Below are positions 1-64,000 of a DNA stretch of 64,000 nucleotides, in pieces (the stretch's first letter is position 1; each line of letters opens with the position of its first letter). The position numbers and the translations under genes were made by a program. Source of the stretch: an uncultured Pelagibacteraceae bacterium (lineage in GTDB: Bacteria; Pseudomonadota; Alphaproteobacteria; Pelagibacterales; Pelagibacteraceae); the NCBI GenBank assembly GCA_902587155.1, contig CACIKE010000002.1, positions 56,001 to 120,000 on the forward strand, read 5' to 3'. The notes under the pieces are model-generated. The model was not told the origin of the DNA and did not search any database. It saw only the letters and a program-made list of their open reading frames with translations.

Positions 1-105
1 TTCACTTTTTTTAGAAAATGCATCCACCTCCATATTGGAGTCGATCCCAAAAGTCTGTTTTATTGAGAGTTTTATGTCAGGCTGATTGTTTATATTTGGT
101 GTCAA
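1..105 (-). CDS. cobS: CobS-like cobaltochelatase ATPase subunit, N-terminal fragment (runs off window)
   Basis: Minus-strand reading from a TTG start at 105 gives (M)TPNINNQPDIKLSIKQTFGIDSNMEVDAFSKKSE, resembling the CobS N-terminus; lies directly downstream of a J-domain gene as in other alphaproteobacteria. Confidence 0.7.
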   Translation of the reverse strand, partial: MTPNINNQPDIKLSIKQTFGIDSNMEVDAFSKKSE

Positions 106-623
106 TTTTTTTCTCTATATGTATTTTTTAATTGGGTGTAAGCCAAAGTTATTGATTTAAGTTTTTCCTCAAATTTTTTATTACCGGAATTCATATCAGG
201 GTGAAATTTTTTAACAAGTATTTTAAATTTATCATAAATTTTTTCCCATTTAGACCCTACAGAAATACCTAATATTTCAAATGCTTTGATGTCTTTGTGA
301 TTATATCTAAATTGTCCCATGTGATTAAAATCACTTTTTAATTTTTCTTTATCAAGATCATCTCTTAAAGTATTATTCCACAAAACTTTGAAAAAATTAT
401 CTGAAGAACTAAAACTTTGTGTAGGTTTATGCCAAACCATATCTGATTTTAAAAAGTTAATTACTTGATTATCATTCATTCCTGAAAAATAATTCCAATT
501 CTTATTGAATTCTTTGACGTGATTTAAACATAATAGTCTAAATTTTTTACTATTATCTTTTTCAATTGGTGCTTTATATTTACCAATTTCATTGCAATTA
601 TCCCAGTCACAGATATTTTTCAT
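102..623 (-). CDS. J-domain (DnaJ-like) protein
   Basis: C-terminal J domain with HPD (KKFHPDMNSG); adjacent to cobS. Confidence 0.8.
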   Translation of the reverse strand: MKNICDWDNCNEIGKYKAPIEKDNSKKFRLLCLNHVKEFNKNWNYFSGMNDNQVINFLKSDMVWHKPTQSFSSSDNFFKVLWNNTLRDDLDKEKLKSDFNHMGQFRYNHKDIKAFEILGISVGSKWEKIYDKFKILVKKFHPDMNSGNKKFEEKLKSITLAYTQLKNTYREKN

Positions 624-639
624 GATATAATTTTATAAA

Positions 640-900
640 ATGAATATAAATGAATTGATCACAAACGTAAAAAAAAAAATAAAAAAAAGTATTAATATTC
701 AAAATATTTTAGTAGAAGACAAAACATTTTTACACAAAAATCATCTAGGGCACGAAGTTAATAAATTTCATTTAAAAATATCCATAGAGTCTGATGAGCT
801 TAAGAAATTAAATAAAATTGAAAGTAACAAAAAAATTTATAAAATATTAGATAAGGAATTAAAGCACCACATTCACTCCTTGCAAATTTTAATTAGATAA
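640..900 (+). CDS. BolA family protein
   Basis: 86 aa; HxxxSxE-like BolA pattern (NKFHLKISIES...HHIHSLQI). Confidence 0.75.
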   Translation: MNINELITNVKKKIKKSINIQNILVEDKTFLHKNHLGHEVNKFHLKISIESDELKKLNKIESNKKIYKILDKELKHHIHSLQILIR

Positions 901-1995
901 TCTTTTTCTTAAAAAAAGTTTTAGAGTAGCATGAGAAAATTCTTTTTCAATAATTGGACCACCAATTTTTTTTATAAGCATAAGCCTGATGTTTTTAGAA
1001 TTATTTTTTTTATCTCTCATCATAAATGATATAATTTGATGAATTTTTTTTCTTGTAAAGTAATTTTTAATAGAAACTGGAAAATGAGAATTGTTGAGAT
1101 GTTTAATCGCAGAGTCAAATTCTTTATAAGTAATCAACTTTTTATTATGACTAAATTCTAACGCAGATTTCATACCCAGAATTACTGCTTCTCCATGATT
1201 TAATTTTTTTGAAAAGTTTAAACTTGCCTCATACGCATGAGCAAAAGTATGTCCAAAATTCAAAATTTTTCTTAAATTTTTTTCTTTTTCATCTTTTTCA
1301 ACTATCAATTTTTTAACTTTACAACTCTCATAAATAGATTTTTCAATAGTTGGAGACTTTAGTTCTAATACTTCATTTATATTCTTATCCAGAAAATTAT
1401 AAAATTTTTTATTTGCGATTAATGCATGTTTTACTATTTCTGCATAACCACAAACTACTTCTCTCAATGGTAGACTTTTCAAAACTTCTACATCACTGAT
1501 AACAATTTTAGGTTGATAAAAACTTCCAATTAAATTCTTGCCTTCAGGTGTGTTAATACCTGTTTTACCACCAATAGATGAGTCAACTTGTGATAACAAA
1601 GTTGTTGGAATATTTACAAACTTTAGACCTCTTTTAAATAAGCTTGCCGCAAAACCTGCTATATCACCAGTAATGCCTCCTCCAATAGATATTAAACAGT
1701 CATCTCTTGAAAAATTCTTTTGAAGCAAAAAATCTAAAATTTTATTAACATTTTCCTGATTTTTATTTTTTTCATTGGCTTTGTAAAAAAAATTGTAAAC
1801 CTCATATCTTTTTAGGGATCTTGAAATCTGTTGAACATGTCTATTTGGAATATTTTTATCTAAAACTAACAAACATTTTTTAAAGTTGATAGAATTTTTT
1901 TTAAATATTCGAGATAACTTAGAAATTAAATTTCTCCCAATTATAATAGGATATTTTTCTGAATTAGTTTTAACTATCAGTTTAATTGGTTTCAT
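889..1995 (-). CDS. aroB: 3-dehydroquinate synthase
   Basis: GGGITGDIAGFAASLFKRGLKFVNIPTTLLSQVDSSIGGKTGIN, NFGHTFAHA motifs; adjacent to aroK. Confidence 0.95.
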   Translation of the reverse strand: MKPIKLIVKTNSEKYPIIIGRNLISKLSRIFKKNSINFKKCLLVLDKNIPNRHVQQISRSLKRYEVYNFFYKANEKNKNQENVNKILDFLLQKNFSRDDCLISIGGGITGDIAGFAASLFKRGLKFVNIPTTLLSQVDSSIGGKTGINTPEGKNLIGSFYQPKIVISDVEVLKSLPLREVVCGYAEIVKHALIANKKFYNFLDKNINEVLELKSPTIEKSIYESCKVKKLIVEKDEKEKNLRKILNFGHTFAHAYEASLNFSKKLNHGEAVILGMKSALEFSHNKKLITYKEFDSAIKHLNNSHFPVSIKNYFTRKKIHQIISFMMRDKKNNSKNIRLMLIKKIGGPIIEKEFSHATLKLFLRKRLSN

Positions 1996-2518
1996 AAATA
2001 TCTATGATTTTTTTTGCAATTTGTTGTTTTGTAAAATTCTCACAATCTATTTTATATAGTGCTTTAGAGTAAATTATTGAACGTTTTTTTATAATTTCTA
2101 ATAGCTCATTTTTACTAGAATTAACTGCTAACGGTCTTTTTTTGCTTTTTTTAATCCTGTTAACTAGGGTATCGACATCCCAATTAAGCCAAAATGATAA
2201 ATGATTTTCTAGAACCTCATTTCTAATTCCTCGAGTGATAAAAGCTCCTCCGCCAAGTGCAACTACACCCTTTTTACTTTTTAAAATATTAAGAGTTATC
2301 TTTTTTTCAATATCTCTAAAGAAGTTTTCTCCTTTAATTTCAAAGATTTTTGATATTTTCATTTTTTGATTATTTTCAATTAATTGATCTATATCAAAAA
2401 AGTTAAGATTTAGTTTTTTTGATACTATAGAGCCAATAGAACTCTTTCCAGAGCCCATCATTCCGATAAAAACTAAATTTTCCTTTGATTTCATAAGTTC
2501 TTTATTGAAAAAACACAA
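1982..2518 (-). CDS. aroK: shikimate kinase
   Basis: GMMGSGKSSIG P-loop, DIDQLIE, GGGAF. Confidence 0.93.
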   Translation of the reverse strand: MCFFNKELMKSKENLVFIGMMGSGKSSIGSIVSKKLNLNFFDIDQLIENNQKMKISKIFEIKGENFFRDIEKKITLNILKSKKGVVALGGGAFITRGIRNEVLENHLSFWLNWDVDTLVNRIKKSKKRPLAVNSSKNELLEIIKKRSIIYSKALYKIDCENFTKQQIAKKIIDIYETN

Positions 2519-2549
2519 ATATGTCTTAATTTGAAATTAATTTATTTAT

Positions 2550-2729
2550 ATGCAATTTACAAGAAAAACAAGTTATAGCAAAAGTATAATTGGATTATTG
2601 ATAAAATTATTTTTAATTGCAATTGTAATTATTGGAATAATTTTTCTTTTAAATAAATTAGATTTCCCAGCACCAAAAAAAGTAATTGAAAAAATAATAC
2701 CTAATGAAAATTTTAAAATTGTTAAATAA
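2550..2729 (+). CDS. small single-pass membrane protein (59 aa)
   Basis: Not in ORF track; ATG at 2550, TAA at 2727: MQFTRKTSYSKSIIGLLIKLFLIAIVIIGIIFLLNKLDFPAPKKVIEKIIPNENFKIVK; overlaps the next gene by 26 nt. Confidence 0.6.
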   Translation: MQFTRKTSYSKSIIGLLIKLFLIAIVIIGIIFLLNKLDFPAPKKVIEKIIPNENFKIVK

Positions 2730-4476
2730 ATCTTATTTATCAATTCTAATTATTCTTTTTTTTTCAATAGTGAATTCTTTTTCAGAAAATGAGCCAGTAG
2801 ATATATGGAACATTGATGAAGAACAAGTGCAAGACAGTTCTAAAAATAAGGAATTAATTTCAATTACCGAAAGCGAACTTGAAACTGAAAAAATTGATGT
2901 TTTTAGTATGCAAACTAAAGATAAATCAGATTCAATTAAAGTCGATGAAACTTTAAATTCCAAAGAAATTAAAATAATAGGTCTCTACGATCCTGAAGAT
3001 TTTGGATTAAAAATTGATATGTGGTCGAACTCTAATGGCGATCAGTTAAAATATCTTTTCTCTAATTTAGCTAAAATAAACTTATCAAGTGATGCATCAG
3101 AACTTATGAACATTGTTTTATTAACTAATGCTTATTATCCAAAAAAAAATATTAGTGAGAAGGATTTTTTAAAAATCAAATCAGATTGGTTAATAAAACA
3201 TAATAACTTAAAGCTAATAGAGGAGTATTTAATCAAGAATGATATTTTAAACTTACACCCTAAATTAAGCAGATATTTAGTTGACAAATATTTATCCGAG
3301 TCCAGGCTTGATCAAGCCTGTAAAATTTTTTTAAATAATTCAGAACCAATAAAAAACAATTATTTATCAAAATTTAATATCTATTGTTTGATAAATAGTG
3401 GAAAAAAAGATGAAGCACAATTAATTTTTGATTTGAAAAAAGAATTAGGTTTTAATGACCAATATTTTGAAAATAAACTAAATTATCTTTTTGGATATAC
3501 AAATGAAATTGATAAAGCTGTATCTGAAAAAACTATCCTTGAGTTTCATTTGGCCCATAAAACAAATCCGGAATTTTTTTTTGAACCAAAAGAAAATACT
3601 AATCCATTAATATGGAAATATTTAGCTACATCAAATTTATTATACCAAACTAATGAAATTGACTTGGATGAGTTAGAAAAAATAGAATTAATTGAGTATG
3701 CCACACATAACAAGAATTATTTTGAGGATGATTTATTTCAAATTTACAAAAGGTTTCAGTTTACGATTGATCAATTTTTGAATGTCAAAACAGTATTCAA
3801 ATCCTTAAATAATATTGAGAGTAGGGCCCTTTTATATCAAAGTGTATTAATAGAGTCTGACATAAATAAAAAAATAGAGTTAATGAAACTTTTAAAAGAG
3901 GCATTTATCAAGGACAAAATTGGCGATGCTTTTGAGAAGAAACTAAAAGACTTGTTACAAGATATTGAATTAGATCAAATTTCCTCAAAGCATACTAGTT
4001 TTTATTTAGAAAATATTAATACTTATGAAAAAAAACAAACTAAAATAAAGTATAATGATGATCTTTTACATCAATCAAAACTTATAAAATATTTTATTGG
4101 AGAGTATAATCAAATAAAAATAGAAAAAGATCTCAATAATTTTCTCAAAAAAATAAAAAAGGATAAAAAGTATTCTGTCTCAAAAAAAGATATTATTTTA
4201 ATAGAGTCACTGAAATCAGATGGCATAAAAATTGATAAGAAATATGACAATTTATATAAAATTCTAGACTCTGAAATGCCAACAGATATTCAAGTCATGG
4301 TAAATAATAATGAGTCTGCTTCAACAATCCTCAGAATTATAGAGGTTATTGGTCAAGATGAGCTGAGTGCTTTAGATGAGGATACCCTATTTTTTATAAT
4401 AAGTGCACTTAATCAATTAAACATAGACACTATACGTAATAAAATTCTATTAAAAGTTCTTCCTTTAAAAGTTTAA
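2704..4476 (+). CDS. hypothetical secreted/periplasmic protein, 590 aa, predicted helix-rich
   Basis: Long ORF with N-terminal signal-like segment (YLSILIILFFSIVNSFSE); no recognised family. Confidence 0.85.
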   Translation: MKILKLLNKSYLSILIILFFSIVNSFSENEPVDIWNIDEEQVQDSSKNKELISITESELETEKIDVFSMQTKDKSDSIKVDETLNSKEIKIIGLYDPEDFGLKIDMWSNSNGDQLKYLFSNLAKINLSSDASELMNIVLLTNAYYPKKNISEKDFLKIKSDWLIKHNNLKLIEEYLIKNDILNLHPKLSRYLVDKYLSESRLDQACKIFLNNSEPIKNNYLSKFNIYCLINSGKKDEAQLIFDLKKELGFNDQYFENKLNYLFGYTNEIDKAVSEKTILEFHLAHKTNPEFFFEPKENTNPLIWKYLATSNLLYQTNEIDLDELEKIELIEYATHNKNYFEDDLFQIYKRFQFTIDQFLNVKTVFKSLNNIESRALLYQSVLIESDINKKIELMKLLKEAFIKDKIGDAFEKKLKDLLQDIELDQISSKHTSFYLENINTYEKKQTKIKYNDDLLHQSKLIKYFIGEYNQIKIEKDLNNFLKKIKKDKKYSVSKKDIILIESLKSDGIKIDKKYDNLYKILDSEMPTDIQVMVNNNESASTILRIIEVIGQDELSALDEDTLFFIISALNQLNIDTIRNKILLKVLPLKV

Positions 4477-4499
4477 AAATTAGTTTATCTATTTATCTA

Positions 4500-5024
4500 A
4501 TGAGCATTAAAGATATAATCACAGTCCCTGACGAAACTTTAAAAAAAATCTCTGAACCATTAGAAAAAGTCAGCACGAATGAAAAAAAACTTATTAATGA
4601 TTTATTTGATACAATGTACGCCTCGAAAGGTATTGGATTGGCTGCAGTGCAAATAGGTATCCTGAAAAGAATTTTAGTAATTGATGTGTCTACTAAAGAT
4701 GAAAAGAAGGAGCCTTTAAGTTTCATAAATCCTGTTATTAAAAAAGTTAGTGATGAAACCTCAATTTATGAGGAGGGTTGTTTATCAATTCCAGATACAT
4801 TTATAGAAATTGAAAGACCAAAAATTTGTGAAGTGGAATATATAGATATTAATGGAGAAAAAAAAAATTTAAAGTGTGACGGTCTTTTATCAACTTGTTT
4901 ACAGCACGAAATTAATCATTTAGATGGAAAATTGATAATTGACCATTTATCAAAGTTAAAAAGAGATATTATCATCAAAAAAATTTCAAAAACAAAAAAA
5001 AATCCTGACAGAATATTAGTTTAA
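4500..5024 (+). CDS. def: peptide deformylase
   Basis: GIGLAAVQIG, EEGCLSIP, LQHEINHLDGKL. Confidence 0.95.
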   Translation: MSIKDIITVPDETLKKISEPLEKVSTNEKKLINDLFDTMYASKGIGLAAVQIGILKRILVIDVSTKDEKKEPLSFINPVIKKVSDETSIYEEGCLSIPDTFIEIERPKICEVEYIDINGEKKNLKCDGLLSTCLQHEINHLDGKLIIDHLSKLKRDIIIKKISKTKKNPDRILV

Positions 5025-5026
5025 AA

Positions 5027-5959
5027 ATGCCTAAAAAAATTATTTTTATGGGTACACCCATGTTTGCAGTTCCAATATTGAAATCACTCTATCAAAATGG
5101 TTTTCCAATAAATTTGGTTTATACTCAACCACCCCAAAAATCTCACCGAGGTCAGAAGATAAATAAATCACCAGTCCAAGGTATATCAGAAACTTTAAAT
5201 ATAGAATTCAGATCTCCACAGGACTTGAAGAACAACAATGAGGAATATGAGTTTTTAAAAAAAATGGAGGCTGATCTTGCAATTGTTGTAGCCTATGGAC
5301 AAATAATTCCTAAAGAATTCTTAAGTTTAACAAAAAAAGGTTTTATAAATATTCATGCATCTATACTCCCAAAATGGAGAGGTGCTGCACCTATTCAGAG
5401 AGCTATAATGAATTTAGACACAGAAACAGGGATCAGTATAATGAAAATTAATGAAGAATTGGATAGTGGACCTGTAAGTAACACTTATAAAATAAAACTT
5501 GATCAAAGTCTGAATGCAAAAGAGGTCTCAGAAAAACTCGCTTTAATGGCAGCGGATAAAATTTTAGATGTTGTAGATGAAATTTTTGAGGGTAAATCAA
5601 ACTTTGTTGATCAAGATAATTCCAAAGCCACTTATGCAAAAAAAATTACCAAAAATGAAGGGCAAATAGACTGGAAAAGCGATGCTTTAAAGATAATTGG
5701 AAAAATTAATGGCTTATATCCCTCCCCGGGAGCTTTTTTCAATTTTAACGGACAAAGATATAAAATTTTAAAAGCAGAAATTGGGAATGGGATTGGTAAA
5801 AATGGTGAGGTTATATCAGATGATCTTGAGATAGCGTGTGGAGATGAAAAATCTATTAAAGTTTTTGAAATACAGAGAGAGGGGAAAAAGGTTCAAAAAA
5901 TTAGAGAGTTTATGCTTGGATCCCAAATTAGAAAAGGTTCAATTATATCTAATGTTTAG
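5027..5959 (+). CDS. fmt: methionyl-tRNA formyltransferase
   Basis: FMGTPMFAVPIL, INIHASILPKWRGAAPIQRAI; follows def. Confidence 0.95.
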   Translation: MPKKIIFMGTPMFAVPILKSLYQNGFPINLVYTQPPQKSHRGQKINKSPVQGISETLNIEFRSPQDLKNNNEEYEFLKKMEADLAIVVAYGQIIPKEFLSLTKKGFINIHASILPKWRGAAPIQRAIMNLDTETGISIMKINEELDSGPVSNTYKIKLDQSLNAKEVSEKLALMAADKILDVVDEIFEGKSNFVDQDNSKATYAKKITKNEGQIDWKSDALKIIGKINGLYPSPGAFFNFNGQRYKILKAEIGNGIGKNGEVISDDLEIACGDEKSIKVFEIQREGKKVQKIREFMLGSQIRKGSIISNV

Positions 5960-6692
5960 ATATCAAATATTGATAGAGTACGTGGGCACTAATTTTAGAG
6001 GTTGGCAAATTCAAACAAAGGGCAAAACTATACAAGGTCTTATTCAAGAGAGAATTTCTAAATTATTAAAAGAAAAAATTATTTTGTTTGGCGCTGGAAG
6101 ACTAGACAAAGGAGTGCATGCACTTGAACAATCTGCTCATTTTGAGTGTAAAAAAAAAATTGAAAATTTGAGTAAATTTGTCAAATCTTTAAATCATTTT
6201 CTAAATAAGGAAATGATTTCAATCATTAAAATTAAGAAAAGAGGCAATGATTTTCATGCAAGATTTTCTGCAAGAATGAGAATATATAAGTATAAAATCA
6301 TTAATCGTCCCAGTAGACCGGTAATAGATAAAAATAGAAGATGGCACATTATTAATAAACTTGATTTAAAGATAATGAAAAAAGCTGCGAAAAAGTTAGT
6401 TGGTACTAAAGATTTTTCTACTTTCAGAGCTTCGAGCTGTAGAGCTAAAAGTCCAATCAAAACAATGAGATCAGTTAGAATAAAATCTAGAAATAGTAAA
6501 ATAGAGATAGAATTTCAATCTCAATCTTTTTTACAACAACAAGTTAGATCAATGGTTGGTTGTTTAAAATATGTAGGTGAAAAAAAATGGACTTTAAAAA
6601 AATTCAACTTTGTTATGAACTCAAAAAAAAGGATTTTGTGTGCACCACCAGCACCACCTGAAGGTCTTTATTTAGCGAGAGTTATTTATTAA
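5952..6692 (+). CDS. truA: tRNA pseudouridine(38-40) synthase
   Basis: MFRYQILIEYVGTNFRGWQ..., GRLDKGVHA; ATG at 5952 is preferred over the track start at 5838. Confidence 0.93.
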   Translation: MFRYQILIEYVGTNFRGWQIQTKGKTIQGLIQERISKLLKEKIILFGAGRLDKGVHALEQSAHFECKKKIENLSKFVKSLNHFLNKEMISIIKIKKRGNDFHARFSARMRIYKYKIINRPSRPVIDKNRRWHIINKLDLKIMKKAAKKLVGTKDFSTFRASSCRAKSPIKTMRSVRIKSRNSKIEIEFQSQSFLQQQVRSMVGCLKYVGEKKWTLKKFNFVMNSKKRILCAPPAPPEGLYLARVIY

Positions 6693-7163
6693 TTTTTTTT
6701 TGTTACTCATTGCAAACTTTTTACTAATTCTCCATCTAGACTCTTCTCTTACAATATACCCGCAACAATTTTTTGAACCACATTTGCAAGGAAATTGTTT
6801 ATAGTCTTCATCATAACCAAATCCATAATCGCAAGTAAACTCCTCTCCTTTTTTAATATCACGAATTGCTGTAATCCATACTTTTAAACCTTTTCCATTA
6901 TAATCACAGTTATTATTGCAACTATGGTTTACTAGACCTGCAATATTCCATGAAAAATCTCCATCGAGAGTATATCTTTTATTTAATGTGAATAAGTAAA
7001 TGGGTTTTTTATTATCGAACTTAATTGACTCATCAACCTCTTTATTTGTAATAATTTTGCCAACGTAATTAATTATTTTTGTTCCTTCTTTAATATCACG
7101 TGTAGCATAAAGACCTCTTCCTTTCTTATCAATTTTAGATCTTTTAATTCTATAAAGTTTCAT
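6672..7163 (-). CDS. SET-domain protein (lysine methyltransferase-like)
   Basis: GRGLYATRDIKEGT, LVNHSCNNNC, FTCDYGFGY and post-SET-like CKCGSKNCCGYI. Confidence 0.88.
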   Translation of the reverse strand: MKLYRIKRSKIDKKGRGLYATRDIKEGTKIINYVGKIITNKEVDESIKFDNKKPIYLFTLNKRYTLDGDFSWNIAGLVNHSCNNNCDYNGKGLKVWITAIRDIKKGEEFTCDYGFGYDEDYKQFPCKCGSKNCCGYIVREESRWRISKKFAMSNKKKLINNSR

Positions 7164-7193
7164 ATGAGTGAATTATTATTAACTTAATTTAAA

Positions 7194-8117
7194 TCAATTA
7201 AATTCTACAAGTGCGTTAACATGTTCATTAGCACTTTCAGATAATGCATTTAAATCATAACCACCCTCTAGAATAGAGATAACTTTGCCTTGAGTGAACT
7301 CGTTGGTAGCAGCTAAAGTTCTTTTAGTAATTTCATAGAAGTCTTTTGTTTCAAGTTTAAATTGAGCTAAAGGATCATCTTTATGTGCATCAAAACCTGC
7401 CGAGAATATTAGAAAATCAGGTTTATAATTAATTAACCTATCTAAAACTCTATTGAATGCATTAAAATATTCCTCCGAATTTGTTCCTGCTGGTAAAGGT
7501 ATATTTAAAGAGTTATTAAAATCACCCTTATCTTTATCTGTGCCTCCTCCAGGATAAAAAGGATATTGGTGTGTTGAAATATATAATGAATTTTTGTTAT
7601 TACGCATAACATCATAATTTCCATTCCCCCAATGCACATCAAAATCTACACATGCAACCCTCTTATATTTATAATTTTTAATTAAGTAATTAGTCGCTAC
7701 TCCAGCGTTTGATATACAACAAAATCCCATTGCTTTATCCTTTTCCGCATGATGTCCAGGAGGTCTTGCTAAACAAAACGCGTTCTTAAATTCTTTATTT
7801 TCTATTCCATCAATGGCCCTAATTGTTGAGCCAGCTGCATCAAATACTGCTTTTTTACTGTCCGGTGATATTACAGTATCTCCATCTAAAAATTTTAGAC
7901 CCTTTTGAGGGAATGAACTATTTAAATTATCAATATATTTTTTTGAATGTGTCATTGCCAATATATCATCTGGCACATTGCCTGGTTTTTCCCAAATCAG
8001 ATCACTTCTTTTTTTTAATTTTTTTTTTATAGCAATTACTCTTTTAGGTTGTTCAGGATGACCGTTACCAGTGTCATGTTTTTCGTAAGAATCTGAATTT
8101 ATAATTGCCGTGTTCAT
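7194..8117 (-). CDS. histone deacetylase / acetoin-utilisation (AcuC/AphA) superfamily protein
   Basis: HPEQPKRV, RPPGHHAE, DFDVHWGNG, SAGFDAHKDDPLA, LEGGYD. Confidence 0.92.
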   Translation of the reverse strand: MNTAIINSDSYEKHDTGNGHPEQPKRVIAIKKKLKKRSDLIWEKPGNVPDDILAMTHSKKYIDNLNSSFPQKGLKFLDGDTVISPDSKKAVFDAAGSTIRAIDGIENKEFKNAFCLARPPGHHAEKDKAMGFCCISNAGVATNYLIKNYKYKRVACVDFDVHWGNGNYDVMRNNKNSLYISTHQYPFYPGGGTDKDKGDFNNSLNIPLPAGTNSEEYFNAFNRVLDRLINYKPDFLIFSAGFDAHKDDPLAQFKLETKDFYEITKRTLAATNEFTQGKVISILEGGYDLNALSESANEHVNALVEFN

Positions 8118-9271
8118 TTGAAATAATTTTTTAAAATATTTTCATAAATTTTTGTTAGATTTTTAAGATCTTTTAGAGATACTGCTTCATCAACTTTATG
8201 CATAGTTTTTCCAACTAAACCAAATTCAAGACCAGGACATATGCTTCTTATAAATCTTAAGTCTGAAGTTCCACCTGTTGTTGATAATTTTGGTTTTAAT
8301 TTAGTTATTTTCTTAATAATATTTTGTATCATAAATGTTGTTTCGTTAGGTTTTGTCAAAAAAGCTTCACCAGAAACTCTGTACTCAATTTTAAATTTTG
8401 ATTTATGTTTTTTGGTCATTTTTTTAAATATCTTGTTAAGTTTTTTTTTAAGAGAATTTGAGGAATGTTTATTATTAAATCTTATGTTAAATGTTGCTTC
8501 AGCTGTTGCTGGAATAACATTATCCGCAGTATTATTTATATTTATCCTGGTAACCTCCAAGTTTGTAGGTTGAAAATCTCTGGTTCCTTTATCAAACTGA
8601 ATTTCCTTTAATTTTTTTAAGATATTAACAATTATGGTTGAAGGATTATTTGCTCTTGAAGGATATGCAACGTGACCTTGTAAACCGAATATAATTAATT
8701 TACCAGTTAAACTGCCCCTACGACCAATTTTAATCATTTCACCTAAAACATTTGGGTTAGTCGGTTCACCCACTAAGCAAAAATTAATCTTTTCTCTTTT
8801 TTTTCTTAAAAACTCGACAACTTTTTTTGTGCCATTTACTGCATCACCTTCCTCATCACCTGTTATTAACATACTAATTGATCCATTGAATTTTTTATTT
8901 TTTGATAAAAACGTGCTTACAGCTGAAACGAAAGCTGCAATGGAACTTTTCATATCATTTGCACCTCTTCCAATTAAGTGACCCTTTTTAATAGATGGTT
9001 TGAATGGATTAGTTGTCCAATCTTTTATATTTCCTGGAGGCACAACATCCAGGTGACCTGCATAACAGAAGTTTGGATTTTTATTTCCGAATCTTGCATA
9101 TAAATTTTTAACAGGCTTAAAGCCCCTTTCTTTAAATTCGAGTGTTTTTGTTTTGAAACCAAGTCTTTTTAATTTTTTTTCTAAAAATTTCATTATACCT
9201 GCATCTACAGGAGTAATTGAAGGAAATCTAATTAGCTCTTTAGCTAATTGTAACTGATTTAAAGTTTTCAT
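8114..9271 (-). CDS. dapE: succinyl-diaminopimelate desuccinylase
   Basis: AGHLDVVPPG, GRGANDMKSSIAAF, TGDEEGDAVNGT; adjacent dapD. Confidence 0.94.
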   Translation of the reverse strand: MKTLNQLQLAKELIRFPSITPVDAGIMKFLEKKLKRLGFKTKTLEFKERGFKPVKNLYARFGNKNPNFCYAGHLDVVPPGNIKDWTTNPFKPSIKKGHLIGRGANDMKSSIAAFVSAVSTFLSKNKKFNGSISMLITGDEEGDAVNGTKKVVEFLRKKREKINFCLVGEPTNPNVLGEMIKIGRRGSLTGKLIIFGLQGHVAYPSRANNPSTIIVNILKKLKEIQFDKGTRDFQPTNLEVTRININNTADNVIPATAEATFNIRFNNKHSSNSLKKKLNKIFKKMTKKHKSKFKIEYRVSGEAFLTKPNETTFMIQNIIKKITKLKPKLSTTGGTSDLRFIRSICPGLEFGLVGKTMHKVDEAVSLKDLKNLTKIYENILKNYFK

Positions 9272-9272
9272 T

Positions 9273-10100
9273 TCAGTCTCGTAAAAGGTCGTTTATAGAA
9301 GTTTTTGATCTTGTTTTTTCATCAACCTGCTTAATTATTACAGCACAGTACAACGATGGTGCAGCCGAATTATTTTTGTCTGGCAATGAACCTGGGACAA
9401 CAACTGAGTAAGGCGGAATTTTACCATAAGTGATATTACCAGTTTTTCGATCGACTATTTTAGTTGATTGACCTATATACATACCCATACTTAAAACTGA
9501 ACCTTCCCCAACAATCACCCCCTCAACAACTTCTGACATAGCTCCAAGGAAAACATTATCTTCGATTATCGTAGGTAAGGCTTGCGCAGGCTCTAAAACT
9601 CCACCAACTCCTGATCCTGCTGAGATATGACAATTTTTTCCAATTTGACAACAGCTACCTGCCCTTGCAAATGTATCTATCATCGTTCCTTCATCGATAT
9701 AAGCTCCGATATTTACATAGCATGGCATCAAAACAGCATTTTTTCCGACAAACGATCCTTTTCTAACTGGAGAATTAGGAACCATTCTAAAGCCAGCTCT
9801 TTCATGGTCTTCTTTTGACCAACCTGCAGTTTTACCTTTTAACAAGTGAGATTTATCGTACCAACTACTGTAAGGACCATTTAAGTTTTCCATTGGATAA
9901 ATTCTAAAGCTTAACATAATTGCTTTCTTTAAATGCTGGTGTGTAACCCATTCACTATTTATTTTTTCAGCAACTCTTGATTTTCCACTGTCCAAATCAC
10001 TGATAACCTGATTTATTGCGTCTTTGATTTTTCGATCTGAATTTTGGTTTATTTGATCCTTAATTTCCCAAGCATCATTTATAATTTTTTCTATAGACAT
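9273..10100 (-). CDS. dapD: 2,3,4,5-tetrahydropyridine-2,6-dicarboxylate N-succinyltransferase
   Basis: Hexapeptide-repeat acyltransferase; MVPNSPVRKGSFVGKNAVLMPCYVNIGAYIDEGTMIDTFARAGSCCQIGKN. Confidence 0.95.
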   Translation of the reverse strand: MSIEKIINDAWEIKDQINQNSDRKIKDAINQVISDLDSGKSRVAEKINSEWVTHQHLKKAIMLSFRIYPMENLNGPYSSWYDKSHLLKGKTAGWSKEDHERAGFRMVPNSPVRKGSFVGKNAVLMPCYVNIGAYIDEGTMIDTFARAGSCCQIGKNCHISAGSGVGGVLEPAQALPTIIEDNVFLGAMSEVVEGVIVGEGSVLSMGMYIGQSTKIVDRKTGNITYGKIPPYSVVVPGSLPDKNNSAAPSLYCAVIIKQVDEKTRSKTSINDLLRD

Positions 10101-10103
10101 AAT

Positions 10104-10796
10104 TTATTGACTTTTTAATAACCTTATTTCCTTAAGAAATAAAGACAGATTTTCAATTTTATGAGAAATATAATCTTTATCAGAGTCCATCTTTCCAAAA
10201 TGTTCATCATTAATTAACCAAACAGTTGCACATCCCCTTTCGTAACCAATACTAAGGTTTTTTGCGATATCTTCTATATAGATTGTTTCTTTTGGATTTA
10301 ATCCAAATTTTTTAACCATCAAATCAAAAGTTTTAGCCTCAGGTTTAGGAACATACCCAGCATCTTTAATATCAAAAACTTTATCTTTTCCAAAGAGATC
10401 ATATACTCCTAGATGGGTTAAAATATTTTTAGCATGTTCAGCGCTCCCATTTGTAAAAATAAATTTTTCCATATCTAACTTTTCAAGTTCTTCTCTCATA
10501 ATCTTGTCTTCTTTCATAAATGAAAGATCTATTGTGTGGACATATTTTAGAAATTCTTCTGGGGGTATATCATGATGGATCATTAAACCATTTAAACTAG
10601 TATTATATTTATAAAAATAATCAGTCTGTAATTTTTTTGCTTCTTCCATATCTATCTTCAGTTTCTCAGATATAAACATCGTCATTCTTTTGGAAACTTG
10701 ACCAAATACTTTTTCAAGGGAATAGTTATTGTGTTTTCCATAACAAACTCCATCGAGATCTAAAAGAAGATATTTCATTTCTTTAAAATTTTTCAT
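10104..10796 (-). CDS. HAD-family pyrimidine 5'-nucleotidase
   Basis: LLLDLDGVCYG, FTNGSAEHA, IYIEDIAKNL; between dapD and argB. Confidence 0.85.
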   Translation of the reverse strand: MKNFKEMKYLLLDLDGVCYGKHNNYSLEKVFGQVSKRMTMFISEKLKIDMEEAKKLQTDYFYKYNTSLNGLMIHHDIPPEEFLKYVHTIDLSFMKEDKIMREELEKLDMEKFIFTNGSAEHAKNILTHLGVYDLFGKDKVFDIKDAGYVPKPEAKTFDLMVKKFGLNPKETIYIEDIAKNLSIGYERGCATVWLINDEHFGKMDSDKDYISHKIENLSLFLKEIRLLKSQ

Positions 10797-11641
10797 TTTC
10801 TTATCAAAGTCCCAGAGCCCTTGTCTGAAAAAATTTCAAACAATATAGAATGTTGTTTTCTACCATCAATTATCCCAACTGCTGTTACTCCATTATTCAC
10901 AGCATCCAAACAAGTATTGATTTTAGGTATCATGCCTTCGGTAATTGTATTATCCCCAATCATTTTCAAAATTTCTGATGAAGAGATTTCATTAATTAAT
11001 TTTTTGTCTTTATCTAAAACTCCCTCGACGTTAGTCATTAATAGCAATCTTCTAGATTTTAATGACTTCGCAATTGCACCTGCAGCTGTATCTCCATTGA
11101 TATTATATGGATGATTGTCATCTCCTAAACCTAGTGGTGAAATTATTGGGACTTGTTTTTTATCAAGAATTTTCTCAATCAGAGTATTGTCAATTTTATT
11201 AGGTATCCCCACAAATCCAAGCTCTTTAGACTCTGGAGTTACTTTAATGATATTATTTTTTTTTGTATGGATTGATACAGCATCAGTTCCAAACTTTTTC
11301 AAAGAGTCAACAATATCATTATTAAAATCAATTAAAACTGACTCAACTATGTTTATAATTTTTTTATCAGTGACCCTTAAACCTCTGATAAATTTTGATT
11401 GAATATTTGATTTATCTAGTTCTCTTTTAATTCTAGGACCTCCTCCATGAACAACCGTAAAAGAAATACCTAATTTATTAAGTATGTTTATATCTGTTAT
11501 AAAATTATCAAAGATTTTTCTTTCTATAAAAACATTTCCCCCATATTTTATTACGATGAGATCGTTTTTATATTTTTCTATGTATTTTGAAACTTCATCT
11601 ATTGGCGGTCCATCTTTGGGAAGTATTTTTTCTAAATCCAT
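10793..11641 (-). CDS. argB: acetylglutamate kinase
   Basis: VIKYGGNVF, VVHGGGPRIKREL, NINGDTAAGAIA. Confidence 0.95.
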   Translation of the reverse strand: MDLEKILPKDGPPIDEVSKYIEKYKNDLIVIKYGGNVFIERKIFDNFITDINILNKLGISFTVVHGGGPRIKRELDKSNIQSKFIRGLRVTDKKIINIVESVLIDFNNDIVDSLKKFGTDAVSIHTKKNNIIKVTPESKELGFVGIPNKIDNTLIEKILDKKQVPIISPLGLGDDNHPYNINGDTAAGAIAKSLKSRRLLLMTNVEGVLDKDKKLINEISSSEILKMIGDNTITEGMIPKINTCLDAVNNGVTAVGIIDGRKQHSILFEIFSDKGSGTLIRK

Positions 11642-11670
11642 TTATTTATTTTAGTGCGATAATTAATTTT

Positions 11671-13349
11671 TTAAGTGACAGTCTTAACGGTTGTTCTTTT
11701 CATAATGAACACCTGTTGAGCCATAGTTAGTATATTATTCACAGTCCAATAAATTACCAAACCACTAGGGAAGGGTGCTAATATTACGGTTAAAAATAGT
11801 GGAAAGAACATAAATATTTTAGCTTGCATAGGATCAGTAGGAGCAGGATTTAATTTCTGTTGCACCCACATTGAAACTCCCATTGCAACCGGCCAAGCAC
11901 CGATCATTAAAAATGATGGCACATCATAAGGTAATAACCCAAATAGATTGAATATACTTGTAGGATCACGTTCACTTAGATCATGAATCCATCCATAAAA
12001 AGGCATATGTCTCATTTCAATTGTAACAAATAACACTTTATACAAAGCGAAAAAACTGGTATTTGAACAAGAATTGGAAGACAACCAGACATTGGGTTGA
12101 CTTTTTCTTTTTTATAAAGAGCCATCATTTCTTGCTGTAATTTCATTTTATCATTTTTATGAAGCTCTTTTAGTCTTACCATTTCTGGAGTAAGAGCTTT
12201 CATTTTTGCCATGCTTCTAAAAGAAAAATTTGCCAGGGGAAAGAAAACCAAACGTATGCAAATTGTTATAGCTATTATGGCTAATCCATAATTACCAAGT
12301 AGTTTGAAAAAATAATCAATACCAAAAAATAGAGGTTTTGTTATAAAATATAAAAAACCCCAATCAATTACTAAGTCAAACTTATCTATAGCAAGACTAT
12401 TTGCATAGCCATCAATGACATCTACTCTTTTAGCAGCAACTATTATTTGTAAATTTTCCTCAATAGAATTATTTGGACCCAATTCAAGCGGTTCAGTTGC
12501 AATAAAATTCGCTCTAAATTTATCCTTATAATCAAAAGTTGTTTTAAACTCTTTATTTTGTGGAGGTATCAGTGAAGTAATCCAATATTTATCACTTATA
12601 CCCAACCAGCCTTTTTGAGCAGTTTTTGTAAACTTTTTCTCTTGAATATCGTCATAATCTTCCTCAATTAATTCATCATCTAAAGTTGCAATTAACCCTT
12701 CATGAAGAATTAAAAAGTCTATTATATCTGGGATCTCATTTCTTATAATTTGACCATAAGAATAAAAATCATATTTTTCACTTGTTTTGTTAATAACTCT
12801 TTGCTTGATTGAAAATAGATATTTGTCATCTAATGAAATTTCTTTTTCAAAGGTAATTCCTTGATCATTAGTCCAAGATAATTTAATTGGAGAATTTTCA
12901 GTTAGTTTTTTATTTCCCTTTATAGACCAGGTAGTCTCTGATGTTGGAATATCTATATTTTTATCAGAAGTTACAAATCCACTTTCAATTAAATAACCTT
13001 CTTTAATATTTCTAGGCCCTAATAGTATTATTTTTTCATCACCCTCAAGTTCAACATTGTAATTTTTAAAAGTTAAATCATCTATTGCTGCGCCCTTTAA
13101 AGCTATTGTGCCTATTATATTAGAGTTTTCAAACTCAACTCTTTCACTTTCAATTAAAGCATCTTTTCTTGAAATTTCGATAAGAGTTTCTTTTTGATCT
13201 AAGCTTGGTGTATCTGTGCTTTGTTCAATTTTTTCTTTTTCAACAAGATTTTGACTCGTTGTTGACTCTTCAGGAATAAAAAATAGTGAATATAAAACTA
13301 TTACTGCTGAGGATAACGCTATAGCTGCTATTGTATTTTTTGAGTCCAT
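11671..13349 (-). CDS. yidC: membrane protein insertase YidC, split by an apparent -1 frameshift
   Basis: ORFs 12012..13349 and 11671..12084 are the N- and C-terminal parts; frame changes at the 6-A run (12050-12055): ...[10 protein letters not shown] | [26 protein letters not shown]. Confidence 0.9.
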
Positions 13350-13585
13350 TATTTTTTGACCTTAACTTTTCTTACAGGATCAAAGCCTCCATTACTCCAA
13401 GGATGGCATGATAAAATTCTTTTGATACTTAATGAGAGACCTTTAAAAAAACCATATGTTTTTAATGCCTCAATACTATATTCCGAACAGGTTGGAAGAT
13501 ATCTGCATGAATGGCCAATCAAAGGACTTACAAAATATTTATAAAGAGTAATTAGTTTTACAAGTATATAAGTTCCAAAATTCAT
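13349..13585 (-). CDS. yidD: membrane protein insertion efficiency factor
   Basis: YKYFVSPLIGHSCRYLPTCSEYSIEAL...CHPWSNGGFDPV. Confidence 0.95.
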   Translation of the reverse strand: MNFGTYILVKLITLYKYFVSPLIGHSCRYLPTCSEYSIEALKTYGFFKGLSLSIKRILSCHPWSNGGFDPVRKVKVKK

Positions 13586-13926
13586 TATTTTATTCTTTCA
13601 AATTCTAAAAATAACGTTTCTTTTATCTTTTTAAATTCATTATTTAGCATAGTTGACTTAGCAATAACAAGATACGAATAATTTAAATTAATTGATATTT
13701 TTTTATATGCATCGTTCATTATATTTCTTAGCCGTCTTTTGATTTTATTTCTCTTGACGGCATTACCAATTTTTTTTTTTGTAACAAATGAGATGTTTAA
13801 ACTATTTTTATTTTTGTTAGTAAGATTTCCAAAAAAAATAGTGACGTATTTGTTAGAAGTTTTTTTACTTTTGAGTAAAGTTCGAAATTCCTCATTTTTT
13901 GAAAGAGCAAGTATTTTGCTTTTCAT
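13585..13926 (-). CDS. rnpA: ribonuclease P protein component
   Basis: KIGNAVKRNKIKRRLRNIM; between yidD and rpmH. Confidence 0.9.
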   Translation of the reverse strand: MKSKILALSKNEEFRTLLKSKKTSNKYVTIFFGNLTNKNKNSLNISFVTKKKIGNAVKRNKIKRRLRNIMNDAYKKISINLNYSYLVIAKSTMLNNEFKKIKETLFLEFERIK

Positions 13927-13929
13927 TGA

Positions 13930-14070
13930 CTAACCTGAGACTGTTAATGATTTTCTACCTCTAGCCCTTCTTCTTGCTAAAAGTTTCTTTCCACCCTTTG
14001 TCTTCATTTTAGATCTAAAACCATGTTTTCTAGCTCTTTTTATTTTTGAAGGTTGGTATGTTCTTTTCAT
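13930..14070 (-). CDS. rpmH: 50S ribosomal protein L34
   Basis: [46 protein letters not shown]; start corrected to 14070 from the track's 14130. Confidence 0.97.
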
Positions 14071-14161
14071 AAAGTGATTTAAATTAAATAAAATTTCGAT
14101 CTTTATAGTAATTAAATATATAAATAGCAAATATAAGATTTTATAAATACGATAATTAACA

Positions 14162-14884
14162 ATGGAAAAAACTAAAAAAGTTAAATTATTTATTGGAATA
14201 TCATATTTAAGTTTGATCTTAATATTTTTATTATTGTTTTTTTCAAAATTTAGTCTTCAAGAAATAACATCATATGAATTTATAAAAGACAATAGGTTAT
14301 ATTTTCTTGAATTAAAAAGTTCTAACTTATTTCTAATCTCTTTGATATTTTTATTTTTGACTGTCTTATGGGTATTTCCTTTTTTAGGATTTGGATCACC
14401 TATCGCTCTTCTCGGTGGATTTATTTTAGGAAAATGGATTGGAACTATTATTGTGGTTTTAGGTTTAAGTATTGGTGCAACATTTCTTTATATTTTTGGA
14501 AACTATTTTTTAAAAGATATAGTAAGAGAAAAGTTTTTAAATAGATTCAAAACACTCGAAATAAAATTTAAAAATTCAGAATTTATTTACCTATTAATAT
14601 ACCGATTTATAGGAGGAGTCCCATGGCAATTAAGTTGTCTTTTGCCAACTCTTTTTAATGTAAAAATACGTAATTTTTTCTTTGCAACATGTATAGGAAT
14701 TATTCCTCAAATTTTTTTAGCTGTTTCCATTGGAAATGGACTAGAAAAAATTATAGAGGAAAACGCAGAGGTTCCAAAAATAAGTGATATTCTATTTTCT
14801 TCTGAAATATATATACCTATTTTTGCATTTATTTTTTTAGTATTCATTACAATTTTCCTTAGAAAATTATTTTATAAAAATTAG
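14162..14884 (+). CDS. TVP38/TMEM64 (VTT/DedA-like) membrane protein
   Basis: Multi-TM protein with [17 protein letters not shown] and [20 protein letters not shown]. Confidence 0.75.
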
Positions 14885-14958
14885 TGGTGCTCCCACCCTG
14901 TACTGACCAGGGAACTAGTCCTTACCAAGGACTTGTTATGCCATTTAACTACAGGAGC
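14885..14958 (-). tRNA. tRNA-Thr (GGT)
   Basis: Folds as GCTCCTG-TA-GTTA-AATGGCA-TAAC-A-AGTCC-TTGGTAA-GGACT-AGTT-CCCTG-GTCAGTA-CAGGG-TGGGAGC-A-CCA; anticodon GGT, encoded CCA. Confidence 0.88.
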
Positions 14959-15057
14959 AATAATCATAAATTGTATTTTAGGAATAATAGAGCATTTTTT
15001 CAAATTATTGCCTTAATTTTTTGTCCAATATGATTTATATCTAATAAAGAAATTTTT

Positions 15058-15258
15058 ATGGGCATTCATTACGATTATAAGTCAACTAAAAGTGCTAAAC
15101 TTATGGAAAAGCAAGCTAAGAGAGAAAAAAAACTTGCTGAAAAAAAAGCAAAGCGTTTAGCAAAAGAAGGTCCCAAAAAAGAAGATAATAAAGAAAAAGT
15201 TTTAGATACATCTAAACCAATTACTCTAGATTTTCTTACAAATCCAAATAAAGAATGA
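15058..15258 (+). CDS. small Lys-rich conserved hypothetical protein
   Basis: 66 aa MGIHYDYKSTKSAKLMEKQAKREKKLAEKKAKRLAKEG... Confidence 0.65.
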   Translation: MGIHYDYKSTKSAKLMEKQAKREKKLAEKKAKRLAKEGPKKEDNKEKVLDTSKPITLDFLTNPNKE

Positions 15259-15356
15259 TTGTAAAAGATAAAAATGAGCGTTTAAGTTTAGCTCTCAAAA
15301 AGAATTTAAAAAAAAGAAAACTGTTTCAAAAAAAAAATAAGAAGAAAAATAAATAA
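15255..15356 (+). CDS. 33-aa Lys-rich small protein
   Basis: [33 protein letters not shown]; starts on the previous gene's stop (ATGA) and its TAA overlaps the dcd ATG (TAATG). Confidence 0.6.
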
Positions 15357-15916
15357 TGTCAATCCAGCCTGACACTTGGATAAAAAAAATGTGTAAGGAA
15401 CATAATATGATTGAACCATTTTTAGATCATCAAGTCTCTGAAGGAAAAATATCTTATGGTCTTAGTAGTATGGGTTATGATGTAAGAATCTCCGATGAGT
15501 ACAGAATATTTACCAATGTTAACAGTTCTTTGGTGGACCCAAAAAATTTTTCTGATGAAAATTTTATAGAGAGAAAAGGACCATACTGCATTATTCCCCC
15601 AAATTCATTCGTTTTAGCAAAAACAGTTGAGTATTTTAGAATACCAAAAGATGTTTTATGCATTTGTGTTGGAAAAAGCACTTATGCTCGAACAGGTATT
15701 ATTTGTAATGTAACACCAATAGAAAATGAATTTGAGGGAAATATAGTAATTGAACTAAGTAACACTACACCTAATCCAGCAAAAATATATTCTAATGAGG
15801 GTATTGCTCAATTCTTATTTTTTAAATCAGATACACAACCAGAGACAACATACAAGTCTAAGAATGGCAAATATCAGGGGCAAACTACAATTCAGGTTGC
15901 AAAAATTAAGAAATAA
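15356..15916 (+). CDS. dcd: dCTP deaminase
   Basis: [45 protein letters not shown]. Confidence 0.95.
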
Positions 15917-15919
15917 TTT

Positions 15920-17179
15920 ATGGACAAGTTTTCTATTGAAGGCCCAAGTAGGATAAGGGGAGAAGTTAAAATTTCTGGATCTAAAAATTCCTCACTTCCA
16001 ATTCTAGCAGCAACTTTATTATTCAATCAGCCAGTTGTGTTAAAAAATTTACCAAAGGTAAATGATATTAATACAATGATAAGTTTATTAAGATCCTTAG
16101 GATCGAAAATTATTCTATCTAAAGATAAAAGAGTCGCTAGAATACACAATAAAAAAAATCTTAAAACATTCGCAAGTTATTCTCTTGTTAAAACAATGAG
16201 AGGTTCAATTTTGGTCCTAGGTCCTTTAATTGCCAGATATTATAAATCAAAAATTTCTTTACCTGGTGGATGTTTAATTGGGGCAAGACCCATAAATTAT
16301 CATTTAGAATCTTTGAAAAAACTTGGGATGAGCTATATTTTAAAAGATGGCTATATCTTAGCTAAATCCAATGGTAAATTAAAAGGAACAACTATAAAGT
16401 TTCCTAAACTGACTGTGGGAGCTACAGAAAATTCTATAATTGCAGCTTGTTTAGCAAAAGGCACTACTATTCTAAAAAATTGTGCGATTGAACCTGAAAT
16501 AAAAGATTTAACAAAATTTTTAAATTCAGCAGGAGCAAAGATTTCCTGGATTGGTAGAACATGTAAGATTGTTGGAGTAAAAACTTTAAATCCAACAGAA
16601 TACTCAGTCATGGCTGATAGGATAGAGGCTGGTACCTTTTGCGTAGCAGCAACATTGGCAAAAGGAAACTTGAAGATATCGAATTTTGATGCAAAAATTA
16701 TCAAAACCGAATTAGAATTACTAAAAAGGTTTGGTGCAAAGATAAAAGCACATAAAGAAAAAATTTTTATCAAAGGTCCACAGAAAATTAGATCCATTAA
16801 AAATATTAAAACTAAAGAATATCCAGGTGTAGCAACTGATTTACAGTCACAACTTATGGTTTTGATGTGTAAAGCAAGCGGAAAAAGCTCTATCACTGAA
16901 AATATATTTGAAAATAGATTCATGCATGTAGCTGAATTGCGCAGACTTGGTGCAAAAATAAATGTAAAGAATAATAAAGCTTACATTTTTGGAAATACTA
17001 AATTTATTGGTGCTGAATTAATGTCTAGCGATTTAAGAGCATCGGTTTCATTGGTATTAGCAGCAATGGTTTCTAAAGGTAAATCAATTATTAACAGGAT
17101 TTATCATTTGGACCGTGGATATGAAAATATTGAGCATAAATTAAAAAAAATTGGCGTTAAAATAAAAAGATTAAAATAA
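15920..17179 (+). CDS. murA: UDP-N-acetylglucosamine 1-carboxyvinyltransferase
   Basis: ISGSKNSSLPILAATLLF, SVMADRIEAGTF, YPGVATDLQSQLMVLM. Confidence 0.96.
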   Translation: MDKFSIEGPSRIRGEVKISGSKNSSLPILAATLLFNQPVVLKNLPKVNDINTMISLLRSLGSKIILSKDKRVARIHNKKNLKTFASYSLVKTMRGSILVLGPLIARYYKSKISLPGGCLIGARPINYHLESLKKLGMSYILKDGYILAKSNGKLKGTTIKFPKLTVGATENSIIAACLAKGTTILKNCAIEPEIKDLTKFLNSAGAKISWIGRTCKIVGVKTLNPTEYSVMADRIEAGTFCVAATLAKGNLKISNFDAKIIKTELELLKRFGAKIKAHKEKIFIKGPQKIRSIKNIKTKEYPGVATDLQSQLMVLMCKASGKSSITENIFENRFMHVAELRRLGAKINVKNNKAYIFGNTKFIGAELMSSDLRASVSLVLAAMVSKGKSIINRIYHLDRGYENIEHKLKKIGVKIKRLK

Positions 17180-17571
17180 TGAGCAAATACCTAGCTAAAA
17201 TTATTGCAAATGATCAAGAGGGATTACAAATGATCTCAGCATGTGTTTCAGGCTCAAAAACAAAAGTTGACAATATTAAGTATTTAGCATTAAGCAAAGT
17301 TTTTCTATTATCGATCGAAAGAACTAAAATTGAGTCTGATCAAATGAATAAAAAAATTAACAGTATTTGCAGATTTGATTTTGTTGATAAGGTTAAATCT
17401 AAAAATATCGATCAAGGAAATAAAGGGGAAATATTAAACTTAATTGGCATCGATTATTTGAAAAATAAAGACGATTATGAAATAAATTTAATTTTTGATA
17501 AGAATAGTCACATTGTTTTGACTACAGAAACGATTGAAGTAAGGTTAGAAGATCAAAATGAGATTAAATAA
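17179..17571 (+). CDS. DUF2948 family protein
   Basis: 130 aa, SACVSGSKTKVDNIKYLA...CRFDFVDKVKSKNID; between murA and hisD. Confidence 0.7.
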   Translation: MSKYLAKIIANDQEGLQMISACVSGSKTKVDNIKYLALSKVFLLSIERTKIESDQMNKKINSICRFDFVDKVKSKNIDQGNKGEILNLIGIDYLKNKDDYEINLIFDKNSHIVLTTETIEVRLEDQNEIK

Positions 17572-17573
17572 AT

Positions 17574-18857
17574 ATGAAAATATTAGATAGTAAATTAAGA
17601 AATTTTAATAAAAAGTTAGATGATTTATTATTAAGAAGAAAAACTAAAGTTCAAATAAGCTCTGTCTCTGTTACTAAAATAATTAATGATGTAAAAAAAA
17701 ATGGTGATAAAGCATTGTTAAAGTATGAGAAGAAATTTAACCAGAACAGAGTAATTAAACCTAGTTTTAGACAAATTAAACAATCTATTAGTTCTTTAGA
17801 TCCTAAAGTAAAAAATGCTATCGATCTAGCTTATTCAAGAATTTATAAGTTTCACTCATTACAAAAATTTAAAAATATTTCTTATAAAGATAAATTAAAA
17901 AATAAATTAGAATACAAATACCTACCAATCGAATCTGTTGCAATTTACGTGCCAGGATCATCAGCGTCTTATCCCTCAAGTGTTTTAATGAATGCCATTC
18001 CTGCGGTAGTTGCAGGAGTAAAAAGAATAATTATGATTAATCCAGGATATAAAGGAAAACAAAATGCTGCAGTACTATATGCAGCAAAAAAATGTAAAAT
18101 TAAAGAAATATATTCTATTGGTGGTCCATCAGCGATTGCAGCAGTTGCTTATGGAACAAAAAAAATTAATAGAGTGAATAAGATTGTGGGTCCTGGTAAT
18201 AAGTATGTAGCAGCTGCTAAAAAAGAAGTTTTTGGCGATGTTGGTGTTGAGGGAATGATAGCTGGACCATCGGAAGTAACTGTTGTTGGTGATAGATTTT
18301 CAAATCCAGACTGGGTAGCAAGCGATCTTATTGGTCAAGCAGAACATGATGAACTTGCTCAATGTATTTTAATTTCTAAAAGTAAAGACTTAATAAGTCA
18401 AACTAAGAGTAAAATTTCTAAACAATTAAAAAAAATTCCAAGAACAGCTATCGCAAGAAAAAGTTTATCAAATAACGGAATTTTAATTCAAGTAAAATCA
18501 GATAAACAAATAATTGATATTGTGAATAAAATTGCTCCTGAGCATTTAGAATTAAATGTAAAAAATTACAAATCTTTTATTTCAAGAATAAAAAATGCTG
18601 GTTCTATTTGTTTAGGAAAATATGCTGTTATGGCAATGACTGACTATAATGCTGGTTCAAACCATATATTACCAACTAATGGCTCTGCTAAATTTTCAAG
18701 CGGTATAAGTGTTAATGAATTTTATAAAAGAATTTCATATATAAACTTATCAAAAAAGGGTATTGAAAAGCTTGGACCATCAGTTATAACTCTTGCAAAT
18801 TATGAAGGGTTGGCCGCACATGCTCAATCTGTAAAAAAACGAATTAGGAGAAAATAA
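17574..18857 (+). CDS. hisD: histidinol dehydrogenase
   Basis: ESVAIYVPGSSASYPSSVLMNAIPA, GPGNKYVAAAKKEVFGDVGVEGMIAGPSE, DYNAGSNHILPT. Confidence 0.96.
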   Translation: MKILDSKLRNFNKKLDDLLLRRKTKVQISSVSVTKIINDVKKNGDKALLKYEKKFNQNRVIKPSFRQIKQSISSLDPKVKNAIDLAYSRIYKFHSLQKFKNISYKDKLKNKLEYKYLPIESVAIYVPGSSASYPSSVLMNAIPAVVAGVKRIIMINPGYKGKQNAAVLYAAKKCKIKEIYSIGGPSAIAAVAYGTKKINRVNKIVGPGNKYVAAAKKEVFGDVGVEGMIAGPSEVTVVGDRFSNPDWVASDLIGQAEHDELAQCILISKSKDLISQTKSKISKQLKKIPRTAIARKSLSNNGILIQVKSDKQIIDIVNKIAPEHLELNVKNYKSFISRIKNAGSICLGKYAVMAMTDYNAGSNHILPTNGSAKFSSGISVNEFYKRISYINLSKKGIEKLGPSVITLANYEGLAAHAQSVKKRIRRK

Positions 18858-18860
18858 AAT

Positions 18861-19076
18861 TTGTCAAAACAAGATTTACTTGAATTTAAGGGTAAAGTAA
18901 CTGACCTGTTACCTAATGCTATGTTTAGGGTTCAATTGGAAAACGGTCACGTAGTGACAGCACATACTGCAGGCAAGTTAAGAAAAAACAGAATTCGAGT
19001 ATTACAAGGTGATAATGTGACTGTGGAAATGACACCTTATGACCTTACTAAAGGCAGAATTATCTTTAGAGGTTAA
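18861..19076 (+). CDS. infA: translation initiation factor IF-1 (TTG start)
   Basis: [61 protein letters not shown]. Confidence 0.97.
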
Positions 19077-19082
19077 CTTTTT

Positions 19083-19157
19083 GCCTCGGTAGCTCAGGAG
19101 TAGAGCAGAGCCCTGAAAAGGCTTGTGTCGGAGGTGCGAATCCTTCCCGAGGCACCA
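19083..19157 (+). tRNA. tRNA-Phe (GAA)
   Basis: GCCTCGG-TA-GCTC-AGGAGTA-GAGC-A-GAGCC-CTGAAAA-GGCTT-GTGTC-GGAGG-TGCGAAT-CCTTC-CCGAGGC-A-CCA. Confidence 0.9.
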
Positions 19158-19232
19158 CCAAAACATCTTGAAATTAATATATAAAGAAATTAACTTCTAT
19201 TTTAAATAAATAACAAAAGGACGAGTAAAAAG

Positions 19233-19445
19233 ATGAGTACAATTCAAGGAAAAGTAAAATGGTTTAATGGCAAAAAAGGTTATGGTTTTATAGAGAGAGA
19301 AGATAAAGAAAAAGATGCCTTTGTTCACGCCAGCGCAGTAAAAGCTGCAGGAATGAGATTTCTAAATGAAGGAGATAAATTAGAATTTACTTTAGAGGAT
19401 GGTCCAAAAGGCCCTTCAGCAGTAAATTTAAAAAAATTAGATTAA
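19233..19445 (+). CDS. cold-shock protein (CspA family)
   Basis: [31 protein letters not shown]. Confidence 0.95.
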
Positions 19446-19460
19446 TTTAAATATTTTACA

Positions 19461-19499
19461 AGGGCGTTTTCTCAGAAATAAGAAAACGTCCTTTTTTTT
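19461..19499 (+). terminator. Rho-independent terminator of the cold-shock gene
   Basis: 12-bp stem AGGGCGTTTTCT / AGAAAACGTCCT with loop CAGAAATA, followed by a T run. Confidence 0.9.
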
Positions 19500-19538
19500 G
19501 GGGTTGAATAATTTCAATTTTTGTTTAAAACGCTGCTC

Positions 19539-19640
19539 ATGAATAAAAATGAGACCAATTACAGATTAAACTCAGGTACTCTTAGACTTGCTCTTAGAGG
19601 AACTAATAGAGGTGTGCAAGCTCATTTTCACGCTGGCTAA
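19539..19640 (+). CDS. possible 33-aa small ORF (or structured RNA)
   Basis: MNKNETNYRLNSGTLRLALRGTNRGVQAHFHAG, isolated between the csp terminator and tRNA-His; no recognised family. Confidence 0.35.
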   Translation: MNKNETNYRLNSGTLRLALRGTNRGVQAHFHAG

Positions 19641-19709
19641 AGCTAGCGAATAATCACTTATATTATAATTTTAAATAACAACAAAATAAGATAAAACAAA
19701 AAAGGATAT

Positions 19710-19783
19710 GCCTTGATGGTGAAATAGTATCACGTCGGTTTGTGGATCCGAAGTCGTAGGAGCGTAACCTACTCAAGGTACCA
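19710..19783 (+). tRNA. tRNA-His (GTG), A73, no G-1
   Basis: GCCTTGA-TG-GTGA-AATAGTA-TCAC-G-TCGGT-TTGTGGA-TCCGA-AGTC-GTAGG-AGCGTAA-CCTAC-TCAAGGT-A-CCA; anticodon GTG. Confidence 0.88.
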
Positions 19784-19787
19784 AAAA

Positions 19788-21185
19788 ATGAATAAAGAAA
19801 ATAAATTAATTCCTGGATTACCCTCAGGTTTTGAAGACAGATGGAATAAAAAATTACTTCTCAAAAAAAAATTATTAAGGGTTGTTGAGAAAAATTTTAT
19901 TAAATATGGATTTGATCCATTAGAAACACCATCATTTGAAATTAGTGAGAATATAGGCTCCTTTCTCGCAGAGGATGAGAATAATCCTATGTCTGATGTG
20001 TTTACATTTGATGATGGTGAAAAGAATATTACTTTAAGATATGATTTATCAAGCCCACTTGCTAGATTTGTTGCACAGAATAGTCAAGAGCTTCCTTCAA
20101 TATATAAAAGATATGCAATTCAAAATGTATTTAGAAATGAAAAATCTGGAAATGCCAGGTATAGGGAATTTACTCAAGCAGATTGTGATATAGTTGGAAA
20201 CGTTAATCCAGCTCAAGCCAATGCCGAACTGTGTAATTTGATCTCAAACACTTTAGTAGATTGTGGTCTAAAAAAAGATCAGTTTACTATTAATGTTAGT
20301 AACAGAAAAATCGTTCAAGGTCTGATTGAGGATTTGAAAATTGAAAAAGATAAACAAATCAAAGTAATGAGAGCTATAGATAAACTCGATAAACCAGGAT
20401 TTGGTTTAAAGGGTGTCGAAGAATTATTAAAAAAAGAGAGAAAAGATAAAAGTGGAGCTATAACAAAAGGAGCAAACCTAAGTGATGTTCAAGCTTCAAA
20501 AATCTTAAATTTTTTAAAGATTAAAGATTTAAAGGAACTTAAAGAAAATTTTAAAAATCCTGTTACCCAAGAGGGAATTAAAGAATTAGAAGAATTATTT
20601 GAAGTTTTAATCTTTGGAAATTATTCCGATCGAGTAAAAACTAATTTTACGATAGTAAGAGGCTTAGATTATTACGATGGGTTTTGTGTTGAAACAAATC
20701 TAAATTTTAAAGCAAAAAATATTAAAGGTAAAGAAGTTGATATTGGAAGTATTTGCTCAGGCGGACAGTATAATAAATTAATTTCAAGATTTAAGGGTGT
20801 AGATATTCCAGGGACAGGTGTGAGCATTGGTGTTGATAGATTGCTATTTGCAATGATGCAATTAAATCAAATAGAAGTTGATAAACAAAATCCAGTTATT
20901 GTTTGTGTAATGGATGAAAAATATTTAAAAAATTATTACGAAATTTTAGATAATTTAAGAAAAAATAATATCAATTCTGAAATATTTTTGGATAGTAAAA
21001 GAAATCTTGGTAAGCAACTTACTTATGCTAACAAAAGAGAATGTCCAGTCGCAGTTATCTGCGGTGAAAATGAATTTAAAGATAATAAAATAACATTAAA
21101 AAATTTACTTGGGGCTAAAGGGGAAAATAACCAAATTACATTTTCAAAAGAAAATTTAATAAATGAAATCAAAAAATTTATCTAA
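19788..21185 (+). CDS. hisS: histidyl-tRNA synthetase (alphaproteobacterial-type)
   Basis: LRYDLSSPLARFVAQN, IVRGLDYYDGFCVE, GTGVSIGVDRLL; ATG at 19788 (the track start at 19740 is inside tRNA-His). Confidence 0.93.
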   Translation: MNKENKLIPGLPSGFEDRWNKKLLLKKKLLRVVEKNFIKYGFDPLETPSFEISENIGSFLAEDENNPMSDVFTFDDGEKNITLRYDLSSPLARFVAQNSQELPSIYKRYAIQNVFRNEKSGNARYREFTQADCDIVGNVNPAQANAELCNLISNTLVDCGLKKDQFTINVSNRKIVQGLIEDLKIEKDKQIKVMRAIDKLDKPGFGLKGVEELLKKERKDKSGAITKGANLSDVQASKILNFLKIKDLKELKENFKNPVTQEGIKELEELFEVLIFGNYSDRVKTNFTIVRGLDYYDGFCVETNLNFKAKNIKGKEVDIGSICSGGQYNKLISRFKGVDIPGTGVSIGVDRLLFAMMQLNQIEVDKQNPVIVCVMDEKYLKNYYEILDNLRKNNINSEIFLDSKRNLGKQLTYANKRECPVAVICGENEFKDNKITLKNLLGAKGENNQITFSKENLINEIKKFI

Positions 21186-22215
21186 CAAAATCCTTAGATC
21201 AGTTCAGTCTAAAGGATTTAAATATATTGAATTACCATCAGTTATTGAGACTAATCATATAGTACAAAGATCTGGTGAAAGTTTTAGAAAATTTATTTTT
21301 TCATTTAAAGATCAGACAGGAAATGAATTATGTTTAAGACCTGACCTTACCATTGCTTCTTGTCTTAGATATCTAAAAAACAATTTAAAGGGTAAAGAAA
21401 AAATATTTTATAGCGGACAGGCTTATAGAAAATCTCAAAATAAAAAGGACTCAATAATCCGAAATCAAGTTGGTTTTGAGATTATAGGATCAAAAGATGA
21501 AAAAAATGATGACAAAGAAATAATAGATACATCACTTAAATCACTAAAAAATTTGAAATACTCAACTGGCACACTCACTATTGGCAATGTGGAAATTTTT
21601 AATCTTGTAATATCTAAATTAGATATACCGAAAAGATGGAAATTAAGACTTACAAGACATTTTTGGCGAGAAGATTATTTCAGTGATTTACTAAAAAGAT
21701 TAGAGACAAATTCTGATGTAGATCCAACTATCGTTGAAGTTGATAAAAGACGATATTTAAAAATGTTAAAGGATAATCAATCATCAATTGTTGCAGGAAG
21801 AACATTAAAAGAAATTTTAGAAAGGTTTAATAAAAAGATTAAGGATCCAAGAAGAGCAAGTAAAGGAAGTAATACATCGAAAATCATTAAAGAGTTTCTA
21901 AAAATTAAATGTCCAATAAATGAAGCTGCAAAGGAATTAAATAAATTCTTTAAAAAACATAAAATAAACCTTTTAGTTGATCAGAAATATTTTCCTGTCT
22001 CAAAAAATAAAATATCTAAATTGAATGTGGTTTTCTCGTCAGCCTTCGGTAGACAATTGGAGTATTACACTGGCATAGTTTTTAAAATAGATATTAAATT
22101 AAAGTCGAAAATTATTAATTGTTGTAATGGTGGTCGTTATGACAAATTAATTTCGGATCTTGGTTCAAAGAAACAAACACCAGCAGTTGGAGCAGCTTTT
22201 AATTTGAATTATTAA
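21163..22215 (+). CDS. hisZ: ATP phosphoribosyltransferase regulatory subunit
   Basis: HisRS-like paralogue LCLRPDLTIASCLRYL, between hisS and hisG. Confidence 0.85.
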   Translation: MKSKNLSNKILRSVQSKGFKYIELPSVIETNHIVQRSGESFRKFIFSFKDQTGNELCLRPDLTIASCLRYLKNNLKGKEKIFYSGQAYRKSQNKKDSIIRNQVGFEIIGSKDEKNDDKEIIDTSLKSLKNLKYSTGTLTIGNVEIFNLVISKLDIPKRWKLRLTRHFWREDYFSDLLKRLETNSDVDPTIVEVDKRRYLKMLKDNQSSIVAGRTLKEILERFNKKIKDPRRASKGSNTSKIIKEFLKIKCPINEAAKELNKFFKKHKINLLVDQKYFPVSKNKISKLNVVFSSAFGRQLEYYTGIVFKIDIKLKSKIINCCNGGRYDKLISDLGSKKQTPAVGAAFNLNY

Positions 22216-22217
22216 TC

Positions 22218-22904
22218 ATGAAAAATTTAATGAATATAGGAATACCAAGTAAGGGACGGCTAAGAAAAGATGTTTTAAAAATTTTTACAAAAAAAAGATT
22301 AAAGCTGATTTCTGAGCGAGGGGAAAGAGATTTGATTGGTTCAATAAAAAATAAATTAAACATAAAAATTTTATATTTGCACGCTAGAGAAATTATTGAA
22401 AGATTAGGAGATGGTTCTTTAGATATTGGCTTTTCTGGTTTTGATTTATTAAAAGAAAGTGAGATAAATATCCAAAACAAAATAAATGTTATTAAAAAAC
22501 TTGATTTTGGAAATGCTAATCTAGTTGTAGCTATACCTGATCCTTGGATTGATGTTCAAACAATAGCTGACCTAGAAGAAATTGCATTTGAATTTAGAGA
22601 TAAAAAGAAAAAAAGATTAAGAGTTGCAACTAAGTATCCAAATTTAACCAGGGATTTTTTATTTTCTAAAGGTGTTACTCAATTTAAATTGGTTGATAGT
22701 TTAGGAGCAACTGAGGCGTACCCTTTTACTGGTTCAGCTGAACTAATTACAGATATAACATCTACAGGTGAGACTCTTAGAGCGAATAACCTACGTATAT
22801 TGAAAGATGGAGAAATCTTAAAATCTCAAGCTTGTATTTTTACTTCAAAAAAAAATAATAAAAAAAAAGGTTTAAAAAACTTTGTTAAATTACTTTCTAA
22901 GTAA
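22218..22904 (+). CDS. hisG: ATP phosphoribosyltransferase, short form
   Basis: NIGIPSKGRLRKDVL, VATKYPNLTRDFL, DITSTGETLRANNL. Confidence 0.93.
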   Translation: MKNLMNIGIPSKGRLRKDVLKIFTKKRLKLISERGERDLIGSIKNKLNIKILYLHAREIIERLGDGSLDIGFSGFDLLKESEINIQNKINVIKKLDFGNANLVVAIPDPWIDVQTIADLEEIAFEFRDKKKKRLRVATKYPNLTRDFLFSKGVTQFKLVDSLGATEAYPFTGSAELITDITSTGETLRANNLRILKDGEILKSQACIFTSKKNNKKKGLKNFVKLLSK

Positions 22905-23051
22905 TTTATCTTTAAAGTATATGAGAATAATTTTGATGATATCTAAATTTCTTATTATTGCATAAGTAGCTATTAGAACCCCTATTCCAAAAATAATTTT
23001 CAAAATAAGATATAATTCCATAAAAATCCTTTATAATACAAGTTACGAATC

Positions 23052-24143
23052 ATGGACACAATTTTGTTAATAATTTTGATTTTAATGTTTGGAGCAATCT
23101 TGGCTATTTTGTATTTAAATATAAAGTCCAAGAAAGAGAACAGAGCTGATGAGACTAATGAAATAGCAAATTTGAATGCGGAAATTATTAGATTAAAAGA
23201 TAGCTTAAACTCTACAATCAATACATCTCTAAGTTCGATGTCTACCTCATTTAACTCTTTATCAACTGGTGTTACAAAGGATATGACCGAGGCACTTACT
23301 AAAGTTGATGAGAAGGTTGGTAATTTTAATGAACAAGTAAAGCTCTTAAATCAAAGTCAAGAGGGAATTACTAAAATTTTAGCAGGGGTCAAAAAATATG
23401 GAACTCTAGCTGAGTATTCTTTGGATGCTCTAATCAAAGATTTATTGCCTGCGTCTCAATTTATGACAAATGTTAAAATGAAAGAAGATACAAGTGAAAA
23501 CGTAGAATTTGCAATCAAGCTTCAAGGGGATGTTTTGGTTCCGGTAGACTCTCATTTTCCTGTAGAAAAATTTAAGGCAATTACAGATGCACACGAGGCA
23601 GATGATAAGAAGGCAGTTGCTGATGCTAGAACAAAATTAGCAAGTGCATTTAAAGCTAAAGCAAAAAGTGTCATGGAAAAATATATTGTACCACCTAAAA
23701 CTTCAAATTTTGCAATAGTGTACGCTCCTACAGAAAGTCTTTATAAAGAATTAACTGAGTATCAAGACCCAAACAGTAAAGAGCTATTAACCCAAGAATT
23801 AATGAAAAAATATAAAATAGTAATTTGTGGCCCAAATACTCTTTCAGCTTATTTACAGTCTTTACACATGGGCTTTCAGTCTCTTAAAATTTCAAAACAC
23901 GCAACAGAGATTTATGATCATTTAAAAACTATAAGTACGAGATTTTCTAGTCATTTTGACAATATTTATAAATTAAGAAAAAAACTTGAAGAGGCTATGA
24001 CAGTTGTTGATAGTTTTGGAAAAGATGCAAGATCAATTACCAGAACTTTAGAAAATATAAAAGATCCCGAGCAAGTTGAAAAAGCTGTTCTAACAGAGAA
24101 CGTTGAGAGTTTTGTTGAAAGAAATAAACAAGTTAAAAAATAA
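23052..24143 (+). CDS. rmuC: DNA recombination protein RmuC
   Basis: N-terminal TM, coiled coil, PVDSHFPVEKF, IVYAPTESLY. Confidence 0.9.
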   Translation: MDTILLIILILMFGAILAILYLNIKSKKENRADETNEIANLNAEIIRLKDSLNSTINTSLSSMSTSFNSLSTGVTKDMTEALTKVDEKVGNFNEQVKLLNQSQEGITKILAGVKKYGTLAEYSLDALIKDLLPASQFMTNVKMKEDTSENVEFAIKLQGDVLVPVDSHFPVEKFKAITDAHEADDKKAVADARTKLASAFKAKAKSVMEKYIVPPKTSNFAIVYAPTESLYKELTEYQDPNSKELLTQELMKKYKIVICGPNTLSAYLQSLHMGFQSLKISKHATEIYDHLKTISTRFSSHFDNIYKLRKKLEEAMTVVDSFGKDARSITRTLENIKDPEQVEKAVLTENVESFVERNKQVKK

Positions 24144-24180
24144 TTTCTTTTTTCAGATAATACCGACTATAAGAAATCAC

Positions 24181-24867
24181 ATGCGTTGGAACAAAAAATA
24201 TGACTATCCTATAAGTTCAAGAGCGACAGAGGATGGAATAAGAAGATACGTATTAGGAGAAGCAAAGTTACCAAGTGTAACCTCAATACTTGATGCAACT
24301 AAATCCGAGGAAGATAAAGCAGCTTTAGCAAACTGGAGAGAGAGAACCGGGCACAAAGAAGCTGAAGCTATAACAAAGGCAGCAAGTAGCAGAGGTTCTC
24401 AAATGCACAGCTATTTAGAGTCTTTTCTTTTAGGTAGAGAAAATTTGAGTTTCTTTGAGGACAATGAACAATATAAAAAAATGGCAAAAGAAATTATTGA
24501 TAAGGGTTTAACAAATAGATTAGAGGAAATATATGGTGTGGAGTGCACTATGCATTATCCTGAGAGATATGCAGGCACAGCAGACTGTGTGGGTGTTTAT
24601 GAAGGAAAAGAAACAATAATTGATTTCAAGCAGTCCAACAAACCAAAAAAAGCTGAGTACATAGATTCTTGGTTTTTACAAACTGCGGCTTACTCTTTAG
24701 CGCATAATGTTGTTTACAATTCAAACATTAATGCATGTGTTATTCTAGTTTGCACAGTGGATAATTTGTTTCAAGAGTTTAAGATTCAAGGGCCCGAACT
24801 GATAACATATCAAAATTTGTTTTTAGGTAGATTAAAAAAGTTTAATGAAATGAATAATTTAATTTAA
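24181..24867 (+). CDS. PD-(D/E)XK nuclease, MGME1/phage exonuclease-like
   Basis: VTSILDATK, RGSQMHSYLE, YAGTADCVGVYEGKETIIDFKQS, QTAAYSLA; start refined to 24181. Confidence 0.8.
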   Translation: MRWNKKYDYPISSRATEDGIRRYVLGEAKLPSVTSILDATKSEEDKAALANWRERTGHKEAEAITKAASSRGSQMHSYLESFLLGRENLSFFEDNEQYKKMAKEIIDKGLTNRLEEIYGVECTMHYPERYAGTADCVGVYEGKETIIDFKQSNKPKKAEYIDSWFLQTAAYSLAHNVVYNSNINACVILVCTVDNLFQEFKIQGPELITYQNLFLGRLKKFNEMNNLI

Positions 24868-24873
24868 TAAAAA

Positions 24874-26310
24874 ATGGATAAAATTGTAATTTACGATACC
24901 GAAACCACGAATTCAACAATATGGGGATCCATAATTGAAGTTGGGGCTGTTGTAGTTGATAAAAATTTAAAAGAAATTGGAAAGTTAAATATTAGAGGGC
25001 GAATGCCGGAAGGTGAGGTGCCAAGTGCAAAGGCTTTACTTGTAAATTCAACCAGTATTGACTTATTAACTAGAGGCAATTATTCACATTATGATTTCTT
25101 AGGCGCTGTTGAAAATTTTTTCTCTAAATGTGCCCCAGCAATGTTTATGGGGTGGTCAAATTTAAATTTTGATCGAAGGATGTTTCATTTCAATTTTTTT
25201 AAGGGTAATCGTTATCCTTACGCTACTCACTCATCACCTAACAGTGAACATGATGGTTTACATATAGCTAGGGCAGCACAAACCTTAAATTCTGAAACTT
25301 TAAAAACAGAATTAACTGAAGCAGGAAATCCAAGCCTAGCATTAGAATCCTTATCAAGAATGCAAGGTTTCGACACCTCAGCAAGTCATACTGCCTATGT
25401 AGATGCTCAAAATTCATTAAAGGTCCTTCGAATTATTAAAGATAAACATAAAGAAAATTGGGAAACATTTTTAAAAACATCAACTAAAACAAGCGTAGAA
25501 ACGTATTTAAAAAATGAAGGCATATATTCTATTTTTGAAAATGTGAAGGGTAGAAATATGATGTATCTCACTAGCACAATACATCCAAATCACTGTTTTC
25601 ATCCATCTTATGCATCGTGGGGATATGTTTGGGATTTAAGAAGAGATCCAGAGCCACTATTAAACTTACCAGTTAATCAATTGAGAGATATTTTAAAAAA
25701 ATATAGTCCTAAGGCTTTAAGAGTTTTAAAAACTAATAGAGCTCCAGTAATTTTGGACAAAGAGTTTGCCTTAAAACAAAAACCTTATTTAGATTTAGAT
25801 TTAGAAACTATTAAAAAGCGTGCACAAATGGTGAGAAACAATGAAAATTTTTGTAAAAATATACAAATTATAAATAGAGAGGCTGCAGAGGAAAAAGAGC
25901 AAACTAAAACACAAGAAGATCTATTACCTGAGGAAACTTTGTATGAAAAATTTATTCCTAATAAAGATACTGCTCTTTTTAAAACCTGGCACAGCTCATC
26001 TTGGGAAGATAAGTTGAGATTATTAGATAAATTTCAAGATAAAAGATGTAGTTGGTTTGGTCAAAAAATAATTTATCAAGAAGCACCGCAAATTTTACCA
26101 CCTGATTTATATAAAAATATTAAAAGTGAAATTGCTAGACGTATACTAAGTAAAAATAAGGAAAAGTGGCAAACGGTAAATATGGCATATAATGAGATCG
26201 ACTATTTGAGAGATCAAGCAGATAAAAGAGATGATAAAATTGAATTAAATAAACTAGATGAAATTAACGATTTTATTATGTCTATTGAAAAGAAATATGA
26301 AATTGCCTAG
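24874..26310 (+). CDS. exodeoxyribonuclease I-like DnaQ-fold 3'-5' exonuclease
   Basis: YDTETTNS...IIEVGAVVVD, MGWSNLNFDRRMF, SHTAYVDAQNSL; two-domain length like SbcB/ExoI. Confidence 0.8.
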   Translation: MDKIVIYDTETTNSTIWGSIIEVGAVVVDKNLKEIGKLNIRGRMPEGEVPSAKALLVNSTSIDLLTRGNYSHYDFLGAVENFFSKCAPAMFMGWSNLNFDRRMFHFNFFKGNRYPYATHSSPNSEHDGLHIARAAQTLNSETLKTELTEAGNPSLALESLSRMQGFDTSASHTAYVDAQNSLKVLRIIKDKHKENWETFLKTSTKTSVETYLKNEGIYSIFENVKGRNMMYLTSTIHPNHCFHPSYASWGYVWDLRRDPEPLLNLPVNQLRDILKKYSPKALRVLKTNRAPVILDKEFALKQKPYLDLDLETIKKRAQMVRNNENFCKNIQIINREAAEEKEQTKTQEDLLPEETLYEKFIPNKDTALFKTWHSSSWEDKLRLLDKFQDKRCSWFGQKIIYQEAPQILPPDLYKNIKSEIARRILSKNKEKWQTVNMAYNEIDYLRDQADKRDDKIELNKLDEINDFIMSIEKKYEIA

Positions 26311-26344
26311 TTGACTTTAAGATACAGGTTTATAAAAAGGACTT

Positions 26345-26662
26345 ATGCTTATAGATTTTAAAGATGAAGATTTTGAAAACAAAATTAAAAGTGAAGACGT
26401 TTCGGTAATCCAATTTAGTGCAGCTTGGTGTGGGCCTTGTAAGTCTTTAAAACCAATTATGGACAAGCTTGCTGTTGAGTATAAAGACAAGGCTGGTTTT
26501 TATTACGCTGATATAGAAGATGGAGGTATTAATACTGGAAGTGCTGCGGGAATAAGAGGTGTTCCAACAGTGATAATCTATAAAAAAGGTGTTGAGGTTG
26601 ATAGAAAAGTTGGTGGCGTACCAGAAAGTCATATGAAAGAGTTTTTAGAAAAAAATATCTAA
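26345..26662 (+). CDS. thioredoxin family protein
   Basis: FSAAWCGPCKSLKPIMDKL, GIRGVPTVIIYKKG. Confidence 0.93.
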   Translation: MLIDFKDEDFENKIKSEDVSVIQFSAAWCGPCKSLKPIMDKLAVEYKDKAGFYYADIEDGGINTGSAAGIRGVPTVIIYKKGVEVDRKVGGVPESHMKEFLEKNI

Positions 26663-27924
26663 TTTAAATTTAATATTTCGCCAGCTAAATACAAAGATCC
26701 TGTAATTATTAACATATCATTTTCTTTAAGTTTTAAGGACTTAATTGCTTTTTCAACATTGGCCTCGTATTTAGCATTAAAAACATTTTGAAATTTTTCT
26801 TTTAACTTTTTACCACTGATAGCGTTTTGCTGATTAGGGATATCAACAGTGGTTAGAGACGATATATTTTTAAAGTGGCTAATATATTCTTCATGATTTT
26901 TATTAGACATCATTCCTATAATAAAATGCTTATTACAATCTAAGGTTTGGAGATATTCATTTAAAACTCTAGCACCATCTTCATTATGACTTCCATCTAA
27001 CAATAATCGATTATTTTTGATTAGATCTTTAATTTTTCCAGACTTTATTTCTTGTAATCTGCCAATACTCTCAATTTTGGTAATTGCATTTTTAATATCA
27101 TCATCTTTAACTTCTAAATTTAACTGTCTTATTGTTGCTATTGCTGTTGAAATATTTTCCAGCTGAAACTGTCCAAGAATATTTGGCAATGGTAGTTTTA
27201 AGCCACCAAACTTATCCTCATAATAAAAAAAACCATTCGTACCATTAGAATAACTATAATCTTCATTAAAGAACAATTTATTAGATAAGTTTTGTGAAAT
27301 TGATTTTTTGATAGTTTCAGTTGTTTCAACTGCGTTTTGTCTAGATACAATTATATTAGAATTTAAAAGAGAGGATGTTTTTTCAAATACTATTTTTTCT
27401 ACAGTTTGTTGATCTTTTGGCAACCAATCAAGATGATCTTTACTTATAGAGCATATAATACTTGCTAAATTATTTTTAAGTATATTGGTGGCGTCAAACC
27501 GATGAAACAAACCTGCCTCTATTAAATTAATATTATTAGGATATTGAGCAGCCTTATAGAAATAACAAGCAGACAAGGCCTCAAAAAAAGTTAGGGGATT
27601 TTGATCATTTATTTTTTCAACTTCTTCAAAAAGATCAATTAATTCATCATCGTTAAGCATATAATCATTAAAAACAAATCTCTCATTGATTTTTTGAATA
27701 TGAGGACTCGTATATACATTGCATTTTATTTTTGACTCTTTGAGAATTGAAAAAATTGCATTTATAGTAGATTGCTTACCATTTGTACCTACTACTGAAA
27801 TTGCTTTTATTTTATGCTGGGGATTACCTAATTTTTCGCAAAGAATTTTAATACGATCTAAACTTAAATCTATTTCTTTAGGATGCAGCTTTTGTAAGTG
27901 ATTTACTATCTTCTGAAGTTTCAT
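26659..27924 (-). CDS. folC: folylpolyglutamate / dihydrofolate synthase
   Basis: SVVGTNGKQSTINAIF, DGSHNEDGARVL; downstream of accD. Confidence 0.9.
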   Translation of the reverse strand: MKLQKIVNHLQKLHPKEIDLSLDRIKILCEKLGNPQHKIKAISVVGTNGKQSTINAIFSILKESKIKCNVYTSPHIQKINERFVFNDYMLNDDELIDLFEEVEKINDQNPLTFFEALSACYFYKAAQYPNNINLIEAGLFHRFDATNILKNNLASIICSISKDHLDWLPKDQQTVEKIVFEKTSSLLNSNIIVSRQNAVETTETIKKSISQNLSNKLFFNEDYSYSNGTNGFFYYEDKFGGLKLPLPNILGQFQLENISTAIATIRQLNLEVKDDDIKNAITKIESIGRLQEIKSGKIKDLIKNNRLLLDGSHNEDGARVLNEYLQTLDCNKHFIIGMMSNKNHEEYISHFKNISSLTTVDIPNQQNAISGKKLKEKFQNVFNAKYEANVEKAIKSLKLKENDMLIITGSLYLAGEILNLN

Positions 27925-28810
27925 TTTCTTCAGTGCTTATAACAGGTTTCTTATTTAATAGAATTGAAATTAAAATCCCAATTTTATCTTTAAGATCTTT
28001 TCTATCGAGGATTAAGTCTACAAACCCAGTTTTCTGAACATAAGAGCTTCTTTGAAAATTTTCTGGTAAACTTTCTTTAACTGTTCCCTCTATAACTCGA
28101 GCTCCAGCAAAAGCAATTAAAGCATGATCAGACTCTGCGATATGTAAGTCACCTAACATTGCGTAAGAGGCTGTAATTCCACCAGCAGTTGGATCAGTTA
28201 AACAAACAAGGTAAGGAAGATTATTTTTTTTTAGTTCATTAATAGCCATCGTCGTTCTTGTCATTTGAGATAATGAAATCAAACTTTCCATCATTCTCAT
28301 TCCTCCTCCAGAACTGAAACAAATAAAAGGATTTTTGTTTTCAATAGCATGTTGAATAGCATATAAAAATGCTTCACCCTCTGCAGCTGCCATTGAAGCA
28401 CCTAAGAATTCAAAGTCTGATGCAACTGCAGTGATTTTAATATTATTTATTGAGCCAGAAACAACCATCATACCACAATCCAATCCTGTTTTTTTTCTAG
28501 CACTTTTTAATCTATCTTTGTAAGATTTAGAGTCTGTCCAGTCTAGTGGATCATCTTTTGGAATTGGTGTTTGAAAAATTTCATAATTATTTTTACCAAA
28601 AAAAATATCAAATCGTTGTTTTGGATTAATTCTATGGTGTTTATTGCAATCAGGGCACACCCAGAGATTTTCCTCTAAGTCTTTTTTCAAAATTGGTCCT
28701 TTACAGCAACTAGTCCAATCGCTTTTTGCAATTTCTTCTTTAGTTGCTCTTTTATGGATGGCAGTTTTTATTTTTTCACCGGCTTTGATTATTTTTGTTA
28801 TCCAATTCAT
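27878..28810 (-). CDS. accD: acetyl-CoA carboxylase carboxyltransferase subunit beta
   Basis: WTSCCKGPILKKDLEENLWVCPDCNKHHRI zinc motif, FSSGGGMRMMESLISLSQM. Confidence 0.96.
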   Translation of the reverse strand: MNWITKIIKAGEKIKTAIHKRATKEEIAKSDWTSCCKGPILKKDLEENLWVCPDCNKHHRINPKQRFDIFFGKNNYEIFQTPIPKDDPLDWTDSKSYKDRLKSARKKTGLDCGMMVVSGSINNIKITAVASDFEFLGASMAAAEGEAFLYAIQHAIENKNPFICFSSGGGMRMMESLISLSQMTRTTMAINELKKNNLPYLVCLTDPTAGGITASYAMLGDLHIAESDHALIAFAGARVIEGTVKESLPENFQRSSYVQKTGFVDLILDRKDLKDKIGILISILLNKKPVISTEENETSEDSKSLTKAAS

Positions 28811-29607
28811 TTAATCTTATTTTTTAGTCTTCTTACGACATTATAAACATTTGTGACAGGATTTTGTCTTTTTTCAATAGAATTTGATATTTCTTTACAA
28901 ATAGCACTTCCAACAACTAAACCATCAGCTTTCTTGAGGGATTTTATAGTTTTTTCAGTGATACCAAAACCAATTACAACATTTTTCAATGAATCAATTT
29001 TTTTTATTTTATTATAGTTAGACAATATTTCTTTAGAGGAAACTTTAAGTTTTCCTCCTGTAGTAGAAAGCATAGATATAAAATAAATCATTTCATGAGA
29101 GTCTTTAATTATTTTTTTTAACCTTTTTTTAGTTGTAGTTGGTGATAAAAGTTGAATGAAAAATATTGATTTTCTTTTACATCTATTTGCAAATTTCTTA
29201 TTTTCTGGCCAAGGCAAATCTACAACTATTAATCCATTTACTCCTGAAATTTTGCATTTTTTTAAAAATTCATTTTCACCATATTGAAAGATCATATTAT
29301 AGTATCCCATCAATATAACTGGTTTATTTTTATGAAATCTTTTAAAATCTTTTACAATTTTAAAAATATCATTAACTTTAATTCCATTTTTGATCGCTCT
29401 ATATGAGCTTGTTTGAATTTGGCTTCCATCAGCGACTGGAGTGTTGTGAGGAACACCAATTTCCAATATATCAACCTCTTCCGAAATTGATTTTAATATT
29501 TCTAAGGATTGTTTTTTTGAACTATCTCCAGCAACAGTATAAGTTAATAAAGCGGGCCTTTTTTCACTTTTAGCTTTTTTAAAAGCGTAACTAATTGGAT
29601 TAGACAT
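28807..29607 (-). CDS. trpA: tryptophan synthase alpha chain
   Basis: LEIGVPHNTPVADGSQIQ, NGLIVVDLPWPE, STTGGK. Confidence 0.94.
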   Translation of the reverse strand: MSNPISYAFKKAKSEKRPALLTYTVAGDSSKKQSLEILKSISEEVDILEIGVPHNTPVADGSQIQTSSYRAIKNGIKVNDIFKIVKDFKRFHKNKPVILMGYYNMIFQYGENEFLKKCKISGVNGLIVVDLPWPENKKFANRCKRKSIFFIQLLSPTTTKKRLKKIIKDSHEMIYFISMLSTTGGKLKVSSKEILSNYNKIKKIDSLKNVVIGFGITEKTIKSLKKADGLVVGSAICKEISNSIEKRQNPVTNVYNVVRRLKNKIK

Positions 29608-30835
29608 ATTTTTTCCCTAATCTTCGCTTTAAAATTCCTCGATCTTTGTAAGCGTCTCCACAACTATTGACTACAACAATTGTATCTTTGCTCAATTTTT
29701 TTGACTCTGCGATTGCAACTGAGAAAGCATGGCTTGGCTCTAAAGAAGGTCTCAATTTTTCAAACTTTGTTACCAGTTTATAAGCGTTTAAAGCTTCCTC
29801 ATCACTTGCAGCAGTGTATCTCGCTCTTTTTGTATCTTTAAGAAAACAATGAAGTGGAGAAATACCAGGATAATCTAGTCCAGCAGAAATTGACTCTGTT
29901 TCCTCTATTTGACCATCTGTATTCTGATTTACATATTGAGCTGCACCATGAAGAATTCCAATTTTAGATCCATATGTCAGTGGCGCTGCATGTTTTTTAC
30001 TTTTTGCAGGTCCGCCAGCTTCTACACCAATAAATTCACATTGTTTTTTATTGTAATCCATAAATTCATTCCAGAACCCAAAACTAGAACTTCCTCCTCC
30101 AACACAATTATAAAGCTTAAGTTTTTTTGGAACTGACCCAAACTCATCAATCAATTGTTTTTTTAATTCTCTTGATATTTGACTTGTACTCCATCCACAG
30201 ATACGAACAAAAACAGCTGGTCCAACGGTGCTGCCAACACACATGGCAACTTTATCACAATTTGCAACCCAGTATCGCATGCACTCAGATACTGCATCTA
30301 CGAGAGTTTGACTTCCAGAGTACACAGGAATAACTTCGGCACCATTTTTTTTCATCGCTTTTACATTTGGTTGTTGTCTTTGAATATCTTTTACACCCAT
30401 GAAAATTTTACATTTTAAACCAAACTTTTTGGCTGCCATACTTAACATCTTACCCGCATAGCCAGCACCAGTGTCCCCGCAAATAATTTTTTTCCCAGAC
30501 CGCTTTGCGAGTAAACAATGAACAGTTGCATTATAAATTTTATGTGCACCTCCATTTGCATCCGATACAACTTTGGACCAAATTTGTGCTCCACCTATAT
30601 GATTTGTTAAATTTTTTAATTTGATGAAACGAGTAGGACTACCAACCCAATTTTTAAAATATTTATCTCTTTCACTTATAAATTTTTTATCTTTTTTGAG
30701 TTTATTAAAGAGTATTTCCAAATCTTCGATAGGTTTTTTTAATGTTTCAGGCACAAAGTTCCCCCCAAATTTACCACCCCAAAATCCAAGTTTATCACCT
30801 TGATCTATAACCGGAATTCCTTTTTTTAATTTCAT
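29600..30835 (-). CDS. trpB: tryptophan synthase beta chain
   Basis: GGAHKIYNATVHCLLAKRSGKK, VGGGSSSFGFW, LEPSHAFSVAI (canonical motifs slightly diverged). Confidence 0.93.
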   Translation of the reverse strand: MKLKKGIPVIDQGDKLGFWGGKFGGNFVPETLKKPIEDLEILFNKLKKDKKFISERDKYFKNWVGSPTRFIKLKNLTNHIGGAQIWSKVVSDANGGAHKIYNATVHCLLAKRSGKKIICGDTGAGYAGKMLSMAAKKFGLKCKIFMGVKDIQRQQPNVKAMKKNGAEVIPVYSGSQTLVDAVSECMRYWVANCDKVAMCVGSTVGPAVFVRICGWSTSQISRELKKQLIDEFGSVPKKLKLYNCVGGGSSSFGFWNEFMDYNKKQCEFIGVEAGGPAKSKKHAAPLTYGSKIGILHGAAQYVNQNTDGQIEETESISAGLDYPGISPLHCFLKDTKRARYTAASDEEALNAYKLVTKFEKLRPSLEPSHAFSVAIAESKKLSKDTIVVVNSCGDAYKDRGILKRRLGKKYV

Positions 30836-31449
30836 GTTTTTGCAAATAATTTTAATAATCTGTCAATTTTATTAATATCTTTCTTTCCCTCATTATTTTC
30901 AATTGATCCAGATAAATCAATCATGAAGTTCTTATTTTTAAAATTTGGAATATCATCTATTTGAATATTTCCTGCAATCATTTTATTTACTTCATCAGGT
31001 ACCCGTTCTAATAGATTATGATTAAAGCTCTCAGATTTATGGTAACCTTTTGAATCAAAAAGAATTATATCAGAAATATCTAAATAATCTTTATATCTAT
31101 CTACATCTTTCTCATTTGAGATTGTGAGGGCTGAAATTATCTTAATTTTGTATTTTTGCTTAATTTTAAAAGTTCTTAATGGGTCTACATCGTAAAGCTG
31201 ATAATAATCAAAATTAAGATCTTTAATTTTCTCTAGGAATTCGTTTGTTGGACTTACAAGTACAGAAACAAAAGAAGTTTTTTTTTTATCAACATTTATC
31301 AAATTTTTTAAATTGTCATATGTAACATACCTTTTGCTTTTTTTATAATTTGTGATGAAACCAATAAATTTTGGTGGATGTTGATGATTTAATATATAAC
31401 TTAAAGTTTCAGGATCTGAAACCCCACAAATTTTTAAGTCTTTGATCAT
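30832..31449 (-). CDS. trpF: phosphoribosylanthranilate isomerase
   Basis: LKICGVSDPETLSYIL, IDLSGSIENNEGKKD; upstream of trpB. Confidence 0.85.
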   Translation of the reverse strand: MIKDLKICGVSDPETLSYILNHQHPPKFIGFITNYKKSKRYVTYDNLKNLINVDKKKTSFVSVLVSPTNEFLEKIKDLNFDYYQLYDVDPLRTFKIKQKYKIKIISALTISNEKDVDRYKDYLDISDIILFDSKGYHKSESFNHNLLERVPDEVNKMIAGNIQIDDIPNFKNKNFMIDLSGSIENNEGKKDINKIDRLLKLFAKT

Positions 31450-32120
31450 TTATTTAAATGAGCAATTAAAGATTGAATGTTTTTTTTTATATTACCTTTT
31501 GTTATAGGCCTTCCAATTACAAGCCAATCGCTACCATTCTTGTAGGCTTGCTTTGGAGTAACAACTCTTTTTTGGTCATTTGTTTTAGTATTAAATCTTA
31601 TTCCAGGGGTAATTATTTCCTTTTTAAAAAATTTTTTAACAATCTTTACTTCATGCGCACTACACACAATGGCATCCAAGTTAGCCTTTTTTGCTAATTT
31701 TACCTGATGAGACACAAGTTGATTGATATTTTTGCTATAACCAATCTCTTTTAATGATTTATTATTTAAAGAAGTTAGTGTTGTAACACCTACCAATTTT
31801 ATTTTTCCAGATATTTTTTTACAAGCTTTTAATGCTTCAAGGCCAGAACTAATATGAATAGTTAAATAATCTATTTTTAAATCATTTATTGCCTTAATTG
31901 TTGATACACAAGTATTAGGAATATCATGGATTTTAAGGTCAGCAAAAACTATTTTATTTTTTAATTTAGATAAAAAATTTCTTCCAGATTTTGAATTTAA
32001 AAACTCAAGACCAAACTTATATCCTACTTGAACTTTTTTATTTTGAGTTTCTTTAATAACTTTTTTTATTTTTAAAATATTAGCGCTATCACAAGCAATA
32101 AATATTTTATTTTTTTTCAT
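31446..32120 (-). CDS. pyrF: orotidine 5'-phosphate decarboxylase
   Basis: VFADLKIHDIPNTCVSTIKAI, TPGIRF, DWLVIGRPITKG. Confidence 0.92.
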   Translation of the reverse strand: MKKNKIFIACDSANILKIKKVIKETQNKKVQVGYKFGLEFLNSKSGRNFLSKLKNKIVFADLKIHDIPNTCVSTIKAINDLKIDYLTIHISSGLEALKACKKISGKIKLVGVTTLTSLNNKSLKEIGYSKNINQLVSHQVKLAKKANLDAIVCSAHEVKIVKKFFKKEIITPGIRFNTKTNDQKRVVTPKQAYKNGSDWLVIGRPITKGNIKKNIQSLIAHLNK

Positions 32121-32400
32121 TGTTTAAAATTTTAAACAAATCTTTAGACATTTTGAAGTGAATTGTTTTTTTCTCTGGGGTATCGACTTTTTCATTAGTT
32201 TTTGGATTTCTAGAGATTCTAGCTTTTTGTATTTTACTGAAAAATACCCCAAACCCCCTTAGTTCAACCCGCTCACCACGCCTCAAACTTTTTTTAATTT
32301 CTTCTAGAATAATATTCATAAATTTTTCAAGATCTTTCTTTAAAAAATTTGGGTAATTCTTGGAGAGTTGTTTTAAGAGTTTTGATTTAACAATTGCCAA
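32107..32400 (-). CDS. ihfB: integration host factor beta / HU-family protein
   Basis: KKSLRRGERVELRGFGVFFSKIQKARISRNPKTNEKV; follows rpsA. Confidence 0.92.
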   Translation of the reverse strand: MAIVKSKLLKQLSKNYPNFLKKDLEKFMNIILEEIKKSLRRGERVELRGFGVFFSKIQKARISRNPKTNEKVDTPEKKTIHFKMSKDLFKILNNEKK

Positions 32401-32421
32401 TTTTAACTTCTAATTTTAAAC

Positions 32422-34143
32422 TTACTTTTTTCCCTTTTTATCAAGATCTTTTGATAAAGATGAGAATGGAAGGTTTTTGCCAGAGTCTTCTGCACCATAT
32501 TTCTCTAAAGCTTCTTTTTTTTCTATTTCCTCCAATAATTTAATACTTAATGACACTTTTCTTTTATCGACATCCAGGTCCAATATTGCGCAGTCTATTC
32601 TATCACCATCTGTGAACCGTGAAGGTCTTGCGTCAGCAGGATTTATTGCTATCTGATTTTTTTTTATAATTAGATCCATTTCACAACCTTCTGGTCTAAC
32701 AGTAAGACCCTTGTTGTCAGTTGAAATTATTTTTACAGTCACTGTTTGATTAATTTTTTTGTTTCTAAACCAGTCAAATGGATCTGGTTGAGTTTGCTTC
32801 AAACCAACTCTTATTTTTTGCTCAGTAGTTTTAATTTCTAAAACTTTTACTTTAATTTTATCTCCTTTTTTATATTTTTGTAATTCTTCTTCTCCATTAT
32901 TTAAATATGTTAGATCATTACAATGAAGAAATGCATCTACTTCTAAATTTTCTATTCCTAAAAACAAAGAGTATTCATTTTTATTAACTACCACTCCTTC
33001 AACAATTGAATTTACTGGATATTTTTTTTCAAAAGTTTCAAAAGGGTTTTCCTGAGTTAGTCTATGTGATATAGCAACCCTTCTTTTTTCTTTATCTATT
33101 TCTGTTATTACACAATCTATCTCATCACCTACTTTGAACATTTTTTTTGCTGAAACATTTTTTTTTGTCCAGCTAATCTCACTAGAGTGTAACAAAGTTG
33201 TAAGACCAGGTTCCAATTCACAAAAAGCTCCAAAATCCATAATTTTTACAACTTTAGCTTTGTACACTTTTTTTAACTCATAATTTTCTATATGTTCAAA
33301 AGGATCTGGGGATAATTGTTTGACTGAGCAACCTACTTGTAGTTTATCTTTATCAACACTTATAACTTTTAAATTATGTTTTTCTCCAATGTTAAATACT
33401 TCATCAGGGTGATTTACACGGCTGTATGAGATCTCTTGTAAATGAACCAAAACATCTAATTCGTTATTGACATTAAAAAAACATCCAAATGAACTATACC
33501 CTTTAACTTCAGCGTTCTCAATAATATCACCAACCTTATATTTTTCTATTATTTTTGCTTTATCCTCTTTTTTAAAGGAAGAGATTATCTCTCTTCTTGA
33601 TACACATGCATTCCCTCTTACTTTGTCCAGTTTTATCAGTGCAAATTTTTGAGGCTCATTCATAAGATGACTAATGTCTCGAAGAGGTTTATCACTAATT
33701 TGTGAACCAGGTAGAAACATCAATGAACCAGTGTCTAAATGTTCAACTATACATCCACCTTTGCATTTAGATGTTATTTTACCCATTATTGGTTCTTTTT
33801 TTTCATAAGCCTCGACAAGTTTGTCCCATCCCTTAATCTTTTGAGCTTTACTAGCTGAGACAATCACCTCCCCATTTTTGTCCTCAATTTTTTCTAATAG
33901 GACTGAAATTTTTTCACCAAGTTTAATATTTTCTGAAAGGCCCATACTTTTAAGCTCATTAATATCCAACACAGGTTCACTTTTTAAGCCTTCAATGTAT
34001 AAAAAAACAAACTTTTCAGTAATCTTGTTAATTTTACCTTCTATAATTTTCCCCTCTTCAATATTTATTTTTGAAAGCTGGCTATTTAATAATTTTTCAA
34101 ATTCTTTTGAGGCTGGGTTTTTAAGGTCTTTATAAATTTCCAT
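32422..34143 (-). CDS. rpsA: 30S ribosomal protein S1
   Basis: Multiple S1 domains (DFGAFCELEPGLTTLLHSSEISW). Confidence 0.95.
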   Translation of the reverse strand: MEIYKDLKNPASKEFEKLLNSQLSKINIEEGKIIEGKINKITEKFVFLYIEGLKSEPVLDINELKSMGLSENIKLGEKISVLLEKIEDKNGEVIVSASKAQKIKGWDKLVEAYEKKEPIMGKITSKCKGGCIVEHLDTGSLMFLPGSQISDKPLRDISHLMNEPQKFALIKLDKVRGNACVSRREIISSFKKEDKAKIIEKYKVGDIIENAEVKGYSSFGCFFNVNNELDVLVHLQEISYSRVNHPDEVFNIGEKHNLKVISVDKDKLQVGCSVKQLSPDPFEHIENYELKKVYKAKVVKIMDFGAFCELEPGLTTLLHSSEISWTKKNVSAKKMFKVGDEIDCVITEIDKEKRRVAISHRLTQENPFETFEKKYPVNSIVEGVVVNKNEYSLFLGIENLEVDAFLHCNDLTYLNNGEEELQKYKKGDKIKVKVLEIKTTEQKIRVGLKQTQPDPFDWFRNKKINQTVTVKIISTDNKGLTVRPEGCEMDLIIKKNQIAINPADARPSRFTDGDRIDCAILDLDVDKRKVSLSIKLLEEIEKKEALEKYGAEDSGKNLPFSSLSKDLDKKGKK

Positions 34144-34293
34144 TAACTATTATTTGTCATTGTTATTTATTTAAAAAAAGTACGATCTTTTAGTTAAAAT
34201 TATGATTTTAATCAAGAATGAATTTTAAAATTATAATTAAATATTGTCCCAAATTTCATGTAATATATGTTTTTTTAGACTATTTTATCAATG

Positions 34294-35622
34294 TTAAGCA
34301 TATCTTATTTTTGCACCAAGAAATTTCATCTTATTTAAAAATGATGGAAATGAGGTATTTATACTACTCTTATCGTGTATTTGCCAATCCCCTCCTAATG
34401 TTAACGCTGCAACTACCGATGTCATGAATACTCTATGGTCCTTTAAAAAATCTTTAATTATTATTTTTTGTTTTATTTCTAAATTAGGATTACCATATAT
34501 TTTGATACTATGATTGGTTACAACATTTTTAATTCCGATCTTATTTAAAATTCTAGAACCCCATTTTAATCTTGGGCTTTCTTTTTGATTAAGTTCTGAC
34601 AAATCTTTAAAATATGATGTTCCACTTGCTTTTGCAGCCACTAAGAAAATTAATAAAAATTCATCTATCGCTGATGAATTCAATTTTGTAGGGCATTTAA
34701 TTGATCTTAAGTTTTTAGAACTTTTAATTATTAAATCGGCAATTTTTTCTCCTTTATAATTTCTTAAATTCTTTTTTGATATTCTCACACCCATTTTTTT
34801 GAGTATATCAATGACACCTGTTCGAGAAGGATTGATATTAACATTTTTTATTTTAAGCGTAGAGCTTTTCGACAAAGCAGTCAAAACAATAAAAAATGCA
34901 CTAGAGCTAATATCTGAGGGTATTCTATAATTTAATGATGGTATTTTTTGCCCACCCTTTATTTTAATTATATCATATTTTTTTTTTTGTAAAATTTTTA
35001 TAGGAAGACCCAAATGTTTAAAAAGAAGTTCACTATGATTTCTAGATTTTTTTGCCTTAATAATAGTTTCACCTTTAGTATTTATTGCTGCCATCATCAC
35101 GGAACTTTTGCACTGAGCTGAACCGTTTTTTTCATTATAAAAAATAGGCCGAGGTTTATTTGTTCCTTTTACTATTACTGGAAGTTTTCCACCCTTGGAA
35201 AGGAACTTTGCTCCAAATTTTGTTAACGGTATTGTAACTCTTGAAAAATCTCTTTTAGATAAACTTTTATCTCCTTTAATCTTAATATCTTCTTTACTAT
35301 GTACTAAAAGACCCAAAATCAATCTTCCCAAAGTCCCAGAATTGCCAGCATCTAATACTAAATTTTTTCGATATTTAAAGCCGTTGAGACCAACACCTTG
35401 AATTTGGCAAAAATTTTTTGATAATTTTACATTTACACCTAATTTTTTAAGTGAATTTAAAGTGCTTAATACATCCTCTGATAACAACAAATTAAATGAT
35501 TTTGATTTTGATAGTGATTGTGAAGAGATTAAAGCCCATCGAATAGAAAGACTTTTATCCCCATCAATTGAAAGATACTTGTTAAATACTTTTATTTTGT
35601 TGTTAATTCTTACAAAAGACAT
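34294..35622 (-). CDS. aroA: 3-phosphoshikimate 1-carboxyvinyltransferase
   Basis: DGDKSLSIRWALISS, LDAGNSGTLGRLILGLL, RVTIPLTKFGA. Confidence 0.94.
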   Translation of the reverse strand: MSFVRINNKIKVFNKYLSIDGDKSLSIRWALISSQSLSKSKSFNLLLSEDVLSTLNSLKKLGVNVKLSKNFCQIQGVGLNGFKYRKNLVLDAGNSGTLGRLILGLLVHSKEDIKIKGDKSLSKRDFSRVTIPLTKFGAKFLSKGGKLPVIVKGTNKPRPIFYNEKNGSAQCKSSVMMAAINTKGETIIKAKKSRNHSELLFKHLGLPIKILQKKKYDIIKIKGGQKIPSLNYRIPSDISSSAFFIVLTALSKSSTLKIKNVNINPSRTGVIDILKKMGVRISKKNLRNYKGEKIADLIIKSSKNLRSIKCPTKLNSSAIDEFLLIFLVAAKASGTSYFKDLSELNQKESPRLKWGSRILNKIGIKNVVTNHSIKIYGNPNLEIKQKIIIKDFLKDHRVFMTSVVAALTLGGDWQIHDKSSINTSFPSFLNKMKFLGAKIRYA

Positions 35623-35631
35623 TTATTTATT

Positions 35632-36408
35632 CTAATTGATCTTAAAAGAGTCTCCAAAGTAAGCATTCTGGGCGGCAATATTTTTGACAAGATTATTTGG
35701 AGTATCTTTCGCAATTACTTTGCCATTTGATAAGACAATTGCTAAATCAACACATGATAGTAAGTCTCGAGCTTGATGATCACATAAAATTATAGATATA
35801 TTGTTCTGTGTTTGTAAATCTACAATTATTTGTTGAAGATTTTTTATAGTCATAATATCTAAAGCTGCAAATGGTTCATCAAGTAATAAAATTCGAGGGT
35901 TGCTCAATAAGCTAAGTGAGATCACTAAACGTTTTTTTTGGCCACCAGATAAAAATTCAGCTTTAATATTTTGTAAAGATTCGAGTTCAAATTTTGAAAT
36001 TAATAAATTTATTTTTTCATCTCTAAGTTTTTTATCCTCTATTACCATTTCACTAATGGCTTTAAGATTTTCTCTTAAAGTAAGATCATGAAAATAACCC
36101 CCGTGTTGAGGAACATAACTTATTTTATGTTCTTTAGTTCTATAGAATATGGGATTATCAGTAACATTTTTATTATCGATAAATACTGATCCATAATTTG
36201 GCTTTAATAAGCCAATAATTATATTAAATATTGTTGATTTACCAACACCATTAGGTCCAAGTAATCCAAGGATTTCACCTTGATTTAGATTAAAACTCAA
36301 GTCTTCGAATATTTTACGTTTGCCAAAATAGACTGATATTTTATCAAGTTTTAAAATTTCTTTTTTTGTCTTAAAATTTTTAATTCTAAATTTTTTTATT
36401 ATAGCCAT
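35632..36408 (-). CDS. lptB: LPS export ABC transporter ATP-binding protein
   Basis: GLLGPNGVGKST, SGGQKKRLVISLSLLSNPRILLLDEPFAALD; next to lptC. Confidence 0.9.
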   Translation of the reverse strand: MAIIKKFRIKNFKTKKEILKLDKISVYFGKRKIFEDLSFNLNQGEILGLLGPNGVGKSTIFNIIIGLLKPNYGSVFIDNKNVTDNPIFYRTKEHKISYVPQHGGYFHDLTLRENLKAISEMVIEDKKLRDEKINLLISKFELESLQNIKAEFLSGGQKKRLVISLSLLSNPRILLLDEPFAALDIMTIKNLQQIIVDLQTQNNISIILCDHQARDLLSCVDLAIVLSNGKVIAKDTPNNLVKNIAAQNAYFGDSFKIN

Positions 36409-36410
36409 GT

Positions 36411-37013
36411 CTAATATTCTCCAGATATTTTTACCTTATCTTTTTGATCGATCATAGAAATTTTCATTCTTTTATCTATTAAATCTATCTCAGCTTTATC
36501 TGCATATATTTCAGTATTTTTGTTCATATAATAAACATTTTCTAAAATTTCTATTAAACTTGTTGAAAAATTAAGTTTTACAATGTTTGAATTTAACTCT
36601 TGATCCTTATATTTGATTTTAACATCTTCTTTAAAAATAGTATTATTAGTTATTTTATCATAGTCTGCCACACCAGAATATATTAATATAACATCATCTT
36701 TGTTTTGGACTATCTTTGCATTAACAATGAAAAGTTCAAGTTGATTTTCTTGATTTTTTTTTATAGATGCTGACTCTGCTGTGATTATGTAGGTATTACC
36801 AAATAAATCTTCAGAGACATATTTTAGGTTTTCTATCACATTTGTTTTTTCATTTTCATTCTTTGTAGCCTTACTCTTTTGGTCATCAATCACTTTATCA
36901 ATTTGTGTATTCTCATTAGTTACACTGGAAAAAAAATATTTTTTATAGAATATAATGCAAGAAAAAATTAATAGAAATATTAATAAAATTTGAAAAGTTT
37001 TTTTTTTATTCAT
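36411..37013 (-). CDS. lptC: LPS export periplasmic protein LptC
   Basis: N-terminal TM plus beta-rich domain (ITAESASIKKNQE, ADYDKITNNTIFKEDVKIKYKD), between lptB and kdsD. Confidence 0.8.
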   Translation of the reverse strand: MNKKKTFQILLIFLLIFSCIIFYKKYFFSSVTNENTQIDKVIDDQKSKATKNENEKTNVIENLKYVSEDLFGNTYIITAESASIKKNQENQLELFIVNAKIVQNKDDVILIYSGVADYDKITNNTIFKEDVKIKYKDQELNSNIVKLNFSTSLIEILENVYYMNKNTEIYADKAEIDLIDKRMKISMIDQKDKVKISGEY

Positions 37014-37018
37014 CTACA

Positions 37019-37990
37019 TTAGTAAATTTTTTTGTTTAATATATTATGTATATGAATAATACCAATTGTAATTGATTTTTTCTTCTTATTAAAAACACAC
37101 AAACTTGTAATTTTTTTTTCGTTCATAATCGATAGAGCCTTAGTAGCTAAAGTATCCTTTTCAACTTTAATTGGATTTTTTGTCATGACATTCTTCACCT
37201 TAAGAGAATTAAGGGAGATATTTTTTGAATTATATCTTCTTATCTGTCCATCAGTAATAATCCCAGTTGTATGTTTTCTTTTATTTAGAGCGATTAATGT
37301 TCCTAATTTTTTTTTAGTCATTATTTTAAGAGCTTTTATCATTGAAGTGTTTTCATCTATAAAGGGAACATTATTATTGGTTAACATTAAATCTTCAACA
37401 GTCTTAAGTTTTTCCCCTAAACTGCCAGAAGGATGGTATTTCTTGAAATCAAAATTATTTATCTTTCTTTTTTTTAAAGTTGATATTGCAAGTGCATCTC
37501 CGATACTTAGTTGATTAATTGTACTTGAGGTTGGGACCATATCTAATCCAGCCTCTTTCACTTCTGGTGTTAGCAATCTAATATCACTATTTTTAAATAA
37601 AATAGAGTTTTTTTTGGATGTTATTCCAATTAACAAAATCTTATTTCTGTTTGCATAATTAATTATATTTTTTAGTTCTACCGAATTTCCAGAATTACTT
37701 ATTAATATTAAAATATCTTTTTTAGATATACTTCCCATGTCACCATGAGAGCAATCATTGGCTGATAAAGAAAAAGAAGGAGATCCTATTGATGAAAACG
37801 TAGCTGAAATTTTATTTGCAATTATTCCACTTTTCCCCACACCACATAAGATTATTTTTGATTGACAATTAACGATTGCATTTACAGCCCTGTCAAAATT
37901 TTGATTTAATGATTTCTTTAATTTTTGGAGTGCTTTAACTTCAAGATTTATCACTTCTTTAGCTATGCTTTTATAATCAATTTTTTTCAT
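37019..37990 (-). CDS. kdsD: arabinose-5-phosphate isomerase (KdsD/KpsF)
   Basis: SIS domain GVGKSGIIANKISATFSSIGSPSFSLSANDCSHGDMG plus two CBS domains. Confidence 0.93.
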   Translation of the reverse strand: MKKIDYKSIAKEVINLEVKALQKLKKSLNQNFDRAVNAIVNCQSKIILCGVGKSGIIANKISATFSSIGSPSFSLSANDCSHGDMGSISKKDILILISNSGNSVELKNIINYANRNKILLIGITSKKNSILFKNSDIRLLTPEVKEAGLDMVPTSSTINQLSIGDALAISTLKKRKINNFDFKKYHPSGSLGEKLKTVEDLMLTNNNVPFIDENTSMIKALKIMTKKKLGTLIALNKRKHTTGIITDGQIRRYNSKNISLNSLKVKNVMTKNPIKVEKDTLATKALSIMNEKKITSLCVFNKKKKSITIGIIHIHNILNKKIY

Positions 37991-38595
37991 TAATGCGCCC
38001 AGATATCATCTTTAAAAAGTGCAAGATCTAGATCCACACGAGTTCTTAAAAATTTTAAACAATCTTTATATAGATCAACTCTTTTTTCTCTTATAAGTAT
38101 TTTATTTAATTCTTCATGGATTTTGTGTAGATAAATTACATCATTTGCACAATACTTTAACTGTGCTTGAGAAAGTTCTCCACCAAAATCGGAACTTTGA
38201 AATTGTTTACTTATATCAATATTAATAAATTCTTTAATGAGTGTTTTTAATGAATGATTATCTGAGTAAGATCTTGATAATTTTGATGCAATTTTTGTAT
38301 CTAATATATTATTTGTCTCAGTTTTTAAGTAATATTTAATGTGTGCTAAATCTGCCCTTCCATAGTGAAAAATTTTTGTAATTTTTTCATCTTTTAATAT
38401 TTTAATTAAATTTGGTGCTTCATAATTGGATCTATCTAGTTGAATTATGTGAGCATCTGAATTACCTGAAGAAATTTGAACTAAACATAGGGGATCTCGC
38501 CTAATATTTAATCCCATAAACTCTCCGTCAACAGCTATTACATTGCCTAAATTTAAATCATCTGGTAAGTCATTTTTGTGAAGTTTAATATTCAT
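37990..38595 (-). CDS. ribonuclease D-like 3'-5' exonuclease
   Basis: AVDGEFMGLNIRRDPLCLVQIS, FHYGRADLAHI, YCANDVIYLHKI; start MNIKLHKNDLPDDL at 38595. Confidence 0.87.
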   Translation of the reverse strand: MNIKLHKNDLPDDLNLGNVIAVDGEFMGLNIRRDPLCLVQISSGNSDAHIIQLDRSNYEAPNLIKILKDEKITKIFHYGRADLAHIKYYLKTETNNILDTKIASKLSRSYSDNHSLKTLIKEFINIDISKQFQSSDFGGELSQAQLKYCANDVIYLHKIHEELNKILIREKRVDLYKDCLKFLRTRVDLDLALFKDDIWAH

Positions 38596-38618
38596 ATTTA
38601 TTTTGTAAATATTTATAT

Positions 38619-39587
38619 ATGAAAGCAAAAAATTGTCTAATTTTTGGTGGAAGTGGTCAAATTGGAAGTAACTTAATTAGGAAACTTACTAAAAATAATA
38701 TACGTGTAACCGTGGTGACACGAAATATTCATCAAAAAGGACTTAAAATTAAAACCCAAGCAAATGCTGGTTATATCAACATAGTTGAAGCTAATATTTT
38801 TGATGAAAAAAAAATTCAAGAATTATTTAGTAACTCAGATATGTGCATTAATTTGATTGGAATATTGTATGAAAGCAAAAAAGGGAATACTTTTAATAAT
38901 ATTCATAACATATTTCCGACTTTATTGGCCAAACTTTCAAAAAAGTATAATCTTAGGCATTTTATTCACATTTCAGCTTTAGGCCTTAATGAAGCAATTG
39001 ATTCACAATATGCAATTTCAAAACTTAATGGTGAAAAAAATATTCTACATAATTTTTCAAAAACTACAATTTTAAGACCATCAGTTGTTTTTTCCAGCTC
39101 TGATAATTTTACGACCCAGTTTATGACTTTGTTAAGTAGATTACCAATTTTCCCTCTTTATTATTCAGGAAAAACAAAGTTCGCACCTATTCACTGCTCA
39201 GATTTAACAGATGTCATTTATCATGTTCTAAGAAATAATATTAATTCTCAAATAATTGAATGTGTTGGTCCAGAGGTATTAACATTTAAAGAAATACTTG
39301 AGATATTGTTAGAGTCTATAGATAAAAAAAGACTTCTAATACCTGTGCCCTTACCAATAGCAAGATTATCAGCAAAATTTTTCCAACTTTTCTCAAAGCC
39401 CTTGTTAACTGAGGACCAATTAAAATTGCTAAAGTACGATAACATTAAGTCAGGAAAATATAAATCCAATGTAGACATTGGTTTGCCAAGCAAGCTTTTT
39501 TTAAGAGACGAAGTTAAGAAATATTCGTATATGTGGAAAGAAGCAGGACAATTTTCTACTGAAAAATATAGAAAAGATGATGGTTGA
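38619..39587 (+). CDS. complex I NDUFA9-like NAD(P)-binding protein
   Basis: IFGGSGQIGSNLIRKLTKNNIRVTVVTRN, ILRPSVVFSSSDNF. Confidence 0.85.
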   Translation: MKAKNCLIFGGSGQIGSNLIRKLTKNNIRVTVVTRNIHQKGLKIKTQANAGYINIVEANIFDEKKIQELFSNSDMCINLIGILYESKKGNTFNNIHNIFPTLLAKLSKKYNLRHFIHISALGLNEAIDSQYAISKLNGEKNILHNFSKTTILRPSVVFSSSDNFTTQFMTLLSRLPIFPLYYSGKTKFAPIHCSDLTDVIYHVLRNNINSQIIECVGPEVLTFKEILEILLESIDKKRLLIPVPLPIARLSAKFFQLFSKPLLTEDQLKLLKYDNIKSGKYKSNVDIGLPSKLFLRDEVKKYSYMWKEAGQFSTEKYRKDDG

Positions 39588-39603
39588 AAAATTTCGAATT
39601 TAA

Positions 39604-40098
39604 CTAGCCAGTTTGAATTTTTTTTTCGATCAATTCATCTGCTTCGTCTTTCTCATTAACATCCTCTTTTTTACCTTTCGGTTGATAAGCATACAACAAA
39701 TGAAGTTTACAATATGAAAAATCTTTTAGCGAGGTCCTTCCACAAAAATAGAACGATTTTTCATCGGGGTGACCTATGGGCCATTTACACAATTCTTCAT
39801 TTAATTCCTCAAGTTGTTTTGGATTTTCAGGCTCAAAATCCTTTTCAATTAATAAAGATTTAAATTTACTTCTCCTTCCTTTGATTGAATTAATCTTTGG
39901 TTCTAAATTACTTGATTTGGAATTTTGGTTTAAAGCAGTTGATCTAGTTTTTATTTTCGCAGAAAGGTTTAAACGATGAGCTTTGCCTATAACAGCATTT
40001 CTAGTTATTCCGCCAATAATTTCTGCAATTTGGCTTGCAGTGTTTCCTTTGCCCCATAGTTCTCTAAGTTTTGCAACTTTCTCATCATTCCAACTCAT
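39604..40098 (-). CDS. gcrA: GcrA cell-cycle regulator
   Basis: SWNDEKVAKLRELWGKGNTASQIAEIIGGITRNAVIGKAHRL. Confidence 0.95.
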   Translation of the reverse strand: MSWNDEKVAKLRELWGKGNTASQIAEIIGGITRNAVIGKAHRLNLSAKIKTRSTALNQNSKSSNLEPKINSIKGRRSKFKSLLIEKDFEPENPKQLEELNEELCKWPIGHPDEKSFYFCGRTSLKDFSYCKLHLLYAYQPKGKKEDVNEKDEADELIEKKIQTG

Positions 40099-40265
40099 AT
40101 ATTAACTATATAATGTGTTATAATAAAATTATAATACTATATAAAGGTTTAATCAGTGATGTAACAAGAAATTATTTTGAGTTATTAACACAAAATAATT
40201 AAAAAAAATTTTCAATCCAGAATTGTATGAATGTATTCTTGATATAAAGATGTATATAAAAAGTT

Positions 40266-41432
40266 ATGAGTTTTTTAGCAAAAAATTATAATAGAAAAAA
40301 AATCTCTTTTAAATATGGAAAAGGGACTTACTTATACACTAAAAACAATAAAAAATATTTAGATTTCGTTCAAGGTATTGCGGTTAATTCTCTAGGACAT
40401 GCACATCCAAAATTAGTAAAAGCAATTAACAATCAATCAAAAAAACTTTGGCATGTGTCAAATGCTTTTCAAATTCCAGAGGGAGAAAAATTAGCTAAAA
40501 AAATATGCCAAAAAACATTTGCGGATTATGTCATGTTCCAAAATAGTGGAGCAGAGGCTACAGAAGCAGCAATAAAGGTAGCTAGAAGATACTTTTTTTC
40601 CATTGGAAAACCAAATAAAAATAGAATTTTATGTGTAAAGAACTCATTTCACGGTAGAACATTAGCTGCAATTTATGCTAGTGGATCAAAAAAAATGACT
40701 GAAGGATTTGGTCCAAAAATAGCAGGATTTGACCATTTTAGATTTGGAGATCATAAATCTCTTAAAAAAAAAATTACAAAAAAAACTGCAGCCATAATGA
40801 TCGAACCCATCATGGGTGAAGGAGGCATTAAAGTAATACCAGACTGGTGCTTAAAGGAATTAAGAAAATTGTGTAACAAGAAAAAAATATTATTGATCTT
40901 GGACGAAGTACAGTGTGGAATTTCTAGAACAGGTAGTTTTTTATCATTTGAAAAATCTAAAATTAAACCCGATATTGTCCCAATCGCTAAGGGAATAGGA
41001 GGTGGGTTTCCCTTAGGGGCAGTTTTAATGAATAAAAAAGTTGCTTCTGGAATGATTCCTGGAACCCATGGTTCCACTTTTGGTGGTAATCCTTTGGCTA
41101 TGGTTGTAGGTAATACCGTCATGGATATAGTGTCGAGTAAAAAATTTTTAAAAAATGTTGAAAATTTATCCAAGTATTTTTTATTTGAATTAAGAAATAT
41201 TCAAATGGCATATCCAAAAATAATTAAAAATATAAGAGGAAAAGGTTTTTTAATCGGAGTACAACTTTATAAAGATCAAACGAATTTCATTAGAAAACTC
41301 ATGGAAAATAAACTACTTACAATAAGAGCTTCTGAAAATGTTATTCGTATACTACCTCCACTAAATGTTAAAAAAAGCGAGCTAGATCTTTCTTTAAAAA
41401 TTATAAATAAGGTTTGTGAAGAGCTAAATTAA
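40266..41432 (+). CDS. argD: acetylornithine aminotransferase
   Basis: FQNSGAEATEAAIKVARRY, LILDEVQCGISRTG, THGSTFGGNPLA. Confidence 0.94.
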   Translation: MSFLAKNYNRKKISFKYGKGTYLYTKNNKKYLDFVQGIAVNSLGHAHPKLVKAINNQSKKLWHVSNAFQIPEGEKLAKKICQKTFADYVMFQNSGAEATEAAIKVARRYFFSIGKPNKNRILCVKNSFHGRTLAAIYASGSKKMTEGFGPKIAGFDHFRFGDHKSLKKKITKKTAAIMIEPIMGEGGIKVIPDWCLKELRKLCNKKKILLILDEVQCGISRTGSFLSFEKSKIKPDIVPIAKGIGGGFPLGAVLMNKKVASGMIPGTHGSTFGGNPLAMVVGNTVMDIVSSKKFLKNVENLSKYFLFELRNIQMAYPKIIKNIRGKGFLIGVQLYKDQTNFIRKLMENKLLTIRASENVIRILPPLNVKKSELDLSLKIINKVCEELN

Positions 41433-42362
41433 ATGAGAAATTTCTTAAGTTTAAAAGATATTCCTGTAAGGGATTTAAAAAAAATTCTCGTTGATGCTAA
41501 AAAACGAAAGAGATTAAGAAAACAATTAAATAATCTTGAGGCTGATAAAGGAGCACCATTAAAAGGAAAATTATTGATACAAATGTTTGAGAAATCTAGT
41601 CTGAGAACTAGATTAAGTTTTTATTTAGCAATTAAGCAACTGGGTGGTAGCACCTTGACACTTAGACCAGATGAACTTCATTTGTCAAAGGGAGGAGAAA
41701 GTATTCAAGATACCGCAAAAATTTTATCAAATTTTGGAAATGCTTTTATGCTTAGAACCGATAGTGATGAAAAATTGAAGGAATTCGGAAAATACTTATC
41801 AATACCAATTATTAATGGTCTTAGCCCAAGTTCTCATCCAACTCAAATTTTATCAGATATTTTTACTGTTGAGGAGATTAAAAATAAACCAATTTCAAGT
41901 TTGAACATCACTTGGATTGGTGATTCTAATAATGTTTTGAATTCCTTAATAGCAGCATCAATTAAATTCTCTTTCAAATTAAGTATTGGATGTCCAAGTA
42001 AATATAAACCAAGTAAAAAAGTAATTAACTATATTAAAAGTAATAATAGTAAAATCTCTATATTTCATGATCCAAAAAAAGCCGCAAAAGGAGCTGATGT
42101 TATTTTTTCTGACAAAGTAATTTCAATGAATGATAAAGTGAACAAATTAAAAAAATTGAAACAATTTAAAAAATTTAAGATAAATAAAAAATTAATGAGT
42201 TATGCAAAGAAAGATTGTATTTTTCTTCACTGTCTCCCAAGAGGTAAAGAAGTAGAGGAAAATGTATTTCTAAGCAGACAATCTAAAGTATGGCAACAGG
42301 CTCTAAATAGAGTACATGTTCAAAAATCTATATTACTTTATTGTTTTGGAAAATTAAGGTAA
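41433..42362 (+). CDS. argF: ornithine carbamoyltransferase
   Basis: FEKSSLRTRLSF, SSHPTQILSDIFT, FLHCLPRGKEVEENVF. Confidence 0.95.
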   Translation: MRNFLSLKDIPVRDLKKILVDAKKRKRLRKQLNNLEADKGAPLKGKLLIQMFEKSSLRTRLSFYLAIKQLGGSTLTLRPDELHLSKGGESIQDTAKILSNFGNAFMLRTDSDEKLKEFGKYLSIPIINGLSPSSHPTQILSDIFTVEEIKNKPISSLNITWIGDSNNVLNSLIAASIKFSFKLSIGCPSKYKPSKKVINYIKSNNSKISIFHDPKKAAKGADVIFSDKVISMNDKVNKLKKLKQFKKFKINKKLMSYAKKDCIFLHCLPRGKEVEENVFLSRQSKVWQQALNRVHVQKSILLYCFGKLR

Positions 42363-42896
42363 TTGTAATGGATTGTCTGAATTTTGATTCAAGTATAATA
42401 TGACAGAAGCTCTATCCTTTTCTTTCCTTAATCCAGCAAAGGCCATTTTAGTTCCTTTAATCCATTTAGCTGGTTTAAGTAGATACCCATTAAGTTCTTC
42501 AAAAGTCCAGGCTTTTCCGTAGGCCGCAAGAGCTTTTGAATATTTATAATCACCAATAGCACCCACATCTCTACCAACAACATTATACAATGCTGGACCA
42601 ATATTATTTTTTCCACCTTTTACAATAGAATGACATGCAGCGCATTTTTTAAAAACCTTTTCTCCTGTAGCAATATCTCCCATGGCGATTAATGCAGCTA
42701 TATCAACTTTGTCTTCGGTTGGTTGCGGGTTTACTTGTGAACTTACTATAGTAGCCTGCTCTATCTCAACTGAGTAACCAGGTGTTTTAGGTTTTTCAAC
42801 ATGAAAAATAACATCTGAAAGCTTTCCAATACCTATTATTAGAAGTGCTACCATTAATATTGCAGCTATTATTTTATTTAGCTCGAAAGAATCCAT
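42354..42896 (-). CDS. membrane-anchored cytochrome c (CycM-like)
   Basis: CAACHS haem motif, GPALYNVVGRDVG, GTKMAFAGLRKEKDRASVILYL. Confidence 0.92.
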   Translation of the reverse strand: MDSFELNKIIAAILMVALLIIGIGKLSDVIFHVEKPKTPGYSVEIEQATIVSSQVNPQPTEDKVDIAALIAMGDIATGEKVFKKCAACHSIVKGGKNNIGPALYNVVGRDVGAIGDYKYSKALAAYGKAWTFEELNGYLLKPAKWIKGTKMAFAGLRKEKDRASVILYLNQNSDNPLQLP

Positions 42897-43002
42897 TTGT
42901 TAAAATTATTTTGAACATATAGCACTATAAATATAAAATTGCTTATATTTTTAATGTACATTTTTGCCTCTATTTATATTGTAATGAAAAATTAAAAGAA
43001 AA

Positions 43003-43737
43003 ATGAAGACATTAGTTATAATTCCCACCAGATTATCAGCATCAAGATTACCAGGTAAACCCCTGCTTAAAATTAATGGATTATCAATCATTTCTCATGT
43101 TTATAAAAAAGCTCAAGAAGCTGATATTGGAGAGGTGTTTGTTGCTGCAGAAGATCAAGAAATTATTGAAGATGTGGAAAAAAATGGTGGAAAAGCAATT
43201 TTGACAAGCAATAATCACAAAACAGGAACAGATAGAATTTACGAAGCATTTGTTAAGCTAGGTAGAACAGATATAGACTTAATCATGAACCTACAGGGAG
43301 ATGAACCATTGATGAATATTGAGGATATTAAAAATTTAAATAAGCACATGGTTCAGACTAAGCGTGATTTAGGAACCTTAGCAGCAAAAATTGACAATAA
43401 AAAGGTTTTTGAAAATCATGATATTGTTAAGGTAATTACAGAAGAAAATTTAGATGACACAAAATTTCCTCGAGCAATAAATTTTATGAGAAAATACGAC
43501 AAAGAAAATAATCAGGCTTATCATCATTTAGGAATTTATTGTTTTAATGTAGAAATATTAAAAAGATTTATTTCTTTGAAACAGTCTCAAAATGAAATTG
43601 AAAATAGATTGGAACAGTTAAGAGCATTAGATAATAATATTGATATCAACGTAGCTCTTGCTAAATCATCACCGATTGGAGTAGATACCAAGGAAGATTT
43701 TATGGCTATAAAAAAAATAATGGAATATAAGTCATAA
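43003..43737 (+). CDS. kdsB: 3-deoxy-manno-octulosonate cytidylyltransferase
   Basis: IIPTRLSASRLPGKPLLKING, NLQGDEPL, HHLGIYCFN. Confidence 0.95.
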   Translation: MKTLVIIPTRLSASRLPGKPLLKINGLSIISHVYKKAQEADIGEVFVAAEDQEIIEDVEKNGGKAILTSNNHKTGTDRIYEAFVKLGRTDIDLIMNLQGDEPLMNIEDIKNLNKHMVQTKRDLGTLAAKIDNKKVFENHDIVKVITEENLDDTKFPRAINFMRKYDKENNQAYHHLGIYCFNVEILKRFISLKQSQNEIENRLEQLRALDNNIDINVALAKSSPIGVDTKEDFMAIKKIMEYKS

Positions 43738-44573
43738 TGAGTAAAATTTATTTTCAAGGAACTTTTGGGGCATATTCTCACTTAGCTGCTTTATCTATAG
43801 ACTCTAATGCTGAAGTAGTACCTTGCAAAACTTTTGATGATTGTTTTGTTCAAGCATCAAAAGATTCAAATTCAAAAATTATTATTCCAGAATCAAATAG
43901 AATTACTGGCAACATAGGAATTGAATATTTAATTTTTGAATATAGATTAAATATTTATGCTGAGTACTTTCAAAAAATAGAACATAATTTACTGGGTTTA
44001 CCTGGAACAAAAGTTTCAGAAATCAAGGATGTTTATTCTCATGCCCAAGCATTATCACAATGTTCAAAATTTATAAAATCAAATAGACTTACCGAACATG
44101 TAAGAGCTGACACAGCTGGATCCGCTGAAATGGTTTCAAAAAGTAAAGACAAAACTAAAGCTGCAATAGCATCATCATTAAGTGCTAAAACATATAATTT
44201 AGAAATTATAATAAATAATATAGAAAATGAAAAAGGAAACTTAACAAGATTTCTTGTTATGGGTAAAAATATATCACAACCAGAATTTAGTAGAAAAAAA
44301 TATATTACTTCTTTTTTATTTAAATTAAAAAGTAAACCGGCAGCTTTATATCAATCTTTAGGAGGGTTTGCTATTAATGGAGTAAATCTAACAAAGTTAC
44401 AAAGTTATCCTGAAAAAAATTCTTTCGACTCTTTTTTCTTTTTATGTGATTTAGATGGTCATATTGAAGAACCGAGAGTACAAAAATCACTAGAAGATTT
44501 AGGATTGCATTGTCAAGATTTTCACGTCCTAGGTGTTTTTGAAGCTGACAAACAAAGAGAAATAAATAAATAA
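43737..44573 (+). CDS. pheA: prephenate dehydratase
   Basis: FQGTFGAYSHLAAL, C-terminal ACT domain (SKPAALYQSLGGFAINGVNLTKLQSYP). Confidence 0.93.
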   Translation: MSKIYFQGTFGAYSHLAALSIDSNAEVVPCKTFDDCFVQASKDSNSKIIIPESNRITGNIGIEYLIFEYRLNIYAEYFQKIEHNLLGLPGTKVSEIKDVYSHAQALSQCSKFIKSNRLTEHVRADTAGSAEMVSKSKDKTKAAIASSLSAKTYNLEIIINNIENEKGNLTRFLVMGKNISQPEFSRKKYITSFLFKLKSKPAALYQSLGGFAINGVNLTKLQSYPEKNSFDSFFFLCDLDGHIEEPRVQKSLEDLGLHCQDFHVLGVFEADKQREINK

Positions 44574-44579
44574 CTTTTC

Positions 44580-44609
44580 TTGTAGATAAGAAATTATTAC
44601 TGTTATAAT
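44580..44609 (+). promoter_or_regulatory. sigma-70-like promoter of SRP RNA
   Basis: TTGTAG - 18 nt - TATAAT, placing the start at about 44614, at the 5' end of the SRP RNA. Confidence 0.6.
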
Positions 44610-44613
44610 AGTT

Positions 44614-44703
44614 TCGGAGGCTAGAGGTGGATGCTGCTTGAACCCGACCAGATCTTAACGGAAGCAGTCGTAAAGACAGTTTTTCAGGTTCTAGTCTCCT
44701 CGA
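44614..44703 (+). ncRNA. ffs: Signal recognition particle RNA (4.5S, small bacterial type)
   Basis: GGAAGCAG loop motif, base-paired termini (CGGAGGCTAGAGG... / ...GGTTCTAGTCTCCTCG), immediately upstream of dnaX. Confidence 0.88.
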
Positions 44704-44707
44704 AAAT

Positions 44708-46351
44708 ATGAGCAATGATTCAAAAGTATTAGCACTTAAATATAGACCACAAAACTTTGATGATCTTATTGGCCAAGATGTAGTTGTAGAGACCATAACT
44801 AATTCAATAATAGCTAATAAAGTTCCTAATGCATATTTATTCACCGGAATAAGGGGAGTCGGAAAAACTACTATAGCAAGAATAGTTGCTAAGGCACTTA
44901 ATTGTTCAAATGGAATTGAAAATAAGTGTAAAGTTAAATGTGATAATTGCGATGCTATAACTAATTCAAATCACATTGATGTCTTAGAAATGGATGCTGC
45001 AAGTAGAACTGGTGTTGACGATGTTAGAGAATTAATTGAGTTTTCTAGATATGGACCAACATCGTCAAAGTATAAGATCTTCATTATCGATGAAGTTCAC
45101 ATGTTGAGTAAACAAGCATTTAATGCTTTGTTGAAAACTCTTGAAGAACCTCCAGAATATCTAAAATTTATTTTTGCAACGACTGAAATTAAAAAGATTC
45201 CAGTTACAGTTATATCAAGATGTCAAAGATTTGATTTATTAAGAATTAGATCATCCGAATTATTTAATTACATTAAAAAAATTAAGGATAAAGAGGGAGG
45301 TAAAATTACTGATGAAGCTTTAAAATTAATAGTGAAAATTTCTGAAGGGTCAGTAAGAGATGCACTATCCTTATTAGATAGAGCTTTATTAACTTTAAAT
45401 CCAAAAACTGAATTAGATTTAAAATCAGCACAGAAAATTTTTGGTTTTTTTGATAAATCACAATTAATCGATTTATTTGAATTTATTCTTAAAGGAGATG
45501 AGATTAAAGTTATAGAGATTTATAGAAAAATTTATGACCAAGGTGTTGAACCAAAAATCTTTATCAATGATTTCTTAGAATTGCTTTATTACTTTAAAAA
45601 TATTGAGTCATTAACCTTAGAAAGTACAAATTTTTCATTAAACGATCAAGAATTTCAAAAGATCAAAGATTTAAATAAAAATCTTGATCCAAGCGTATTG
45701 ATTTTATTTTGGCAATTTACAATTTCCACTCTTGATGAACTTGCCATAGTTTCTAATCAACATTTATCAATGGAAATGTTTTTGTTAAGGCTGATGCATT
45801 TAAGTTCGATAAAATTACAGAAAAATACTGATATAAATTCTGTAAGTGAAAATCCAGTTATAGATAAAGAAATTAATGATCAATCAAAACCAATAGATCA
45901 AATCAAGAATATTTATCAAGAGGAAAAAAGTAAACCAGAAATTCATAAAGAGGTTAAATCAGAAAAAAAAATATTTATTAATAGTTTAGAAAAATTAATA
46001 CAGACCTGTCTCGATAAAAAAGAAATTAAATTAAAATATGAGTTAGAAAAAAATGTAAATCTAGTAAAGTTCGAAAAAAATATGATTGAGATATCTTTTA
46101 ATGAAAATTTAGATAAAAATTTCGTTAAAGATCTTTCCTCAAAACTATTTGATTGGACAGGTGAAAGATGGATTATTTCATTTAGCCAATTAAAAGGCGA
46201 TGTTTCAATGAGGGAGAAAAAACAAAAAATAAAGAGATCTTTAATGGATGAAGTAAAAAATTCAAAAATTTATAAAGATGTAATAAAAAATTTTCCTGAT
46301 GCTGAATTAACTGATATTAATTTGAAAAGAGAGGATGAACCTAATGACTGA
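44708..46351 (+). CDS. dnaX: DNA polymerase III subunit gamma/tau
   Basis: LKYRPQNFDDLIGQDVV, FTGIRGVGKTTIARI, EMDAASRTGVDDVREL. Confidence 0.95.
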   Translation: MSNDSKVLALKYRPQNFDDLIGQDVVVETITNSIIANKVPNAYLFTGIRGVGKTTIARIVAKALNCSNGIENKCKVKCDNCDAITNSNHIDVLEMDAASRTGVDDVRELIEFSRYGPTSSKYKIFIIDEVHMLSKQAFNALLKTLEEPPEYLKFIFATTEIKKIPVTVISRCQRFDLLRIRSSELFNYIKKIKDKEGGKITDEALKLIVKISEGSVRDALSLLDRALLTLNPKTELDLKSAQKIFGFFDKSQLIDLFEFILKGDEIKVIEIYRKIYDQGVEPKIFINDFLELLYYFKNIESLTLESTNFSLNDQEFQKIKDLNKNLDPSVLILFWQFTISTLDELAIVSNQHLSMEMFLLRLMHLSSIKLQKNTDINSVSENPVIDKEINDQSKPIDQIKNIYQEEKSKPEIHKEVKSEKKIFINSLEKLIQTCLDKKEIKLKYELEKNVNLVKFEKNMIEISFNENLDKNFVKDLSSKLFDWTGERWIISFSQLKGDVSMREKKQKIKRSLMDEVKNSKIYKDVIKNFPDAELTDINLKREDEPND

Positions 46352-46661
46352 TTTTACAAAAATTTTAGATAAAGCAAAAGAACTTGAGTCAAAAATGAAA
46401 GAAAGTCAGAAAAAAATAAAAGAAATAAAAGTTGAGGGAATTTCAGGCTCAAATTCAGTTAAAGTTATACTTGATGGGGAGGGGGAGATGCAATCAATCA
46501 AATTATCGAAGGAAATTATGAGGGAAGATAAAACTATAATTGAAGATCTTATTGTTGCTGCCCATAATAGCGCTAAGTCACAACTCAAAACAAAAACAGC
46601 TGAAGAAATTTCAAAAGCAACAGGTGGACTTGGGATACCTGGATTTAAATGGCCATTATAG
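46335..46661 (+). CDS. YbaB/EbfC family nucleoid-associated protein
   Basis: 108 aa, AAHNSAKSQLKTKTAEEISKATGGLGIPGF, between dnaX and recR. Confidence 0.92.
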   Translation: MNLMTDFTKILDKAKELESKMKESQKKIKEIKVEGISGSNSVKVILDGEGEMQSIKLSKEIMREDKTIIEDLIVAAHNSAKSQLKTKTAEEISKATGGLGIPGFKWPL

Positions 46662-46664
46662 TAA

Positions 46665-47282
46665 ATGCAAAATACTTCTGAGATTGAAGAACTTGTTAAA
46701 TTAATATCAAAGTTGCCTGGTTTGGGCCCAAAATCAGCTAAAAGAATAGTTTTAAAACTAATTAATAATAGGGATGAACTTGTAAAGCCTTTAGCAAAAA
46801 CTTTAGCAGAAGTTTATAAAAATATTTCTAGATGTAAAATTTGTGGTGTCTTAAAATCATCAGCTGTTGAGTGTTCTTATGATAATTGTAAGGTTATACA
46901 GAGAAAGTATAATCAAATTTGTGTTGTTGAAAACATAGCTGATCAGTGGTCGATTGAAAATTCAAATATTTTCAAAGGATATTTTCATATTTTAGGTGGT
47001 ACTATATCCTCTGTTGGTCAAAAAAAAGAGGATTTATTAATTAATTCTTTAATTGAAAGGGTAAAAAAGGATAAAATTGAGGAAATAATTTTAGCTACTA
47101 GTGCAACAGTTGAGGGCCAAACGACAGCTTTTTATATTCAGGACAGTTTATCAAATATAGATGTAAAGATCACAAAATTAGCTCAAGGGTTGCCTGTTGG
47201 TGGAGAAATTGAAAATCTTGATGATGGCACACTTCTTTCTGCTTTTAAAAATAGATCTAAAATAAACTCTAATTCAAGCTGA
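46665..47282 (+). CDS. recR: recombination protein RecR
   Basis: LPGLGPKSAKRI, CVVENIADQWSIE, ATSATVEGQTTAFYI. Confidence 0.94.
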   Translation: MQNTSEIEELVKLISKLPGLGPKSAKRIVLKLINNRDELVKPLAKTLAEVYKNISRCKICGVLKSSAVECSYDNCKVIQRKYNQICVVENIADQWSIENSNIFKGYFHILGGTISSVGQKKEDLLINSLIERVKKDKIEEIILATSATVEGQTTAFYIQDSLSNIDVKITKLAQGLPVGGEIENLDDGTLLSAFKNRSKINSNSS

Positions 47283-49430
47283 TTTTTTTTTTAATCGATT
47301 TAAATGTAATAAAGGCTCTGTATATCCGGAAGGTTGTTCTTTTCCCTTAAAAATAAGCTCACATGCAGTTTGAAATGCTATCGACCTATCATAATCAGAG
47401 CTCATTTTAACATAATTTTGATCACTTTCATTTTGTTTATCCACAATCTTTGCCATTTCTTTCATTATTTCAATAACTTGCATTTTAGTTGTTACACCAT
47501 GATGTACCCAGTTTGCAATATGTTGCGAAGAAATTCTCAAAGTTGCCCTGTCTTCCATTAACCCGACATTATTTATATCTGGCACTTTGGAGCAACCCAC
47601 ACCTTGATCAATCCATCTTACAACATAACCAAGTAATGTCTGAGCGGAATTTGAAATTTCTTTATTGATTTCATCAACTGACCAATTTGGTCTATCTGCA
47701 ATAGGAATAGTAAGTAAATCATCAATTTTAGCTTTATCTCTTTTAGACAATTTTTTTTGAACATTAAAAATATTTATCTCATGATAATGTAAAGCATGTA
47801 TAGCTGCTGCAGTTGGAGATGGTACCCAAGCACAATTTGCTCCAGCTTTAAGATGACCAGTTTTTTGATCTAACATGTCTTTCATTTTATCAGGCATAGC
47901 CCACATTCCTTTACCTATTTGAGCTTTTCCTGAAAAGCCACAAGCCAAACCTATATCAACATTGTTATTTTCATAAGCCTCAATCCATTTTGAAGATTTC
48001 ATATCACCCTTTTTAATCATTGGTCCTGCTTCCATTGATGTATGCATTTCATCACCTGTACGATCAAGGAAACCTGTGTTTATGAAGAAAACTCTGTGTT
48101 TTAAGGTTCTAATACACTCTTTAAGATTAGATGAAGTTCTTCTCTCTTCATCCATAATTCCAATTTTGCATGTGTATTTTTTTAATTTTAATACGTCTTC
48201 AACTTTAGTAAAAATTTCATTGGTGAACGCTGTTTCGTCAGGACCATGCATCTTTGGTTTTACAATATATATTGAACCAGCTCTTGAATTTCCTTTTTTT
48301 TTCTTATCATGAAGAGCTGCTGCAGTTGTTATAAAAGCATCCATCAATCCTTCTGGAATTTCGCTTCCATCTTTCAATATTATTGAGGGATTAGTCATCA
48401 AATGACCAACGTTTCTGATTAATAAAAGACTTCTACCGTGCAATTTTAATCCTTTTCCTTCTTTTGAAATATAACTTCTGTTTGGATTAAGTTTTCTCTC
48501 CAATGTTTTTCCCTCTTTCTCAAATCTTGTTACGAGATCTCCTTTCATTAATCCTAGCCAATTTCTATAACAAATCACTTTATCTTCGGCATCTACTGCC
48601 GCAACACTGTCTTCATTATCACATATTGTAGATACTGCAGATTCTAATATTATGTCACTTATGCCTGCATGATCTTGTTGAGCGCTAAATGCTCTTGGAT
48701 TTTTTAATATTTCAATATGAAGATTATTATTTTTTAATATTATTGCTGACGGGTTATCTGCTTCACCTCGATGACCAACGAATTTATTTTCATCTTTTAG
48801 AGTTGTTATATCAATACCTTTTAAAATTTTTAATTCTTTATTTTGAATTGCTATTCCTGTTATTTTTCTCCAGCTAAAATCATTTAAAGTAAAATATTTA
48901 TCTAAAAATTCTCTACCATATCTAATTACAATCTCTCCTCGTTCTGGATCATATCTTTCTGAAGTACTATCTTCAGATGCTTCGATTACATCAGTTCCAT
49001 ATAAACTATCATATAAACTCATCCATCTTGCGTTAGCAGCATTTAAAGCGTAACGTGCATTCATAATTGGAACAACTAATTGAGGCCCAGCTATTGTAGC
49101 AATTTCCTCATCAATATCACTTGTTTCAATTTTAAAATCTGGGCCTTCATCTTTTAAGTAACCAATTTCTTTTAAAAAATTTTTGTATTCTTTAATTTGA
49201 ATATTTTTTCCTTTGTTATCAATATGCCATTTATCAATTTTTTTTTGCAGTGTTTCTCTAAAATCAATAAGTTCTTTATTTTTAGGAGCTAATTCATGAA
49301 CCGCTTTATCAAAATCTTTCCAAAATTTTTCAGGAGAAATGTCAGTACCATTAAATAATTCATTATTAACAAAAAGTAATAATTCTTCTGATACTTTAAG
49401 GTTATTCACAGAATGATATTTTGATGTCAT
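47274..49430 (-). CDS. glcB: malate synthase G
   Basis: NARWMSLYDSLYGTDVI, FINTGFLDRTGDEMHTSMEAGPM; start MTSKYHSVNN at 49430. Confidence 0.94.
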   Translation of the reverse strand: MTSKYHSVNNLKVSEELLLFVNNELFNGTDISPEKFWKDFDKAVHELAPKNKELIDFRETLQKKIDKWHIDNKGKNIQIKEYKNFLKEIGYLKDEGPDFKIETSDIDEEIATIAGPQLVVPIMNARYALNAANARWMSLYDSLYGTDVIEASEDSTSERYDPERGEIVIRYGREFLDKYFTLNDFSWRKITGIAIQNKELKILKGIDITTLKDENKFVGHRGEADNPSAIILKNNNLHIEILKNPRAFSAQQDHAGISDIILESAVSTICDNEDSVAAVDAEDKVICYRNWLGLMKGDLVTRFEKEGKTLERKLNPNRSYISKEGKGLKLHGRSLLLIRNVGHLMTNPSIILKDGSEIPEGLMDAFITTAAALHDKKKKGNSRAGSIYIVKPKMHGPDETAFTNEIFTKVEDVLKLKKYTCKIGIMDEERRTSSNLKECIRTLKHRVFFINTGFLDRTGDEMHTSMEAGPMIKKGDMKSSKWIEAYENNNVDIGLACGFSGKAQIGKGMWAMPDKMKDMLDQKTGHLKAGANCAWVPSPTAAAIHALHYHEINIFNVQKKLSKRDKAKIDDLLTIPIADRPNWSVDEINKEISNSAQTLLGYVVRWIDQGVGCSKVPDINNVGLMEDRATLRISSQHIANWVHHGVTTKMQVIEIMKEMAKIVDKQNESDQNYVKMSSDYDRSIAFQTACELIFKGKEQPSGYTEPLLHLNRLKKKSA

Positions 49431-49528
49431 GGAAGAATATTTAAACTCTAGCTTATTTAAGTCAATTACATAATAGTAACATAGACATTTTTTTGTCATT
49501 TTTCTTATATAAGTATAAGTATATAAAG

Positions 49529-50626
49529 ATGAAGAATTATTTAAATTTTGAAACAGATATTAAAAATCTTGAAAATGAGTTAGAGAAATTAAAAGATCCT
49601 TTTAATCAAGAAGGTTTATCAGAAGTTGATACAAAAAAAATTTCTAAAACTCAGGAAGAAATCGATAAGAAACTTAAAGACATTTATAATAATTTAGATC
49701 CTTGGCAAATCACATTGGTTGCAAGGCACGAGGATAGACCTAAATCAAAATTTTTTATTGATAACTTGTTTGAGGACTTCATCTCGTTAGAAGGTGATAG
49801 ATATTATGGAGAAGACAAATCGGTTATTACTGGTTTTGCAAAATTTAATGGTCGATCAGTATTAGTAATCGGTCAAGAGAAGGGGGAAAACTTAGAAACT
49901 AGAATTGAGAGAAACTTTGGCATGATGAGACCAGAGGGTTATAGAAAAACTATTAGGTTAATGGAACTGGCAGATAAGTTTGATATTCCTATTATATCCT
50001 TTATAGATACTCCAGGTGCATATCCAGGAGTGGGTGCAGAGGAGAGAGGACAAGCAGAAGCAATAGCCAAATCTATTGAGTGTTGTATGAAACTTAAGGT
50101 CCCAACTTTAGCTATAGTAATAGGTGAAGGTGGCTCAGGTGGAGCCATAGCTCTCGCATCGTCAAATAAAGTTTTAATGCTTGAGAATGCGATCTATTCA
50201 GTAATCTCACCTGAGGGATGTGCAACAATATTGTGGAGAGATCCAAAAAAAATGCTCGATGCTGCAATAGCAATGAAGCTGTCTGCTAAAGACTTATTAG
50301 AGCTTAATATTATTGATGAAATAATTCCAGAGCCTTTAGGTGGCGCGCACAGAGATAGAGATATTATTTTAGAAAATGTAAAAAACTCTATCACTCAAAA
50401 TTTAGATTTTTTTAAAACTTTAACAGCTGAAGAAATTCTTAATCATAGAAAAGATAAGTTCTTAAAAATTGGAAGAACTAAAGGGTTTGTATCTAGTCCC
50501 GAAAGTCTAAGCGCAATTCAAACCTCTGGATTAGATTTTAAAGAAATTATTAAAAATAAAAAAAATATTGTAATTGCTGTAGCAACATTAGTTATTGTAG
50601 CTGCACTCACCTTATTTATTCTATAG
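49529..50626 (+). CDS. accA: acetyl-CoA carboxylase carboxyltransferase subunit alpha with C-terminal hydrophobic tail
   Basis: SFIDTPGAYPGVGAEERGQAEAIAKSIECC, IGEGGSGGAIAL; C-terminus KKNIVIAVATLVIVAALTLFIL. Confidence 0.94.
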   Translation: MKNYLNFETDIKNLENELEKLKDPFNQEGLSEVDTKKISKTQEEIDKKLKDIYNNLDPWQITLVARHEDRPKSKFFIDNLFEDFISLEGDRYYGEDKSVITGFAKFNGRSVLVIGQEKGENLETRIERNFGMMRPEGYRKTIRLMELADKFDIPIISFIDTPGAYPGVGAEERGQAEAIAKSIECCMKLKVPTLAIVIGEGGSGGAIALASSNKVLMLENAIYSVISPEGCATILWRDPKKMLDAAIAMKLSAKDLLELNIIDEIIPEPLGGAHRDRDIILENVKNSITQNLDFFKTLTAEEILNHRKDKFLKIGRTKGFVSSPESLSAIQTSGLDFKEIIKNKKNIVIAVATLVIVAALTLFIL

Positions 50627-53164
50627 AGCTCCACAACATTTCTTGAATTTTTTACCAGATCCACATGGACAAGGATCATTTCTACTTGTTTTTTTACTAA
50701 GGTTTTTAAATTTTTCTTTTAATTGTCTCTGGTTTATTTTTTCGGTTGGTTCATTAAAAACCTTTAGATTCATCAATATTTTTACATAATCTAGTTTTAA
50801 TTTTTCAAGTAAATTCGAGAATAAATCAAATGCTTCTTTTTTATATTCTATAAGAGGATCCCTTTGTCCATATGATCTAAGACCCACAACCTGTCTTAAT
50901 TGCTCTAGGTATTGGATGTGTGATTTCCAATTAAAATCAATGGATTGTAAAAGAATTCTTTTTTCTATTTCTTTTGATTGATTTTCCCCAAGAATTTTAG
51001 ATCTCTCTTCTCTAGCAAATTTGAATTTTTCAAAAATTTTTTCTCTTAGTTTTGTGTCACTTAAAGACATTAATTCGTTATATTCGTCATCGTTTAGACT
51101 TTTTCCAAAAATAGCCTTTAATCTATTGCTTAACTCATTATTTTTAGGATTTGATAACCTTTGAATTTTTAGGTTTATTAAGTTGTCAACTATTTCTGAT
51201 AAAAAACTATCAGAATAATCAAAAATTTTTTCACTATCCATAGCATCTTTTCGTTGAGAAAATACCACTTGCCTTTGATCATTTAAAACATTGTCAAATT
51301 TTATGAGAGTTTTTCTAATATCGAAATTTCGTGCCTCAACTTTTTGTTGTGCTCTCTCCAAAGCTTTATTTATCCAAGGATGATCTATACTTTCACCATC
51401 CTTAAGACCAAGTTTTTGAAGAATATTGTTCATAGACTCAGATCCAAAAATTCTCATTAGGTCATCTTCTAAACTTACATAAAAAATAGAACTCCCTTCG
51501 TCTCCTTGTCTGCCCGATCTTCCTCTTGCTTGATTGTCTACTCTTCTGGACTCCATTCTTTCAGTTCCAATAACAAATAAACCACCTAAAGATTTTATAT
51601 AATCTTTATTTTTTTTGAGTTGATCGTCTTCAATTGATCCTTTTTTTCCACCTAGTTGAATATCTACACCTCTACCAGAAATACTTGTCGTAATTATTAC
51701 TGATTTAGCTTTACCAGCATTAGCAATAATCTCTGCTTCATTTTCATGGTTTTTAGCATTTAATACGATGTGATTAATTTTTTCCTGTGTAAGAAGTTTG
51801 GAGTATATCTCAGATTTGCTCACACTGGATGTGAATATTAAAAGAGGCTGACTGTTTTCGTGACACTCTTTTATTTTTTTAATGATTGCATTATTTTTTT
51901 CTGCCTCTGTTCGAAAAATTTGATCATTGAAATCTTTTCTGATCATCTTTTTATTAGTTGGAACTACAATTACATTCAGATTATAGATTTCAAAGAACTC
52001 CTCAGACTCTGTAGCAGCTGTACCTGTACACCCTGATATCTTTTTATAAAGTTTGAAATAATTCTGATAAGTGATAGACGCTAGAGTTTGATTTTCAGCC
52101 TGTATTTCAATTTTTTCCTTGGCCTCAATAGCTTGGTGGAGACCATCACCAAATCTTCTCCCCTCTAATATTCGACCAGTTAATTCATCCACAATTTTGA
52201 TGCTGTTATCTTTAACAAGGTAATCTTTATCTTTTTTGAATAGATGATTTGCTTTTAAAGCTTGATTCACAAAATGAACTAAATCAAGATTTTCTGGATC
52301 ATAAAAATTATTGTTTTTTAAAACTCCTGCATTAGAGAATAAACTTTCAACATGGTTAATACCTTCGTTAGTTAATAAAATATTTCTGTCTTTTTCATCA
52401 ACCTCAAAATCATTTTTATTAAGGAGCTTAATTACTTTGTCTACTGCAACATATTGATTAGTTTTATCTTCTGCAGCTCCTGAAATTACCAAAGGAGTTC
52501 TTGCTTCATCAATTAGACAGGAGTCTATTTCATCTACTATTGCAAAATGGTGTCCTCTTTGAACCATTTCATCTTTTGAATATTTCATATTATCTCGAAG
52601 ATAATCAAATCCTAATTCACTGTTCGTTGCATAAGTAATATCACAATCATAATTTTTCTTTCTCTCCTCGTCATTTTGATCATTATTTATATAGCCCGAC
52701 GTTAAGCCTAAAAAACTGAAAATTTTACCCATCTCCAAAGAATCTCTTTTCGCGAGGTAGTCATTTACTGTTACAATATGAACTCCTTTCTCTTCCAAAG
52801 CATTTAAATATGCTGCTAGAGCAATTGTAAGAGTTTTACCTTCTCCAGTTCTCATTTCTGCAATTTTATTTTCATGCAGAACAACTCCACCAATTATTTG
52901 AACATCGAAGTGTCTCTCATTTCTTGATCTCAAAGAGGCTTCTCTTACTAGAGCGAAAGCTTCAGGTAAAATTTCGTTAAGGGAAGTTCCTTTTTGAATT
53001 TTTTCTTTTAATTTAATTGTTTTCTCAGGAAACTCTTTATCATTAAGTTTTTTTATACTTTCCTCTAAAAGATTGATTCGGTCTACTATTTTGCAAATCC
53101 TATCTAGCTCTTTTTTGTTGCCAGATTTAATAAATTTAGAAATAAAGCTTAGAGGATTTAACAT
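50621..53164 (-). CDS. secA: preprotein translocase subunit SecA
   Basis: MRTGEGKTLTIALAAYLNAL, ISGRGVDIQLGG, NDPCPCGSGKKFKKCCG tail. Confidence 0.97.
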   Translation of the reverse strand: MLNPLSFISKFIKSGNKKELDRICKIVDRINLLEESIKKLNDKEFPEKTIKLKEKIQKGTSLNEILPEAFALVREASLRSRNERHFDVQIIGGVVLHENKIAEMRTGEGKTLTIALAAYLNALEEKGVHIVTVNDYLAKRDSLEMGKIFSFLGLTSGYINNDQNDEERKKNYDCDITYATNSELGFDYLRDNMKYSKDEMVQRGHHFAIVDEIDSCLIDEARTPLVISGAAEDKTNQYVAVDKVIKLLNKNDFEVDEKDRNILLTNEGINHVESLFSNAGVLKNNNFYDPENLDLVHFVNQALKANHLFKKDKDYLVKDNSIKIVDELTGRILEGRRFGDGLHQAIEAKEKIEIQAENQTLASITYQNYFKLYKKISGCTGTAATESEEFFEIYNLNVIVVPTNKKMIRKDFNDQIFRTEAEKNNAIIKKIKECHENSQPLLIFTSSVSKSEIYSKLLTQEKINHIVLNAKNHENEAEIIANAGKAKSVIITTSISGRGVDIQLGGKKGSIEDDQLKKNKDYIKSLGGLFVIGTERMESRRVDNQARGRSGRQGDEGSSIFYVSLEDDLMRIFGSESMNNILQKLGLKDGESIDHPWINKALERAQQKVEARNFDIRKTLIKFDNVLNDQRQVVFSQRKDAMDSEKIFDYSDSFLSEIVDNLINLKIQRLSNPKNNELSNRLKAIFGKSLNDDEYNELMSLSDTKLREKIFEKFKFAREERSKILGENQSKEIEKRILLQSIDFNWKSHIQYLEQLRQVVGLRSYGQRDPLIEYKKEAFDLFSNLLEKLKLDYVKILMNLKVFNEPTEKINQRQLKEKFKNLSKKTSRNDPCPCGSGKKFKKCCGAL

Positions 53165-53229
53165 TAGTTTTTGATATACATTTTAATTACAACTTTTAAT
53201 ATAGTTATTTAATTAAAATTTTAAATATC

Positions 53230-54531
53230 ATGGGAATCAATTTACCAAATTTTTTAGCCTCAAAATCACATGATCGAAAAATGGGGCAATATCAAGACCT
53301 TGATCACCTAGACGGTTTAGCGGTATCTTCAGTCAGTGCTAATTTATACAACTCTAAAAGAGATGATTTAGCAATGTTCTATTTTCGTGATGGTGCAAAT
53401 TTTGCATCACTTTATACCAAGTCTAAAATTTTGTCAGAAAATATTAAATGGAATTTAAGTCAAAAAACTCAAAAAATTTTTTCACTTATAGTCAATACTA
53501 GAAATGCAAACTCATTTACAGGAGAACATGGTTATAAAAGTATGCAGCATATAGCAGATTTAATCTCAAAAGAATTAACAGAAAAACAAAAAGAAGATGA
53601 GGATGATCCTAAAATAATTAAACCAAAAAATCTTATTTTTGGATGTACTGGAACTATCGGGGAAAAATTCCCTGAAGAAAAAATTAAGTTAAAAATTCCA
53701 GAGCTAATAAAAAATATTAAATATACGCAAAACAAATATATTTGGATGAAAGTTGCTCTATCAATAATGACAACTGATACTCAGCCAAAAATAGCAATGG
53801 AAGAATGTAAAATTGGAAATACACCTGTAAAGATTTATGGAGTAGCGAAAGGTTCTGGTATGATACAACCAAATATGGCAACTACATTAGCATATATTTT
53901 TACTGATGCTGATATTTCTAATGATGTATTAAAAAAGTTACTCAAGAAAAATATTGAGAATACCTTTAATGCAATTTCATGTGATGGCGATACTAGTACT
54001 AATGATATGATTTCAATTTTCTCCACAGGAAAAGCAAAGAACACTCTTATAAAGACAATTAATGATAAAAAGATCAAATCATTTGATGAAGCACTGAACA
54101 GTCTATTATTAAATTTAGCAAAAAGAGTTGTGGCTGATGGAGAGGGAGCTTCAAAATTTGTAACAATAAATGTTTTAAATTCCAAAACTGAGCAGGATGC
54201 AAAAAAAATTGGTTTTTCAATTGCCAATTCTCCATTAGTAAAAACAGCTATTGCAGGTGAAGATCCAAATTGGGGTAGAATAATTATGGCAATTGGAAAA
54301 TCTGATGTAGATATAAATTTAAATAAATTATCAATAAAATTTGGCGATTTGATAATTGTAAATAAAGGAAAAATTCATAATCAGTACAATGAGAGTGAAG
54401 CAGCAAAATATATGAAAGGATTAGACATTAATATTGGCGTTGACATTGGAAATGGAAAAAAAAGGTTCACGGTTTATACTATGGATTTAACCAATGAATA
54501 CATTAAAATTAATTCAGACTACAGAAGCTAG
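53230..54531 (+). CDS. argJ: bifunctional ornithine acetyltransferase / N-acetylglutamate synthase
   Basis: GVAKGSGMIQPNMATTLAYIFTDA, CDGDTSTNDM, GEDPNWGRIIMAIGKS. Confidence 0.95.
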   Translation: MGINLPNFLASKSHDRKMGQYQDLDHLDGLAVSSVSANLYNSKRDDLAMFYFRDGANFASLYTKSKILSENIKWNLSQKTQKIFSLIVNTRNANSFTGEHGYKSMQHIADLISKELTEKQKEDEDDPKIIKPKNLIFGCTGTIGEKFPEEKIKLKIPELIKNIKYTQNKYIWMKVALSIMTTDTQPKIAMEECKIGNTPVKIYGVAKGSGMIQPNMATTLAYIFTDADISNDVLKKLLKKNIENTFNAISCDGDTSTNDMISIFSTGKAKNTLIKTINDKKIKSFDEALNSLLLNLAKRVVADGEGASKFVTINVLNSKTEQDAKKIGFSIANSPLVKTAIAGEDPNWGRIIMAIGKSDVDINLNKLSIKFGDLIIVNKGKIHNQYNESEAAKYMKGLDINIGVDIGNGKKRFTVYTMDLTNEYIKINSDYRS

Positions 54532-54571
54532 CTATATTGAAATTTTGTATAATAGTAACTAAGTAAGTATT

Positions 54572-55003
54572 ATGATCAAATACAATTTATTGTGTAAAAA
54601 ATGCGAACTTACATTTGACAGCTGGTTTGCATCTTCAAAGGAATATGACAAACTTAAGAGTAAAAAGTTAATTAATTGTCACAGTTGCGGATCTTTAAAA
54701 GTAGAGAAAAATTTAATGGCACCAAAGTTAATGAGTAAAAATTTTAGCTATAAAAATGAAAAAAAGAATTTGATAAAATATCAAAAAATAAAAAAAACAA
54801 TTAACGAATATCAAAAATTTATTAAGAATAACTTTGATTATGTTGGAGAAAATTTTGCTTATGAGGCTAGATCAATACATTACAACAGTAAGAAAAAACA
54901 CAAAGGTATCTATGGAACTGCTTCAAAACAGGATTTGAAAGAGCTTAAAGAAGAAGGTATAGATGCTCAGATGGTTCCATGGTTTGAGAAAGAAAACAAT
55001 TAA
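54572..55003 (+). CDS. DUF1178 family protein
   Basis: MIKYNLLCKKCELTFDSWFASSKEYDKLK...CHSCGS Zn-ribbon-like. Confidence 0.88.
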   Translation: MIKYNLLCKKCELTFDSWFASSKEYDKLKSKKLINCHSCGSLKVEKNLMAPKLMSKNFSYKNEKKNLIKYQKIKKTINEYQKFIKNNFDYVGENFAYEARSIHYNSKKKHKGIYGTASKQDLKELKEEGIDAQMVPWFEKENN

Positions 55004-55728
55004 TTTTTAATAAATTTGGCAATGTAGTTTACAGATTTATCATTACCAACACTCCACTTATTCTTTAATAAATTAAAATTCATTCCATCCACCTTGTCTA
55101 ATCTCAGATCATTTTTCTCAAGTATTGAAATTAATTCCTCAGGTTTTATAAATTTTTCCCATTCATGTGTCCCTATCGGAAGCCACCGCAATATATATTC
55201 AGCTCCTACTATTGCAAAAATATAAGATTTTAATGTTTTGTTTAAAGTTGCAACAAACATTATCCCATTTTTTTTTAAAAGTTTACAGCAGGATTTCAAA
55301 AAAAAATTCACATCCTCAACATGTTCTACAATTTCCATATTTAAGATAACATCAAACTTATCCTTTGTATTAAATTTTTCAGGAGATGAGCAAAAATAAT
55401 CTATTTGAAGATTATTTTTTTCGGAATGGAGTTTTGCAACCTTGATATTTTTATCAGATGCATCAATGCCGGTCACCTTTGCACCCAACCTGCACATTGG
55501 TTCTGATAATAAACCTCCACCGCATCCTACATCTAAAATTTTGATATTTTTAAAGGGTGTCTTATTATAATTGAGTTTGAATGTCTTAATAACATTTTCT
55601 TTGATGTAAGAAATTCTAATGGGGTTAAATTTATGTAATGGTTTAAATTTACCTTCAGGATTCCACCATTCTTCTGCAATTTTAGAAAATTTTTCTATTT
55701 CTTTTTTGTTTATTGTGTTATTTTTCAT
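55000..55728 (-). CDS. ubiG: ubiquinone biosynthesis O-methyltransferase
   Basis: EWWNPEGKFKPLHKFNPIRISYI, LDVGCGGGLLSEPMCRLGAKVTGID. Confidence 0.94.
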   Translation of the reverse strand: MKNNTINKKEIEKFSKIAEEWWNPEGKFKPLHKFNPIRISYIKENVIKTFKLNYNKTPFKNIKILDVGCGGGLLSEPMCRLGAKVTGIDASDKNIKVAKLHSEKNNLQIDYFCSSPEKFNTKDKFDVILNMEIVEHVEDVNFFLKSCCKLLKKNGIMFVATLNKTLKSYIFAIVGAEYILRWLPIGTHEWEKFIKPEELISILEKNDLRLDKVDGMNFNLLKNKWSVGNDKSVNYIAKFIKN

Positions 55729-55796
55729 TTGTAAGTTGACTTTATATTCAACATGTATTTATTCAATATTTTTTAAATTTAAAAGATTAGTTTATC

Positions 55797-57017
55797 ATGA
55801 AAATTGTCGTATTAAAATTTGGGGGTACATCAGTCGGTACTATCAAAAAGATAAAAAGAGTTGCTAAAATAATTATTGATTACAAAAAGAAAAACTACAA
55901 GGTAATTGTAGTTTCATCAGCTATGAGTGGTGTGACAAATGAGTTAATAAAAAAATCTTTTGAGATTAGCGATAGTTTCTCAGATTCAGAGCATGATGTT
56001 TTAGTTTCCTCAGGTGAACAAGTTGCATGCTCTTTAATTGCTGGACGGTTAATTCATGAAGGATATGAGTCTAGATCTTGGTTATCTTGGCAGATTCCAA
56101 TTTTCACTAAAGGTAAATATAAAAACTCAAGGATAAATCAAATAAACAAAAGAAATATTGCTAAATATTTAAAAAAGGGCGGCATACCAATAGTCACTGG
56201 GTTTCAAGGACTAAATGATGAAAATAGAATCACTACTATAGGAAGGGGTGGTTCTGACGCAAGTGCAATTATGATTGCTAAGTTTTTCAAAGCAGAGAGA
56301 TGTATAATTTATACTGATGTAGAGGGAGTTTATACAACTGATCCAAACAAATTAAAAAATGCAAAAAAGATCAAAGTAATCTCATATGAAGAAATGTTAG
56401 AGATGGCATCTCTTGGTGCTAAAGTTATGCAACCAGTCTCAATACAAGATGCACGATTAAATAGGATTGATATAGAGGTAAAATCATCTTTTTCCAAAAG
56501 GACAGGAACCTTGATTACTAAAAGATCAAATATTATAAATAATAAAATTGTTACTGGAATTTCTTCAACTCAAAATGACTCAAAAGTTTCTCTTATAGGC
56601 GTGAAAGATAAACCTGGAGTTGCAGCAGCAATTTTTAAACCATTATCTAAAAATTTAATAAATGTTGATATGGTTGTGCAAAATATTTCTGCTAACGGTA
56701 AAGAAACAGATTTAACATTTACTATAAAAACAGATGACTTGAATAAAACAAAAAAAATTATTCAACAAAACGAAACTATTAATTACAGAAAATTACTTTT
56801 TGAAAAAGGAGTGTCGAAAATTTCAGTGATCGGGGTGGGTATGATAACTACTCCAGGAGTAACTTTCAGAATGTTTCAATCACTTGCAAACAAGAAAATA
56901 AATATTAAAGTAATCTCAACTTCTGAGATTAAAATCTCAGTTTTGATTAATAAAAAAGACACACAAAAAGCTTTGATTGCCCTGCATAAAGAATTTAAAT
57001 TAGACCAAAAAAAATGA
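55797..57017 (+). CDS. lysC: aspartate kinase
   Basis: [45 protein letters not shown], tandem ACT. Confidence 0.95.
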
Positions 57018-58114
57018 GCATTAGACCTTTTAGAGATATAAAAAGAAGAGAAACAAGAGAAATTAATGTTGGTAAAGTGAAAGTTGGAGGAGGAAATCCA
57101 ATAACAGTTCAATCAATGACTAACACTCTTACTACTGATATAAAGGCTACAATTAACCAAATAAATGAAATTAGCTCTGAGGGCGCCGACATTGTAAGGG
57201 TCTCTTGTCCTGATGAGTTATCATCCAAAGCATTAAAAGAAATAATTAAAAATGTTGATGTACCTATTGTTGCCGATATTCATTTTCATTATAAAAGAGC
57301 GATTGAGGCCGCTGAAAATGGGGCAAGCTGTTTAAGAATTAATCCTGGCAATATCGGAAGTAGAAACAAAATTAAAGAAATTGTAAAAGCAGCAATAGAT
57401 CATAATTGTTCTATTAGAGTGGGAGTTAATGCGGGATCTTTAGAAAAAGATATTCTTGAAAAATTTAAAGAACCCTGTCCAGAGGCGTTAGTCGAAAGTG
57501 CTTTAAGAAATATTAAGATATTAGAGGATGAGGATTTTCAAAATTTGAAAGTTAGCGTTAAGTCATCAGATGTTTTCCTATCCGTTGAAGCATACAGACA
57601 ACTCTCAAAATCTACAGATTATCCATTACACTTAGGAATCACAGAGGCTGGAGGATTTATACCTGGAAGTGTCAAATCTTCTATTGGATTAGGGACATTA
57701 CTTTTAGAGGGTATTGGCGACACTATTAGAATTTCTTTATCTGACAATCCAGTTGAAGAGGTTAAAATCGGGAATGAAATACTAAAATCTCTGAATTTAA
57801 GAGAAAGAGGAGTCAAAATAATTTCTTGTCCTTCATGCGCAAGACAAGGTTTTGAAGTGATCGAAACTGTAAAAATATTGGAAAAAAAACTTTCTCACAT
57901 AAAAACTCCTATTACTTTATCTGTAATTGGATGTGTAGTTAATGGCCCTGGAGAAGCAGCTTTAACAGATGTGGGAATAACAGGAGGTAGAAAAGGAAAT
58001 AATATGCTCTATTTGTCTGGAGTACAATCTGAAAAAGTTTTAACCAATGATATGATTGAAAAGGTTGTAAGTGAAGTTGAAAAGAAAGCGTCTGAATTGG
58101 ATAATTCAAAATGA
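57014..58114 (+). CDS. ispG: 4-hydroxy-3-methylbut-2-en-1-yl diphosphate synthase
   Basis: [51 protein letters not shown]. Confidence 0.96.
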
Positions 58115-59184
58115 TACCAATAAAAACCGTTAATGATTTAATTATCAAACACGCCTTATTAGAGAAAGAATTGTCCTCAGGAGAAATAGATAAAAATTCT
58201 TTCGCTGAAAAATCTAAAGAATATGCAGACCTTAATGAAATTATAAAAGTTGCTAAATTTTATATTTCTTTTGAAAAAAATAAAAAAGAAATCCAAACAA
58301 TTTTAGAAGATAAAAATTCAGATACAGATATCATTAAAATGGCTGAGTCAGAGTTGAACGATTTAGAAATTCAAAATATAAACAATGAAAAAAAATTGAA
58401 ATTATTTCTATTGCCAAAGGATGAAGCAGATAAAAAAAATGCAATTATTGAAATAAGAGCTGGAACAGGTGGTTTAGAAGCTAGTTTATTTGCTTCAGAT
58501 CTTTTCAAAATGTATGAGAAAGTAAGCAACAAAAAAAAATGGAGTCTTGAATTGATTTCAATTTCAAGAAGTGAGGCTGGCGGCTTAAAAGAGGTAATCG
58601 CTTCAATAAAAGGAAACAATATTTACTCAACTTTAAAATATGAAAGTGGTGTTCATAGAGTACAAAGAGTTCCTGATACAGAAACACAAGGAAGAGTTCA
58701 TACTTCAGCAGCAACAGTTGCAGTCTTACCAGAGGCAGAGGAAGTTGATCTTAAGATAAATGATAGTGATTTAAGAATAGATGTTTTTAGGGCTGGTGGA
58801 CCAGGTGGTCAATCAGTAAATACCACAGATAGTGCAGTCAGAATTACTCATATCCCAACAGGAATTTCAGTTTCCCAACAAGACGAAAAATCGCAACACA
58901 AAAATAAAGCTAAAGGAATGAAAATTTTAAGGTCCAGATTGTATGAACTTGAAAGGTCTAGAATTGAAAATGAGAGATCAAAAGATAGAAAAAATAAGAT
59001 AGGCTCTGGTGATAGATCGGAACGAATAAGAACTTATAATTTTCCACAAGGAAGAGTGACTGATCATAGAATTAATTTAACTCTACATAAACTTGATGAA
59101 TTTTTAGAGGGTGAAGTTTTTGATGAAATAATCGAGGCATTAACATTACAAGCACAAGAAGAAAGCTTAAAAATCTTTAATTAA
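58111..59184 (+). CDS. prfA: peptide chain release factor 1
   Basis: [57 protein letters not shown]. Confidence 0.97.
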
Positions 59185-60027
59185 ATGAATATAGAAACTG
59201 CAATCCAGAAAGCATCATTAGAATTAAAACGAAATAATATAGAAAATTCATTATTAGATAGTGAAATTTTGATGTCTAAGGTTTTAAAAAAAGATAGAAA
59301 ATTTATACTTCTAAATTCAAAAAAAGAATTAAATGATGTTCAGTATCAAAAGTTTAAAAAATTTATACTCTTTAGATCGGAAAGCAAACCTGTCGCTTAT
59401 ATAACTGGAAAAAAATTTTTTTGGAAATATGAATTTAAGGTAAATAATAAAGTTTTAATACCAAGACCTGACACAGAACTAATTGTTGAACAAGTTTTAG
59501 AAATTTATAAACATAAAAAAAAAATAAACTTTTTGGAGATTGGTGTTGGCTCAGGATGTATTATTTTATCAATTCTCAAAGAAAAAAAGAATTTTCTAGG
59601 AAAAGGTCTTGATTTAAGCAAAGATTGTATAAAATTATGTAAAATCAATGCCAATAAACTTAAAGTAAATCATAGAATTAAGTTATATAAATCAAATATT
59701 GACAATTTTAACTTAGGCAAATATGATTTAGTTATATCTAATCCTCCCTATATCAAAAAATTAGATTTAAATTATTTGAATAAGGATATCATTAAATTTG
59801 AACCTATGTTGGCATTAGATGGTGGATTAGACGGATTATCAGAAATCAGAAAGTTTATTGAAAAGTCATCTGAGCTGGTTAAAAAAAGTGGAAAATTGTT
59901 TTTAGAAATTGCCCACGATCAAAAAAATGAGGTAAAAAAAATATTAATAGAAAATGGCTTTTACATTAATAAAAATGTAAAAGATTTAGCAGGAAACGAT
60001 AGGTGTATAATAAGTACTAAAAAATAA
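59185..60027 (+). CDS. prmC: release factor glutamine methyltransferase
   Basis: LIPRPDTELIVE, LEIGVGSGCIILSI, DLVISNPPYI. Confidence 0.95.
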   Translation: MNIETAIQKASLELKRNNIENSLLDSEILMSKVLKKDRKFILLNSKKELNDVQYQKFKKFILFRSESKPVAYITGKKFFWKYEFKVNNKVLIPRPDTELIVEQVLEIYKHKKKINFLEIGVGSGCIILSILKEKKNFLGKGLDLSKDCIKLCKINANKLKVNHRIKLYKSNIDNFNLGKYDLVISNPPYIKKLDLNYLNKDIIKFEPMLALDGGLDGLSEIRKFIEKSSELVKKSGKLFLEIAHDQKNEVKKILIENGFYINKNVKDLAGNDRCIISTKK

Positions 60028-60037
60028 TTTTTTAAAT

Positions 60038-60412
60038 ATGGTCACATTCAGAAACAACAATACTCGTAGAAACAATTTTAGAAGAAACGAAAGAAATTTT
60101 AAATCTAATGGTGATAGAGGAAAATTTGTATCAAATTTTTCAAATAATGAAAATTTTCAAAGAAAGTTACCAGGTAGAAATAATCATAATGCTCCTAAAC
60201 TAATTGAAAAATATAATAATCTTGCAAGAGAAGCACTTTCAAGTGGAGACAAAATATTATCTGAAAACTATTTTCAACATGCGGATCATTTTATGAGAAT
60301 TTTAAATGAGAAAGAAATTCAAAAAAAAAATATTATTTCAAGTAATAACGACAAATCTCAAGAAAATACTTCAAGTCTAAATAAGGTACAAGATGAAGTT
60401 GAAAAGATTTAG
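60038..60412 (+). CDS. DUF4167 family protein
   Basis: Asn/Arg-rich N-terminus, NLAREALSSGDKILSENYFQHADHFMRIL; follows prmC. Confidence 0.88.
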   Translation: MVTFRNNNTRRNNFRRNERNFKSNGDRGKFVSNFSNNENFQRKLPGRNNHNAPKLIEKYNNLAREALSSGDKILSENYFQHADHFMRILNEKEIQKKNIISSNNDKSQENTSSLNKVQDEVEKI

Positions 60413-60430
60413 GAACTGAAATAATACCTA

Positions 60431-61723
60431 TTAATTCAAACCAATAATTTTTTCTGATTTAAGAACGTTAAGTTTAATTTTTTTGGTTTCAAATAATTTT
60501 CTTTCTTCACCTTTTAAGATCTTTCCTGAAGGAAGCTTTAAAGTTTGAGAATTTACTCTTTTACCATTTATCAGGACTTCATAATGCAAATGTGGACCGG
60601 TAGATTTTCCTGTGGAGCCAACGTACCCAATTGTTTGGCCTTGTTTTACTCTAACACCACTTCTAATTCCTTTCGCGAACTTTGACATGTGTGCATAAAT
60701 CGTTTGATAAGTTGAGTTATGTTTTATAACTACACAATTTCCACCACCTCCACACCACCCAGCTTTTTTGATTACTCCTGATCCAGATGCCATAATTGGT
60801 GTTCCCATTGGGGCTGCAAAATCTGTCCCCCTATGCATTTTATTAAAGCCATCAATAGGATGTTTTCTCATTCCATAAGGTGAAGAAAGTCTTGCACCAT
60901 TTATTGGAGTTTTCATAAGTGCTTTTTGAATACTTTTACCATTTTTATCATAATGTCCTTTACTTTCTTTTTTATCAAAATAATAAAGTGAATTGTCTTC
61001 TCCACTTAAAATTAAATTTGCAAAAAGTATGTTGCCAGACTCAATTATTTTTTTGTTTTCATCTGTAAAAATTTCATACATTATTTGAAACTTATCTTGT
61101 TTTCTTAAGTCTCTTTGGAAATCTACTTGAAAACCGTAAATTCTGGCAAATTCAATTATTATATTTGAAGGAATTTTTTTTTCTGAGGCTGATTTATATA
61201 AACTTTGTAAAATTATATTTTCACTATATATAATTCTTTTTTTCAGCTGGGTTAATATTATTTCTTGATTAAAATTTCCTTCTTTTGAATCTCTTGTAAG
61301 TATAATCCTCTCCTTACTTGAAATTTGAAATATAAAATCTTTTACAGAGTTGTCGGTTTGATCTATTGTGAAATATATTTTCTGATTTGTATTTAACTTA
61401 TTTAAATTAATTTTTTTTGAAATTTTATTGTTGATAGTCGTAATATCCTTTTTAGATAAATTATATTCTTCTAGAATACTGTTGAAAGTTTCTCCTTCCT
61501 GGACTTTGTGAGAAACTTTTTTAAATCTTGGTTCAATCTTATTGAGGATATGATTAATTGTTTTTTTTAAATATATATTTTGAATAAACTCCTTATGACT
61601 CTCATAAATTTTGTTTTTTGTGTAGTTATGGTATGTTGTAGAAACCAAGGTGATAATTATTAATATAATTAAAGCTAAAATTTCATTTTTAACTTTGAAT
61701 TTTAATTTAAGCTTGTTAATCAT
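60431..61723 (-). CDS. M23 family metallopeptidase with LysM-like region
   Basis: N-terminal TM, HKVQEGETFNSILEEYNLS, MHRGTDFAAPMGTPIMASGSGVIKKAG...GPHLHYEV. Confidence 0.93.
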   Translation of the reverse strand: MINKLKLKFKVKNEILALIILIIITLVSTTYHNYTKNKIYESHKEFIQNIYLKKTINHILNKIEPRFKKVSHKVQEGETFNSILEEYNLSKKDITTINNKISKKINLNKLNTNQKIYFTIDQTDNSVKDFIFQISSKERIILTRDSKEGNFNQEIILTQLKKRIIYSENIILQSLYKSASEKKIPSNIIIEFARIYGFQVDFQRDLRKQDKFQIMYEIFTDENKKIIESGNILFANLILSGEDNSLYYFDKKESKGHYDKNGKSIQKALMKTPINGARLSSPYGMRKHPIDGFNKMHRGTDFAAPMGTPIMASGSGVIKKAGWCGGGGNCVVIKHNSTYQTIYAHMSKFAKGIRSGVRVKQGQTIGYVGSTGKSTGPHLHYEVLINGKRVNSQTLKLPSGKILKGEERKLFETKKIKLNVLKSEKIIGLN

Positions 61724-61901
61724 TAAATTTTCTTAATTTTTATTAATTATTTTTACATCAAAAAAAAGTCAAAAAAAGGCTGTAAAATCAAGCTTTTTTA
61801 AACTTTTTTTTAATCTTAAATGCTTGATTTCCTTTAATTATAGCCTATAAGCATCAAACTTTCTCATATAATTAATGTTTTTTCAATTATTTTTGAGATT
61901 A

Positions 61902-61929
61902 TTGGTCTTTTAGACCAATTAGCTATAAC
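61902..61929 (+). promoter_or_regulatory. candidate rRNA operon promoter
   Basis: TTGGTC - 16 nt - TATAAC, upstream of the pre-16S processing stem. Confidence 0.45.
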
Positions 61930-62054
61930 AAATTGTAAATATTTAAGAAGAGAAGTGTGGACGGTTAAGGTTACCAAAATTTGTCGTACACACTTCAACT
62001 ATTATATAAATTTTATTCTTAGGATTTATATAGAAGCTAGTGTGCGCCGTTTTT

Positions 62055-63531
<1,477 letters not shown>

Positions 63532-63627
63532 AAGGATGAATAAAATTAAATTTTATTCTAAAAAATATACACGGATAATGTTGACCGTCCTCATTTCTCT
63601 TCTTGAATTAGTGTTTCTCTTGAATGG

Positions 63628-63704
63628 GGGCCGGTAGCTCAGTTGGTTAGAGCACACCCTTGATAAGGGTGGGGTCGAAAGTTCGAGTCTTTCTCGGCCC
63701 ACCA
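63628..63704 (+). tRNA. tRNA-Ile (GAT)
   Basis: GGGCCGGTAGCTCAGTTGGTTAGAGCACACCCTTGATAAGGGTGGGGTCGAAAGTTCGAGTCTTTCTCGGCCCACCA. Confidence 0.97.
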
Positions 63705-63715
63705 ATAAAGATTAA

Positions 63716-63791
63716 GGGGGATTAGCTCAGCTGGGAGAGCGCCTGATTTGCATTCAGGAGGTCAGCGGTTCGATCCCGCTATCCTCCACCA
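63716..63791 (+). tRNA. tRNA-Ala (TGC)
   Basis: GGGGGATTAGCTCAGCTGGGAGAGCGCCTGATTTGCATTCAGGAGGTCAGCGGTTCGATCCCGCTATCCTCCACCA; G3:U70 present. Confidence 0.97.
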
Positions 63792-63922
63792 AACACTTAG
63801 CTATATAAAATTGTGAATAAGTAAAATAATTAATATCAATATCTATATCCGAACATTAGTAATGTTATTAGCTAATGTTCAAACAAAAATTTGATTCAAC
63901 ACAGAATTTTTTTCTGTGCATA

Positions 63923-64000
63923 AATCAAGCGTTTAAGGGCGTGTGGCGGATGCCTTGGCACTGAAAGCCGATGAAGGACGTGATATACTGCGATAAGTTT
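63923..64000 (+). rRNA. rrl: 23S ribosomal RNA, 5' end (truncated by window)
   Basis: AAGCGTTTAAGGGCGTGTGGCGGATGCCTTGGCA...GCCGATGAAGGACGTG...CTGCGATAAG. Confidence 0.93.

Follow-up and report, generated by a model that had tools for sequence, protein, structure and literature searches.

The enterobacterial his operon is controlled by an attenuator with a leader peptide, HisL. In mitochondria, tRNAs punctuate the transcripts and their excision produces leaderless mRNAs, while in E. coli the synthetase gene thrS is autoregulated through a tRNA-like leader. Few bacterial groups on Earth are as abundant as SAR11, which is thought to regulate little. As for the tRNA itself, the RRCH-type tRNA-His/HisRS pair of Alphaproteobacteria, as described in PMC3937112 and PMC9976931, has A73 and no G-1.

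Here we analyse a 64,000-nucleotide stretch of DNA (the window) from an uncultured Pelagibacteraceae bacterium, in which a His leader peptide, an attenuator-like hairpin, tRNA-His, hisS, hisZ and hisG follow one another as what would be a histidine-supply unit. We propose that a ribosome-mediated histidine attenuator probably controls tRNA-His–hisS–hisZ–hisG, with excision of the tRNA leaving hisS near-leaderless. An earlier note on this DNA dealt with the junction between tRNA-His and hisS; the conserved regulatory signal, a His leader ORF with a hairpin, lies upstream of that junction and was absent from the note. The features of the locus are the following:

19460-19493, plus strand: intrinsic terminator belonging to the cold-shock gene upstream (13-pair stem, then a T run)
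19504-19531, plus strand: predicted promoter P1 (TTGAAT, 16 nt, TAAAAC), with a conserved TTGNA box
19539-19640, plus strand: ORF of the histidine leader peptide, MNKNETNYRLNSGTLRLALRGTNRGVQAHFHAG; all 117 loci have a short ORF here, encoding 2-6 His
19631-19648, plus strand: attenuator-like hairpin CGCTGGC-TAAA-GCTAGCG, beginning at the last His codon (dG -9.8 kcal/mol)
19687-19692, plus strand: possible internal promoter P2, shortly before the tRNA, with a -10-like TAAGAT and the conserved motif TARKATAA
19710-19783, plus strand: tRNA-His(GTG) with encoded CCA, A18/G55 elbow variant (Rfam RF00005, 50.6 bits)
19784-19787, plus strand: AAAA linker from the tRNA CCA to the hisS start codon (4-7 nt and 96% A over all 117 loci)
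19788-21185, plus strand: hisS, histidyl-tRNA synthetase (PF13393; TIGR00442 above its curated cut-off)
21163-22215, plus strand: hisZ, ATP phosphoribosyltransferase regulatory subunit, overlapping hisS (NF008953, 394 bits against a cut-off of 384)
22218-22904, plus strand: hisG, ATP phosphoribosyltransferase catalytic subunit (TIGR00070 above cut-off; PF01634)

Results

The junction between tRNA-His and hisS

The terminator at 19460-19493 separates the cold-shock gene from the his unit, and the leader ORF sits between this terminator and tRNA-His. At the other end of the tRNA the window reads ...CAAGGT-A-CCA-AAAA-ATG. The encoded CCA occupies 19781-19783 and the hisS ATG 19788-19790, which confirms the 4-nt spacing reported in the earlier note; of the span 19703-19800 given there, 19710-19783 is indeed the tRNA body, and 19703-19709 are merely flank. 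The arrangement is conserved across the family. Among 117 loci taken from 80 named SAR11 genomes and their relatives, and in seven genera of the Pelagibacteraceae, the start codon directly follows the 3' end of the tRNA in every case, so that the synteny check for which the note had called turned out in its favour. The linker measures 4 nt in 89 loci, 5 in 20, 6 in 5 and 7 in 3; it reads AAAA in 83 of the 117, and A accounts for 485 of all 507 linker bases.

Since 4-7 nt are too short to hold a promoter, hisS must share its transcript with tRNA-His, in line with the co-transcription that the note had considered. A downstream HisRS start, which the note had named as a way for the short spacing to fail, was also looked for: between the ATG at 19788 and the conserved LPSGFEDR motif there is no further in-frame start codon, and the ATG itself recurs in relatives.

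Outside the family the junction looks different. In the three sister-family loci examined tRNA-His is found upstream of hisS but at a distance of 1.4-2.5 kb, and the flanks fetched for 28 other alphaproteobacterial hisS loci contain no tRNA. Because neither group has the adjacency, it most likely arose within the Pelagibacteraceae. No report of a tRNA-His–hisS arrangement was found in the open-access literature.

We also considered a tRNA and hisS travelling together as a cassette, and rejected it: the type of the tRNA changes 15-17 times on the hisD, hisS, hisZ and hisG trees alike, and therefore its linkage to hisS is no tighter than to the other genes. One genome (L064) encodes a HisRS that is 96% identical to that of the window, yet its tRNA-His is wholly different (GCTCCCG...), which indicates that tRNA alleles have been exchanged without hisS.

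Short spacers and Shine-Dalgarno sites

Short linkers between a tRNA and the next gene recur in these genomes, so that the spacing alone reflects streamlining. In the closed relative G062 (99% completeness), six other tRNAs (Gln, Leu(TAA), Leu(CAA), Leu(TAG), Pro and Glu) are located 2-10 nt before Pfam-supported genes, whose products are a CCA/polyA polymerase-like protein, NAD kinase, an AMP-binding protein, trigger factor, NDUS4 and a GIY-YIG protein. The loci with such gaps are L192, L194, L195, L196, L199 and L179, and tRNA-Gln stands 3 nt ahead of the CCA/polyA polymerase-like gene. In the window, the median gap between same-strand ORFs is 2 nt. Both observations favour plain streamlining, by which the tRNA would abut hisS for want of spacers, co-transcription and a near-leaderless hisS being by-products without regulation. 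This explanation leaves unaccounted for, however, the conserved His leader and hairpin described below, as well as the fact that throughout the family the tRNA is paired with the synthetase that charges it, and we consider it unlikely.

A strong Shine-Dalgarno 4-mer precedes only 1 of 50 ORFs of the window against 2.2 expected from shuffles, a count to be read as an estimate since ORF starts were assigned mechanically. The 3' end of the 16S rRNA (window 62055-63529) retains the normal anti-Shine-Dalgarno CCTCCTTT. With 49 of the 50 ORFs devoid of such a site, the lack of room for one before hisS, to which the earlier note had pointed, is no special constraint and carries no weight. Its expectation that excision of the tRNA would leave hisS almost leaderless fares better, being supported by the 4-7 nt linker: about 4 nt would remain before the AUG in the window, and hisS would then be translated from a near-leaderless mRNA.

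The tRNA-His gene

The Rfam tRNA model (RF00005) recognises a cloverleaf at 19710-19780, scoring 50.6 bits (cut-off 29); ARAGORN made no call for tRNA-His at 19710-19783. The anticodon GTG is at 19742-19744, the CCA end, U72 and A73 are present, and G-1 is not encoded. The His identity set of Caulobacter, as cited in PMC9976931, has been experimentally defined as A73, U72 and the anticodon GUG; this set is carried by tRNA-His in 117/117 loci, where U72, A73 and the GTG anticodon are invariant.

The closed relative yields 33 tRNA-model matches, exactly one of which is a tRNA-His, of the same type and likewise before hisS. In the window's own genome, which is 78% complete, no second tRNA-His was found among 30 tRNA matches. 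Because the closed relative has a single tRNA-His and it is of this type, 19710-19783 is a working tRNA and a mere tRNA mimic is ruled out; it has to be cut out and aminoacylated, and its role cannot be that of a hisS leader only, one of the options offered in the earlier note. Remolding from another isotype was likewise rejected, as no tRNA of the own genome is close to this tRNA-His type.

The note had further suggested that HisRS might bind its own leader. The unprocessed tRNA would then be the hisS leader and HisRS would control its own translation upon binding it, as ThrRS does on the thrS mRNA. The geometry permits this, the tRNA fold ending 4 nt before the AUG, and the identity elements are invariant. 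Against it stand not only the necessary excision of a sole tRNA-His but also the 24 distinct tRNA-His sequences that precede hisS in the 117 loci, the ordinary fold stability of the tRNA with the hisS start (z -0.56) and the similar linkers before non-synthetase genes. No sequence evidence for HisRS binding was found, and we regard this model as very improbable indeed.

An A18/G55 elbow

The D-loop of the window tRNA-His is AATAGTA (19723-19729) and its T-loop AGCGTAA (19761-19767), with the elbow site at 19726-19727; the canonical combination of G18 and G19 with U54, U55 and C56 is lacking. We nevertheless keep the assignment to tRNA-His, because a gene of this type is the sole tRNA-His of the closed relative. 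According to reviews, U55/Psi55 is conserved universally and G18 to a high degree. In the 117 loci (24 distinct sequences), tRNA-His has A18/G55 in 43 and G18/U55 in 74, with no mixed case, and tRNA-Phe of the same locus (window 19083-19157) follows the same rule (54 and 15 of 69, mixed 0). Furthermore, tRNA-Val(GAC) of the own genome (L004:1374-1448) has loops identical to those of the window tRNA-His, and in both tRNA-His and tRNA-Val A54/U58 accompanies A18/G55.

On the hisD tree the elbow state changes about 8 times each for tRNA-His and tRNA-Phe. The well-supported independent contrasts, 4 for His and 6 for Phe, are all concordant (sign test 0.125 and 0.031, respectively). A class-level pattern search with one D-loop form of the A18/G55 tRNA returned 0 of 114 other genomes, the control (own genome, 115 in total) being positive, and no report of an A18/G55 elbow was found in the open-access literature.

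Among close relatives (L035, L038, L083 and others), the tRNA-Phe upstream of hisS likewise falls into several sequence types that differ strongly from one another. The tRNA-Thr(GGT) at window 14885-14958 has an odd T-loop, GTCAGTA, with G18 and G19 kept.

A histidine leader ORF upstream of the tRNA

Upstream of the genes for tRNA-His, its synthetase and histidine synthesis lies a short ORF rich in His codons. Its place is fixed, and at least two His are encoded by such an ORF in 117/117 loci, compared with 2.7% of Markov-resampled sequences under the same selection and 4/117 on the reverse strand; the 117 loci are related, and do not represent 117 independent events. The His residues are clustered at the end of the leader (e.g. 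HRHHFHAG, THFHAG, HTHHHTHAKH). Variation in the terminal His codons falls at position 3, positions 1 and 2 being nearly fixed; this is a coding constraint.

Presence in all loci and a genuine codon constraint at its end would also suit a functional small His-rich protein, perhaps metal-binding. The leader peptides, however, vary in length and differ almost everywhere outside the His end, only the terminal His codons beside the hairpin being kept, and no match was found in Pfam or NCBIfam. Moreover, short His leaders without a tRNA precede hisS in the sister family (MFKFKHYHYHI, MFNFKHHTAHI, MIKLLHHHYHI), and at about 11 residues they contain little beyond the His codons. We thus hold a small protein to be improbable and prefer a leader peptide read for its His codons. 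In one sister-family locus (L253) the order hisS-hisZ-hisG follows the leader. Judging from these relatives, the leader is likely the older element, the tRNA having been placed later between it and hisS.

The hairpin and the candidate promoters

In 109 of 117 loci a hairpin containing three or more G-C pairs begins at the last His codon, where a stalled ribosome would affect it; the figure for shuffles is 0.9%. In the eight remaining loci, read by eye, a His codon is inside the hairpin region and was missed by the automatic rule. The stop codon of the leader falls inside the hairpin or 0-7 nt beyond it in nearly all loci. The 8 nt that follow the hairpin include 4-6 T in 69 of 111 loci; in the clade of the window no U tract follows (AATAATCACTTA), and intrinsic termination there is therefore doubtful. 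Mutually exclusive antiterminator pairing was not found, as duplexes between upstream sequence and the hairpin arm are weaker than in shuffles. We therefore claim that the element probably works like an attenuator, and not that it is a classic member of that class.

In 113 of 117 loci a TTGNA box precedes the leader ATG by 32-42 nt, mostly 34-36 nt, compared with 11% in shuffles. A box so placed predicts that the leader transcript begins at its AUG or close by. The motif of P2, TARKATAA, also occurs in 113 of 117 loci (10% in shuffles); in 112 of these a gap of 13-18 nt separates its end from the tRNA, and no clear -35 was seen. A promoter type shared by tRNA genes was rejected, since the other tRNAs of the closed relative have no -10 at a common distance. 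This promoter-like P2 speaks against the attenuator, which it would bypass.

Discussion

In the mechanism that we favour, transcription would most likely start from P1. When charged tRNA-His is scarce, the ribosome would stall at the terminal His codons and mask the 5' arm of the hairpin, and RNA polymerase would proceed into tRNA-His and hisS-hisZ-hisG. With ample His-tRNA, the ribosome would complete the leader and depart, the hairpin would form and transcription would be curtailed; termination might be Rho-dependent, or the hairpin might act by pausing. P2, if used, would supply basal tRNA-His. The tRNA would then be cut out by RNase P and a 3' endonuclease, and hisS would be translated without a Shine-Dalgarno site, as are nearly all genes of the window.

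A wider reading joins three things. A His attenuator would govern a tRNA gene along with the cognate synthetase and the enzyme that opens histidine synthesis; maturation of the tRNA, being cut from the front of the common transcript, would be coupled in a single step to leaderless translation of the synthetase mRNA; and in that same tRNA a natural A18·G55 stands in place of the near-universal G18·U55 elbow contact. We put this combination forward tentatively, at a little short of an even chance. If true, a family-wide His leader over tRNA-His, its synthetase and HisZ/HisG would provide a compact feedback on charged tRNA, and the supply of tRNA-His, of its enzyme and of histidine may be tuned together. 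Excision of tRNAs could also define mRNA starts in a genome nearly without Shine-Dalgarno sites and without spacers. The joint switch of the elbow positions is a natural experiment on the extent to which the tRNA elbow is indispensable.

Comparison with known systems

The SAR11 tRNA-His shares A73, U72, the GUG anticodon and an unencoded G-1 with the RRCH type. It differs in its direct link to hisS, seen in the Pelagibacteraceae only, and in the existence of several tRNA types, some of them A18/G55. As in thrS, a tRNA-shaped RNA is found directly upstream of the start codon of a synthetase, but here it is a genuine tRNA, the only one for His, and not a mimic, and signs of autoregulation were not found. 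With mitochondrial punctuation the locus has in common an encoded tRNA that abuts a start codon, so that processing should set the 5' end of the mRNA; SAR11 is, in contrast, a free-living bacterium in which the CCA is encoded and local promoters and processing of the tRNA are predicted.

The hisL attenuator is similar in its short leader with clustered His codons beside an RNA hairpin, upstream of hisG. Unlike hisL, the SAR11 leader would control tRNA-His, hisS, hisZ and hisG, its predicted mRNA begins at the AUG or close to it, and its single hairpin abuts the last His codon, with no antiterminator found. The leader stop codon, located in or after the hairpin, also departs from the classic trp/his layout. 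Within this amino-acid attenuator-like system, the unusual element would be the co-regulated tRNA.
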